A DNA stretch of 50,424 bases, taken from assembly GCA_963205385.1 (NCBI GenBank), contig CAUJKE010000181.1:1-50424 (forward strand), in the 5' to 3' direction. Positions 1 through 50,424 of the stretch are shown piece after piece. This stretch comes from Planctomycetota bacterium (GTDB taxonomy: Bacteria > Planctomycetota > Planctomycetia > Pirellulales > Pirellulaceae). How positions within the stretch are numbered: the stretch's first letter is position 1; each line of letters opens with the position of its first letter. A program made the translations under genes and the position numbers. Under the pieces are notes generated by a model. The model saw only the letters and a program-made list of their open reading frames with translations. It ran no database searches and was not told where the DNA came from.

Positions 1-2
1 TC

Positions 3-365
3 GAGATCGAATTCCGCGGGGCCGGCGCGTTTCCCAACGCCTCGCGCCCTAAGACCATCTGGATCGGCGTCGCCCCCGGCGAGGGGTTCGACCAACTCGC
101 GGCGCTCAGTGAAGCGATCGACGAGCGGTTGAAAGACGAGATGGGCTTTCCCCGCGAGCGCCGTCGCTTTCATCCGCATCTGACGCTTGGCCGCCTGAAC
201 AGCATGAACGCCGCCCAAGACCAGCTAGGTGAACTGCTCCTCCAGCAGGCGGACTTCAATGCCGCGGTGGCGGAAATCGACGAAGTCCTCACCTTTGCTA
301 GTTTCCTGGACCGCGCCGGCCCCACTTACAACGTCATGGGCCGCGCAGAGCTAAGCGACGGGTGA
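3..365 (+). CDS. thpR: RNA 2',3'-cyclic phosphodiesterase (ThpR/LigT, 2H family), 5'-truncated
   Basis: The reading frame is open from the left edge and ends in TGA at 363-365, so only the C-terminal part of about 120 residues is present. It carries the second 2H phosphoesterase motif, HPHLTLGR, near position 175. Before it lies the FRGAGAFPN / KTIWIGVAPG stretch typical of LigT/ThpR proteins. The family opens 2',3'-cyclic phosphate or 2'-5' RNA linkages in the cytoplasm. The first HxT/S motif would lie outside the window. The apparent TTG at 129 is inside the domain and is not the true start. The family call is fairly sure; the biological substrate is unknown. Confidence 0.78.
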   Translation, partial: EIEFRGAGAFPNASRPKTIWIGVAPGEGFDQLAALSEAIDERLKDEMGFPRERRRFHPHLTLGRLNSMNAAQDQLGELLLQQADFNAAVAEIDEVLTFASFLDRAGPTYNVMGRAELSDG

Positions 366-628
366 AACGCTCGATAGCCAAACCAAAACGTGGGTTGCGC
401 CCGCGCACCATGCTTGTCTTTGAAGTGCCGCGAGCGCTCATGGAAAGCGACCTACGTGACGTACCGTATTATCATTCGCCTCGCCGTTGTCGCCGCTGGG
501 AGCAGCTACAATGATGGTCAGGGTTCCCTGTTGCCCGCGGCCTGGCAGGTGCTTGAGCCGCGAGGTCAATGAACGAAGGCAATGAACATCGTCCCTTCAT
601 CTCCCGAAGTACAGGCACCGAGATATTT

Positions 629-3607
629 ATGACAAAGCCGCACATCCTCGGCTTAGTGCTGGCGCTGGTATTTGCACCATTCGCACGGGCGCAATACCAA
701 GACTGGCAACACTCAGGCTCCCTCTTCATCCTGACAACGCCCGAGGGGGCGGACTTGCCAGCATCCGCAGCCGTAGAGGACTTCCCGCTGCTGCTACGAA
801 TCAACAAACACTGGTTTGATTTCAGTCAGGCGAACGCTCGCGGTGAGGATCTGCGCTTCGCGACCTCCACCGGCCAGCCGCTCGCTTATCAAATCGAGCA
901 TTGGGATTCCGTCGCAGGCGAGGCCAGCGTTTGGATCCGCATACCGGTGATCAAGGGAAACGCTCGCCAGGAAATTCGAATGCACTGGGGAAACGCGGAC
1001 GCCGTTAGTCTGTCGAGTGGAAAAGCGGTGTTCAACGAGTCCAACGGCTACCTGAGCGTGTGGCATTTGGGAGACGAGGTTCTCGACGAAGTCGGAACGC
1101 TCGAATCGAAGGACGAAGGCACGACACCCGTGGCTGGCATGGTTGGAAAAGCCCGGCATTTCCCTGGAAAACACGGGATTTTCGGCGGCGACAAAATTCC
1201 CAATTACCCGTCAGCGGGCAGTTCGCACACGACGTCGTTGTGGTTTCGCGCGGAGCAACCGAACGGAACCATCATCGGCTGGGGCAACGAAGGGGGCGGG
1301 CGGGGAAGCAAAATCCGCATGCAGTTCCGAAGCCCGCCGCACATCCACATCGACAGCGACTTCTCGGACATCAAAGCCCTGAGCCGGTTGCCGATGCAGG
1401 AGTGGGTTCACGTCGCGCACACCTACGGCGATGGTCCGCGAAAGATCTATCTCAACGGAAAGCTGGACAACGAGGCCACAACCACGCTTGATATTAAGAG
1501 CCCCGCGCGCCTCTGGCTGGGCGGGTGGTATCACCATTATGATTTCGTCGGCGACCTCGATGAAGTGCGCGTGTCGCGCGTCGCCCGCTCCGCGGATTGG
1601 ATCAAGCTACAATTCGAAAACCAAAAGCCGCTCCAGACGGTCGTGGGAACTGTAGTGCAACCAGGTAGCGAATTCGGCGTCTCGCCCGCCAAGGCGACCG
1701 TGGCGGAAGGCGCTAGCGCCGTATTCTCTGCGCGAGCAGGTGGCGCTCAGAAAGTGTATTGGGCGACGGTGCGCGATGGTCGCGAAACGCTCGCGGCGGT
1801 AGACCAACTTCGGTTCACGTTTGCCGCCGGGCGCGTCACGGGTGACACTTCGGTGACGCTACGTTTCAAGGCGGTCTATCCCGATAGCGTGGAAGTCATC
1901 GACATTCCAATCACGATCACCGAAGCCTTGCCGGATCCAGAGTTCACGCTCCACGCGCCGGCCGCTTGGGATGGACGGTCTGCGATTGAAGTGACGCCGC
2001 GCATCACGAATCTCGCGGCGCTAAAAGCGGCGGGCGCAGGCGAACTCAAGACCGAGTGGGAGCTTGCCCAGATCGCGGTGATTAAGGAGATCGCCCCCGA
2101 GAAACTCCTGCTCACCCGCGCACAGAACAGCGGACAATTGATCGTCACGGCGACGTTAAGCAACGGTGGCGAGCCCGTTACCCACCAAGCGCGGATCATG
2201 GTCACGGAGCCCCAGCGTGATCCCTGGATCGCCCGTACCCCGGACAAAAATGAGATGCCGCAGGACGGTCAATTTTATGCGCGCGACGATACCAATGAAG
2301 GGACGTTGCATTGCAATGGCGTGCTCGCCGCGGCGGCGGATGAGGTCTTTCTACGGGTTTACGCCGATGAGAAACTCGAGCAGACAAAAACCGCGAAAGT
2401 CGGCGAGGACCAAACATATGCGCTCTCCGCGCGGCTCAAGGCGGGGCTCATCAAGTATCGCACGGAGTTTGGCACCCGAACCGCGGGGCGCGAAACCGTG
2501 CTGCACACCGCACAGGATCTCGTTTGTGGCGACGCCTATCTGATGGATGGCCAGTCCAACGCGTTGGCGACCGATACCGGCGAGGAGTCTCCTCCCCTCA
2601 CGCACGAATGGATTCGCAGCTATGCCCATCCGCGACACTACCGCGCAGGCGAAACGCAGAACCTGTGGTGCCGCCCGGTGTGGAAGGCGCGGCAGCAGGA
2701 ACACCAGGCCGAACTCGGTTGGTGGGGAATGGAACTTGCTAAGCGACTGGTCGAGAGTCAGCAGGTTCCGATCTTCATCGTCAACGGCGCGGTCGGCGGA
2801 ACGCGAATTGATCAGCACCAGAGGAACGAGGAGAACCCGACGGACCTGGACACGATCTACGGTCGCATGTTGTGGCGCGTACGCGAAGCGCGGCTGACCT
2901 CTGGAATTCGCGGTATTCTCTGGCATCAAGGCGAAAACGATCAGGGAGCGGCGGGGCCGGACGGAGGCTATGGCTGGGAAACGTACCAGCGATACTTCGT
3001 GGAGATGTCCGCCGCCTGGAAACGAGACTTTCCCAACGTACAACACTACTACGTCTTTCAGATCTATCCCAACGCTTGCAGCATGGGAGGCGGCCACGGC
3101 GATATGCTGCGCGAAGTGCAGCGGTCGCTACCTCGCCTGTACTCGAACATGGATGTCCTCTCCACTTTGGGAGTGGAGCCGCCAGGCGGTTGCCACTTTC
3201 CACTGGTGGGCTGGGAAAAGTTCGCGAGCCTGGTGCAACCGCTGATCGAACGCGACTTCTACGGCGCAACCGTCACGCGTTCCATCACGTCGCCTAACCT
3301 GAAGCGGGCCTATTTCACCAGCGCAGCGAAGAGCGAGATCGCGCTCGAATTTGACCAGCCTGTGGAGTGGGACGATGCGCTCGTCAGCGAGTTTTACCTG
3401 GACGACGCGCCAGGGCAAGTCGCTTCGGGAGCGGCGTCTGGCAATGTGCTTACGCTACAGCTCACGAAGGCCTCGGCGGCCAAGCGGATCACCTACCTCA
3501 AGGAGCTGTCTTGGAGCCAGCAGCGACTCCTCAAAGGCGCAAACGGCATCGCCGCGCTCACATTCTGCAACGTTCCGATACTTCTCACCGCTAAAGACGA
3601 GCCATAG
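629..3607 (+). CDS. Secreted multidomain esterase: DUF2341, LamG-like domain, sialate O-acetylesterase-like SGNH domain
   Basis: The protein has 992 residues. I start it at the ATG at 629 because this gives a clean signal peptide (hydrophobic core LGLVLALVFAPFARA); an upstream in-frame ATG at 569 would bury it. The order is a DUF2341-type domain (about residues 20-130), a LamG/concanavalin-like sandwich (about 190-345), a beta-rich linker, and a C-terminal SGNH/SASA esterase. The esterase has GQSN with the candidate nucleophile near Ser643, WHQGEN around residue 766, and a late HFPLVG candidate catalytic His near 856. It probably deacetylates polysaccharide outside the cytoplasm after LamG-assisted binding. 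It is monocistronic, with a convergent gene 46 bases downstream. Domain types are confident; the substrate is inference. Confidence 0.82.
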   Translation: MTKPHILGLVLALVFAPFARAQYQDWQHSGSLFILTTPEGADLPASAAVEDFPLLLRINKHWFDFSQANARGEDLRFATSTGQPLAYQIEHWDSVAGEASVWIRIPVIKGNARQEIRMHWGNADAVSLSSGKAVFNESNGYLSVWHLGDEVLDEVGTLESKDEGTTPVAGMVGKARHFPGKHGIFGGDKIPNYPSAGSSHTTSLWFRAEQPNGTIIGWGNEGGGRGSKIRMQFRSPPHIHIDSDFSDIKALSRLPMQEWVHVAHTYGDGPRKIYLNGKLDNEATTTLDIKSPARLWLGGWYHHYDFVGDLDEVRVSRVARSADWIKLQFENQKPLQTVVGTVVQPGSEFGVSPAKATVAEGASAVFSARAGGAQKVYWATVRDGRETLAAVDQLRFTFAAGRVTGDTSVTLRFKAVYPDSVEVIDIPITITEALPDPEFTLHAPAAWDGRSAIEVTPRITNLAALKAAGAGELKTEWELAQIAVIKEIAPEKLLLTRAQNSGQLIVTATLSNGGEPVTHQARIMVTEPQRDPWIARTPDKNEMPQDGQFYARDDTNEGTLHCNGVLAAAADEVFLRVYADEKLEQTKTAKVGEDQTYALSARLKAGLIKYRTEFGTRTAGRETVLHTAQDLVCGDAYLMDGQSNALATDTGEESPPLTHEWIRSYAHPRHYRAGETQNLWCRPVWKARQQEHQAELGWWGMELAKRLVESQQVPIFIVNGAVGGTRIDQHQRNEENPTDLDTIYGRMLWRVREARLTSGIRGILWHQGENDQGAAGPDGGYGWETYQRYFVEMSAAWKRDFPNVQHYYVFQIYPNACSMGGGHGDMLREVQRSLPRLYSNMDVLSTLGVEPPGGCHFPLVGWEKFASLVQPLIERDFYGATVTRSITSPNLKRAYFTSAAKSEIALEFDQPVEWDDALVSEFYLDDAPGQVASGAASGNVLTLQLTKASAAKRITYLKELSWSQQRLLKGANGIAALTFCNVPILLTAKDEP

Positions 3608-3653
3608 CTGATCGCGCTCTAAGTTGTGTCCCGCCTCGTGCAGTCACGTTCAG

Positions 3654-4028
3654 CTATAACGTTTGAGTCGCGGAAGTGATGGTCACGACCAATACTGCCC
3701 GCGCCCACTTGTAGATCGCCTTGGTCGCGTCGAATTCCGGCCCCGAGGCTAAGAACTCCGCCGTGCCTTTGATCAAAAATCCTGTACCGGGGCCATGCTT
3801 GCCTGCCACCTCCCGGCTACCCAAGGTAAGCAACACGTTGCTGTTTGTCGCGATGTTTCCTTCGGTGCGATGCATCGAGCCGACCGGCATCAACAAGCGC
3901 TCGTCGTCAGTGATTCGGATGTAACTGTTCCACGAATTGACCATGTGAGGGCCAGCATCACCGAGGGTGGCAATCGCGACAACTCCTTCGTTCTTCAGCA
4001 CCTCGCGCATTTTTTCGGGAATCAGCAT
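3654..4028 (-). CDS. Pyridoxamine 5'-phosphate oxidase-like split-barrel protein
   Basis: The product has about 124 residues, begins MLIPEKMREVL and contains GVVAIATLGDAGPHMVNSW, typical of small FMN- or F420-binding split-barrel proteins of the PNPOx-like superfamily. The frame extends upstream to 4130, but the start at 4028 is preceded by an excellent AAAGGAGA ribosome-binding site six bases away, so the shorter form is preferred. It is too short and divergent to be PdxH itself. A flavin-linked redox or detoxification role is typical of such proteins, but no substrate can be read from the sequence. It lies downstream of rpoD on the same strand with a gap of about 280 bases and is probably a separate unit. 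Confidence 0.72.
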   Translation of the reverse strand: MLIPEKMREVLKNEGVVAIATLGDAGPHMVNSWNSYIRITDDERLLMPVGSMHRTEGNIATNSNVLLTLGSREVAGKHGPGTGFLIKGTAEFLASGPEFDATKAIYKWARAVLVVTITSATQTL

Positions 4029-4268
4029 CTTGTCTCCTTTCATTTGCCGGGCATGCGCAGGAAGCGCGTTGCAGTTGCATGAAAATACACTTCTGCGAAC
4101 GACATTGATTTCAAGAACCGGGCAACTCACGATTCCGTAGGCAACGCTGTGTCATCCGACGATAGCGCCGTCGATCGCCAGTAGGACGAGGACAGCCAAC
4201 GACAGCCATGATACTGCACGACCCAAAAAATGAATAGGTTGCGCCGCAGGAGTCGCTATGCCACGACT

Positions 4269-4289
4269 CCATCCGCCTTGTGCGGATGG
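4269..4289 (-). terminator. Hairpin just downstream of rpoD
   Basis: A perfect 8-bp stem, CCATCCGC (4269-4276) with GCGGATGG (4282-4289), encloses a 5-base loop about 20 bases after the rpoD stop codon. No U-tract follows on the minus strand, so this may be a transcript-end stabilising structure and not a classical intrinsic terminator. Confidence 0.4.
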
Positions 4290-4308
4290 TGAGCGAGATG
4301 TTGTCGCC

Positions 4309-5940
4309 TTACAGCGTCTCGGCGGGGGTGTTGATGATTTCTGCGCCGTCGAGAAAGCCGATGAGTGTGCGACTGCGATACGGTTGCTGGAGCTTACGCA
4401 CTGCCTTGGATTCGATCTGCCGCACGCGCTCCCGGGTGACACTGAAGATTTTGCCGACTTCCTCGAGCGTGTAGGAGTAGCCATCGGCCAGACCGTATCG
4501 CAAGCGTAGAATCTCTCGCTCGCGATGGTTCAGGCTTTGCATCACTTCTTCAATCCGCACCTTGAGCGCGACTTGATTGTGGTCGTACAACGGATCGTCG
4601 TCCCGATAGTCTTCGAGAAACTCGCCAAAGAAACTATCGTCGTGATCGCCGACCGGTTGATCCAGCGACAGGGGCTGGCGCGCCATCTTGAGAATGCACT
4701 TGGTGTCATCAATCGAGAGTCCAGCGCGGGCGGCGGTCTCTTCCGCGGAAGGCTCGCGGCCCAGTTCTTGCAGAAGTTCCCGGGTCACGGTGCGAACTTT
4801 GCTCATCGTGTCGATCATATGCACTGGCACCCGAATCGTACGGCTTTGGTCGGCAATCGCGCGGGTAATCGCCTGGCGAATCCACCAGGTGGCATACGTG
4901 CTGAATTTGTACCCTCGGGCGTATTCGAACTTATCAACCGCCCGCATAAGCCCCGTATTTCCTTCCTGAATCAGGTCGAGGAAGCTGAGCCCGCGGTTGC
5001 GATACTTCTTGGCGATAGAAACCACCAGGCGTAAATTGCCCGCGGACAGGTCCCGCTTGGCGGCTTCGTAGTCTTCCTGAAATTCCTCGGTGCGGCGGCA
5101 GCGGCGGGCGAGTGTCTTGGGGCTCTCGAAGGTAATCCGCATGAGAAAGCGGAGTTCCGCCAAGAGCTCGCGATGGCTGCGGCCATCGACCACACCCTGA
5201 CGTTGGGCCAAGGCCACTTGCCGCTTGAGCACCTGGATGCGATCTGAGATTTCTTGGAGCTTCTCGAACAGCGGTTGCAGTTTGTTGTTGCGCAAATTCA
5301 ATTCTTCAATGAGCCGCACCGCCTTGTTGCGACGATTGACCAACCGCCGCCACGCTTCGGCCCGCTGTGGCCTGGTAAACTTATGGCTGACCGCAATCCG
5401 AAAGTCGCGGTAATTGCGGACGAGCAGATGCCGCAGCGTCTTGAGATTCGGCGTCAAGCGCTTCATGATCCGCTTCTTCTCGGCCGTATTCGTCACCGAA
5501 ACTTCAATCGTGCGGTCCAGTCGCAACTCACCATCGCGCACCTTTTCCAACAGCGCCACCGCCCCTTGCAACATGTAGTCCGTCGCGAGCATGCTGTGGC
5601 GATATTTGACGCGGGCTTTTTCGATTACCTTGGCGATGGCGATTTCCTGGTGACGGTTGAGCAAGGGAATCTGCCCCATTTGCATCAAGTACATCCGCAC
5701 GGGATCATCGATCGTGTCGTGCCCCTCATCCTCGCTGTGCAACTCCTCCTCGCCGTCTATTTCGGAGTCCAAAGCTTCTGAGAATTCTAGTTCATCGTAC
5801 TTGCTAAAGCGGTTTTGACCGCCGCGGTCGGCGCTGTGTCCGCCATCGTTGGAGACATCCAAATCGTGATCTTGCTCAACGGCTTTGCCGGAGCTACGAG
5901 AAGCGGTGCGTGAGGAAGTCGAACGAGAGAGCTTGGCCAA
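4309..5940 (-). CDS. rpoD: RNA polymerase primary sigma factor (sigma-70, RpoD)
   Basis: This is the housekeeping sigma factor that directs RNA polymerase to promoters. With the TTG start at 5940 it has 543 residues: a basic then acidic N-terminus, region 1.2 (about 78-111, [12 protein letters not shown]), a non-conserved spacer, region 2 (about 300-371, [20 protein letters not shown] and [10 protein letters not shown]), region 3, and region 4 with its helix-turn-helix (about 466-516, [13 protein letters not shown]). The TTG is preceded six bases away by GGAGGAA. An in-frame GTG at 6042 would add 34 residues but has no visible ribosome-binding site. The intact region 2 and RPVHM-like signature support primary sigma over an alternative one. 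It is transcribed alone. Confidence 0.93.
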
Positions 5941-6115
5941 GGTGCGTTCCTCCACGGGCGGTGACTTCGTGTCAGCCGCGAGAGTGGCGGCTAGACGACG
6001 TAAGGAGGGGAATGCACAGCCGATGCCAAAGGGATTGAACACCGCGAGAATCGGCGTAAATTACACGCAGAGCGGCAGTTAGCACATGCGGGCCGAATTG
6101 CCGCAGGTTCACAAT

Positions 6116-6131
6116 GTTGACACATGTCAAC
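6116..6131. promoter_or_regulatory. Palindrome containing TTGACA on both strands, upstream of rpoD
   Basis: The arms GTTGACA and TGTCAAC are perfect inverted repeats separated by two bases. The site lies between the rpoD start and the end of the next gene. It contains a -35-like TTGACA on each strand, but I see no convincing -10 at 16-18 bases on either strand. It could be an operator; this is inference. Confidence 0.3.
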
Positions 6132-6192
6132 GGGTGCTGTTGCGATCACGAAACATCACGTTCAGAAATCGAAACACGTTGCATGTTGGCAA

Positions 6193-7131
6193 CTAGCGAC
6201 CTTGCAACCCGGCGATCACTGTTTCCAGGTACACGCGGCAGTGCGATGCCAGGGCGTCGACGCCTTCGGGATCCTGGGGGTACGGCATTAGCGGCGCTGA
6301 GATATTCTCACACGCAAGCGGCATTTTTAGTCCGGTGAAGCAGACGTTATCGAGCAGTTTGTAATGATCGATCTCGCCGTAGCCTGGCGCGCAATCCTGA
6401 TCTTTCGGCCAGTTGCGATGATCCTTCATGCAGAAACTGCGCACCACGTCGGCGCACTTTTGAATATCCGGCAGCGGATCGACATCCAGATAGTCCATCA
6501 CGTTACCGGCGTCGTAGTTCACTTGAATGCCGGCGTCGTCCACTTCGCGCACAATCTCCGCGCACGCCTGGCCGGTGCCGGTTTCGCCTCCATGCTGCTT
6601 GACCACCACCAATACGCCGTGATCGCGAGCGATGGGGCCGAGCTTCTTGAACCGTTCGACCCAAATTTCGCGGTTGCCTCCCTTGGTATGCCCAAACGTC
6701 AGCACTTGCGGAATGCCGGCTGCGGCGGCTTGCTGGATGCGCTGCGTCAGCACTTCGAGCCCCCGAGGCGCTTCGGGATAGATGGTCGAAAACATCAGCA
6801 CAGGCTCAAGCCCCAGGTCGCGACACTTCCGCCCCAGCGCTTTGGCCTTCTCCGGCGGCGCATCTTCCGGCATCACCGGCACGCGTTTGCCGTCTCCAGC
6901 TTCGACGTGGCTCGTTCCCCAGGCGACGTACTTGAAGCCCGCGGACTTGATCCCCGTGAGCGCCCTTTGCAGCGGAAACTGGCTGTAGGGGAGCGTCATG
7001 CAGGCGAGTTGAAATTCAGTCGGCGGTTGACGTTCTTGCGCCTCGGCGGCGAGAACCCGGCTGGCGGCCGTGGCGGCCAGCGCGAGCGACGTGTGAGCGA
7101 GGAAGGAACGGCGCGATTGGGGCGGAAACAT
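6193..7131 (-). CDS. Tat-exported sugar phosphate isomerase/epimerase-like TIM-barrel protein
   Basis: The product has 312 residues and belongs to the xylose isomerase-like TIM-barrel (AP endonuclease 2) superfamily. The start at 7131 places a twin-arginine signal, QSRRSFLAHTS, at the N-terminus followed by an alanine-rich hydrophobic stretch, so export is likely. Barrel landmarks include VVVKQHGGETGTG, VNYDAGNVMDY and FCMKDHRN, which supply His, Asp and Glu metal ligands in this family. In planctomycetes such proteins often sit next to Gfo/Idh/MocA and DUF1080 genes, as here (divergent, 158-base gap), suggesting a role in unusual-sugar isomerisation or 3-keto-sugar processing. The exact substrate is unknown. 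Confidence 0.8.
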   Translation of the reverse strand: MFPPQSRRSFLAHTSLALAATAASRVLAAEAQERQPPTEFQLACMTLPYSQFPLQRALTGIKSAGFKYVAWGTSHVEAGDGKRVPVMPEDAPPEKAKALGRKCRDLGLEPVLMFSTIYPEAPRGLEVLTQRIQQAAAAGIPQVLTFGHTKGGNREIWVERFKKLGPIARDHGVLVVVKQHGGETGTGQACAEIVREVDDAGIQVNYDAGNVMDYLDVDPLPDIQKCADVVRSFCMKDHRNWPKDQDCAPGYGEIDHYKLLDNVCFTGLKMPLACENISAPLMPYPQDPEGVDALASHCRVYLETVIAGLQGR

Positions 7132-7289
7132 GGCGAGGAACTCCAAGCGGGATCGAGTATGCGTCATTGTGCGTGAGGGCCCGCGAATTCGCAACCATTT
7201 TGCCGTCGCGATCGCGTGGCGTGAAAATGCTTGACTTTCAGAGCGTTATCGGCGAATCTTGCGGGTGCGCTCCGCTGCCCTGCTCGCCT

Positions 7290-8117
7290 ATGGGATTCAC
7301 GCCGATGCTGTGCCGCTTGTTGCTCGCGCTGTGCCATGGTTCGTTGCTGCTCGCCGCAAGCCTTGCCTGGGCCGCCGAACCGCTCACGCCGACAGAAACC
7401 ATTCGCCTCCTGCCAAAGAACGGCCTGGGGAAACTCGAAACCTGGCTCCAGGAAACTGGCCGCGACGATCCCGAGCAAGTCTTCACGGTGAAGGATGGCG
7501 TGCTCCGCATTTCCGGCGAGGGGAGCGGCTATGTCGCCACGCCGGAATCTTACCAGGATTATCATCTCACCGTCGAATACAAGTGGGGCGAGGGGCGTTC
7601 GAACAAGTCCAAGTACGTGCGCAATTCTGGCGTGCTCCTGCACGCGATTGGCGAGCACGGCAGCGCCGGCGCGTGGATGACGAGCCTGGAAGTTCAGCTT
7701 GCCCAGGGTTGTGAAGGGGATTTGATCGTCATTCGCGGCCAAGGCGACGACGGCCGGCCCTACCCGGCGACCATCACCTGCAACACGCGCGTCGAGAGCG
7801 ATCACCGCACACGGTGGGATCCCCAAGGGAAAGAGACGGTCTATTCCGGCAAGCAGTTTTGGTGGAATAAGCATGACCCGGCGTATGAGGAACTGCTCGA
7901 TACGCGCGGCCGCTGGGATGTCGCCAGTAGGCTGGGCGACTGGACCAAAGTGGAATGTATCTGTCGCGGCGATCGCGTCACCATCAAGATTAACGATGTG
8001 GTCGTCAACGAATGTTACAACGTCCAGCCGGCCGCTGGCCGCATTCTCTTACAGAACGAAGGCTACGAGGTGTTTTTCCGCAATTGGACGCTCGCCCCGC
8101 TCGCGAAACAGGAGTAA
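7290..8117 (+). CDS. Secreted DUF1080 (3-keto-disaccharide hydrolase-like) protein
   Basis: The product has 275 residues with a signal peptide (LLLALCHGSLLLAAS, cleavage near AWAAEP). The body is a DUF1080 beta-sandwich, recognisable by the YHLTVEYKWGE strand, the NSGVLLHAIG segment and the closing GRILLQNEGYEVFFRNW. Characterised members hydrolyse 3-keto-glycosides. The frame extends upstream to 7167, but only the starts at 7290 or 7305 put the hydrophobic segment at the N-terminus. The next gene, a Gfo/Idh/MocA protein, starts five bases after the stop, so the two are co-transcribed and probably co-functional. Confidence 0.85.
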   Translation: MGFTPMLCRLLLALCHGSLLLAASLAWAAEPLTPTETIRLLPKNGLGKLETWLQETGRDDPEQVFTVKDGVLRISGEGSGYVATPESYQDYHLTVEYKWGEGRSNKSKYVRNSGVLLHAIGEHGSAGAWMTSLEVQLAQGCEGDLIVIRGQGDDGRPYPATITCNTRVESDHRTRWDPQGKETVYSGKQFWWNKHDPAYEELLDTRGRWDVASRLGDWTKVECICRGDRVTIKINDVVVNECYNVQPAAGRILLQNEGYEVFFRNWTLAPLAKQE

Positions 8118-8121
8118 ACCG

Positions 8122-9399
8122 ATGCCCGCCTCTCGCAGAACTTTTCTCGCAGGCTCAACCGCGGCGCTTGGCGCGCTCGCGCTATCGCGTGCCGCCCATG
8201 CCGCCGGCAGCGACGTGTTGAAGGTCGGCCTCATCGGTTGCGGCGGTCGCGGCAGTGGCGCGGCTTCGCAAGCCCTGCGGGCCGATCCCCACGTCAAACT
8301 ATGGGCGATGGGAGATGCGTTCGAGGACCGCCTGCAAAACAGCCTCAAGAGTTTGCAAACGCTCGAAGACGTGAAGGACAAGCTCGACGTCTCGCCGGAA
8401 CGACAATTCGTCGGCTTCGATGCGTATCAAGATGTCCTCGGCAGCGGCGTCGATGTCGTGTTGCTCGCGACCCCGCCGCAGTTTCGCCCGCTGCATCTCA
8501 AAGCCGCGATTGAAGCCGGCAAACACGTCTTTGCCGAGAAGCCGGTCGCGGTGGACGCGCCCGGCGTGAGGAGCGTGCTGGAAACTTGCCGGCTGGCTCA
8601 GAAGAAGAACTTATCCGTCGTCTCCGGGCTATGCCTCCGTTATTCGCACGGCTTTCAGGAGCTCATCGGGCGGATTCACGACGGGGCGATTGGCGAAGTG
8701 CGGGCCCTCCAGGCGAACGATTATCGCGGGCCGATCTGGATCAAGCCGCGGCAGCCTGATTGGACCGACATGCATTGGCAAATGCGCAACTGGTACTACT
8801 TCACCTGGCTCAGTGGGGACTTCAACGTCGAGCAGCACGTTCATTTTCTGGATGTGTGCGCCTGGGTCATGCAAAACAAGTATCCCGCGCGGGCGATTGG
8901 GATGGGCGGAAGACAAGTCCGCACCGGGCCAGAGTACGGGAACATCTACGACCATTTCAGCATTACATACACGTACGACGGCGACATTCCCCTCCTCAGC
9001 AACACGCGACAAATGGCGAACTGCAAGAACGACATGAGCGCGACGGTGATCGGCTCCAAGGGCGTTGCGCACATTTCTGAGAAGAAGAACGGCCTGACAA
9101 TCGAATCGCCAGGAAAAGAGCGCTGGGTGTATCGCAGCGACGAGCCTGACGACATTTATCAAACCGAGCACAACGAACTCTTTGCGGGGATTCGCAACAA
9201 CCAGCCGATCAACAACGGCGAGTATATGGCCCACAGCACGCTGCTGGCGATTCTCGGTCGCGCGGTCGCCTACACGGGGGCGCAAATCACTTGGGATGAA
9301 ATGGTGAATTCGCAGGAAGATCTCACCCCGCCGGCCTATGCCTGGGGCCCGATCGCGAGCCCGCAGGTGGCGATCCCCGGCGTCACCAGGTTCGTGTAG
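8122..9399 (+). CDS. Tat-exported Gfo/Idh/MocA family oxidoreductase
   Basis: The product has 425 residues with a twin-arginine leader (SRRTFLAGST). An N-terminal Rossmann fold starts KVGLIGCGGRGSG, and the AEKPVAVDAPG motif supplies the conserved EKP lysine. The C-terminal part is the usual Gfo/Idh/MocA alpha/beta domain. These enzymes oxidise or reduce sugar hydroxyls with tightly bound NAD(P); members acting with DUF1080 hydrolases create or reduce 3-keto sugars. A GGAG ribosome-binding site lies seven bases before the start and overlaps the end of the DUF1080 gene, indicating coupling. A perfect hairpin follows about 54 bases after the stop. Confidence 0.9.
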   Translation: MPASRRTFLAGSTAALGALALSRAAHAAGSDVLKVGLIGCGGRGSGAASQALRADPHVKLWAMGDAFEDRLQNSLKSLQTLEDVKDKLDVSPERQFVGFDAYQDVLGSGVDVVLLATPPQFRPLHLKAAIEAGKHVFAEKPVAVDAPGVRSVLETCRLAQKKNLSVVSGLCLRYSHGFQELIGRIHDGAIGEVRALQANDYRGPIWIKPRQPDWTDMHWQMRNWYYFTWLSGDFNVEQHVHFLDVCAWVMQNKYPARAIGMGGRQVRTGPEYGNIYDHFSITYTYDGDIPLLSNTRQMANCKNDMSATVIGSKGVAHISEKKNGLTIESPGKERWVYRSDEPDDIYQTEHNELFAGIRNNQPINNGEYMAHSTLLAILGRAVAYTGAQITWDEMVNSQEDLTPPAYAWGPIASPQVAIPGVTRFV

Positions 9400-9452
9400 C
9401 GTTGGCCGAAGCCATGCTTCGCAATCTCCATCTCCATCTTCACCCAAGAAAT

Positions 9453-9486
9453 GACATCGCCTCGGAGGCAGGTCCGAGGCGATGTC
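9453..9486. terminator. Strong bidirectional hairpin between convergent genes
   Basis: A perfect 14-bp stem, GACATCGCCTCGGA with its exact complement, closes a 6-base GGCAGG loop (9467-9472). It sits between the ends of the Gfo/Idh/MocA gene (+) and the SulP gene (-). A short T-rich stretch follows on the minus strand only. It probably ends transcription from both sides. Confidence 0.65.
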
Positions 9487-9545
9487 GCAACAGCCGAGTT
9501 CCGCGGCTCGACTGTCGTACAGGGGTCGCAGTTGTGCGCGGCCGG

Positions 9546-11468
9546 CTAATGATGCACCAGCTTGTCGGCGTCGTCTCCTTCATCCGTCCCGTTATTGGCG
9601 ATATGACGCCTGCGCGCGGCGCGTGGGTGTTCGGACATCGGCATGTGGACGTCCAGTCCGAGCACCGTCAACTTCAGATTCTTCGCCTCGAAGTCGCGTT
9701 CGAGTTCGTGCAGTTTCTCCATCACGGTGTGGTCAACGAGCGTGCAGCCGCTCATGTCGACGACCAGGTTGTTGTCACGCAATAGTCCGTAATTCACAAT
9801 CTGGCGGCGAAGCAAGATCCAGTTGCTAAACACGGCGGAACGCTCCGCCTTGATCAAGCAGGTATTGTCATCGACTTGTTCGATCGTCAAAAACGGCTTG
9901 AAAATGGACGAAATTGGCATGCCGTTGATAAAGTGGATCAACAACTTCACGCCAATGCCGATAAAGATGCCAACCAAGAGATCGGTCGCCAAGATACCGA
10001 CGATCGTGGCGACGAATACGACTAGTTGCTCGCGACCGATGTGAAACACGTGCATGAACTCACGCGGATGCGCCAAGCGGTAGCCGGTGAAGATCAGCAT
10101 CGCCGCCAGGCACGCGACGGGGATCAAGTGCAAGAGCGAAGGAACGAGCGCGACAAAGGCGAGCAGGAAGACCGCGTGAAAGAAATCGGAATAACGCGAG
10201 GTGGCTCCGTTATCGACGTTCGCCCGACTTCGCACGATTTCCGAAATCATCGGAATCCCGCCGATAAACGCTACCGCCGTATTCGCCACGCCGACGGCGA
10301 GCATATCGCGATCGAGATCAGTCTTCCGCTTTTGAGGGTCGAGCAAATCGACCGCCTTCGCGCTGAGCAATGATTCGAGGCTGCCGATCAAGGCGAACAT
10401 CGCCACCCATTTCCACGCGAGGCCGAGCCGCAGCGCGCTGAAATCGGGGTAGGTGATTCCTTCCATGATATTTTTGGGGACATTTACGAGGTGCGTGACC
10501 GGCGAGAGTTCGAACTCCTTCCCCATCACCACATAAGTTTTTACATGCTCATGACCATCGGTATCCTCGCTGGGCAGGCCAATGAACTGGGCCAGCGCAA
10601 CCGCGATGATCAGCACGATGAGTTGGCTGGGCACTTTTTTCATCCAGCCCTTAGCCACTAGCGGCATGCCGAACATGATGATCAGGCTCACGACGCCGAT
10701 GAGCGCGATCTCCGGATTGAAACTGGGGATGGCGCCCGGCAGCGCCATGATCAGCTCCAGCGGTTCGAGCGGCTTGCCATGATGAAGCAAGACATCCTTG
10801 GGAATGCCGAGGGCCAAGGGAATTTGTTTCGCAATGATGATGACGCCAATGGCGGCGAGCAGGCCATGCACGGCGGATGACGGGAAGAACTCGCCCAACA
10901 CACCGGTGCGAAAGACGCCGAACAAAATCTGCGCGATGCCAGCGGCGACGCAGACGGCCAGCGTCATGCGAAAGGCCGTCATTCTGATTTCCGCCATGCG
11001 GTCTGCGCTGATCTGAGGCGCGTCGGCGGCGGGTGAAGCCGCAGCAGGGGATTCCTGCGCGTGCTCAGTCGCCGCGCCGGTCCCGTTTTCGCTCGGTCCA
11101 CTGGCTGCGAGTTCACCAGGAGTCGCGCTCGCCGTGGCAGTGGGCGGCGCTGAATCCGGACGAGCGGCCGCTTGTTCCTGATTCACCAACAATCCGGTGA
11201 AATCCGTCACACACCCCAAGATAATCACGATGAGACCCGCGGCCGGGCCCTTGATCGTCAATTCGGAGTTGCTGATAAACGTAGTGATGATGCCGCCGGC
11301 AATGGCCGTGAAAATGCCAGCGATCGGCGGGCAACCGCTCGCGGCCGAGATGGCCAGGCACAACGGCAGCGCGATCAAGAAGACCATGAAGCCGGAGCGA
11401 ATATTGCTCAAAATGCTCGCTGAAGAGCTAATCGCCGGCTCCGAGCCTGACATCGGCGCATTCGCCAT
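9546..11468 (-). CDS. SulP family anion transporter with STAS domain
   Basis: This 640-residue inner-membrane transporter belongs to the SulP/SLC26 family (sulfate, bicarbonate or related anions). The N-terminal part carries the characteristic FLIALPLCLAIS helix and GPAAGLIVI re-entrant segment. About ten further hydrophobic helices follow, then a cytoplasmic STAS domain (about residues 530-620, VVDMSGCTLVDHTVMEKL). An Ala/Pro/Ser-rich hydrophilic insertion of about 60 residues (roughly 97-157) separates two early helices. The C-terminus is charged and ends in His-His. No carbonic anhydrase is adjacent, so the substrate cannot be assigned. It converges with the carbohydrate cluster across a strong hairpin. 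Confidence 0.88.
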   Translation of the reverse strand: MANAPMSGSEPAISSSASILSNIRSGFMVFLIALPLCLAISAASGCPPIAGIFTAIAGGIITTFISNSELTIKGPAAGLIVIILGCVTDFTGLLVNQEQAAARPDSAPPTATASATPGELAASGPSENGTGAATEHAQESPAAASPAADAPQISADRMAEIRMTAFRMTLAVCVAAGIAQILFGVFRTGVLGEFFPSSAVHGLLAAIGVIIIAKQIPLALGIPKDVLLHHGKPLEPLELIMALPGAIPSFNPEIALIGVVSLIIMFGMPLVAKGWMKKVPSQLIVLIIAVALAQFIGLPSEDTDGHEHVKTYVVMGKEFELSPVTHLVNVPKNIMEGITYPDFSALRLGLAWKWVAMFALIGSLESLLSAKAVDLLDPQKRKTDLDRDMLAVGVANTAVAFIGGIPMISEIVRSRANVDNGATSRYSDFFHAVFLLAFVALVPSLLHLIPVACLAAMLIFTGYRLAHPREFMHVFHIGREQLVVFVATIVGILATDLLVGIFIGIGVKLLIHFINGMPISSIFKPFLTIEQVDDNTCLIKAERSAVFSNWILLRRQIVNYGLLRDNNLVVDMSGCTLVDHTVMEKLHELERDFEAKNLKLTVLGLDVHMPMSEHPRAARRRHIANNGTDEGDDADKLVHH

Positions 11469-11810
11469 GCGGCACCTAAACTTTGCGGAAAGAAGCGTTG
11501 CGGAATATTTCGAGGGGGCTGTCGCAGGAGGGCTGGGAACGGTCGAAAAACACTAGCGGCGTTCCACTTCCACACTTGTACGTCCGAATTGCCGCCACCA
11601 CAACGGCCATTTCGGTTACGATTCGTTAAGAAAAGGCAGCGGTAAGTCATGAACTGAGATAGGCTTAAGAAACTGCAAGCTGCATATACGTCGCTAGTCG
11701 CGGCAGGGCGTTAGCCGATACAATCTATAATGACGCCGCGTGGGATTTCATTCCATGCTCGGCGCCACGGCTGTTATCTTCTTTAGCGTCGTACGAAAGG
11801 ACGGGACGCC
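11469..11810. other. Gene-free divergent intergenic region
   Basis: These 342 bases separate the divergent SulP and response-regulator genes and must hold both promoters. A TATAAT hexamer is present at 11726-11731. No convincing small gene or RNA structure is seen. Confidence 0.5.
11726..11731 (+). promoter_or_regulatory. TATAAT -10-like hexamer upstream of the two-component operon
   Basis: A perfect -10 consensus lies 79 bases before the response regulator start. The matching -35 position is poor (GCAGGG region), so activation by a regulator, perhaps the response regulator itself, would be needed. Confidence 0.3.
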
Positions 11811-12524
11811 ATGGCTGTCCTGGAGCAAGAAATGAGTCCCGAGATTCAGGCGATGAGCCTGCTGGTCGTCGAAGACGACGCGATCCTTGGCAAAGCGATC
11901 CAGCAAGGCCTAACCGAAACCGGCTACGATTGCACCTGGGTCCGCAATGGGCAGAAAGGGCGCGAGCTCGCGCTCGCCCAGCAATACGACGCAATTGTCC
12001 TCGACTTGATGCTGCCCGACGTCAGCGGCATGGAGATTCTTCGGGAGATGCGGAGCCACGGCGTGCTGACTCCGGTGCTGGTGCTCACGGCGCTCGGTTC
12101 CGTGGACGACCGTGTGACGGGCCTCAATAATGGGGCCGACGACTACCTCATCAAGCCGTTTGCCTTTCCGGAACTCACGGCCCGCCTGGAGGCCGTTTGT
12201 CGCCGGGCCAATTCGCGGCCTTCCACGTCGCTGGTCGAGGGACCGCTCAAGCTCGACTTGACCACCCGCCGGGTGACGCGCGAGGGCCAGGAAATCAACC
12301 TGACCCCGACCGAGTTCAGCCTCCTCGAGTACCTGATGCGTTATCATGGGCAAGTCGTCACGCGCAAGATGCTCTGCGAACACTTGTGGGAAGCTGACTG
12401 GGAAGGGGTGACGAATGTCATCGAGGTCCACATCAATCGCTTGCGGAGCAAGATTGACCGAGATTTTGACCAGCCGCTGATTCATACCGTCCGGGGACGG
12501 GGATATGTTCTTCGCGAGTCTTAG
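11811..12524 (+). CDS. OmpR/PhoB-family response regulator (CusR/QseB-like)
   Basis: The product has 237 residues. The receiver domain has acidic residues E21-D22-D23, the predicted phosphoacceptor D65 (VLDLMLPD) and the K of YLIKPFAF. It is followed by an OmpR-type winged helix (about 140-235) ending HTVRGRGYVLRES. The start at 11811 has an AAAGGA ribosome-binding site about ten bases upstream; alternatives at 11832 and 11853 also leave the domain intact. The gene overlaps the sensor kinase by 20 bases, so the pair is translationally coupled. CusR/CopR-type regulators look like this, but no metal gene adjoins the pair, so the stimulus is unknown. Confidence 0.92.
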   Translation: MAVLEQEMSPEIQAMSLLVVEDDAILGKAIQQGLTETGYDCTWVRNGQKGRELALAQQYDAIVLDLMLPDVSGMEILREMRSHGVLTPVLVLTALGSVDDRVTGLNNGADDYLIKPFAFPELTARLEAVCRRANSRPSTSLVEGPLKLDLTTRRVTREGQEINLTPTEFSLLEYLMRYHGQVVTRKMLCEHLWEADWEGVTNVIEVHINRLRSKIDRDFDQPLIHTVRGRGYVLRES

Positions 12525-13968
12525 AGCCGCCACGCGTTCGCTCCGTTTCCAACTTATGGTGTGGAACGCAGGCGTCGTGCTCTTAACCGCGATCGGCATT
12601 TTGCTGGGGGTCCGGGAAGGCTTGCGGTATTCGCTCCTTTCCGAGATGGACCAGGTGCTGCGGCAGGACATCATTGAAATCGGACTCTCCGTTCGTGAAA
12701 TCTCTCTGGCCCACCTGAGCCATCTGTACGAAGACCTGAACCGCAAGGCGCGCGGGCACGATCAAGATGGTTGGTTCGTGCAAGTTCTGGACCCGCAAGG
12801 CAAGGAACTTTTCTCGAGTGAAAATACGCCGGAGCCGCATCCCCAGCGGGCACTATTTCGCGATGGGGAAGCGATTAGTGCGAACGACCAGCGGATGCGT
12901 CAGGACACACTCACGACGCTCGATGGCCAGCAGATCCATGTGCGCGTGGGCGCGTCGCTCGATTTTCTCGCCCGGGATATGCAGCGTATTGATGAGCTGT
13001 CGTTTTTGATTGTGAGCTTGATGCTCGTCGTGGCGCCGCTGGGGGGCTATTGGCTGGCAGGTCGCGCGACGCGCCCCCTCGCCGAAATCATCCACACCAT
13101 GGCCCGCCTCCGCCCCACGCAACTCGATGAGCGCCTGAAGCTGCGCAATACTGGCGACGAATTGGATCAACTCTCGCTGACCTTCAACAAATTGCTCGAC
13201 CGCATCGGTGAATATGTCCAGCAGCATCGCGATTCGCTGGCCAATGCCGCGCACGAACTTCGCACCCCGCTGGCCGCACTGCGGAGTTCGATCGAGGTCT
13301 GCCTCAATGAAGAGCGCCCGCCGGAGGAATATCGCGAACTGCTGGCGAATTTGATTGATGAGGGCACGGCGCTCGAAACGCTGGTTAACCAATTGCTCCT
13401 CCTCGCCGAGACAGAAGCGGACCGTCTCAAAATCGTGGGAAACTATGTCGAATTGCATACCGTTGTCGAGCGCTGCCTCGACATGTTTCGCGGCGTGGCG
13501 GAGTTTCGGCACATCGACCTTGTCACGAGCGATTTACCGGCGGTTTACGTGGAAGGCAATCGGCATCATTTGCGGCAACTGCTGAACAATCTTGTCGACA
13601 ACGCCATGAAGTTCACGCCGCCTGGGGGACAGGTGACCGTCACGCTCGCGCGCGATGCGGCCCAGCATCAGGTGATCTTGCGCGTGGCGGATACCGGCTT
13701 TGGTATCTCTGAACAGGAAGTGCCGCATATCTTCGATCGCTTCTATCGGGGCGATTACTCGCGGCGGCGCGATCAAGAAACGCGCGGCACGGGACTGGGG
13801 CTCTGCATTTGCCAGTCGGTCGTGCAAGCACATGGCGGGACGATCGCAGTTGCCAGCACGCCGGGCGAAGGGACCACCTTCACGGTGACGCTGCCACTGC
13901 TCGATCATGAATCGCTAGTCGTGGCTCGTGCTCAACAAGCACCCACCCCAGCGGGCGCACCGAAGTAG
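12505..13968 (+). CDS. Membrane sensor histidine kinase (CusS/QseC-like)
   Basis: The product has 487 residues. TM1 (about 18-36) and TM2 (about 164-186) flank a sensor domain of about 125 residues. A HAMP domain (about 185-240) leads to the dimerisation helix with phosphoacceptor His250 (AAHELRTPLA), and then to the ATPase domain with N box (NNLVDNAMKFT), G1 (DTGFGI) and G2 (GTGLGL). It autophosphorylates and passes phosphate to the regulator encoded just upstream. The periplasmic sensor has no metal-binding Met/His cluster that I can see, so a CusS-like metal signal is not supported by direct evidence. Confidence 0.92.
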   Translation: MFFASLRAATRSLRFQLMVWNAGVVLLTAIGILLGVREGLRYSLLSEMDQVLRQDIIEIGLSVREISLAHLSHLYEDLNRKARGHDQDGWFVQVLDPQGKELFSSENTPEPHPQRALFRDGEAISANDQRMRQDTLTTLDGQQIHVRVGASLDFLARDMQRIDELSFLIVSLMLVVAPLGGYWLAGRATRPLAEIIHTMARLRPTQLDERLKLRNTGDELDQLSLTFNKLLDRIGEYVQQHRDSLANAAHELRTPLAALRSSIEVCLNEERPPEEYRELLANLIDEGTALETLVNQLLLLAETEADRLKIVGNYVELHTVVERCLDMFRGVAEFRHIDLVTSDLPAVYVEGNRHHLRQLLNNLVDNAMKFTPPGGQVTVTLARDAAQHQVILRVADTGFGISEQEVPHIFDRFYRGDYSRRRDQETRGTGLGLCICQSVVQAHGGTIAVASTPGEGTTFTVTLPLLDHESLVVARAQQAPTPAGAPK

Positions 13969-14010
13969 TTTTAATCCGCGGTTGCTAATTCGCATCCCCC
14001 TGCAAGAAAC

Positions 14011-14046
14011 AAAAAAGAGCGCGACCAACCCGAAGGCCAGTCGCGC
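14011..14046 (-). terminator. Rho-independent-type terminator reading on the minus strand
   Basis: The stem GCGCGAC (14019-14025) pairs with GTCGCGC (14040-14046) around a 14-base loop. On the minus strand it is followed by CTCTTTTTTG, a proper U-tract. No minus-strand gene is recognised upstream of it, which is odd. On the plus strand the same hairpin lies about 50 bases after the kinase stop but lacks a T-run. Confidence 0.55.
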
Positions 14047-14285
14047 CCCATCAGCGGGATCGCCTGAATAGCAAAAAAATGTCGCTCGTCCATCCGACGT
14101 GCCTCTGTTCCCCTCTTCGCCGTACTTGCAAGCGACACCCCACTAAGAAGCAAGGGCTGTGCCGAAACGGCTCAAACACGAAAGCGAACGCTGCAAGCCA
14201 CCACGAGATAAAGACTTGCGACACGCACCCCGCGAAGCGTGTGAGCCTTTTCCAGACCTGCGGCTCTCTCAGATTGGGAGAACAC

Positions 14286-14300
14286 GTCTCAATGTGAGAC
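14286..14300. promoter_or_regulatory. Perfect inverted repeat GTCTCA-ATG-TGAGAC
   Basis: Six-base arms with a three-base spacer lie 75 bases before the carboxyltransferase start. The position suits a repressor operator, for example of a TetR-type regulator of acyl-CoA metabolism, but no regulator gene is adjacent. Function is inference. Confidence 0.3.
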
Positions 14301-14375
14301 AATTTCTTCCCGTTGGCGCAGGCGGAAGTGATATGATTACCGCGGAGCTTCGATCCCTCGCCCACGTTTGCGTCG

Positions 14376-16010
14376 ATGAACGAACCGCCGGCAAAACAAC
14401 CTGATTCGCTTCGCCAGAAGGTGAGCGAGCTAAGCGCCGCCGAGCGCGTCTTGCGCGCCGGTGGCGGCGCGAGAGCGAGTGAGCGGCAACATGCCAAAGG
14501 TCGGCTCACGGCGCGCGAGCGTCTGGACCGGCTCATTGATCCGGCGTCGTCGCGGCTGGAACTAGGCTTATGGGCAGGCTTCGGCATGTACGACGAGTTC
14601 GGCGGCGCTCCGGCGGCGGGGGTGCTGACCGTGCTGGCTGACATCGGTGGGCGACGGCACGTCATCATCGCCAACGACGCCACGGTCAAAGCCGGGGCGT
14701 TCTTTCCCGCTACCGCGAAGAAGGTGCTCCGCGCCCAACGCATTGCCTTTCAAAATCGGCTGCCGCTGGTGTATCTCGTCGATTCCGCCGGCGTGTTTCT
14801 GCCGCTACAGGAAGACGTCTTCCCCGATGAAGATGACTTCGGCCGCATCTTTCGCAACAACGCCGTCCTATCCGCCGCCGGTATTCCGCAACTGGCCGCG
14901 ATCATGGGAAGCTGCGTCGCCGGCGGCGGCTATTTGCCCGTCTTGTGCGACAAACTGCTGATGACTGAAGGTTCCGGCTTATTCCTCGCGGGGCCTGCAC
15001 TGGTCAAAAGCGCGATTGGCCAAGAGGCCTCCAGCGAAGAGCTCGGCGGCGCGACGATGCACGCGACGATCAGCGGCACCATTGACTATCACGAGCCCGA
15101 CGATGAAACCTGCTTGCGGAAAATCCGCACGCTCATCCAGCAATTGCCGGCCGATCCAGCAACGCCCCCGCTGCCGTTTAGTCGCCGCGAGTCGGTTGCG
15201 CCCGCCAGACCGGCCAGCGAGATTTACGACGTCGTCTCCGCGAATCCGCGCCAGGAGTACGAAACCCGCGACGTGCTCAACTGCTTCGTCGATGCCGATT
15301 CGTTCATCGAGTACAAGGCGGAATACGGCCAGAGCCTGGTCTGTGGGACCGCGCGGATCGGCGGCTTTCCCGTCGGCCTGGTGGCCAACCAGCATCATCG
15401 CATCCGCACGGCCGCAGGCGAGTATCAGTTCGGTGGAGTGCTGTATGTCGATAGCGCCGATAAGGCCGCGCGCTTCGTAATGGCCTGCAATCAAGATTGG
15501 TTGCCGCTGATCTTTCTGCAGGACGTCAACGGCTTCATGGTGGGGCGCGATAGCGAGCGGGCCGGTATCATCAAGGCCGGGGCGAAGTTAGTAAGCGCCG
15601 TGAGCAACAGTCGCGTGCCCAAGCTCACCGTCATCACCGGCGGTTCCTTTGGCGCCGGCAACTACGCGCTATGCGGCAAGGCGTTCGATCCACGGCTGAT
15701 CTTTGCCTGGCCCACCGCTCGCTGCGCCGTCATGGGAGGCGAGCAAGCGACGTCGACGCTATTGGAGATCACGCGCGCCAGCTTGGAGCGCCAAGGCCAT
15801 ACCATCGATGCGGCGGAACTGGCTCAACTGCGCGACAAAATCAAAAGCGATTACGAGCGGCAGACCGACGTGTACTACGGCGCGGCGCGGGGCTGGGTCG
15901 ATGCCGTCATCGCGCCTGACCAGACGCGCGACGTCCTCATCACCGCGCTCGAAGTCGTCACGCGATATGCAGCCGACGAACCGTTCAAGCTCGGTGTGTT
16001 TCAAGTCTAA
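14376..16010 (+). CDS. Acyl-CoA carboxylase carboxyltransferase (beta) subunit
   Basis: The 544-residue protein has two crotonase-fold halves typical of biotin-dependent propionyl-, methylcrotonyl- or geranyl-CoA carboxyltransferases. The N-terminal half has KGRLTARERLDRLID and the GSCVAGGGYLP oxyanion segment. The C-terminal half has FLQDVNGFMVG and GGSFGAGNYALCG. It moves the carboxyl group from carboxybiotin to an acyl-CoA. The neighbour 20 bases downstream is AtuA-like, which points to geranyl- or methylcrotonyl-type branched acyl-CoA catabolism. No biotin carboxylase/BCCP subunit is in the window, so the partner must be encoded elsewhere. No good ribosome-binding site precedes the ATG; the start is chosen from the frame. 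Confidence 0.88.
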   Translation: MNEPPAKQPDSLRQKVSELSAAERVLRAGGGARASERQHAKGRLTARERLDRLIDPASSRLELGLWAGFGMYDEFGGAPAAGVLTVLADIGGRRHVIIANDATVKAGAFFPATAKKVLRAQRIAFQNRLPLVYLVDSAGVFLPLQEDVFPDEDDFGRIFRNNAVLSAAGIPQLAAIMGSCVAGGGYLPVLCDKLLMTEGSGLFLAGPALVKSAIGQEASSEELGGATMHATISGTIDYHEPDDETCLRKIRTLIQQLPADPATPPLPFSRRESVAPARPASEIYDVVSANPRQEYETRDVLNCFVDADSFIEYKAEYGQSLVCGTARIGGFPVGLVANQHHRIRTAAGEYQFGGVLYVDSADKAARFVMACNQDWLPLIFLQDVNGFMVGRDSERAGIIKAGAKLVSAVSNSRVPKLTVITGGSFGAGNYALCGKAFDPRLIFAWPTARCAVMGGEQATSTLLEITRASLERQGHTIDAAELAQLRDKIKSDYERQTDVYYGAARGWVDAVIAPDQTRDVLITALEVVTRYAADEPFKLGVFQV

Positions 16011-16030
16011 TCATCCACCTTCGCCTGCCT

Positions 16031-17359
16031 ATGACACTTCGCGTCGCCAATGGAGCCGGTTTTCTGGGGGACAACTTGGATGCTCCGCGCCGCCTCGTCG
16101 AAACGGCCGAGGTGGACGTGCTGACGCTCGAATACCTGGCCGAACTTACGATGTCGATCCTGGCTCGCCAGCGGGAAAAGAATCCGCAAGCCGGCTACGC
16201 GCAGGATTTTCGCGCGGTGCTGACGAGCTTGCTCCCGGTGTTGCAAGCTCAGCCACAACTCAAAATCGTCACCAACGCCGGCGGCATGAACCCGTTGGCG
16301 TGTGCCGCGGCAGCGGCCAGGTCCTTGGCAAATGCTGGCCTGGGAGATGTGGCCATTGGCGTCATCACAGGCGATGACCTGGCGGCCGAGTTACCGCGGT
16401 TAGCGCAACAATGTGCTTTCGAGAATCTGGACACCCAGCAGCCGTTTGCGGAACTGGCGGCGCCGGTCGTCAGCGCCAATGCATATCTCGGTTCGCGGCC
16501 GCTCGTGGAAGCACTCGCAGGCGACGCGCGAATTGTCATCACCGGGCGCGTGGCCGACGCGGCCCTCACCGTCGCGCCAGCTATGCACGCGTTCGCAACG
16601 GCTAACGACGATTGGGACCGCCTGGCGGCTTTCACGGTCACCGGGCATTTGATCGAATGCGGCGCGCAGGTTACCGGGGGATACTCGACGAACTGGGCCC
16701 AGTACGCCGCAAACATGAGCAACATCGGCTACCCCATTGCCGAGATCGAAGCCTCAGGCGAGACCATCATCACCAAGCCCCGCAACAGCGGCGGCGCGGT
16801 GAATCGGCGGACGGTGGCCGAGCAACTCACCTACGAAATTGGCGATCCCGCGCATTACTTATCGCCGGATGTGGACGCCGATTTCACGACCGTCACGCTC
16901 GCTGACCTGGGCGATGATCGCGTCCGTGTCCGCGGCGCTACAGGTCGCCCCGCTTCGGACAGCTACAAAGTGTCGCTGGCCTATCGGGATGGTTATATGG
17001 CCGCCGGCGAGCTATTGGTCACGGGCCATGATGCGAGTAGCAAAGCCCAGGCCTCTGCCGAGTTGGTGCTGGCGCGCGTCCGCGCCGCTGGCTACGAGCT
17101 CGCTCGCACACATGTCGAACGACTCGGCGGCGACGGGCAAATCGTGCTTCGTGTAGCGGCGCACGACCCGCGCTGCGAGGCCGTCGAGCGCTTCACCCGC
17201 GAGTTCGCCCCACTCATCACGAGCGGCCCCGCCGGGCTGGCTGGCTACGCTGCGGGGCGGCCTGTCGTGCGGCCTGTCTATGCGTATTGGCCGACGCTGG
17301 TTCCGAAAGCGCTGGTCGCGCCGGTTGTAGAGGTTCGCCCTGCGCGAGATTGGTTCTAG
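16031..17359 (+). CDS. AtuA-like (DUF1446) acyclic terpene utilisation family protein
   Basis: The 442-residue protein starts LRVANGAGFLGDN and has VTNAGGMNPLACA, ITGRVADAAL and GGYSTNWAQY, features of the DUF1446/AtuA family. AtuA is needed for citronellol/geraniol catabolism in Pseudomonas, but its chemistry is not settled. It follows the carboxyltransferase gene by 20 bases and is almost certainly in the same operon. The pairing of this family with carboxyltransferases is recurrent; whether the substrate here is a terpenoid, a leucine-derived or another branched acyl-CoA is not decided by the sequence. Confidence 0.85.
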   Translation: MTLRVANGAGFLGDNLDAPRRLVETAEVDVLTLEYLAELTMSILARQREKNPQAGYAQDFRAVLTSLLPVLQAQPQLKIVTNAGGMNPLACAAAAARSLANAGLGDVAIGVITGDDLAAELPRLAQQCAFENLDTQQPFAELAAPVVSANAYLGSRPLVEALAGDARIVITGRVADAALTVAPAMHAFATANDDWDRLAAFTVTGHLIECGAQVTGGYSTNWAQYAANMSNIGYPIAEIEASGETIITKPRNSGGAVNRRTVAEQLTYEIGDPAHYLSPDVDADFTTVTLADLGDDRVRVRGATGRPASDSYKVSLAYRDGYMAAGELLVTGHDASSKAQASAELVLARVRAAGYELARTHVERLGGDGQIVLRVAAHDPRCEAVERFTREFAPLITSGPAGLAGYAAGRPVVRPVYAYWPTLVPKALVAPVVEVRPARDWF

Positions 17360-17452
17360 CCCTCGATTAGGCCGACCTATAATTAGTAACTGCGGCCCAC
17401 CACCAGGCGACGGATTGCGCAAGCCGCGCCCCTTCCTCGTGATGCGCCTGCT

Positions 17453-19096
17453 ATGTTTGCCGTCCCGCGACCTCCTGGCGACGACTTGTTTTCCGAAGTC
17501 GATGCAATCGGCCCGGCAATCTCCGGCGGTCGGCCTGTCGATCCGCCGATCGACACCCCTGTCGCGCCGCCATTGGCCGAGCTCAACGAATCGGTTACGC
17601 CGCCACCGTCCGCTGCGCTTCTGCTCGCGCCGCCGACTGAAGCGCCGCCGCGAACTTGGCGCGATTACTTCACCTCACTAAACTTCCGTCAGCGGCTTTC
17701 CAGCTTTGCGGCCAGCTTGACGATTCACCTCTCGATCTTGCTGTTGCTCTCGCTGGCATTTTTTGCGACCCGCGAGCAGCCGCTCTTCTCCACCAGCTTG
17801 ATCACCGTGCGCCCCGTCACGGCTGAAGAACCGCTCACGATGGTGGATCTCTCCGAGCCAACCTACACCCTGCCTGGTGAGGTGACGCCGGAGTTTCAGG
17901 AAGCTCTCGACGACGCCCTGCTGCCGGAGCTTCCGGATATCAACGCGCCGCTTGCTAGCGAACCGGAGCCGACCGCCGATTCGCAGCTCACGCCCAGCGA
18001 TGGCGCGCTACGGGCGGCCGAAACGTTGCCCAAACTCGCAGACAGCGGCGGCGGGCTTGCAGGTCGCAGCAACGAATTTCGCGCCGCGCTCGTCGGTAAA
18101 CACGGCGGCACGCCTGCGAGCGAAGAGGCGGTCGCCAAGGGATTGCGCTGGCTCGCCGCGCATCAAAACAACAACGGCAGTTGGCACTTCGATCACCGCA
18201 GCGCCGTCTGCGACGGGCTTTGCCAGAATCCCGGCACCGCAACCACCACGACCGGCGCCACGGCGATCGCGCTGTTGCCGTTTCTCGGCGCCGGCCATAC
18301 GCATCTGACCGGCGAGCATCGGGAAGTGGTCAAACGCGGGCTGTATTACTTGCAAAGCCGCATGCGCAGCGCGCCGCAGGGTGGCGACTTCATGGAGGGA
18401 ACCATGTACGCCCAGGGTCTGACCGCCATCGCGCTTAGCGAAGCTTACGCGATGACCAAGGACAAAGACCTTCGCCCGCACGCACAACAGGCGATCGACT
18501 ACATCTGTTACGCGCAGCATCCCGCCGGCGGCTGGCGATACTTTCCTGGCCAACCAGGCGATACCACGGTGTTTGGCTGGCAGCTCATGGCGCTCAAGAG
18601 CGCCGCGCTCGCCAACCTCGAAGTCCCCTCGCCGGTAATCGAACGCGCCGCCCGCTATCTCGATAGCGTGCAGACCGAGCAAGGCGCTTACTACGGTTAC
18701 CTCAAAGCCGCGAAGGAGCCGACGCCAACGTCCGTAGGGTTACTCGCCCGCATGTATCTAGGCTGGCCGCGCAAGCAACCGCAGTTGAAAACCGGGACGG
18801 ACTACCTGGCCAGGCTGGGACCGTCGCCGGAGGATATGTATTTCAATTACTACACGACACAAGTGCTGCACCACTACGGCGGCCCTCAGTGGGATCAGTG
18901 GAACCAGCAAATGCGTGACTACCTTGTGGAGTCGCAAGTCCGCCACGGGCACGAACATGGCAGTTGGTTCTTTCCCGACGAACACGCCCTGGCCGGCGGG
19001 CGATTGTACACGACGGCAATGTGCGTCATGATCCTCGAAGTGTACTACCGCCACCTGCCGCTCTACGGCGCCCGCTCCATCGACGAAGGATTTTGA
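17453..19096 (+). CDS. Membrane-anchored squalene-cyclase/prenyltransferase-repeat protein
   Basis: The 547-residue protein has a proline-rich cytoplasmic N-terminus, one membrane helix (about 84-105, ASLTIHLSILLLLSLAFF), a linker rich in Pro, Glu and Ala, and from about residue 225 a set of alpha/alpha-barrel repeats with QW-like motifs (GLRWLAAHQNNNGSW, HPAGGWRYF, EQGAYYGYL). The fold is that of terpene cyclases and protein prenyltransferases. However, no DXDD cyclase acid motif is seen, so it is probably a structural or binding repeat protein, a type expanded in planctomycetes. It begins 93 bases after the atuA-like gene, possibly in the same transcript. Function is unknown. Confidence 0.75.
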   Translation: MFAVPRPPGDDLFSEVDAIGPAISGGRPVDPPIDTPVAPPLAELNESVTPPPSAALLLAPPTEAPPRTWRDYFTSLNFRQRLSSFAASLTIHLSILLLLSLAFFATREQPLFSTSLITVRPVTAEEPLTMVDLSEPTYTLPGEVTPEFQEALDDALLPELPDINAPLASEPEPTADSQLTPSDGALRAAETLPKLADSGGGLAGRSNEFRAALVGKHGGTPASEEAVAKGLRWLAAHQNNNGSWHFDHRSAVCDGLCQNPGTATTTTGATAIALLPFLGAGHTHLTGEHREVVKRGLYYLQSRMRSAPQGGDFMEGTMYAQGLTAIALSEAYAMTKDKDLRPHAQQAIDYICYAQHPAGGWRYFPGQPGDTTVFGWQLMALKSAALANLEVPSPVIERAARYLDSVQTEQGAYYGYLKAAKEPTPTSVGLLARMYLGWPRKQPQLKTGTDYLARLGPSPEDMYFNYYTTQVLHHYGGPQWDQWNQQMRDYLVESQVRHGHEHGSWFFPDEHALAGGRLYTTAMCVMILEVYYRHLPLYGARSIDEGF

Positions 19097-19159
19097 GTCG
19101 TCAACTCGGTTCGCAGGCGTGAGCGCTACTGGCTACTTTGCATCATTACGTCCGCAGCT

Positions 19160-19927
19160 ATGTCCGTCATCCCCGTCATCGATCTGCAACAAGGCGTGGT
19201 CGTCCGCGGCGTGGCCGGACAGCGCGCGCTCTATCGCCCCGTCGTGAGCCAACTTTCCAACGACGCAACTCCCGCCGCGATTGCGCAAAGCCTGGCGCGC
19301 GCGTTCGACTTTCACACCGCCTATGTCGCCGATCTCGACGCGATCGCCGGCGCGGAGCCGAATTGGGACGCTTACGAGGCGATTCACCACGCCGGTCTGT
19401 CCCTCTGGGTCGATGCCGGTCTGGGGACGGTGGAGTGCGCGCAGCGTTTCCTTGCGCATCCGCGCTGCTCATGCTGCGGCATCGTACAGTTCGTGCTCGG
19501 TTTGGAATCGCTGGCCGATCCGGCGATGCTGCCGACTCTGCTGGAAATGTTCAAGCCCGCGCGGGTGATTTTTAGCTTGGATTTATCACACGGCCGACCG
19601 CTTACTCCCTTTGCCGTTTGGCGCGAGCGTAGCGCGCGGGACATCGCCGCGGAGCTCGTGGCCGCCGGCGTGCAGTCGCTGCTTGTGCTCGATTTGGCCG
19701 CCGTCGGCGTGCAACGTGGTCCCGCGACGCTCGAACTAGGTCGAGCGCTCCGCGCTGACTTCCCGCAACTGCGCTTGAGCGGCGGCGGCGGAGTGCGTCA
19801 TGCCGCGGATGTAGCGCGCCTGGCAAGCGCAGGCTACAGCGACGTCCTCGTCGCCTCGGCGCTACACGACGGCCGCCTGACCGCCGAGCACCTGGCAATC
19901 AATCGTCCTCGTTCATCTTCTGCATGA
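19160..19927 (+). CDS. HisA/HisF-related TIM-barrel protein (COG1411-like)
   Basis: The 255-residue barrel starts VIPVIDLQQGVVVRGV and has YVADLDAIAG, LWVDAGLG and the phosphate-binding LSGGGGVR and VASALHDG loops of the ProFAR isomerase family. The YRPVVSQLS segment after strand 1 and the wide deviation from HisA suggest the HisA-like group found in methanogens and in bacteria with tetrahydromethanopterin-linked C1 metabolism, a trait of planctomycetes. This link is from recall of the family, and no other C1 gene is nearby. Its last 29 bases overlap the convergent gene on the minus strand. Confidence 0.72.
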   Translation: MSVIPVIDLQQGVVVRGVAGQRALYRPVVSQLSNDATPAAIAQSLARAFDFHTAYVADLDAIAGAEPNWDAYEAIHHAGLSLWVDAGLGTVECAQRFLAHPRCSCCGIVQFVLGLESLADPAMLPTLLEMFKPARVIFSLDLSHGRPLTPFAVWRERSARDIAAELVAAGVQSLLVLDLAAVGVQRGPATLELGRALRADFPQLRLSGGGGVRHAADVARLASAGYSDVLVASALHDGRLTAEHLAINRPRSSSA

Positions 19928-20303
19928 CGAGGTAGCCAATGCCGCCCAGCAGAATGCCGCCGACGCCGACGCTGCGGAGGATCGTTTTCCACCAGTCGCG
20001 CCACCCGATCGCCTCATCTCGCAACTGCTTTTGCTCGTTCCAGGCAGTTTTGGCCGCGGCGAGCTCTTCATCGCTCACTTGGTGCTTGGCGTCCACGTGA
20101 TTGTCGGCGTGGGCGTGACGAATAGACTGCGCGCCGTGCTGATGCGAAATCTGATGCAACTCGGCGGCTTTGGTCGCGAACTGCACCGCTTGCTCCTCCG
20201 ACCATGAAGCTTGATCCCCTACCGAGCCGGACCAAACCCACGACGCCATGAGAAACATCAGCCCCACGGCACACATCACTAAGCAGACGGGACCATACTT
20301 CAT
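19899..20303 (-). CDS. Small two-helix membrane protein, function unknown
   Basis: The product has 134 residues. An N-terminal hydrophobic segment (VCLVMCAVGLMFLMASWVW) is followed by a His/Asp/Glu-rich extracytoplasmic stretch with an AHADNHVDAKH patch, and a second helix (VGVGGILLGGIGYLVM) lies near the C-terminus. A good ribosome-binding site (GGGAGAA) lies seven bases before the ATG. It follows the DUF1559 gene by 30 bases on the same strand and is probably co-transcribed. I do not recognise the family; the His-rich patch could bind metal, but this is speculation. Confidence 0.65.
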   Translation of the reverse strand: MKYGPVCLVMCAVGLMFLMASWVWSGSVGDQASWSEEQAVQFATKAAELHQISHQHGAQSIRHAHADNHVDAKHQVSDEELAAAKTAWNEQKQLRDEAIGWRDWWKTILRSVGVGGILLGGIGYLVMQKMNEDD

Positions 20304-20333
20304 GACACGATTCTCCCTTTCGAGACGCCGGAC

Positions 20334-21338
20334 TTAGCGCAGCACCTTGTCGAGTTCAACCACGTGCCCGTCGTTGATGCTGATGAGATAAGCCATGGTG
20401 ATTTCATCGACCTGGTCATTGGCAAAGCGAACCGATCCATCCATCAGCGCGATGTGCACCCCGCCAGGATGATTGCTCCGCGGCGCCGCGGAGAGATATC
20501 GCATGGCGCCGTCTCCATAGGTGTTGCACGGCATCTTTGCCAACTGCGCGCCGGCCAGGTCGGTGCAACTGTAGAGCATATCCGCGTTGGGGCCTTGATT
20601 GTTGGGGGGCTGGGTCTGCGTCAAACTCGCTGACAGGTAGGTGAAGTTCGATCCCGTCGAGCCGCCGTGGTGCATATCGAACGCGAGCAAACTCGCGCCC
20701 GACCAAGGAAGCGCCCACACGCCCCGTTGATCTTGCTCGTTCGCCCGCACCCGGACTTCACTGCACACCACGGTATTCGTTAGCCCGTCGCGAATATCGC
20801 GAGGTTCCTGGCCGCGGCCGGCAATGAGCGCGCCGGGAAACTCGTCCATCAAGTCGGTGTGAAACGGCGAACAATAGGCTGCGTAATTCCCCTTGGCGAA
20901 ACGCTTGCCGCTGGTCAGCGCGCTATCAACCAGGTACTTCCCCTTTGCGCCATCGCTCGGGCAGACATAGGGAGCGATAAACGTCGCTTGCGGATCGTTC
21001 GCCTGTTGCAGCACCGTGTTCTTGAAATCGAACTGGTCATAGAGCGTCTGCTGCTCGATCTGCGGGAGGATCATCACCATCCAGCTATACATCTGGCCGC
21101 TGCGCAGGTCCGTCGAGTTCTGCACGATCGCAGCCGCGGGATAGACCTTAAGGCTATTCTCGTAGGTGTGAATGGCCAACGCGAGTTGCTTGAGATTGTT
21201 CTTGCATTGCATCATCCGCGCCGCTTCGCGCGCCGCCTGCACGGCCGGCAGCAAGAGCGAAACGAGCACGCCGATGATCGCAATGACCACTAGCAACTCA
21301 ACCAGCGTAAACCCCCGAGGGCGGCGAGCGTCGTGCAT
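20334..21338 (-). CDS. DUF1559 pilin-like protein with prepilin-type N-terminus
   Basis: The 334-residue protein has a class III prepilin leader, MHDARRPRG then FTLVELLVVIAIIGVL, with the conserved glutamate five residues after the cleavage glycine. The rest is the large DUF1559 (SBP_bac_10) domain, with NNLKQLALAIHTYE after the helix and the terminal DGSVRF motif that defines the family. Such proteins are massively expanded in Planctomycetes and are presumed to be exported pseudopilins processed by prepilin peptidase. This is one of the best lineage markers in the window. Confidence 0.93.
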   Translation of the reverse strand: MHDARRPRGFTLVELLVVIAIIGVLVSLLLPAVQAAREAARMMQCKNNLKQLALAIHTYENSLKVYPAAAIVQNSTDLRSGQMYSWMVMILPQIEQQTLYDQFDFKNTVLQQANDPQATFIAPYVCPSDGAKGKYLVDSALTSGKRFAKGNYAAYCSPFHTDLMDEFPGALIAGRGQEPRDIRDGLTNTVVCSEVRVRANEQDQRGVWALPWSGASLLAFDMHHGGSTGSNFTYLSASLTQTQPPNNQGPNADMLYSCTDLAGAQLAKMPCNTYGDGAMRYLSAAPRSNHPGGVHIALMDGSVRFANDQVDEITMAYLISINDGHVVELDKVLR

Positions 21339-21846
21339 CGAATGGGGCCCCTACCTTCCATCTGCAAGCGCCGGAGGCGCTGCGACGGACAAACCTAACA
21401 AACTTCGCGCGGTTGCTAGCTCATTGCCGCCGAGGCCTGGCCAGCCGAGGCGACAAACAACCACAGACGAACTTTGCGGTCGGAAAAGAAGTCTCTGAAA
21501 AGTTGAAGCTGTCATTGAACCGCTTTCGGAATGCAATTTCAAGCATTTCGCGCATCAAATTTGTGCTCTGCCCCAGAATGGCCGTCCTGTTCGGTCGTAA
21601 ACGGTGGAACTCTTACACGCGGCGTGGAAGAATTTACCACCCCACCCCAGTTGGCTGGTTACTTAACGGCCGGAAGCAGCGGCAACTCAAATCTCCTAAC
21701 TGATTACGCCACAAGATGTTACTGCTGCTAGCTGGCGGGCTGCGGGCACGCCTGGCAGTCGCGATGGCACGCAACATGCTTATGCGTAGGTTGTCGAACC
21801 TCTCCCCGCAGGTTTGTTTCCCAACCGAAGACATGGAAGTCTGCTC
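21339..21846. other. Gene-free divergent region between DUF1559 and OmpH genes
   Basis: About 508 bases hold the two divergent 5' regions. I see one short hairpin (21367-21381) in the DUF1559 leader and a direct repeat GCCGAGGC near 21428 and 21444. Open frames here have no coding features I can support. Confidence 0.45.
21367..21381 (-). other. Leader hairpin of the DUF1559 gene
   Basis: AGCGCC and GGCGCT form a perfect 6-bp stem with a GGA loop on the plus strand, 28-42 bases upstream of the DUF1559 start codon. It would fold in that mRNA's leader. A regulatory role is unproven. Confidence 0.3.
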
Positions 21847-22449
21847 ATGACCCGCACAATGCTCGCTTGCTCGCTCCTGTTCTTGTTCACCGCACCCGCG
21901 TTCGCCCAAGCTCCGGCGACCGCCAACCCCGCGCCCGCGGGAACGCAGATCGCCTTGATCGACATGGGCCACATCTTCAAGAACCACGCCGCCTACAACG
22001 TCAAGCGGGACGCCATCAAGGCCAAAGGCAAACTCCTCACGGACGCTGTCGCGCAGCAACGCCAGCAACTGACCGCCGGCAACGAGAAGCTCAAGCAGTT
22101 CCAGGCCGGCTCGCTGGAATACAAACAGCTCGAAGCCCAACTCACGCAACAAGCCTCGGACTTTCAGGTTCAAAACGAACTCAAACGCCGCGAGCTGATG
22201 CTCGAAGAAGTCAGAATCTCCTACGAGACTTACCAGGAAGTTCAGGCGGCGGTTGAAAAATTCGCGGTGCAATACAACATCCAACTCGTGATTCGCTACG
22301 ACCGCGACAAGATGGACCCGACCGATCCCGAATCGATTCGCCGCGGCGTACTCAATCCGGTGATCCAACACGCAGGTCTGGACATCACCGACCACGTGCT
22401 CAAGCTCTGCAACCAGGTCGCCAGCGGCGGCGGTGGTTTGCCACGCTAA
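21847..22449 (+). CDS. OmpH/Skp family periplasmic chaperone-like protein
   Basis: The 200-residue protein has a signal peptide (MLACSLLFLFTAPAFAQA). The OmpH/Skp pattern follows: a first strand with IALIDMGHIFKNH, a long charged coiled coil (about residues 60-140) and a closing helix. Skp chaperones outer-membrane proteins through the periplasm. The start at 21847 is used because the upstream ATG at 21814 adds an unlikely charged extension before the signal. The C-terminal region carries YDRDKMDPTDPESIRRGV, seen in planctomycete members. It ends in a Gly-rich tail. It is transcribed alone toward the enoyl-CoA hydratase gene. Confidence 0.85.
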   Translation: MTRTMLACSLLFLFTAPAFAQAPATANPAPAGTQIALIDMGHIFKNHAAYNVKRDAIKAKGKLLTDAVAQQRQQLTAGNEKLKQFQAGSLEYKQLEAQLTQQASDFQVQNELKRRELMLEEVRISYETYQEVQAAVEKFAVQYNIQLVIRYDRDKMDPTDPESIRRGVLNPVIQHAGLDITDHVLKLCNQVASGGGGLPR

Positions 22450-22491
22450 GCAACCAGCAGCCTCTCCAAGGATTGCAATCGTTAAACAAGA

Positions 22492-22521
22492 GCCGTAGCG
22501 CACATAAACGTTCGCTACGGC
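22492..22521. terminator. Hairpin between convergent ompH and enoyl-CoA hydratase genes
   Basis: A perfect 9-bp stem, GCCGTAGCG (22492-22500) with CGCTACGGC (22513-22521), spans a 12-base loop. It includes the stop codon of the minus-strand gene. On the minus strand a T-rich TCTTGTTT follows, so it suits a bidirectional terminator. Confidence 0.55.
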
Positions 22522-23297
22522 CATTTCGGTTGACGCTTCTCCAAAAACGCCGCCAGGCCCTCTTCAGCGGCTTCGGTGGTGCGTGCGGTCGCGCTCGCGG
22601 CGGCGCCGGCGGAGAGGAGCGTGAACAAGTGCTCGCCAATCGTTTCGTTCAACATCCGCTTAGTGAGTTGCAGCGCTTGCGGGGCACATGTCGCTAGTTC
22701 GGCGGCGAGGGCGTGAGCGCGAGCCCAGAGCGCGTCGTGTTCAACAACTTCATGCACCAACCCCACGCGCTCGGCTTCGATCGCATCCATCGTCGCGGCC
22801 GTGAACAGCAACTTCGCCGCATAACTGCCGCCAAGCCGAAACGCCAAGAGCGGCGACACAATCCCGGCGACCAATCCCCGCTTGGGTTCCGGCAGTCCAA
22901 ACTTGGCGCACGGCGCCGCGAGCACCAGATCACAACCGAGCACGAGTCCCATGCCGCCGGCAATGGCGGGACCGTTCACGGCCGCGATGATCGGCTTAGG
23001 AAACCGCAGCATGGTTTCCAGCACATCCCGATACAGGTCCGCATCGTAATGCCACATTTCGCTGGCGTTGTCCGACTTGGCGGTCGCCTGCATTTCGGCC
23101 AGGTCCATGCCGGCGCAAAACGCACTTCCGGCCCCGGTCACAATCACGGCGCGCACGTGTTTCTCTTGATGCAAATCGCCCAAGGCCTGGCGAAATTCTT
23201 CCAACACTTGCCGCGTGAGCGCGTTGCGCTTCTCTGGCCGTGAAAGAATGATGGTGCCGCTGGGGACATGCTTCTTGACGACAATGACCGCAGACAT
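22515..23297 (-). CDS. Enoyl-CoA hydratase/isomerase family protein
   Basis: The 260-residue crotonase-fold protein has SRPEKRNALTRQ, the first oxyanion-hole segment SAFCAGMDLAEM and the second NGPAIAGGMGLVLGCD. LPEPKRGLVAG places Glu where hydratases keep a catalytic acid. Crotonases hydrate or isomerise enoyl-CoA in fatty-acid and branched-chain degradation. The ATG at 23297 is chosen over an upstream one at 23339 because homologous sequence begins there. The specific substrate is not inferable; a methylglutaconyl-CoA hydratase role would fit the carboxyltransferase nearby but is not demonstrated. Confidence 0.87.
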   Translation of the reverse strand: MSAVIVVKKHVPSGTIILSRPEKRNALTRQVLEEFRQALGDLHQEKHVRAVIVTGAGSAFCAGMDLAEMQATAKSDNASEMWHYDADLYRDVLETMLRFPKPIIAAVNGPAIAGGMGLVLGCDLVLAAPCAKFGLPEPKRGLVAGIVSPLLAFRLGGSYAAKLLFTAATMDAIEAERVGLVHEVVEHDALWARAHALAAELATCAPQALQLTKRMLNETIGEHLFTLLSAGAAASATARTTEAAEEGLAAFLEKRQPKWP

Positions 23298-23372
23298 GAA
23301 TGGAACTCGGTTTGAGAAATGGGATCGCGCGCGTCGCATTTTACCGCGCCGCGAAGCACGCTGAAAACACCT

Positions 23373-24467
23373 TCACTCGGCCGCTGGTTCAGCGGCCCAC
23401 TCGCTCGCAAGAGCTTGGGCCACGAGCGGGCGAAGCCGCTCTTCCAGCAACGTCTCCCCACTGAGGATTTCCAGGCCAATGGAGACCGCCCACAACGCGC
23501 GCGTCCCCAGTTTCGGCGCCGCCAACTTGACCAGGTCTTTGCACGTGCAGAGCACCGCGCTCACGTCGAGTTCCCTCGCCCATTGGCTGAGCGACGCGAC
23601 ATCCGCCTCGGTGTAGGCGTGATGATCGGGGAATTCGCGCAGCGCGACGACCTCGCAACCGCAGCGGGCCAGCGTCTGCCGGAAGCCGGCCGGATTGCCG
23701 ATGCCACAGAAAGCGGCCACGCGCTGGTTCGCGAAGGTATCCAGCGGTGCGAGTGTTCCGGTCGAAGCTAGATAGCTTTGCGGGGCGTGCGCCGCCTCCA
23801 CCCAGACGGCGCCCGGCTGAATGGTTTCAATCCGCTCGCGAATCGCCCCCCGCTGCTTCGCTTCCAAGCAATCCGCGCGGGTAAGAACGATGACATCCGC
23901 CCGACGGAAACCGGCGAGCGGCTCGCGCAGTGTGCCGCGCGGCAGCAGATGCTCAAAGCCAAACGGCTCGAGCGCATCGACCAGCACGATATCCAAATCG
24001 CGCGCGATCCGCCGATGCTGAAAGGCGTCGTCGAGCAGAATCAGTTGCGTCTCGAGTTCTTCAATGGCGATCCGCGCCGCCGCGACCCGATCGGGATTCT
24101 GCACGTGCGGCACGTCAGGGAGTTTTTGCTCGAGTTCGAGCGCTTCATCGTTCGCGCCCCCCTGCTCCGCCCCGTAGCCGCGGCTCACAATCGAGACCCG
24201 CACTGCACGCGCGCGAAACCAACGGGCGAGCCACTCGACCAGCGGCGTCTTGCCGGTGCCGCCGACCGTCAGGTTGCCCACGCTGATCACCGGCACGGCG
24301 ACGCGCTCGACTTGTCGGCGACCGCTATCGAACTGCCAATTGCGCAAGGCGACGCCCAGGGCGTAGGGCCATTCCGCAAGTTGCAGCAAAACCCGTTTGC
24401 CGGTCGCCGCGACGCCGCGCGTGCGGCCGCTCACTAAATCGCGAAACTCGGCAGGATTGATGTGCAT
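23373..24467 (-). CDS. lpxK: Tetraacyldisaccharide 4'-kinase
   Basis: The 364-residue inner-membrane-associated kinase phosphorylates the 4' position of tetraacyldisaccharide-1-phosphate to make lipid IVA in lipid A biosynthesis. The Walker A motif GGTGKTP lies near residues 69-75 within VGNLTVGGTGKTP. RGYG, DDAFQHRR and FCGIGNP are also family signatures. The ATG at 24467 gives the usual N-terminus with an amphipathic helix. A near-consensus promoter lies 65 bases upstream. It is evidence for a lipid A-containing outer membrane. Confidence 0.93.
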   Translation of the reverse strand: MHINPAEFRDLVSGRTRGVAATGKRVLLQLAEWPYALGVALRNWQFDSGRRQVERVAVPVISVGNLTVGGTGKTPLVEWLARWFRARAVRVSIVSRGYGAEQGGANDEALELEQKLPDVPHVQNPDRVAAARIAIEELETQLILLDDAFQHRRIARDLDIVLVDALEPFGFEHLLPRGTLREPLAGFRRADVIVLTRADCLEAKQRGAIRERIETIQPGAVWVEAAHAPQSYLASTGTLAPLDTFANQRVAAFCGIGNPAGFRQTLARCGCEVVALREFPDHHAYTEADVASLSQWARELDVSAVLCTCKDLVKLAAPKLGTRALWAVSIGLEILSGETLLEERLRPLVAQALASEWAAEPAAE

Positions 24468-24531
24468 GGCCGCTGCCCACTTCCCGCCGAAGAGAGCCGT
24501 GAGAGGAAAGCACGAATTCCACGCACCCACA

Positions 24532-24560
24532 AGTATACGCACTCGCGCATAACTTGTCAA
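24532..24560 (-). promoter_or_regulatory. Near-consensus sigma-70 promoter for lpxK
   Basis: On the minus strand TTGACA (24560-24555) is followed after exactly 17 bases by TATACT (24537-24532). The -10 ends 65 bases before the lpxK start, and the region is AT-rich against a GC-rich background. It is the strongest promoter match in the window. Confidence 0.75.
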
Positions 24561-24662
24561 TACATATTTACGAAATACGCCAAAAACAATTACTCGCGTA
24601 GAGCCATGCGCCGGGCGAGCGAGTCCCCTGCGGAACAACTGCGGGCGCTCGCGTCTCGCGAA

Positions 24663-25757
24663 CTACTTCATCTTGTCGCAGATCGCTTGCGCCATCTCGC
24701 GCGTGCCGACCGCCGTCGGATCGTTCCGGTCGAGCTTGAGATCGTACGTGACGTTCTTCCCTTCCTTGATGACCGCGGCGACGGCCCCTTCGAGTTTCTC
24801 AGCCGCGGCCGTTTCCCCCAGGTGGTGGAGCATCAACATGCCGGAGAGAATCAACGCCGTCGGATTGACCTTGTTCTGCCCCTTGTACTTGGGCGCTGAA
24901 CCGTGGGTCGCTTCAAACACCGCGCCGTTGGGACCGATGTTCGCCCCCGGCGCCACGCCTAACCCGCCGACAATGCCTGCGCCCACGTCGCTCACGATAT
25001 CGCCATACAGGTTTTGCAGCACGAGCACGTCGTAGAGTTCCGGCTTCTGCACGAGTTGCATGCACATATTGTCGACGATCCGCTCTTCGAACTCGATCGT
25101 CGGATACTCCTTGGCGACTTTGGTGGCGGTCGCCAGCCAGAGGCCGTCCGTGTACTTCATGATGTTCGCTTTGTGGACGCAGGTGACCTTCTTGCGGCCG
25201 TTGTCCCGGGCGTAGTCGAACGCACAGCGGACGATCCGCTCGCTGCCGCTGATGCTGATCGGCTTGATCGAAACGCCGGTCTCGTCCCCCTTGGTCTTGA
25301 TCTTCTTGTCGCCAATCTTGTTGATGAACTCGATCAGCTCCGTCGTCGCCGGCTTGCCTGCCTCGAATTCGACGCCGGCGTAGAGGTCTTCCGTGTTCTC
25401 GCGGACGATGACGATATCGACCTTCACGTCGCTATAGTACGAGCGAACCCCTTCGTACTGCTTGCAGGGGCGAATGCAGGCAAACAGGCCAAGTTCCTGC
25501 CGCAGATGGACGTTGATGCTGCGAAAACCGGTCCCGACTGGGGTGGTGATCGGGGCCTTGAGGGCGCAGCGGGTGCGGCGCACGCTGTCCAGCACGCCAT
25601 CAGGCAGCGGCGTGCCGGTCCGCTCCATCACATCGACGCCAGCCTCTTGCACGTCCCAATTGATCTTAACGCCGGTCGCATCCACGCACCGCCTGGCGGC
25701 CTCGGCCAGTTCAGGCCCCGTGCCGTCGCCGGTAATGAGGGTCACATCGTGAGCCAT
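24663..25757 (-). CDS. Isocitrate/isopropylmalate dehydrogenase family enzyme, probably NAD-dependent isocitrate dehydrogenase
   Basis: The 364-residue beta-decarboxylating dehydrogenase has [13 protein letters not shown] at the N-terminus, [13 protein letters not shown] for substrate binding, and the metal-binding [19 protein letters not shown] signature. [15 protein letters not shown] is its cofactor loop. The length and the [10 protein letters not shown] motif favour NAD-dependent isocitrate dehydrogenase of the TCA cycle over LeuB, but homoisocitrate or tartrate dehydrogenase cannot be excluded. An AGGAG ribosome-binding site lies nine bases before the ATG. The leader contains a long inverted repeat and a plausible promoter. 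Confidence 0.86.
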
Positions 25758-25785
25758 AACTTGGTTGCTCCTGTCCGTTTACAAA

Positions 25786-25827
25786 GCAGGTAGCGCTGGG
25801 CGGTGGTCGCACCAAGGCGTTACCTGC
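25786..25827 (-). other. Extended hairpin in the leader of the isocitrate dehydrogenase-type gene
   Basis: Arms GCAGGTAGCGC (25786-25796) and GCGTTACCTGC (25817-25827) pair with one mismatch. The 20-base loop itself holds GGTG/CACC. It lies 29 bases before the start, between promoter-like elements and the ribosome-binding site, so it could affect translation or mRNA stability. Confidence 0.4.
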
Positions 25828-25849
25828 AAGGAAGTTAGCTGGACTCGTG

Positions 25850-25878
25850 AGGGTAACAGGCGACGGCCAGATCGTCAA
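25850..25878 (-). promoter_or_regulatory. Candidate promoter of the isocitrate dehydrogenase-type gene
   Basis: TTGACG (25878-25873) and TACCCT (25855-25850) are separated by 17 bases on the minus strand. The -35 is strong and the -10 weak. It would give a leader of about 85 bases containing the hairpin. Confidence 0.4.
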
Positions 25879-25896
25879 CGACGGGGGGCACAGATG

Positions 25897-25925
25897 TTGG
25901 TGCAGCCGACTCCAGAGGATAGAAT
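25897..25925 (+). promoter_or_regulatory. Candidate promoter of the antitoxin-toxin pair
   Basis: TTGGTG (25897-25902), a 17-base spacer and TAGAAT (25920-25925) lie 22 bases before the antitoxin ATG, overlapping the divergent promoter region. Autoregulation is common for such pairs, but no clear operator repeat is seen. Confidence 0.42.
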
Positions 25926-25947
25926 TAGCAGTGGTAAGGAGAAAACA

Positions 25948-26187
25948 ATGTCCACGACCAGCGAACTGCAGCAGTTTTATGAATTTCTCGGCCAGCAACT
26001 GCGCGCCGGAAGCGCGGAAATTTCGCCGGAACAGGCAGTGGATATCTGGCGCATGCAACAGCCACCCTCGGAAGACCTGCTCGCGATTCAAGAAGCGCTA
26101 GATGACATGGAGCGCGGCGATACTGGGATTCCATTCGAAGAGTTTGACCAGGAGTTCCGCGCGCGGCATGGAATTTCAAACGATTAA
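25948..26187 (+). CDS. Antitoxin of a type II toxin-antitoxin pair
   Basis: The 79-residue acidic protein begins MSTTSELQQFYEFLGQQL and contains a C-terminal module, AIQEALDDMERGD-x-PFEEFDQEFR (about residues 45-71), typical of small antitoxins paired with RelE/ParE toxins in planctomycetes and cyanobacteria. An AAGGAG ribosome-binding site precedes the ATG at 25948. The toxin ATG lies two bases after the stop, so the pair is one transcript. The first 20 residues are nearly repeated in the protein encoded at 26558. No classical DNA-binding fold is obvious, so autoregulation is uncertain. Confidence 0.75.
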   Translation: MSTTSELQQFYEFLGQQLRAGSAEISPEQAVDIWRMQQPPSEDLLAIQEALDDMERGDTGIPFEEFDQEFRARHGISND

Positions 26188-26189
26188 AG

Positions 26190-26516
26190 ATGCGCTACCT
26201 CGTCAAAACACTTGACGCAGCAACCGAGGACATCAAGGGCATTCACGAATGGCTGGCTCGCCGCTCGCTGTCCGGGGCCGAGTCCTGGTATCGGACGCTC
26301 GCGCGTGCCATTGGCGAGTTGGCAGTTGCCCCAGACCGTCACCCACTGGCGCCTGAGGCCGCAAGTTCGCCTCGGCAAATTCGACAGGTACTGTTTCACA
26401 CGACTCAAGGCAACAAGTATCGTCTTCTATTCACTATCGTAGATGACGAAGTCAGGGTGTTGCGAGTACGCGGGCCTGGCCAGCCGCCGCTGCGCAGGAA
26501 AGACTTCTTGAACTAA
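26190..26516 (+). CDS. RelE/ParE-family toxin
   Basis: The 108-residue basic protein has the ParE/RelE-like plan: an N-terminal strand (YLVKTLDAATEDI), two helices (IKGIHEWLARRS, WYRTLARAIGEL), then VRQVLFHTTQGNKYRLLFTIVDDEVRVLRVRGPGQ-type strands. RelE toxins cleave ribosome-bound mRNA and ParE toxins poison gyrase. The sequence seen does not decide between these. It follows its antitoxin by two bases. The next gene begins 41 bases after its stop and encodes a second antitoxin-like protein. Confidence 0.8.
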   Translation: MRYLVKTLDAATEDIKGIHEWLARRSLSGAESWYRTLARAIGELAVAPDRHPLAPEAASSPRQIRQVLFHTTQGNKYRLLFTIVDDEVRVLRVRGPGQPPLRRKDFLN

Positions 26517-26557
26517 TGCCTCCAATATCTTGCTGGACGCAACACAGGGAGTATGAA

Positions 26558-26941
26558 ATGCCCACCACGAGTGAACTACAACAGTTTTACGAATTTCTCG
26601 GCGAACGCCTGCGCGAAGGTGTTACGGACCTTTCACCCGAGGAGGCGCTGGAATTGTGGCGCGACGAAGATTCTGCCTCGGATGAGATTGATCCGGAAGC
26701 CGTGCGTGCAATTGAAGAGGCGATTGAAGGCGTGCGACAGGGCAAGCCGTGCAAAACTTTGGATGAGTTCGAACGCGACTTTCGTGCGGTACGGAAGAAC
26801 CAGTACGAATTGCAACCCAACCCGGATGATCTGGAAGCAATCAGAATTGCGCTCCAGGGAGTTCGCGAAGGCAAGCCGCGCACGCCTTATGCTGAGTTCG
26901 ACCGCGAGTTCCGTGAAGAACATGGACTGCCGCCGGCATGA
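26558..26941 (+). CDS. Composite antitoxin-like protein with a duplicated C-terminal module and no toxin of its own
   Basis: The 127-residue acidic protein has the same N-terminus as the upstream antitoxin (TTSELQQFYEFLG) and a good AGGGAG ribosome-binding site, and I start it at 26558. Its C-terminal module occurs twice: residues 49-77 (AIEEAIEGVRQGKP...EFERDFR) and 91-119 (AIRIALQGVREGKP...EFDREFR). No toxin gene follows; instead a broken Doc gene lies head-on, overlapping its last bases. It may be a decoy antitoxin, a second partner for the upstream toxin, or a remnant of a lost pair. Confidence 0.68.
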   Translation: MPTTSELQQFYEFLGERLREGVTDLSPEEALELWRDEDSASDEIDPEAVRAIEEAIEGVRQGKPCKTLDEFERDFRAVRKNQYELQPNPDDLEAIRIALQGVREGKPRTPYAEFDREFREEHGLPPA

Positions 26942-27164
26942 CGCGACTTCCTCTTCGATGTACGGATGAAGCCAACGAGAAGCACAATGCGGCCGCTTTC
27001 TCGGCGAGTGCTGGATACAGTTCTGTGCCACCAAAAGTCATCTGCGGCTGTGCGAGCGCTGATTCGGCGAGTCCCAGGTTGCGGGTTCCATCGGCGCCAC
27101 CGGATTGCGCGATGATCCGGCGGTGGAGTTCGATCAGTTCCCCGAGCGTTAGATAGCGCATCAT
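26841..27164 (-). pseudogene. Broken Doc (death-on-curing, Fic-type) toxin gene
   Basis: The first 60 residues are plainly Doc: RYLTLGELIELHRR, GTRNLGLAESALAQPQMTFGG, YPALAEKAAALCFSL. The catalytic HPFxDGNKR motif should follow. Instead the frame continues into unrelated residues. An HPYIE remnant occurs in another frame at about 26960, then the DGNKR part is gone. A small deletion before the motif and loss of the 3' end would explain this, with the tail overlapping the convergent antitoxin gene. The start overlaps the antitoxin stop as ATGA. The toxin is almost certainly inactive; an assembly indel would have to explain two defects. Confidence 0.78.
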
Positions 27165-27355
27165 GCCAATCGCTTGCATAGCTCGGCGTTCTTCTTGAGC
27201 ACACGTGTTGCGGCACGCTCGAACTCGTGATCCGGCTTGGCAAGCAGATCATTGATTGCGGCCTTGGCAAGATCGTTTACGGAGACGTTCAGCCGCTGCG
27301 CAGCCTCCCGCAGTCGCAGTATCTGCTGCTCATCGAGTTCGAGATTTAGTGTCAT
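27161..27355 (-). CDS. Ribbon-helix-helix-like antitoxin of the Doc module
   Basis: The 64-residue protein, starting MTLNLELDEQQ at 27355, has a beta strand, a helix (LRLREAAQRLNVSVN) and a second helix (DLAKAAINDLLAK), the ribbon-helix-helix layout. The charged C-terminus would neutralise Doc. The stop overlaps the Doc start (ATGA), the standard coupling. The antitoxin looks intact although its toxin is broken, so it may persist as an orphan repressor or anti-addiction protein. Confidence 0.72.
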   Translation of the reverse strand: MTLNLELDEQQILRLREAAQRLNVSVNDLAKAAINDLLAKPDHEFERAATRVLKKNAELCKRLA

Positions 27356-27429
27356 ATTGAATCGAGCCCTGATTTGAAGGACGAACAAGGCGATATGCAG
27401 CGCTATTCACGTAACGCCACCATTCGCCT

Positions 27430-28974
27430 CTACAACACCGGACCCACCCACCACGGTACAAACTCTTCGTCCCCATAACCGTGTTGCTCACTCTTCGTCT
27501 TCTCCCCGCTGGCGACGCGGAGGATGGTTTCGAAGATTTCGTGGCCGACTTGTTGCACGGTCTTGCCGGCCGAGAGGATCTCGCCGGCGTTGATGTCCAT
27601 GTCGTCCTGCATCCGCTCGTACATCGGCGTGTTGGTGGCGACTTTGATCGACGGCGTTGGCTTGCAGCCAAAACAACTGCCGCGGCCGGTGGTGAAGACG
27701 ACGACGTTGGCGCCGCCGGCGACGAGTCCCGTGACGCTCGGTGCATCGAGGCCCGGCGTATCCATCACGACGAGCCCTTTGGCCGTCATCTCCTCCGAAT
27801 ACTCGTACACATCCACGAGCGCCGACGAGCCGGCCTTGGCCACCGCGCCGAGCGACTTCTCGGCGATGGTCGTCAGGCCCCCTTCTTTATTCCCTAGCGA
27901 CGGATTGTTGTCGAACGTCTGGCCAAACAGCCCGGCGTACCAATGCCACCACTTGATGCGCTCCAGCAGTTTATCCGCGACTTCGACCGAGACCGCACGC
28001 CGCGTGAGCAAATGCTCCGCGCCATAAATCTCCGTCGTCTCCGCGAGCGCCGCGGTGCCCCCGGCGGCGATGAGCAGATCGCTGGCGACGCCAAGCGCGG
28101 GGTTCGCGGTGATGCCGCTGTTGCCGTCGCTGCCGCCGCAGTTGAGCCCCAGCACGATTTGGCTCGCGGGGATCGCTTGCCGCCGGACATCGTTGACCCG
28201 CGGCAGCAGCTCGCCGATGCGACGAATGCCGGCTTCAATCGTCGCCGTCGTGCCGCCGAGGTCTTGCATCGACATCACCGGCAGCGGGCTAGAGTCGGGG
28301 ACGCCGTTGATCTGCACGAGCCGCTGGCTCTCCAGGATGTACGCGGGGGTCGAAGTCTCGCAGCCCAGACCGACGACCAGAAAGCCGCCGACATTGGGAT
28401 GCTTCGCCATCCCGCCGAGCGTCCGCGCGAGCATTCGATGCTTGAGGCCGCCGTACTCCATCCCGCAGCCATCCCCATGCGTGAACGCGACGACCCCATC
28501 GACGTTTGGATAGTCCTTGAGAATCGACTGATCGAACCGCCGCGCGATCGCCTTGCAGACCGTGGCCGAGCAGTTCACCGACGAGACCAGGGCCAGATAG
28601 TTCCGCGTCCCCGCCTTGCCGCTCGCCCGCTGGTAGCCTTGAAACGTGCGTCCCTCCAAGGGCGTTGGAGGTGGTGGAATCTCCGTCGCGCTAGCCGGGT
28701 CGCGGGCGAAGTCGCTTAGCACCACATTGTGCGAATGCACCCACTCGCCGGGGGCGATTTCGTGAGCCGCGAAACCGATCACCTGACCGTACTTGCGAAT
28801 CGGCTCCCCCACGCGAATCGTGACAAGCGCGATCTTATGGCCCAGCCGCACCGCTTCGCGCAGCTTGACCTGATGCTCGCCGGCGGCAATCGCTTGCCCC
28901 GGCTCCAAGAGCCGCGCCGCAACACAAATGTTGTCGGCAGGATGGAGGAAAATCGTCTCCGTCGCGCGTGACAT
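27430..28974 (-). CDS. UxaA-family altronate/galactarate dehydratase-like enzyme
   Basis: The 514-residue protein has an N-terminal SAF-like domain (about residues 1-90, IFLHPADNICVAARLL, then IGFAAHEIAPGEWVHSHNV) and a C-terminal dehydratase body with GTRNYLALVSSVNCS, HGDGCGMEYGGL, LNCGGSDGNSGI and TTGRGSCFGCKPTPSIKVATN. UxaA and GarD remove water from altronate or galactarate using an iron centre; conserved cysteines and histidines seen here fit that. The fused two-domain form matches single-chain UxaA. No other hexuronate gene is beside it, so the substrate is open. Confidence 0.87.
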   Translation of the reverse strand: MSRATETIFLHPADNICVAARLLEPGQAIAAGEHQVKLREAVRLGHKIALVTIRVGEPIRKYGQVIGFAAHEIAPGEWVHSHNVVLSDFARDPASATEIPPPPTPLEGRTFQGYQRASGKAGTRNYLALVSSVNCSATVCKAIARRFDQSILKDYPNVDGVVAFTHGDGCGMEYGGLKHRMLARTLGGMAKHPNVGGFLVVGLGCETSTPAYILESQRLVQINGVPDSSPLPVMSMQDLGGTTATIEAGIRRIGELLPRVNDVRRQAIPASQIVLGLNCGGSDGNSGITANPALGVASDLLIAAGGTAALAETTEIYGAEHLLTRRAVSVEVADKLLERIKWWHWYAGLFGQTFDNNPSLGNKEGGLTTIAEKSLGAVAKAGSSALVDVYEYSEEMTAKGLVVMDTPGLDAPSVTGLVAGGANVVVFTTGRGSCFGCKPTPSIKVATNTPMYERMQDDMDINAGEILSAGKTVQQVGHEIFETILRVASGEKTKSEQHGYGDEEFVPWWVGPVL

Positions 28975-29595
28975 GGATGTCTCGATCCGCAAACAATGGC
29001 CAGAAGCTGCGTCCCAACAATAGGGGCGATTCTAGCATGAATCCGCCGGTTCGCCTTCCGGCAACAGTGGATGGCGAAAAGGACGACGCCCGCCCCGATC
29101 GGTCAGACAACGTCTCCCGCTTTGCGAGCCCCGCCGCGGAGACTTCGACGACCGCGCACCCATGCGCAAAAAGTCCCCAGCCGCAACGCCAACTCCACCC
29201 CTTTGGGGCAAATTATTAGCGGTGTTTGCGCAACACCATTCGTCGTAAACTGTTTATAGAAAACAAGTTACTGCAAATCCGTCTCGATCGCAACGAAGAG
29301 CTATTAGTAAGCGTGCAACCCATAAGGGTGGTTTTTAACCCCAACTAACGGGGACAGCAAAACCCTCAAAGAGACTACACAACGAGAACCCTACGAGCGG
29401 CTTCCGAATCGAGTTCGCTCAGAATGATCAAAATGATTCGCGGCAAGAACCCCACCTTTGACGGCCATTATTAGCGCCGCGCGCACCATGCAACATCATC
29501 ATGGCGCTCCAAACCGCCGGCATCCGTCAATACCGCCGCATTTCCCAGGCTTAACACAACCGTGGTTTGAGGCTACGATTTCGCTCGCGCGGCTC
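28975..29595. other. Gene-free intergenic region
   Basis: This is the longest non-coding stretch of the window (621 bases). It is locally AT-rich around 29240-29280 and contains a hairpin at 29221-29237. Open frames overlapping it (for example near 28968-29219) show no recognisable protein features. No tRNA or riboswitch was recognised. Confidence 0.5.
29221..29237. other. Hairpin GGTGTT/AACACC in the gene-free region
   Basis: Six-bp perfect arms enclose a 5-base loop next to an AT-rich block. It might be a terminator or operator; no flanking U-tract is present. Confidence 0.25.
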
Positions 29596-31323
29596 CTACA
29601 TCGGCGGGAAGCTGAAGTTGGGATTGGGCTGCCGGGCAGGCGGAGGTGGACCAGCGGGGCCGTCTTTCTCCAGGTCGCGCAGGGCATCGACCCCGAAGCC
29701 TTCGCTCCCGCCGCCGGTCCGCTCGGTGATGACTTCCGTCCGACCGAGGTGAATCCGATGGAACTCGTCATCCGAGATGATGTAGTACCACGGGGCGAAG
29801 CGGGCATTGAGCTCGCGAACCTTGTTCTCCGCCTTGGTGCGACGCTCCTTGTATTCATCCAGCTTGCGCTGATTGTCGCGCTCGATCCGCTTCCGCTTGA
29901 GCTCGAAGTCAGCGTCCGCCGTGGGAGGCGCATCCGCAGGCGCTGCGTCTGTTGGTGCTGCATCGGTAGCGGCAGGCGTTTCTTCCGTCGCCGCCGGCGC
30001 ATCCGCAGGCGGCGCATCTTCCCCAGCCTCTTTCTCGCCGGTCCCTTCGTCCCCCTCTGAGTCTCCACTGGCAGCAGGCGCGGCTGCTTCAGGCGCTGGC
30101 GCATCCGGTGCTGGTGCTGCGGGAACATCGGCCTTCTCTGGCAACGGTTCGAGTGCCGGCGGCGTCAGGCGGCTTTCGTCCAAACGGGCGCTGACGAACA
30201 AGTATCGCCGCAGCTTGCCGGCGTTCTCCCCTTCTTCCACGCCAGCGTTGTTGCCGAAGCGGAGCACGTACTCCACGCCGTCCTTCATGCCGATGTTGAC
30301 CTCGCCGTTGCTCCCTAAGAACTCGACTCTCTTCCCCACTGGCTGCGGAAAGAAACCGAGGCTCGTCAGCGAGTCACGAATCTCGGCGTTGAGCAGCGCT
30401 TCCTGGTCCACCGACAAGTCGCCGCCGAGTCCCTTAGGCTTGGCTTCGGCATCGATGATCTGCAAGTTGTCGATCGCGGACTTCAAATCGTCGAGCTTCT
30501 GCTTGTTCAATTCTTCGTCCGGCTGCAACCCGGTCGCCACCGGCTTGCCGCGCTGGAACTGCGTCATTTTGTCCAGCACCCAACTGTTGGCGTCCGCATC
30601 CCAGCCCACGGTCATCTCCAGACGGGGATCAAACTTGGCGGAGACGCCGCGGCCGTCCTGTTGCAAAATGAACTGGTAATCCTTGATGTTCACCCGGTCG
30701 ATATCCCAGGGGCTGACCTTGAGCAAGTCTTTCTCGATCCAGTCGCTGAAGTTCGTCGAAAGCTGGTCGACATTCAGCTTCACCACATAGATCGGGTCTT
30801 GCCCCGCCTTGCGCACGAAGCGCTGCTCGGTATTCCCCTGGACCGGCTTGCCGATGATGAGTTGCGTAAGATTCTGCCCTTTCTTGTCCTTGATCGTCAC
30901 CATCATGCCGAAGCTTTTGCCCCCGGCGTCGAGGCGCGACTTCTCTGGTTGCACCACGCCGTATAGCTCTTGGTCGGTCGGCAGTTCGCTCGCAATGTCG
31001 ATCACTTCCAGGCCGATCAAGCTATTGGCCGCCGCGGCCATTTGTGCGGAGGCATCGGCCGGATAACCGCCGTGCGAGGGAATCACCCATAGCCCGCGCG
31101 CATTGCGCTCGACGTCGAAGGTGGAAATCTTCCCGCGTTCTTCGTCCACCTTGACGATTTCCAGCGACGCGGCGTCCTGGGGATCGGTGAAGTCGGGATA
31201 CAGCGGTTGATTCGCCTGCACGCCGCCGCTGTCGTTACCGCGCGGCAAATTAATAATCACCGCTGCCGCGGTCAGCACCAGCGCGACGCCGACAAAAAAC
31301 GTCGTTTTCAAATTCTCGGTCAT
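29596..31323 (-). CDS. DUF4340 domain-containing membrane-anchored protein
   Basis: The 575-residue protein has an N-terminal membrane anchor (TTFFVGVALVLTAAAVII) and tandem DUF4340-like domains from about residue 55 on, with GLWVIPSHGGYPAD, a linker, and repeated DFELKRKRIERD regions. The middle third is very rich in Ala, Pro, Asp and Glu (about residues 395-490), and a charged helical segment follows. DUF4340 proteins are typically encoded with GldG-type ABC exporter parts, as here: the GldF/GldG fusion gene lies 62 bases upstream on the same strand. The C-terminus ends NFSFPPM. A periplasmic accessory role is inferred. Confidence 0.8.
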   Translation of the reverse strand: MTENLKTTFFVGVALVLTAAAVIINLPRGNDSGGVQANQPLYPDFTDPQDAASLEIVKVDEERGKISTFDVERNARGLWVIPSHGGYPADASAQMAAAANSLIGLEVIDIASELPTDQELYGVVQPEKSRLDAGGKSFGMMVTIKDKKGQNLTQLIIGKPVQGNTEQRFVRKAGQDPIYVVKLNVDQLSTNFSDWIEKDLLKVSPWDIDRVNIKDYQFILQQDGRGVSAKFDPRLEMTVGWDADANSWVLDKMTQFQRGKPVATGLQPDEELNKQKLDDLKSAIDNLQIIDAEAKPKGLGGDLSVDQEALLNAEIRDSLTSLGFFPQPVGKRVEFLGSNGEVNIGMKDGVEYVLRFGNNAGVEEGENAGKLRRYLFVSARLDESRLTPPALEPLPEKADVPAAPAPDAPAPEAAAPAASGDSEGDEGTGEKEAGEDAPPADAPAATEETPAATDAAPTDAAPADAPPTADADFELKRKRIERDNQRKLDEYKERRTKAENKVRELNARFAPWYYIISDDEFHRIHLGRTEVITERTGGGSEGFGVDALRDLEKDGPAGPPPPARQPNPNFSFPPM

Positions 31324-31385
31324 AAATCTCACTCACTCCCAGGCGGAGGAACAGGCTGTTTGCTGTGATCGAAAGGGACTAAGGA

Positions 31386-34340
31386 CTAACGCAAGCGGTC
31401 GCGAGAAACACCTTCCCGCTCGCGCAACCGGCGGCGGGCGAAAACCACCAGGCCCACCAACAGCGGCGGCAGCACCGGCAGCACGACAGCCCAAGCTTTG
31501 AATTCGTTTTGAATGCGCTGAATACTCTGCTGGAAATCGCGGCGCGTCTTCTCAACATCCTTCTCACGTTTGGCTTGCAAACGACGGCTTTCCTTCTCGA
31601 GTTCTTCCTGGGCCTTCTTGCGCTGCTCTTCGAGCTGCGTGGTGATGCCGGTGTAATCCTCGAGCGTGATCGCTTCGCCGCGGTCTTGTTTTTCTTGAAT
31701 GGCCTTCTGCCGCTCCTCGAATTCCTTGTACTGCTTCTCGCTCAGTTCCTTGGCCTTCTTCAGGGCCTCCTCGAACTCGGTGTTGAACTGTTCATTTCGC
31801 GCCTTTTCATCCTCGCGGATGCGTTGCGTCTCTTGTTCCACCAGTTGCAGCGTGCTGTAGTGCAGTTTGCGGCTGCGAATCGGAATGAACCGCTCGTCGC
31901 CTGCGAGGGAGTCGAGAACATTCAGGACGAACGTGACGTTATCGAAGCGGAAAGGCAACCGCTCATCACGGCGCTGACGAATGCTGACAAACTCATCCGA
32001 CAGGCAATCGATATCGCTGACGTAGACGACATGCATGCCGTCGCGCTGCTTCTTGTCCGCTGCCGCGTCTTTTGATTTATCCTTGGACTTTCCTGCGTCC
32101 GCGGCTTTTTCGTCCGCAGATTTTTCGTCTGCGGATTTGTCGTCGGCCATCTTTTGCGGCTCGTTTTGCTTGTTCTTGCCCTGAATACGGGCGGCGATGA
32201 TCTTTTCGCCGGAGACCGGGCCGCGATCCTGCTTGAGCTTGTTCAAATCGCCCCGGTTTTCCATGAACTTGTTGAACGGATAGGCGCCGGAGATTGCGCC
32301 ATTGGTCACGCAGAGCTTTTCAAAATCCAGTCCCGTTCCCGTGACGCGCTTGATGCCGCCGGGGAACGGATACAAGACTTCCTCAAGTCCCGACACGGCG
32401 GGGTCCGTCGTGGAGAAGCCATCGACCGCCGCTTCGCCATTGGGGCTGGGAACCTTGTTGCAAACATAGACGAACTCCGGCCCCATGTAGGAAAAGCCGA
32501 GTTGCGGATACGGGTTGTACTCTTGCCAGACGATTTCCGGCTCGTAGAGCGGGTTAAGGCCACGATCGCCCAGCACGGCAAGCCCCAGCGCATCCCAGAG
32601 CACGGAGATATTGCATTTCTCCGGCGGCGGTCCCCCCATTCCCATCATCCCTTGCGGCGGCTTGGGCATGCCGGTCGGTGTGGCGCGCAGAAAGACGGGC
32701 ATCGGGTCTTCGAAAATTGCGGTCGGCACGCCCGCCTCGATCGCCGCCAGGACGTTCGGCATCTGCTGCGGGGTGAGCGACGACGGCTGCACCAAGAGCA
32801 ACACATCGAACTTCTCGGTATCGATAGGCCCGTTGGGATCGACCTCTTCCACGGTGTATTGCTGCTCGAGTTCGCCGATGATCGCGCGCTTGGGAATGCT
32901 CTGCGGCGACATGCCGCTGAACGTCATGCCCCCCATCATGTTCGCATCGGTCTGCACCACGCCAATGGTATACCGCTCGCCGCGGGCGACCGTGGCGATG
33001 GAGCGGACTAGTTCATACTCGATGGGGATGCCGGTATCGAAGAACGGCGTGACGACCTTCTCCAAACCACAGCTAAACGCCGCCCCCATAATGACGGAGT
33101 CATCCTTGAACGTGCCGCGCGACTCGGTGTTCACGCGCTGCGACTTGATGCCATAGCGCTCCTCCGCCTGCTGCGCGGCGTCGCCGAAGGGGTCGATATT
33201 GTCGTTAATCACCACTTCGACCTGCTTGCCGCCGAGGCTTTGAAACTCCTTGAGGAGCGAGATCAGCTCATGGCGGGTCTGCATATATTCATCGGGCAAG
33301 TTGGCGCTGATGTAGGCTTCGATGCGCACGGGGTGATCGGCATCGAGATTCTTCATCAGCTTGCGCGTGGCCGGACTGAGCGACGCGACCTGCCCCTTGG
33401 TGGTGTCGAAGCGGACCAGATCAAAATTGGAGAAGACCACGTTCGCGCTCAGCGCGACGACGATCAAACAGAGCGCCCGCACCAGGTAATGCCCCAGCAT
33501 CGAGTGCCCATCCCGCCCGCCGAGCCAATGCCGTCGCCCCACGAGCACCATGCTGAGATAGATGCCGACGACCACGAGCAGCAGGAAGTACATCACGCCG
33601 GAAAAGCTGATGACGCCGCGGCCGAAATCATCGAAGTTCGCGGCCAGGCTCCAGTGCTTGACGCGGTCCACCCAGCGGTTGCTGGAAATCAACCAATCGG
33701 CCTTGGCCGCCATGACCAGCGGCACGTTGAACAACACACCCAGCACGAAGCCGACCGTGAGGTTACTCGTTAAGAACGAAGCCACCATGCCGATCGACAG
33801 CATCGCCAGGCCAATCAGCCAGTAACCGAGGTACGTGGTGAACAGCAGGCCCACGTCAAAATCGCCCAGCGTGAGCGCCACGAGCACGGCCGAGTTCGAG
33901 AGTTGCGAGAACAACAGCGAGGCGGTGAAGATCGCCGCTGCCGCGAGATACTTGCCGACGACAATATCGAAGTCGTCCGCCGGTAACGTGAGCAACAGTT
34001 CGTCCGTGCCTTGCCGCCGTTCTTCCGCCCAGATGCTCATGGTGATGGTCGGAATGTAGAGCAGCATCAGCAGCGGGAGCCACTTGTTGAGCTGGTCGAG
34101 ATTCGCGAGGTTCGCGCTGAAGAACTCGTGCGGCACAAAGGCCGCGATCGTGGTTACGAGCACGAACAAGCACAAAAACACGTAGCCGCTGGGGTTACTG
34201 AAGTACGCCAGAAAATTCCGCTTCATCACGGCGAACGCGGCGCGCTTGAACAACATCAGAGGCGACAGCGCGAGGGCCAAGACGGCGATTAACGCAACGT
34301 CAATGGCGAGCAGTTGCAGCATCTTGATGATCATCGGCAT
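31386..34340 (-). CDS. GldF-like ABC permease fused to GldG-like domain
   Basis: The 984-residue protein joins two usually separate subunits. Residues about 1-305 form an ABC-2 type permease (AAFAVMKRNFLAYFSNPSGYVFLCLF and several more helices). Residues about 310-700 form the GldG/IFT-like periplasmic domain (ASLSPATRKLMKNL, VRIEAYISANLP). A Lys/Asp/Ala-rich linker (about 720-770) and a long coiled coil (about 840-955) lead to a terminal helix (VVLPVLPPLLVGLVVFARR). GldA-GldF-GldG support gliding motility in Bacteroidetes, but homologues in non-gliders have unknown export roles. It is between the ATPase and DUF4340 genes. Confidence 0.85.
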   Translation of the reverse strand: MPMIIKMLQLLAIDVALIAVLALALSPLMLFKRAAFAVMKRNFLAYFSNPSGYVFLCLFVLVTTIAAFVPHEFFSANLANLDQLNKWLPLLMLLYIPTITMSIWAEERRQGTDELLLTLPADDFDIVVGKYLAAAAIFTASLLFSQLSNSAVLVALTLGDFDVGLLFTTYLGYWLIGLAMLSIGMVASFLTSNLTVGFVLGVLFNVPLVMAAKADWLISSNRWVDRVKHWSLAANFDDFGRGVISFSGVMYFLLLVVVGIYLSMVLVGRRHWLGGRDGHSMLGHYLVRALCLIVVALSANVVFSNFDLVRFDTTKGQVASLSPATRKLMKNLDADHPVRIEAYISANLPDEYMQTRHELISLLKEFQSLGGKQVEVVINDNIDPFGDAAQQAEERYGIKSQRVNTESRGTFKDDSVIMGAAFSCGLEKVVTPFFDTGIPIEYELVRSIATVARGERYTIGVVQTDANMMGGMTFSGMSPQSIPKRAIIGELEQQYTVEEVDPNGPIDTEKFDVLLLVQPSSLTPQQMPNVLAAIEAGVPTAIFEDPMPVFLRATPTGMPKPPQGMMGMGGPPPEKCNISVLWDALGLAVLGDRGLNPLYEPEIVWQEYNPYPQLGFSYMGPEFVYVCNKVPSPNGEAAVDGFSTTDPAVSGLEEVLYPFPGGIKRVTGTGLDFEKLCVTNGAISGAYPFNKFMENRGDLNKLKQDRGPVSGEKIIAARIQGKNKQNEPQKMADDKSADEKSADEKAADAGKSKDKSKDAAADKKQRDGMHVVYVSDIDCLSDEFVSIRQRRDERLPFRFDNVTFVLNVLDSLAGDERFIPIRSRKLHYSTLQLVEQETQRIREDEKARNEQFNTEFEEALKKAKELSEKQYKEFEERQKAIQEKQDRGEAITLEDYTGITTQLEEQRKKAQEELEKESRRLQAKREKDVEKTRRDFQQSIQRIQNEFKAWAVVLPVLPPLLVGLVVFARRRLREREGVSRDRLR

Positions 34341-34437
34341 GGTTAGGATCTCGAAGGCAAACGGTGAAATGATAAGTCGGGTCGATTAGTCTCGTTACGG
34401 CAACCGTTACGGTTCGGTTCTTGCGGCCATGCGCCGG

Positions 34438-35223
34438 CTACGCGGCCGTGGGCGCCGCGCCGGTCAGGCGATGGAACGCGGCATCCAGACCATGATTCTG
34501 CGGATCGAGCCCGGCGACGGACCCATCGTACACGACGCGCCCCTCGTTAATGAGAATCACGCGGCTGGCCATCGCTTCGACTTCCTGCAAGATGTGCGTC
34601 GAGAGCAGAATCGTCTTCTGCTCGCCGATTTTGCGGAGCGTGTTGCGGACTTCACGAATCTGATTCGGATCGAGCCCCGCGGTTGGTTCGTCCATGATGA
34701 GGACGTCCGGCTCATGCAAGAATGCCTGGGCCATGCCGACGCGCTGGCGAAAACCTTTGGACAGTTTGCCAATCGGCTTGTGAATCACGCTACTCAAGTC
34801 GCAGAGTTGAATCACCGCGTGAATCCGTTCTTTCTTGGTGACCGGGTCCATGCCGCGGGCTTCGGCGAAGAAGTCCAGAAGTCCATACGGCGTCATGTCG
34901 GGATAGAGAGGCCCGTTTTCCGGCAAATAACCGAGCCGCGCTGAACCGGCGATCCGGTCGGTCGTCATATCGTGACCGGCGATTTTGGCGACGCCTTCGG
35001 AGGGGGACAGGTAGCCAGTGAGCAGCTTCATCGTCGTGCTCTTGCCGGCGCCGTTGGGGCCCAGGAACGCCACCACTTCGCCCCGCCGCACGGTGAACGT
35101 GACGTCCCGCGTCGCCGCGAAGATGCCATAAAACTTCGAAAGGCCGATCGCTTCGATCATCGGCTCGCCGAGTTCACTCTTGTCGCTAGCCGCGAGTTGG
35201 TCGCCAGGCTTATTTTCACTCAT
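34438..35223 (-). CDS. ABC transporter ATP-binding protein, GldA-like
   Basis: The 261-residue ATPase has Walker A GPNGAGKST (residues 55-63), signature LSKGF (154-158), Walker B VLIMDEP (174-180), and the ABC switch His in LLSTHIL. It powers the membrane protein encoded 97 bases downstream. The start at 35223 has an AGGAG ribosome-binding site; the much longer upstream frame is not coding. GYLPENGPLYPDMT is the Q-loop area typical of ABC-2 exporters. A promoter-like sequence lies at 35304-35331. Confidence 0.92.
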   Translation of the reverse strand: MSENKPGDQLAASDKSELGEPMIEAIGLSKFYGIFAATRDVTFTVRRGEVVAFLGPNGAGKSTTMKLLTGYLSPSEGVAKIAGHDMTTDRIAGSARLGYLPENGPLYPDMTPYGLLDFFAEARGMDPVTKKERIHAVIQLCDLSSVIHKPIGKLSKGFRQRVGMAQAFLHEPDVLIMDEPTAGLDPNQIREVRNTLRKIGEQKTILLSTHILQEVEAMASRVILINEGRVVYDGSVAGLDPQNHGLDAAFHRLTGAAPTAA

Positions 35224-35303
35224 CCGGGGAACTCCTGAAGCCACGTTCGTAGTCGCGCTGGTCGTCGCAACTCTTGATCTAATAGGACGTAAGGAAAAGT
35301 CAC

Positions 35304-35331
35304 AATATAGTGGGCTTTCGCCAGGACTCAA
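35304..35331 (-). promoter_or_regulatory. Candidate promoter of the Gld-like exporter operon
   Basis: On the minus strand TTGAGT (35331-35326), a 16-base spacer and TATATT (35309-35304) precede the ATPase gene by 80 bases. It should drive the ATPase, permease fusion and DUF4340 genes. Confidence 0.5.
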
Positions 35332-35348
35332 CCGCACTGCGGGTTCGC

Positions 35349-36983
35349 TTAATAAGCCACCATCTCCATGGCGGAACCGCCACGACGAAGTCGCAGGTGA
35401 CGCAGCCAGTGCTCGTTGTCCGTCTCGGGAAAGTCCGTTCGCAGGTGAACGCCCCGCGATTCCTCGCGCGCCAGGGCCGCCGCAACCATCAGTCGGGCGA
35501 CCGTCAGCATGTTCTGCAATTCCCAGCCCGCCTGGGCATCGAACTGCCGCACGAGCACGTACTTGCGCCACGTGTCGATCTGCCCGGCCGCCTCGGTGAG
35601 CAGCGTCCCGTCGCGGCGAACACCGGCGGCGCGCCACATCAGCGCGGTAAGCGAGTTGCGAATGTCCAGAATGTCGAGAGGTTCACCACCGTTTTGCCGG
35701 GGGGGCGAGTCCAGCGGCAGCGCTTGAAAGTCATCTTGCATGCGCGCCGCCGCTTCGCTAGCACCACTACCGGCATGTGCTCCATATACGAGCCCTTCCA
35801 GCAAACTGTTCGATGCCAACCGGTTAGCGCCGTGCAAGCCGCTCGAAGTCACCTCGCCCGCCGCCCACAAACCAGGCAGCGAGGTGCGGCCCATCTGATC
35901 GACCGTCACCCCCCCAACCATGTAGTGAGCGCCGGGTCGAACCGGGATGCGATCGCGGCGGATATCGAGCCCGAATTTGAGGCAAGTCTCCGCAATGTGA
36001 GGGAAGCGATTTAGGATATGCTGCGGATCCAGATGGCTCATATCCAGATAAACGCAGGCGTGCCGGGTCTTTTCCATCTGGCTCTCGATCGACTGCGAGA
36101 CGACATCCCGCGGGGCAAGTTCGCCGCGCGCGTCGTACTCGAGCATGAAGCGGCGACCGTTCTTGTCCACCAGATGCGCCCCTTCGCCCCGAATCGCTTC
36201 GGTGATGAGACTGCGACTGCCGCCAGCGATGTAGAGCACCGTGGGGTGGAACTGCATGAACTCGACGTCGCGGAGTTCGACGCCGGCGCGATAGGCCAGC
36301 GCGTGGCCATCGGCGGTGGCGACGGCCGGGTTCGTCGATTCGCGATAGATTTGCCCCGCGCCGCCGGTGCAGAGGATGGTCTGCTTGGCCCAGACCATGA
36401 TCTTGCGATACTCCCGCGTATGAACGAGCGCGCCGCGGCACTGTTCACCGGCGGTGAGCAGGTCGAGCGTGAAAGCGTTCTCCCAGATGGTGATGTTTTG
36501 TTGCCGCCGGGTCCAGGTAATGACCGCCCGCATCACCTCTTGCCCGGTGGCGTCTCCGAGCGCATGGACGATGCGATGATGACTATGTCCCCCCTCGCGT
36601 CCCAGCATGAGCCCGCCGCTAGTCAGTTCATCGAAATGCGTCCCCCACTCAATCAGCTCCCCGATTCGCTCTGGGGCCTCGCGGACCACCATCTCGACCA
36701 CGTCCGAGTCGCATAGCCCCGCCCCGGCGATGAGCGTATCGTCAATGTGATCCTCAAACCGATCCTCCGGATCAATCACCCCCGCGATCCCCCCTTGCGC
36801 ATAAGCGCTGTTGGACTGCTGGAGCGCGTCCTTGGTGACGACCAGCACCGAGAGTTCCGGCGGCACCGCCAGCGCCGCCCGCAGCCCAGCCAGGCCACCG
36901 CCGATAATCAGGATGTCGGTGAAGAAGTGGGCCGTTTGCTTGGGATGAAACGGCACGAGGTAACGCGGGGTGGAACTCGACAT
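35349..36983 (-). CDS. nadB: L-aspartate oxidase
   Basis: The 544-residue flavoenzyme oxidises L-aspartate to iminoaspartate for NAD synthesis with quinolinate synthase. It has FAD-binding DILIIGGGLAGLRAAL, SAYAQGGIAG, GGHSHHRIVHALGDATG, the active-site RFMLEYDARGELAPRDVV region and ANRLASNSLLEGLVYG near the C-terminal third. The ATG at 36983 is preferred to the upstream start at 37046, which adds an unlikely arginine/proline-rich extension. Succinate dehydrogenase-like family members share the fold, but the NadB-specific GGHSHHR and ASNSLLEGL blocks separate it. No nadA or nadC is in the window. Confidence 0.93.
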   Translation of the reverse strand: MSSSTPRYLVPFHPKQTAHFFTDILIIGGGLAGLRAALAVPPELSVLVVTKDALQQSNSAYAQGGIAGVIDPEDRFEDHIDDTLIAGAGLCDSDVVEMVVREAPERIGELIEWGTHFDELTSGGLMLGREGGHSHHRIVHALGDATGQEVMRAVITWTRRQQNITIWENAFTLDLLTAGEQCRGALVHTREYRKIMVWAKQTILCTGGAGQIYRESTNPAVATADGHALAYRAGVELRDVEFMQFHPTVLYIAGGSRSLITEAIRGEGAHLVDKNGRRFMLEYDARGELAPRDVVSQSIESQMEKTRHACVYLDMSHLDPQHILNRFPHIAETCLKFGLDIRRDRIPVRPGAHYMVGGVTVDQMGRTSLPGLWAAGEVTSSGLHGANRLASNSLLEGLVYGAHAGSGASEAAARMQDDFQALPLDSPPRQNGGEPLDILDIRNSLTALMWRAAGVRRDGTLLTEAAGQIDTWRKYVLVRQFDAQAGWELQNMLTVARLMVAAALAREESRGVHLRTDFPETDNEHWLRHLRLRRGGSAMEMVAY

Positions 36984-37136
36984 GGAAGGCGGGTCTCGCG
37001 AGGAACGCGGCACAGGACGCGGAAGGCAGGCCCTGTATTGTCGCATCCCAGGCGAAGGCGTGGTAGCCCGCGCCCCCTAACCCGAAGCATCAGCGCGCGA
37101 ACGCGGCCGCCTCCGTCATGTGTGCCGCGATCCGCA

Positions 37137-40100
37137 TTACTTCGCGCGCGCCGCGCCCTTTTTGAACGCTCTGAACTGATCGAGATACTTGGTTGGGGGC
37201 GCGCTGCTGGGGCCGACGTCGCCTAGGCCGCGGACGTTGTCGCTCTTGGCCTGGCCGCGACGCAGCACGTCAGCCTGCGGGCGAAGTCCCAGGCTCCGGA
37301 GGGCTTCGTTGAGTTCGCGCTTCGCGTTCTCGTCTTGCGCGGCCGCCCGCTTGGCTTCCTCCCAGCGGGAAAGGAACCGCTGCAGGTCTTCCTTGGACCA
37401 GTTCAAGTCGTCGAGCAATTCTTTGCTCGGCTGGTCCTTTTGATCCTTGAGATAGTCGATCACCAGATCGGTCGCGCGCTGGGCGTAATCGATCTTGGCG
37501 GCTTCCGCGGCGGGGGCGTCTCCTTCGTAAGGATGCGACGCACTTTGGTCGTAAGGCTGGCCACCGCCGGTCACGAGATCGTTGCGCTGGCCGCCACGGT
37601 TGTCATCACTACTCTGGCCAGGCTGCGGCGGGCGATTGGGATCGCTGGGAACCGTTTCGCCACCGCTGGGGTTCTGGGCGCGTGCGCCGCCGGGCTGATC
37701 TCCCGACGGATCGTCCTGGCTCGTGGAGCCGCTTCCTTCCGCCGTGCCAGGCTCGCCGGTGGCGCGGTCGGCCGTTTGCTGCTGGCCGGCGTTCTCCCCC
37801 GTTTCGCCCTTGCCGGCTTGATTGGCGGCGCCGGCGCCTTGATCGGCCGCGCTGTTGCTGCCGGCGGCATCGTTGCCAGCCGCGCCGGCCGATTGTCCCG
37901 GCCCCTTCTCTCCGCCGCCGCTGCGATCGCCTGAGGAACCGCCCTCGGAGTCGGATTGCCGCTTGCTATTGGAAGGGGACTGCGCTTCGCCTCCTTCGCT
38001 CGGCGGCATGTCACCAGGCTGCTTGTGTTTGAGCTTGTCTTGATTGGCTTCTTGATCGGCCGCCGCGCCGCTTTTGTCTTTACTGCCGCGCCCCGCGCCG
38101 GAGTCGCCGTTTTGACCGAGTCCCCCTTGGCGTTCCCCTTCCGTTGCGTCGCCAGCCTCGCGGCCTTGTTCTGGCTTCACTTTCTCGCCCCCCTCCGGCT
38201 GACCAGCATCCCCTTGGCTCATGGGATCGCCTTGGCCGTCCCCTTGCTTCTTGTCGGGACGCTCACCGGTCTTGGAAGTCCCCTGCTCCGGGGGCGCTTC
38301 GCCGCCGCGCTCGCCTTGCTTCGCGGAATCCTTGAGCGGCTCGCCGCCTCCCTGAGCCTGGTTCTGCGGCGCATCGCCGCTTTGCTCCTGGCCTCGCTGT
38401 TTCTCCGCTTGCTCCTTGAGGAACTTCTCAACGCGCGCTTGCAGGTCTGGCGGAAGCTTGTCGAGGTCTGGCGTGTCAGCCGCCTCGCCGCTGTTCTGTT
38501 CGCTCTGTTTGTTCTCTTGCGCTTGCTTCAGCAGATGCTCGAGCGCCTTCTCGAACGCTTCCCCTTCGTGCAGATCTTCGCCTGCGCCGCTGCCGCTGTC
38601 CTGGCCGTTGGCTTTCGCGTCGTTGCCTGCCCCCTCGTTTCCGCCGGACTTGTTTCCGTCGGACTTGTCGCCGCTGGATGGATCCCCCTGCGCTCCCCCC
38701 TGCTCCGACTTCGGCGCTTCGCCGGCCCCGCCGCTGTTGCCATCGGCCTTGTTGGCATCCGATGCTTGACCCGGCATCGGCTGATCGCTCGGCGTATCGG
38801 CCCCTGGAGCGTTGCCTGGTTGCGACTGATCCCCTGCCTCGGCGCCCGGCATCGGGTTTTCGTTCTGGCCTTGATCGCCACCGTCTTGCGACTTGTCGTT
38901 CTTGTCGCTCTTCTCGGTTCCCATATCTCCTTGGCCGTCAGGCGACTGGTTCTCATCCTGTTCGCCCGACTTGCCGTTGTTCATGTCCTTGGACTTCTCG
39001 CCCTCCTCCTTGTCGCCGGCGCCGCCATCGGCTGGTTGCTTCTCCGCGTTGGGATCTGGCCCTTGGTTCTTGTCCTCCTGGCCTTTATCGCCCGGCTGCG
39101 GGTCTTGGTCCTGCTGCTCCCCGGCGTTGGGCTGATCGTTTTTGTTCTTGTCGATGTTCTTATCTGCGGCGACAACGCGGAAGAAATAGTTCTTCGTCCG
39201 CGCGGAGTTCGGCTCGGGAATGTTCGTCTTGGGGGCGACGCGGTTATCGTACGCCGCCGCATGCCAGGCGACCTGGTCTCCCGCCTTGAGTTTGTGCGCC
39301 GCGGGGCGGAAGTAATACTTCGTCACCGACTGCCCCGGTTGCCCGCCTGGTGCGTCGAGCAGCGCCGGTTCGGCGAGCGGGTTGCCGTCCTGCGTCAATT
39401 TCAAGCTGACGCGCGAGAGGCCAAAGTCCGCGTCCAACGCGCGCACTTCGACCAGCGCGGTCCCATTTTCCGGCACATCGACTTCCTGCGCCGAGGGCTG
39501 CAAGACTTCCACTTCCGGCGGCAAGTCACGAATGACGTCGATCGTATGCAGCGCCGGCTGTCGCCCCGGATAGCCGCTCTCGGTCACAAACGTGATGTGA
39601 TAGGTCTGATGCTTCGGCGTCGCGCGGTCCGCTTCGAGTTCCAACACGAACGACCCCGTCGCCACATTGCCATCAACTTCCAGCGGCACGCGCTCGCGGC
39701 GCAAAGTGGCCTCCGGCGAACCATCGACCGTACTGGGATCGAACTCGAGCTGCGCCGCATGAATTGGCTGATTGGCGCGCGCCGTCACCGTGACGCGCGT
39801 CCCTTCCAACGCCCGCACATCGCCCACCCGCTCCAGCACTTGCTGGGGGCGCTGCGTGTAACGCGGAAAGTCGTACGTGAGTTGTTCGACCGCGATCGTC
39901 GGCGACGCCACCACCGTGACGCGATAGTCGCGCGTCACCGCGTCTCCCGCTTCAATGCGATACATGAGATCCTGCTGCAAGCCTTGGCCGTCGGGGGGAT
40001 ATTCGGTCGCAAAGGTCAAGCCTTGATCGTCCGGCGTCAGCGGGATGCGCCGCTCGCGCGTTTGGCCATCGAGCGTGCTGACGACCAGCTCCACGTTGTC

Positions 40101-40811
40101 CGTCGTCCGCGCGCCGCGAATCTGCGCCGCAATCGTGACGCGATCGCCAAAGAACTTCTCGACATCCCCCGGCTCCAGGCCGCTAATTTTCACCCGCGAG
40201 GGACGCGCGATATCCGCCCACGGCGCCGCGACGCGAGCGACCGTTTGCAGTGGATCCTTCGGCGACAGAATCTTATACGCCGCGCAGATCGCGAAGATGC
40301 CTGCGAGGACGTAGCCAATATGAATCAACCGCGAGTAGTCCACGACGGAATCGACCGGAACCTGGCGGAGGTCGCTCTCGGCGCGGGCTTCAACCGCTTC
40401 ATACACCACCTCATGCACTTCGCCGCGATGCGCGCGGAGCATGAGCAAGTTGATCAAACTGTTCTTGAGCGTCGGCGTGCTGTGTTCAATGGTGAGCGCG
40501 GCATACGCAGGGTTGATGGAGTTGCGGAGCAACGGCAGGATGACCGCCCACACATACCACGCGACCCCGGCCAACAGCGCGACCAGCGCGAGCGTGCGGC
40601 CAACGGTTCCCAGCGCGACCACCCAGTGGTCGATGATCGCGACGACGAAGAAAAATGCGAGCAGCCCCACGAGCAGCGTCACCGCCGCGGCGCCCAACTC
40701 CACGAGCTTCACCTGGCGGCGCGTCTTGTTGAGTTGCCCCTCGATATACCGCTCCCGCTCAGCCTGAGCCGGGGAAGTCGTCGGGGGCGCAGAATACGAA
40801 CCAGTCGCCAT
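37137..40811 (-). CDS. DUF4175-like membrane protein with giant low-complexity hydrophilic tract
   Basis: The 1224-residue protein has three N-terminal membrane helices (about 41-61, 72-95, 163-182), then an extracytoplasmic part of Ig-like beta repeats (to about residue 545) that resembles the DUF4175 family. Residues about 548-1097 are dominated by Gln, Gly, Asp, Asn, Lys, Ser and Pro with few hydrophobic residues, interrupted by one helical patch (KLPPDLQARVEKFLKEQAEKQ-like, near 38400-38470). A conserved C-terminus of about 115 residues has DLNWSKEDLQRFLSRWEEAK. The start at 40811 is the ATG of MATGSYS. Function is unknown; it could bridge envelope layers. Confidence 0.78.
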   Translation of the reverse strand: MATGSYSAPPTTSPAQAERERYIEGQLNKTRRQVKLVELGAAAVTLLVGLLAFFFVVAIIDHWVVALGTVGRTLALVALLAGVAWYVWAVILPLLRNSINPAYAALTIEHSTPTLKNSLINLLMLRAHRGEVHEVVYEAVEARAESDLRQVPVDSVVDYSRLIHIGYVLAGIFAICAAYKILSPKDPLQTVARVAAPWADIARPSRVKISGLEPGDVEKFFGDRVTIAAQIRGARTTDNVELVVSTLDGQTRERRIPLTPDDQGLTFATEYPPDGQGLQQDLMYRIEAGDAVTRDYRVTVVASPTIAVEQLTYDFPRYTQRPQQVLERVGDVRALEGTRVTVTARANQPIHAAQLEFDPSTVDGSPEATLRRERVPLEVDGNVATGSFVLELEADRATPKHQTYHITFVTESGYPGRQPALHTIDVIRDLPPEVEVLQPSAQEVDVPENGTALVEVRALDADFGLSRVSLKLTQDGNPLAEPALLDAPGGQPGQSVTKYYFRPAAHKLKAGDQVAWHAAAYDNRVAPKTNIPEPNSARTKNYFFRVVAADKNIDKNKNDQPNAGEQQDQDPQPGDKGQEDKNQGPDPNAEKQPADGGAGDKEEGEKSKDMNNGKSGEQDENQSPDGQGDMGTEKSDKNDKSQDGGDQGQNENPMPGAEAGDQSQPGNAPGADTPSDQPMPGQASDANKADGNSGGAGEAPKSEQGGAQGDPSSGDKSDGNKSGGNEGAGNDAKANGQDSGSGAGEDLHEGEAFEKALEHLLKQAQENKQSEQNSGEAADTPDLDKLPPDLQARVEKFLKEQAEKQRGQEQSGDAPQNQAQGGGEPLKDSAKQGERGGEAPPEQGTSKTGERPDKKQGDGQGDPMSQGDAGQPEGGEKVKPEQGREAGDATEGERQGGLGQNGDSGAGRGSKDKSGAAADQEANQDKLKHKQPGDMPPSEGGEAQSPSNSKRQSDSEGGSSGDRSGGGEKGPGQSAGAAGNDAAGSNSAADQGAGAANQAGKGETGENAGQQQTADRATGEPGTAEGSGSTSQDDPSGDQPGGARAQNPSGGETVPSDPNRPPQPGQSSDDNRGGQRNDLVTGGGQPYDQSASHPYEGDAPAAEAAKIDYAQRATDLVIDYLKDQKDQPSKELLDDLNWSKEDLQRFLSRWEEAKRAAAQDENAKRELNEALRSLGLRPQADVLRRGQAKSDNVRGLGDVGPSSAPPTKYLDQFRAFKKGAARAK

Positions 40812-41027
40812 GATGGCATCCACCCAAAAAGTGAGGTCATCCTGAGAGCGCAGCGCAAGCGCCGCCTGTGCTATTAAGTATAGACGCCGGGGAAGGGGAA
40901 ATGATTCCCTGCCAAAATGGGCGGCAATAGGCTGGTGCGCAACGCTCGCTGGCGACCGCAACCTGTTGCCTCCACAAGAGTTACGATCTTACGCCCCGCG
41001 CGTTCCTGCCCCCGCGCGACACCTTTT

Positions 41028-41945
41028 CTAACCCCAAGGGCCGCCAGGCGGCCACTGCTTTGGGAAATCCGCGGCGCGAACGGCGAACTCCGTCGGCGGC
41101 CATAAGAACATTCGCAGGCGCTGGACAACTTCGCGAAATCCCGCTTCGTTCACGTCGAGTTTGCCCTTACGAACAAACGCCTGCCACTGGGCGAGTTTCT
41201 GACGATCCTCCGAAAATTCGGTGGTCAACGCCAGCGGAGGCTGGACCGGCAAAGCGGTTTCGCGACACTCAAATGTCGCCTGGATCGCCGTGCATAAGAC
41301 GGAACCAGAGAACGCAAACTCTCTGGCGAGCGTCCAAATGTCGTAGAAGTCCTTCATGCGACTATTGGCGATGCCAAGCTTTGCCATCGCATGATATTTC
41401 TCCGCCACCACGGTCTCCCGCGGATACGCTCCCACTACCGGCGCGGCAAAGTTAAGAAGCGTCGGGTATGTGATCTCTAGCACGCCTGGTGTAATGATGT
41501 CGCCAAAGCCAAGATCGATCTGAATCGGAATGCGCGCGGACGCCAGATGGGCCAGCAACTTCAAACGCAAGCCCGGATGCTTCTCCGCTTCCTTAATCGT
41601 CTCAGCACTGACCGTCTCCGCCGCGAAGCTCAATCCATCATCTTCGACCTCTTGATCGCAAATTTCCCGAAACATGTTCGCAAAGTCCGGTGGCGACGCC
41701 GCCCCATAGCCCAACAGATCGAGGTCGCGCGTGGGGCGGTGGAGTTGGTCGCTCCAGATACGGAACAGCATCGCGCCCTTGAGCACAAACTGCTGGCGGT
41801 ACTGGGAATTCGACAGCCGAAAGAGCAATCGCTCCAAGGCATAGCGGACGAGCACCAGGTCAAAGGCTTCGCGCTGTTGCCTGGCAATGTTCATCAGCCG
41901 TTGCCGAACGGATGCCGCGACGTTCCGAGGAAGATCCTTGGTCAT
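41028..41945 (-). CDS. AbiEii/AbiGii-type nucleotidyltransferase toxin
   Basis: The 305-residue protein has the nucleotidyltransferase motifs of AbiEii toxins: KGAMLFRIW, RPTRDLDLLGYG (acidic pair), DLGFGDIITPG, and the late EKYHAMAKLG with RMKDFYDIW. AbiEii toxins of type IV or related systems arrest growth and can abort phage infection; some members modify tRNA acceptor ends. The ATG overlaps the antitoxin stop by four bases (ATGA), the typical arrangement. All four motifs are present, so it looks active. Confidence 0.9.
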   Translation of the reverse strand: MTKDLPRNVAASVRQRLMNIARQQREAFDLVLVRYALERLLFRLSNSQYRQQFVLKGAMLFRIWSDQLHRPTRDLDLLGYGAASPPDFANMFREICDQEVEDDGLSFAAETVSAETIKEAEKHPGLRLKLLAHLASARIPIQIDLGFGDIITPGVLEITYPTLLNFAAPVVGAYPRETVVAEKYHAMAKLGIANSRMKDFYDIWTLAREFAFSGSVLCTAIQATFECRETALPVQPPLALTTEFSEDRQKLAQWQAFVRKGKLDVNEAGFREVVQRLRMFLWPPTEFAVRAADFPKQWPPGGPWG

Positions 41946-42550
41946 GTCATCGCTTCCAGATAGGGACGCATGACCTCAGACATGCGGCAGACCTTCGCGG
42001 CCGTCCAGAGTTCGTCGACGCTCGCCTGGCGCTCCGCGAGACAATCGCGGAGCGCCTCGATCGCGACATCGAGTCCAATTTTACTGCGAAACTTGAAACA
42101 ATCGGCAACCGTCTTGGCCGGCGAGTAAATGCGAACAGGAACCCCTTCGACTTCGTGTTCGTCAATTCCAAACGTCAGCGCCTGCCCGGAGAAGTGCACA
42201 ATCCGCAGTGGCGGATAGTCACTCTGGGGTTTCCGAGCTTTGCCGCCGATTGCAAGCCAAACCTCAAACGGCGCCTCCGTGGTCAGGCCATAAAAGCGCA
42301 GTGCGCTGAGCAAACACACAATTCCACTCGGCACGCGCTGACAAGCCTCCACGAGCGTGCGGTGTTCGCTCGGTGCGAAGCTTGCAAGTGTGTACAGCCC
42401 GCGACCAAGTCGTTCCAGCACCCCCTCCGCATAGAGCTTGTTGAGGTAAACACCCGAGACGCCGATCTTTTTCAGATCGCGCGGACGCAGCACGCCTGTC
42501 TCCCGGAGCAGTTGCAGAACCCGTTTTCGCTTGGCAGATGGGAGAACCAT
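41942..42550 (-). CDS. AbiEi-type antitoxin and transcriptional repressor
   Basis: The 202-residue protein begins with a winged-helix domain (VLQLLRETGVLRPRDLKKIGVSGVYLNKL, read in parts), followed by GRGLYTLA and a C-terminal domain with LLSALRFYGLTTEAPFE. AbiEi antitoxins bind inverted repeats in their own promoter and repress the operon. A perfect 8-base inverted repeat lies 13-40 bases upstream of its start, fitting that role. The stop codon overlaps the toxin start. Confidence 0.87.
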   Translation of the reverse strand: MVLPSAKRKRVLQLLRETGVLRPRDLKKIGVSGVYLNKLYAEGVLERLGRGLYTLASFAPSEHRTLVEACQRVPSGIVCLLSALRFYGLTTEAPFEVWLAIGGKARKPQSDYPPLRIVHFSGQALTFGIDEHEVEGVPVRIYSPAKTVADCFKFRSKIGLDVAIEALRDCLAERQASVDELWTAAKVCRMSEVMRPYLEAMT

Positions 42551-42562
42551 AAAGAAAGCAAG

Positions 42563-42590
42563 TGTCGGTAGTTATGCACAAGTACCGACA
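42563..42590. promoter_or_regulatory. Perfect inverted repeat upstream of the abiE pair, probable operator
   Basis: TGTCGGTA (42563-42570) and TACCGACA (42583-42590) are exact complements separated by 12 bases, so the half-sites are 20 bases centre to centre. On the minus strand a weak promoter, TTGTCT (42620-42615) and TAAGCT (42598-42593) with a 16-base spacer, ends just before the repeat. A protein bound here would cover the transcription start. Two-turn spacing suits a dimer. Confidence 0.6.
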
Positions 42591-42750
42591 TAAGCTTACT
42601 ACAAATCGCAGGAAAGACAACCCCAAGTCGCGTATATTCGGCCGTGGCGAATACTAGCTCTCCCCGCGGCAATCGCCATAAACCATTGGCAGAAAGCCAC
42701 TTACGGCATCACGTGCGGCTCAAGGATCGCCTTAATCCACCCACCCGACG

Positions 42751-43071
42751 TTATTCCGCCGCCTTCCCCAGCGCCCGCAGCAGTTCAAACGAGAAGATTC
42801 CCGTGTCGTGGCCGTCGCTGAAGCTGATGGAATAGGCGTAGTTCCCCATCGGCTGCATGCCGGTGATCGCCAGCGGCCGGGCTTCGCTTAAGCCAATCAC
42901 GGGGAGCGCGGTGGACGGCGGAGGGGGCTTGGTTTGCTTTTCGCGACAGGTCGCGCACGGGCAAGCGTCGCGGAGTTCGCCGTTGGTGTAGACGCGCGTC
43001 TGGCCATCGCTCCAGGTAATGGCCAGTTGGCCAGGCTCGCGGCGTTCGAGTTTCGTGGGGTAAGTTTCCAT
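42751..43071 (-). CDS. DUF971 protein
   Basis: The 106-residue protein is a stand-alone DUF971 (gamma-butyrobetaine hydroxylase N-terminal-like) domain with ITWSDGQTRVYTNGELRDAC, CPCATC (cysteines that can bind zinc) and a closing ISFSDGHDTGIFSFELLRAL. Stand-alone members occur beside Fe-S or molybdenum-cofactor genes in other bacteria. The start codon shares one base with the stop of the PLP-enzyme gene, so the two are translationally coupled. Its role is unknown; a zinc-binding accessory is likely. Confidence 0.85.
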   Translation of the reverse strand: METYPTKLERREPGQLAITWSDGQTRVYTNGELRDACPCATCREKQTKPPPPSTALPVIGLSEARPLAITGMQPMGNYAYSISFSDGHDTGIFSFELLRALGKAAE

Positions 43072-44324
43072 TAGCAAATCTGTTCCAGCACGCTTAACAG
43101 CCGTTCTATTTCTTCAGACGTGTTGTAATGCACCAGCCCTAAGCGAACCATCCCCTGTGGCTCCTGCCCCAACGTCTCGCTCAGTTCCAAGGCGTAGTAG
43201 TTCCCGTGCCAGGCGTAAATGCCGTGTTGATCGAGATGCCGGCAAATTTCCTCCGGCGAGCGCGAACTGTGGGTGACCGAAAACGTCGGCACGCGCGCGG
43301 TCAAGTCGGCGATGGATGTCGGTCCCCAAACTTGAATCGGCTCCAGCCGCGCGAGCCCTTGCAGCATCTGCGACGACAAGCTCCGTTCGTACGCCGTGAT
43401 CGCAGCAAACGCGGCCACCAGCGCGCGCCGGCGATCATGCAGATCCTTGCCGGTCACAGCGCGACCAAGATCGGCCAAATAATCAATCGCCGCGAGCGTG
43501 CCGGCGATCCCTTCGTGGCTTTGCGTCCCGGTCATCCACTTGCCCGGCAGGTCGTTGGGCGCCGGACGCACTTTGTAGGCCGGCAGCGTTTCCAGCAATT
43601 CGCGCCGCCCCCATAACAGGCCGATATGCGGACCAAAGAATTTATACGCCGAGCACGCCAAGAAGTCGCAGCCCCAGGCTTGCACGTCGATCAAGCCATG
43701 CGGGGCGTAATGCACGGCGTCGAGAAACGAGAGCGCGCCGGCCTCGCGCGCCCAGGTGCAAATCTCCTGCACCGGATTAATCCCGCCGGTCGCGTTCGAC
43801 GCGCAACCCACCGCCACCAAGCGCGTGTTCGACGTAATCTTGCGCCGCGCGTCCTCCAAGTCGAGCGTGCACGTCCTACGATCCAGTTCGACGAACTTCA
43901 CCGTCGCGCCAGCGTCGCGGGCCGCGAGCACCCAAGGGGAAACGTTGGCATCGTGATCGAGCCGCGTGACGACGATTTCATCTCCCGCCTTCCAGGTCTG
44001 CGCGAGCGCCCGCGAGAGCGCGAACGTCAGCGTGGTCATGTTCGGCCCAAACGCGACGCAGTCGGCGTCGCGGGCGCCGAGCAAGTCCGCCGCCGCTTGA
44101 TGCGCGCGGTGCAGCAGTTCATCGCTCTCACGACTCGTGGCGAACACGCCGCCATGATTGGCATTGTGATGCGCCAGATAGTCGCCGATCGCCTCGATCA
44201 CGCGGAGCGGCGTTTGCGTCCCCGCCGGACCATCCAGATAAATCACCGGCGTCCCGCCCAAGGCGCGCGCGAGCGCCGGAAACTGCCGACGCAACGCGAG
44301 CACGTGGGCCGCTAGTTCAGTCAT
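43071..44324 (-). CDS. Cysteine-desulfurase-like aminotransferase-V enzyme without the catalytic Cys
   Basis: The 417-residue PLP enzyme is from the SufS/CsdA-like superfamily (TIGR01976 type). PLP lysine K228 (CSAYKFFG), D202 and H205 (LDAVHYAPHG) and the N-terminal IYLDGPAGTQTP are present. Where SufS has its catalytic cysteine loop (GHHCA), this protein reads HGNYYALE, with Tyr instead. It may therefore act on another substrate, not desulfurate cysteine. The ATG at 44324 is spaced six bases from AAAGGG; the stop of the upstream gene overlaps it by one base. Confidence 0.85.
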   Translation of the reverse strand: MTELAAHVLALRRQFPALARALGGTPVIYLDGPAGTQTPLRVIEAIGDYLAHHNANHGGVFATSRESDELLHRAHQAAADLLGARDADCVAFGPNMTTLTFALSRALAQTWKAGDEIVVTRLDHDANVSPWVLAARDAGATVKFVELDRRTCTLDLEDARRKITSNTRLVAVGCASNATGGINPVQEICTWAREAGALSFLDAVHYAPHGLIDVQAWGCDFLACSAYKFFGPHIGLLWGRRELLETLPAYKVRPAPNDLPGKWMTGTQSHEGIAGTLAAIDYLADLGRAVTGKDLHDRRRALVAAFAAITAYERSLSSQMLQGLARLEPIQVWGPTSIADLTARVPTFSVTHSSRSPEEICRHLDQHGIYAWHGNYYALELSETLGQEPQGMVRLGLVHYNTSEEIERLLSVLEQIC

Positions 44325-45634
44325 CAACATCCCTTTCGCAATGACTTGTCGCCGGCGCCACGGCGGCGCTCATCGACAAAGTGTTGTCCCTTCCCTTCGA
44401 ACCGCGGCAGCGACCCTAGCTCGACACTCTGCACGTCCACTTTCAACCCCAGTCGCAATTGCAGCTCCAGCGCGATCCGCGCCGGCTGCTGCAAGCGGTC
44501 TTCGACTTCCACCATGATCGCATCCATGTTCCCCACGGAGCGCGCGATCATCCGCCACTGGACCACTTCCGGGAAGCTCATCAGTATTTGTTCGACCGAC
44601 GAGGGAAAAATGTTCACGCCCCGAATGACGACCATGTCGTCCGCGCGCCCCAGCACGCCCCCTTCGAGCAGCACAAAGCGGTTGTCATCTTCCGTGTTCC
44701 AACGCGGGCGGACGAGGTCGCCGGTGCGGTAGCGAATGACCGGGCTCCCTCCACGGCCGAGCGTCGTGAGCACGAGTTCCGCAAGTTCTCCTTCCTTGGC
44801 AGGCTGGCCGGAATCGAGGGCCAAAAACTCCGGGAGAAAACTCGTCTCGATGACGCGCAGCCCGCGCTGCTGACGATCGCCGTAACCCCACGGTCCAATC
44901 TCGCTCGCGCCTGCGTGGTCGATGACCCGCGCGTTCCAAGCTGCTTCGATGCGCGCCCGCACCGCCGGCACGCTCCCGCCGGGCTCGCCGGCGACGACGA
45001 TCCGTTCGACGTGAAAATGTTCCGGCAACAGGCCGTGCTGCCGCGCGACTTCCGCCATGTGCAGCGCGTAGGTTGGCGTGGTGAAGAGGATCGTGGCGCG
45101 ACTCGTGCGAATCAAATCAAGCCGCGCGATCGTGTTCATCCCACCGCTGGGAACCACCAACGCGCCGCGCTCGATGCACGCATCGTGAGCGCTCCAAAAG
45201 CCGATGAACGGCCCGAACGAAAAGCACATCAACACGCGATCGCGGGGCGTCATGTCGGCGGAGTCGAGTATGAACTGCCACGTCTCCATCCACCACCGCC
45301 AATCCTCCGCCGTATCGAGCACCACCGTTGGCCGCCCGCGCGTCCCCGACGTGCGGTGATAACGCACATACCGCTCCGCAGGCCATGTAAGATTCGCCGA
45401 AAACTCTTCCCCCTGCCGCGCGGCGAGTTCGTCCTTCGTCGTCAGCGGCAGCGACGCTAGCTCATCCAGCGAAGCCAGCGGCAGCCGGCAGCCGCGGAGC
45501 TTTTCCGCGTACATGCGATTATGCGGCAGGATCGTCCGAAGCAGTTCATTGAGCCGCCTGAGTTGGAATTCTGCGAGCGCCTCGGGCGCGAGAGATTCCA
45601 GGCGACGACGTTCTTGAGGGAGAGCAAGCGACAT
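44324..45634 (-). CDS. Phenylacetate-CoA ligase-like (PaaK family) adenylating enzyme
   Basis: The 436-residue protein has the PaaK-type P-loop RTSGTRGRPTVV (about 94-105), VVAGEPGGS, IDHAGASEIGPWGYG, YRTGDLVRP and GRADDMVVIRGVNIFPSSVE. The C-terminal lid keeps the lysine in GKGQH, the usual adenylation/thioesterification residue. Such enzymes activate an aromatic or other carboxylate as AMP, then CoA or another acceptor. No other phenylacetate-degradation gene is near. It begins the operon with the PLP enzyme and DUF971 genes. Confidence 0.87.
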   Translation of the reverse strand: MSLALPQERRRLESLAPEALAEFQLRRLNELLRTILPHNRMYAEKLRGCRLPLASLDELASLPLTTKDELAARQGEEFSANLTWPAERYVRYHRTSGTRGRPTVVLDTAEDWRWWMETWQFILDSADMTPRDRVLMCFSFGPFIGFWSAHDACIERGALVVPSGGMNTIARLDLIRTSRATILFTTPTYALHMAEVARQHGLLPEHFHVERIVVAGEPGGSVPAVRARIEAAWNARVIDHAGASEIGPWGYGDRQQRGLRVIETSFLPEFLALDSGQPAKEGELAELVLTTLGRGGSPVIRYRTGDLVRPRWNTEDDNRFVLLEGGVLGRADDMVVIRGVNIFPSSVEQILMSFPEVVQWRMIARSVGNMDAIMVEVEDRLQQPARIALELQLRLGLKVDVQSVELGSLPRFEGKGQHFVDERRRGAGDKSLRKGC

Positions 45635-45703
45635 GGCCGCATCATACGTGGCGAAAGTGTCACGTGGTAGGTCAGACTAAAAGCCTATTCTATCGCGAGA
45701 CTC

Positions 45704-47188
45704 GTGTTACACTTGGAAAACTTAAATCCCCCCATCCACGCTCCCCTGCCCTGCGACAACACCTTGGACACAACGCCTGAGAAACCTCGCGCCGCCAGTG
45801 GCGCTCAACCGCCTGAGGGCGCAGAACCGCGGCGCGGCTCGCTGCTGGTAATCTTCCTGACCGTGTTCGTCGATCTTCTCGGCTTTGGCATGGTGCTGCC
45901 GCTGCTCCCGGTCTACGCCAAACACTTCGCGGCGGAGCATGGGTTTTCAAAATTCACCACCGGCATGACGATCGGGCTCTTGTTGTCGAGCTTCTCGATC
46001 ATGCAGTTTTTGTTCGTGCCGATCTGGGGACGACTTTCCGATCGCTACGGCCGGCGACCGATCTTGATCATCGGGCTGGTCGGTTCGACAATGTTCTACA
46101 CGCTGTTCGGCGTTGCGACGGCGCTGGGGAGCCTGGCGGGACTCTTCATCGCGCGAATTGGGGCCGGCATTGCGGGGGCCACCATCGCCACGGCGCAGGC
46201 GTACATCGCCGATACCACCACCAGGGACAAGCGCAACAAGGGGATGGCGCTGATCGGCGCGGCGTTCGCGCTGGGCTTCACGCTCGGCCCCACGCTCGGC
46301 GCGGTCGCCCTGTTGGCCGGCGGCAACGTCACGCTTAGCCCGTGGCCAGGCTATGCGGCCGGGATGTTTTCCGGCTTCGCGCTGCTAATGGCGATCTTCT
46401 GGCTGCCCGAATCGCTGCGCCCCGGCTCGCGCGCCGCCAGGCAACCGCTGTTCGATCGCACCGCGCTGGCGTCCGCGCTCGCGACCCCCTCGGTCGCCAT
46501 GCTCCTGCTCGCCTCGTTCATCGCCGTCTTTTCATTCGCCAATTTCGAATCGACCCTCTCGCTGCAAGTCGATCAACTCGTGGCCGAAGTGCAAGGCACC
46601 GCCGTGACGGTGCAGGGCGTCGTCGCAGACGCTCAGCCTGCCGCGCACGTGCCCGTCATCATCCGCGCGCTTATGGACTGGGCGCAGTCGCGCGGCTACG
46701 AAGACGCAGACGAGGTGAAGCTGATCGTCATCTTGGCTGTGTTCTCGTACCTGGGACTCGTGCTCACGTTCGCGCAAGGCTTTCTCGTCCGTCTCCTGGC
46801 CGGACGCGTGAAGGAAAGGACGATGGCCCTGAGCGGCGGCTCCCTGGCAGTCGTGGGCTTTCTGGTCTTGGTGCGGGCTGCGGAAACGGCGAAATTCAAC
46901 TTGCTCTTAGGGGCGCTAGCCGTCGAAGTCACCGGCTTTGCACTGGTTAACCCGTCGCTCCAATCGCTGATCTCGCGCCGCAGCAATCCCGCGTATCAAG
47001 GGGGTGTCCTCGGGATTGCGCAGAGCAGCTCCTCGCTCGCCCGCATCTTAGGGCCGCTCTTTGGCAACGCGCTGTTCGCGTTCTCCGTCGCGTGGCCCTA
47101 CTGGGCCGCCGCCGGACTGATGGTTCTCGCGCTCAGCGTCATTGCCGTCGCCGCCCGCCGCGGACATGACTATGAATCCGCGGAATAG
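45704..47188 (+). CDS. Major facilitator superfamily transporter
   Basis: The 494-residue protein has about twelve membrane helices of the TetA/DHA1-like MFS class, with motif A near GRLSDRYGRRPILI and further motif-like stretches such as AYIADTTTRDKRNKG. A hydrophilic N-terminus of about 45 residues precedes TM1 (LLVIFLTVFVDLLGFGMVLP). Helices 6 and 7-8 are separated by an extra segment of about 55 residues (QVDQLVAEVQG to ADEVKL) with few homologues I know. The GTG at 45704 is the longest start; a TTG at 45713 is possible. The substrate is unknown; drug or metabolite efflux is usual. Confidence 0.85.
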   Translation: MLHLENLNPPIHAPLPCDNTLDTTPEKPRAASGAQPPEGAEPRRGSLLVIFLTVFVDLLGFGMVLPLLPVYAKHFAAEHGFSKFTTGMTIGLLLSSFSIMQFLFVPIWGRLSDRYGRRPILIIGLVGSTMFYTLFGVATALGSLAGLFIARIGAGIAGATIATAQAYIADTTTRDKRNKGMALIGAAFALGFTLGPTLGAVALLAGGNVTLSPWPGYAAGMFSGFALLMAIFWLPESLRPGSRAARQPLFDRTALASALATPSVAMLLLASFIAVFSFANFESTLSLQVDQLVAEVQGTAVTVQGVVADAQPAAHVPVIIRALMDWAQSRGYEDADEVKLIVILAVFSYLGLVLTFAQGFLVRLLAGRVKERTMALSGGSLAVVGFLVLVRAAETAKFNLLLGALAVEVTGFALVNPSLQSLISRRSNPAYQGGVLGIAQSSSSLARILGPLFGNALFAFSVAWPYWAAAGLMVLALSVIAVAARRGHDYESAE

Positions 47189-47205
47189 CGCTCGCGCAAT
47201 AGCAT

Positions 47206-47231
47206 GACGTCTACGCTAGACGTCTACGCTA
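47206..47231. repeat. Exact 13-base tandem repeat
   Basis: GACGTCTACGCTA is present twice in a row (47206-47218 and 47219-47231) and runs into the stop codon of the minus-strand gene. Both copies lie between the convergent MFS and TIM-barrel genes. It could be a recent slippage duplication. Confidence 0.85.
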
Positions 47232-48149
47232 CACGTCGCACACCTGCACCCCATGTCGCAGCGCTGCTAGTTTATCGTCCCAAGTGGGAATGAACTCGTG
47301 GGCGACGTAGCCTTGATAATCCAACGCCAACAGCGCGCGCATGATGGGCGGGTAGTACATCTCTTGCGTCTCATCCAATTCCCCGCGCCCTGGATTGCCG
47401 GCCGTGTGAATGTGGCCAATGATGTCCTTGTACTGTCGCAGCCGACGAATCACGTCGCCGTTCATGATCTGCACATGGTAGCAATCGAACAACAGCTTCA
47501 TCCGCGGTGAATCGACGCGCTGGATCAGCTCCACGCAAAAATCCACGTCGTCGCCGAAGTAGCCAGGATGCCCCTTCATCGGGTGCGAATCGTCGCGGGA
47601 GTTCAGATGCTCCATGCACAGATTCACCCCCTTCTCTTCCGCATAGCCGATGACTTCCTTCCAACACGCGACGCAGTTATCGGCCATCTGCTTGTCGCTC
47701 AAATCCTGCTCCCGCATCCCGGTGAACGTGATCACGCCTGGCGCGCCATACTCCACCGCGAGATCGATCCCCTCGCGAAGTTTCTTCACGCAGTTCTCAT
47801 GATGCTTAGGACTCGTCGGGCCATCTTTGAAACCGTGGCTCCCAATCAGCGAAGGCTTCATCCCCAGTTCGCGCAATCGCGGGTAATGCTCCGCCGAGAT
47901 CCCCTCCATCGCGGTCATTCCCATCGCATGGCAGGCGTCGATGAGCTGCGGCGTTGGCATCGGGGCGAAACACCAGCCCATCACCGAATGATGAATGCGG
48001 CCGTTTTGAATCTTGTAATCCGGGCCAGGAACTTCCGCCTGGCTGGACGGCTTCTTCTCGCCGCGGGCGGACGAAACATAAGTCGCGGTGGCAACGGAAG
48101 CAGCGGCGCCGGCCGTAAGAAAACAGCGGCGTGTGAAGTGCGATTTCAT
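47229..48149 (-). CDS. Tat-exported hydroxypyruvate isomerase-like TIM-barrel protein
   Basis: The 306-residue protein has a signal (FTRRCFLTAGAAASVATA) with twin arginines. It has the xylose isomerase-like TIM barrel with GVITFTGMREQD, NLCMEHLNSRDD, LLFDCYHVQIMNG and IGHIHTAGNPGRGELD, which carry the Glu, Asp, His and Glu metal ligands of the Hyi family. Hyi interconverts hydroxypyruvate and tartronate semialdehyde, but exported planctomycete members likely act on other sugars. An AGGAG ribosome-binding site lies upstream. The next gene is divergent (copper ATPase). Confidence 0.86.
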   Translation of the reverse strand: MKSHFTRRCFLTAGAAASVATATYVSSARGEKKPSSQAEVPGPDYKIQNGRIHHSVMGWCFAPMPTPQLIDACHAMGMTAMEGISAEHYPRLRELGMKPSLIGSHGFKDGPTSPKHHENCVKKLREGIDLAVEYGAPGVITFTGMREQDLSDKQMADNCVACWKEVIGYAEEKGVNLCMEHLNSRDDSHPMKGHPGYFGDDVDFCVELIQRVDSPRMKLLFDCYHVQIMNGDVIRRLRQYKDIIGHIHTAGNPGRGELDETQEMYYPPIMRALLALDYQGYVAHEFIPTWDDKLAALRHGVQVCDV

Positions 48150-48312
48150 CGAAGGACTCTCCTGAATACGGTCGGCATGATGTGCAAGCGGCGAAGTGTC
48201 GCGCTTAAGAACCCATCTATCTTAGCCGAAGCCGACGCCTCATGCCCCAGTCAAACGATACAGTCAAATGGAACAATCCCCCCCAACGACTTGACCGAAA
48301 CTGTTACCATGT

Positions 48313-48338
48313 AAGCAGGCAGACTCCGTCTGCCGCTT
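48313..48338. repeat. Palindromic element 1 upstream of the copper ATPase
   Basis: AAGC and GGCAGAC pair with GTCTGCC and GCTT through a TCC loop with one bulged A (48317). The stem of 11 bp is exact apart from the bulge. It lies 74-99 bases before the ATPase start. Confidence 0.4.
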
Positions 48339-48385
48339 GCCGAAAGGATTGCACTCGGCGAGTTTTGTTGGTTGTTTCTCGCGGA

Positions 48386-48405
48386 CGGCACAGGCGCCTG
48401 TGCCG
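48386..48405. repeat. Perfect 20-base palindrome directly upstream of the copper ATPase
   Basis: The 20 bases read identically on both strands, with GGCACAGG as the left half core. It ends seven bases before the ATG at 48412. It could be a metal-responsive operator or a dispersed genomic repeat (similar palindromes occur around planctomycete genes, by recall). Confidence 0.5.
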
Positions 48406-48411
48406 GCTACT

Positions 48412-50424
48412 ATGATGGCTATTGACCCGATTTGCCATATGACCGTCGACGAAAAAACCGCCCTCAGCGGCGAGTTCGGCGGCCAGACGTATTACTTCTG
48501 CTCCCAGGGGTGCCTCAACAAATTCGCCGCCCAACATGCAGGTGGGCCGGAACTCGTACAGCTAGGCGTGAGCAGCGAAGCGGCGCACGACTGCTGCGGC
48601 GGGGAGTCTGAACACCAACACCACCACGGTGGCTCGCCCCCGTCCGCCGTCCAGCCTGGGCAGTATTATTGCCCGATGTGCGAAGGGGTCGTTAGCGACG
48701 AGCCCAGCGATTGCCCCAAGTGCGGCATGGCCCTGGAACGCGCGCCGCAAAAGCAACCGCGCAAAACCATCTACACCTGCCCAATGCACCCCGAGGTGCG
48801 ACAGGATCAGCCAGGCGATTGCCCCAAGTGCGGCATGCCGCTTGAACCGGAAACGGTCGAGGCGGAACCCGAGGACGATCCCGAACTGCGCAACATGACG
48901 CTCCGCTTCTGGGTCGCCGCCGTGCTCTCGCTGCCGTTGTTCGTGATCGCCATGGGGCCGATGGTCGGTCTCCCCGTCGGACGTTGGCTGTCGCCGCAGG
49001 TTTCGATGTGGACGCAGTTCATCCTGTCGACGCCGGTGATGTTTTGGGCAGGCTGGCCGCTCCTGGCGCGGGGGGTGAAATCGCTTCGCACCATGCACCT
49101 CAACATGTTCACGCTGATCGCGATCGGCGTCTTGGCGGCCTATTTCTTTAGCCTGGCCGTGCTGCTCGCCCCCGGCATCTTGCCGCCTAACATGCTCGAA
49201 GATGGCCACCCGCCGGTCTACTTCGAATCGGCCGCGGTGATCATCGCGCTCGTCTTGCTCGGCCAGGTGCTCGAACTCCGCGCCCGCGCCCGCACCGGCG
49301 AAGCGATCCGCAAGCTCCTCTCGCTCGCTCCCCCCACGGCGCGCGTGATACGCGACGGCCGCGAGCAAGTCGTGCCGCTCGAAGATGTCCAGACCGGCGA
49401 GCAGGTCCGCGTCCGCCCCGGCGAAAAAGTGCCCGTCGATGGCGAAGTGGTCGAAGGCGCAAGCTCCGTCGATGAGTCGATGCTCACCGGCGAGCCGGTC
49501 CCGGTCGAAAAAACCGTCGGCGATAGCGTCGTCGGCGGAACGGTCAACGGCACCGGCACGCTCGTCTTCACCGCCACCAAAGTCGGCGATGAGACGGTGC
49601 TGTCGCGGATCGTGTCGCTCGTCGGCCAGGCCCAGCGCAGCCGCGCGCCGGTGCAACGACTCGTGGATACCGTCAGCGCTTACTTCGTCCCCGCGGTAAT
49701 TGGCGTCGCGGTGCTGTCGTTCATCATCTGGATGCTGATCGGCCCCGAGCCGCGCCTCGCCCACGCGTTCGTCAGCGCCGTCGCGGTGCTTATCATCGCG
49801 TGCCCCTGCGCGCTTGGCCTTGCGACGCCAATGTCGATCATGGTCGGCGTGGGACGCGGCGCCTCCGCCGGCGTGCTCTTCAAGGACGCCGCCGCCATCG
49901 AGACGCTGCAAAGTGTCGATACGCTCATCGTCGATAAGACCGGCACGCTCACCGCCGGTCGCCCGCGACTCACCGCGGTGATTCCCGAAGAGCACCTTGG
50001 CGAAGCCGAGTTGCTGCAGCTCGCCGCGTCGCTCGAACACGCCAGCGAACACCCGCTCGCGCATGCCATCACCTCTGGGGCGCAAGAACGCGAACTGAAG
50101 CTGAGCGACACCGAGAACTTTCAAAGCACCACCGGCAGCGGAGTGTACGGCAAGGTCGATGGCCATGAAATCCACATCGGCAAACCGGACTGGCTAATCA
50201 GTGAAGGAATCACGATCGACAATGCCGACCATGTCGCCACCGCCGCCCGCAAGCGTCAAACGCAAGGCGAAACGGTGGTTTACGTCAGCATCGACAATCG
50301 CTTCGCCGGCGTCATCGCGGTCGCCGATCCGATCCGCGACACCGCGCACGAAGCCATTGCGGCGCTCCGCGAGATGGGGCTTGAAATCCACATGCTCACC
50401 GGCGACAACGAGACGACCGCGCGC
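48412..50424 (+). CDS. copA: Copper-type P1B ATPase with YHS and two heavy-metal-binding domains, 3'-truncated
   Basis: At least 671 residues are present; the right edge truncates the gene. The N-terminus has a YHS domain ([18 protein letters not shown]), a His-rich linker, and two heavy-metal-binding modules (YYCPMC...[15 protein letters not shown]...CPKCGM). Then come the membrane helices, TGE (residues 359-361), the transport motif CPC (464-466, [12 protein letters not shown]), the phosphorylated Asp of DKTGT (D508), HP of the ATP site (H547) and GDN at D665. CPC in the membrane marks Cu(I)/Ag(I) export. No ferredoxin-like HMA domain precedes the helices. The ATG at 48412 is followed by a second at 48415. 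No ribosome-binding site is obvious. Confidence 0.9.

Follow-up and report, generated by a model that had tools for sequence, protein, structure and literature searches.

What might three genes do together when they are packed so tightly that each adjoining pair shares a single base, and when they encode a PaaK-like adenylating ligase, a SufS-fold PLP enzyme devoid of the desulfurase cysteine, and a DUF971 protein? We addressed this question for an operon in a planctomycete genome (6.03 Mb, 417 contigs), in a window, that is, the whole stretch of DNA that was analysed, of 50,424 nucleotides. All three genes are on the minus strand. The first (44324-45634) encodes an AMP-forming (acyl-CoA) ligase of 436 aa, recognized by PF14535 (54.9 bits) and PF00501 (30.1 bits). 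The second, a fold-type I PLP enzyme of 417-419 aa (PF00266), ends at 43071 and begins either at the ATG at 44324, which overlaps the ligase gene by one base, or at an in-frame ATG 6 nt upstream, at 44330. The third ORF (42751..43077) encodes a DUF971 (GBBH-like_N) protein of about 106 aa, whose ATG at 43071 has one base in common with the PLP stop codon. The junctions, TGATG and TAATG in the contexts TGTTGATGACT and TGCTAATGGAA, bear out the one-base stop/start overlaps described in the initial annotation. Such overlaps suggest translational coupling, and the accompanying claim of expression in a fixed ratio goes too far. A scan for promoters and terminators found nothing above chance.

The operon is flanked on its 5´ side by a divergent gene for an MFS transporter of the DHA1/Tet-like type (45704..47188, plus strand, PF07690), 69 bp from the ligase ORF. 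Directly 3´ of the operon is a type IV toxin-antitoxin pair, AbiEi antitoxin and AbiEii toxin (41028-42550, minus strand; PF13338 and PF08843); in early comparisons, only loci of the same genome had AbiEii next to the operon. The window also holds a gene for a xylose-isomerase-like TIM barrel protein (47229-48149, minus strand; PF01261), for which the nearest models, those for hydroxypyruvate isomerase, stay under their cut-offs, as well as an ORF that by eye resembles L-aspartate oxidase (35349-37046, minus strand). Homologues of the latter recur near the ligase and an ABC/DUF4340 cluster in five other loci.

The arrangement is not confined to one strain. Ligase orthologues were found in 59 of 60 related genomes, DUF971 orthologues in all 60, and PLP orthologues, defined by at least about 50% identity and in some cases split over contigs, in 37. 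The 23 relatives missing the PLP gene all keep the ligase and DUF971. We gathered 107 non-redundant ligase loci and counted linkage in the 95 that have at least 2.5 kb of downstream sequence. DUF971 lies downstream of the ligase on the same strand in 72 of these, immediately next to it in 38. The PLP gene is downstream in 36 and directly 3´ of the ligase (within 120 bp) in 27, and the full trio, PLP gene and DUF971 both, is found in 27 of the 95, which answers the earlier call to search for the trio beyond the strain. In a set of loci that is partly redundant, junctions with -4 or -1 nt overlaps number 13 of 43 (ligase-PLP), 15 of 42 (ligase-DUF971) and 6 of 28 (PLP-DUF971). The MFS homologue is present in 32/95 loci, and in at least 20 it adjoins the ligase divergently. 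A hydantoinase/5-oxoprolinase-like gene lies close by in 15/95, and some operons contain an inserted D-glutamate-cyclase-like gene (PF07286). Other recurrent neighbours (ABC/DUF4340/PQQ, rpoA/rplQ, CPSase and LptF genes) were set aside as ancestral synteny.

One reading of these counts is that the ligase and DUF971 form a housekeeping acyl or aryl ligase unit of Planctomycetia, and that the PLP and MFS genes, gained or retained through accidents of synteny, share no pathway with it. The near-universal presence of the first two genes next to the patchier distribution of the PLP gene favours this view, as does the observation that other classes of the phylum have more distant ligases without these neighbours. 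However, the PLP gene is directly 3´ of the ligase in more than a quarter of the loci, often overlapping it. PLP-DUF971 pairs are also found apart from the ligase (loci L074/L109 and L079/L097), and the PLP gene precedes the ligase in loci L122/L164. Because the pair can stand apart from the ligase and the order changes, simple inertia of gene order is unlikely, and selection is the better explanation. We therefore consider the chance-of-synteny account unlikely. The recurrence of the adjoining genes is not due to chance, and the trio is a conserved module whose stable core is the ligase with DUF971 and whose optional third member is the PLP gene. The initial annotation had proposed a small uncharacterised module; conservation upholds this, and our literature search found no description of the trio or of a function for TIGR01976/VC1184. 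Elsewhere in the phylum, other planctomycete classes have more distant PaaK-like ligases arranged as tandem pairs (G127 C1:3819665-3822852, G094 C50, G142 C90, G075 C236 and G093 C486). Where planctomycete PLP genes stand alone, EamA transporter genes adjoin them in three genomes, and the other neighbours are uninformative.

What kind of ligase is at the head of the operon? The P-loop (TSGTxGxP), an AMP-binding_C_2 domain, a C-terminal catalytic Lys and the fold all mark it as a PaaK-like ANL enzyme. The best structural match is 4r1l (BT_0428; TM 0.87), and TM spans 0.86-0.87 for BT_0428 and PaaK2. The P-loop and lid lysine had been noted as kept, and they are: across 27 homologues, the motif and the Lys (K415, counting from the first Met) vary little or not at all. 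The fold, the adenylation motifs and the PF14535 C-terminal domain are shared with the PaaK phenylacetate-CoA ligase, BT_0428 and 2-hydroxyisobutyryl-CoA ligase. However, identity to solved members does not exceed about 31%, the TIGR02155 PaaK score is 191.4 against a cut-off of 646.3, and the protein has a subfamily signature of its own, FGPFIGFW / GASEVGPWG. The nearest plasmid-borne homologue, from Azoarcus KH32C (43.5%), lies within a phenol/phenylphosphate carboxylase/UbiD cluster, and a Halorussus homologue (37%) is near genes for chorismate pyruvate-lyase and a prenyltransferase. These contexts hint at aryl or hydroxy-acid substrates. Replacement of MenE, the o-succinylbenzoate-CoA ligase, was ruled out: MenB is over its cut-off in one of 30 relatives and not in the genome itself, and the crotonase adjoining some ligase loci is not MenB. 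A separate crotonase-family gene on the same contig (22521-23255, minus strand) reaches 125 bits with the MenB model, under its cut-off.

The PLP enzyme belongs to TIGR01976, named "cysteine desulfurase-like" (466.4 bits against a cut-off of 352.35, covering profile positions 4-401 of 401), and scores 232.2 with the SufS model TIGR01979, for which the cut-off is 475.1. Its AlphaFold model (pLDDT 95) has the SufS fold (TM 0.88), and it shares with the SufS/CsdA desulfurases the PLP site and the carboxylate Arg. The PLP lysine, K228 from the ATG at 44324 or K230 from 44330, is invariant, in agreement with the initial annotation, and so are the ring-stacking His126 and the substrate-carboxylate Arg396. 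The catalytic Cys of SufS, in contrast, is without a counterpart, and Tyr379 aligns at its position, as had been observed. Tyr occupies this position in nine of ten aligned TIGR01976 proteins from Planctomycetota, Cyanobacteriota, Pseudomonadota and Bacillota, and His in one, such that the substitution is a trait of the family (am_tr_V_VC1184), shared along with the PLP lysine, His and Arg, and not a local oddity. The initial annotation was right not to expect an ordinary desulfurase, given the family assignment, the missed SufS cut-off and the absent Cys.

An enzyme of this kind could instead be a cysteine-sulfinate desulfinase or selenocysteine lyase, releasing alanine and SO2 or selenium, for which no Cys nucleophile is needed; together with DUF971, it would then form a sulfur or Fe–S side module. 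Cys-less CsdB retains desulfinase and selenocysteine lyase activity, and the closeness of the fold to SufS agrees with such a role. Against this, the genome already has a genuine SufS (locus L002) that keeps the Cys and reaches 555 bits with TIGR01979, and homologues of the PLP enzyme elsewhere adjoin genes for amino-acid transporters, C4-hydroxylases and aldehyde or alcohol dehydrogenases. We regard a desulfinase or selenocysteine lyase as quite improbable here.

Another relative bears on the chemistry. Searched against solved (PDB) chains, the family profile has its best match in FGM3 (374 bits), with SufS narrowly lower (366); in the structure search SufS ranked first, and Fgm3 9x4u was not among the matches listed. 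Fgm3, a fungal PLP lyase, is reported to break 4-hydroxyarginine between Cβ and Cγ, yielding L-alanine and an aldehyde (PMC10967133), a cleavage described as retro-aldol (PMC10367076). The Fgm3-type set of Lys, His and Arg without a Cys nucleophile is present in the PLP enzyme (K230, H126, R396 and Tyr379), a correspondence drawn through the profile alignment to the top-scoring solved relative (PDB 9x4u). Depending on the numbering offset of the PDB chain, the putative general base of Fgm3, Tyr225, may correspond either to Y229, where Tyr is kept, or to F232, where the planctomycete protein has Phe. The two enzymes differ at the Cys position, which is Phe in Fgm3 and Tyr here, and Fgm3 is partnered by a P450 and an amidohydrolase.

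The gene contexts of the closest PLP homologues on annotated plasmids point in the same direction. A PF10014 dioxygenase gene is 2 bp upstream of the homologue in Gloeothece (50% identity) and Salinivibrio (46%), and members of PF10014 C4-hydroxylate free Leu, Ile and Thr (PMC3684760). These PF10014 and TIGR01976 genes form two-gene operons (L236:6279-8215 and L240:5336-7221, respectively) that look like hydroxylate-then-cleave units. In three rhizobia an aldehyde dehydrogenase gene is beside the PLP homologue, and rhizobial contexts also include an M20 hydrolase; in Vescimonas, the neighbours are an alcohol dehydrogenase and an amino-acid permease. On a plasmid of Rhizobium sp. CIAT894 (L304, 422-7636), the TIGR01976 gene is found with genes for agmatinase, creatininase, an amidohydrolase and two SDRs, a cluster reminiscent of a bacterial counterpart to the fungal route from 4-hydroxyarginine to guanidinoacetate. 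Several other homologues have amino-acid ABC transporter genes nearby, a dihydropyrimidinase was also seen, and some homologues have no telling neighbour. These contexts fit an enzyme that would take an amino acid, imported or hydroxylated at C4, and convert it to alanine and an aldehyde. They also set the planctomycete operon apart, since among the TIGR01976 members inspected elsewhere none has a PaaK-like ligase or DUF971 neighbour. An IDO-type C4-hydroxylase was ruled out as the missing planctomycete partner: PF10014, the hydroxylase family searched for, is absent from the genome itself and from 59 of 60 relatives, and present in one. This counts against cleavage of a γ-hydroxy amino acid in the planctomycetes, as does the finding that none of their operons was seen to contain an aldehyde dehydrogenase gene.

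Could the enzyme act by hydrolysis, as kynureninase does? A γ-oxo amino acid would be converted to L-alanine and a carboxylic acid, which the ligase would turn directly into a CoA thioester, making a self-contained two-step route. This proposal has the appeal of joining both enzymes without an extra oxidation step, and it suits the aromatic-acid contexts of the nearest plasmid-borne ligase relatives. The PLP enzyme also has a DAVH motif that we take to resemble kynureninase. KynU, like UstD, has been described with a nucleophilic aminoacrylate (PMC13397446), the same chemistry that cleavage of a γ-hydroxy substrate would use. However, no kynureninase model is among the best 25 of the 33 NCBIfam matches of the enzyme, and many genomes keep the ligase without any PLP gene. 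A kynureninase-like route strikes us as a poor prospect, and from Fgm3 and the contexts in other bacteria we infer that the PLP enzyme would be a C–C lyase.

The third gene, DUF971, is linked most strongly to the ligase. Its product scores 80.7 bits with PF06155, against a gathering score of 22.8, and carries the CxCxxC and His motif; C39, C41, C44 and H90 are nearly invariant. The CPCATC that the initial annotation singled out is indeed present, but it is generic for DUF971. In L154 (10213-10533), the DUF971 protein of a complete trio has SPDALT in place of CPCATC, the gene being kept without its Cys. The CxCxxC and DGHDTG motifs are shared with DUF971/GBBH_N proteins (PF06155; 3luu; the HCF101 C-terminus). 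Here, however, the protein stands alone in a ligase operon and is not fused to a dioxygenase or an Fe–S carrier: the gamma-butyrobetaine hydroxylase model TIGR02409 gave 20.0 against a cut-off of 414.75, over 33 residues only, and a full GBBH with a TauD domain is not encoded. In HCF101, DUF971 makes up the C-terminal domain, HCF101-like proteins are found in PVC bacteria, and a metal site has been suggested for the domain (PMC7980591), with which the conserved Cys and His residues are compatible. The tie to HCF101 would also suit the sulfur or Fe–S module mentioned above, but no sulfur or Fe–S genes were recognized among the recurrent neighbours. Judged by title and abstract, none of the DUF971 papers found appears to concern this operon.

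Taken together, these observations lead us to a tentative model, which we give somewhat less than an even chance: the operon would serve a small amino-acid/carboxylate pathway that combines a PLP C–C lyase, a PaaK-type ligase, MFS transport and a DUF971 accessory protein. In this model, the PLP enzyme would bind an L-α-amino acid with a γ-hydroxy (or γ-oxo) group, break the Cβ–Cγ bond via a nucleophilic alanine-enamine (aminoacrylate) intermediate, and release L-alanine together with an aldehyde, ketone or acid. The ligase would activate a related carboxylate, either as such or once the aldehyde has been oxidized, to an acyl-AMP and probably an acyl-CoA; the divergent MFS transporter may move the substrate or product, and DUF971 would be a small accessory protein that probably binds metal and belongs chiefly with the ligase. 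The identity of the substrate, the order of the steps and the part played by DUF971 in the pathway are conjecture. The initial annotation had carboxylate activation precede the PLP step, which is probably the wrong order: since homologous enzymes release alanine and an aldehyde or acid, the ligase more plausibly acts on the PLP product, and is more likely to follow than to precede. The ligase must also have a PLP-independent role, given that it persists with DUF971 in many genomes without the PLP gene. Overall, the observations behind the earlier reading were confirmed and its interpretation is partly supported. Neither outcome named in advance as fatal to the module idea came about: the trio extends beyond the strain, and the SufS position has no aligned Cys.

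The implications extend beyond this operon. Proteins of TIGR01976 occur widely, and their customary name, "cysteine desulfurase-like", steers annotators to sulfur metabolism, while the evidence favours C–C lyase chemistry that releases alanine. The near-universal pair of ligase and DUF971 probably carries out an undescribed core function in one planctomycete order. The operon also links DUF971, whose function has been elusive and which is also part of the HCF101 Fe–S carrier, to a testable enzyme partner. In its boldest form, our reading would be of a planctomycete pathway not described before: a Cys-less lyase with the SufS fold would free L-alanine from a γ-oxo or γ-hydroxy amino acid, and the remaining carbon skeleton would be fed to CoA metabolism by a PaaK-like ligase dedicated to the task and physically partnered by DUF971. 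We consider this form doubtful, though conceivable; if true, it would provide the first bacterial functions for TIGR01976 and for stand-alone DUF971 proteins.
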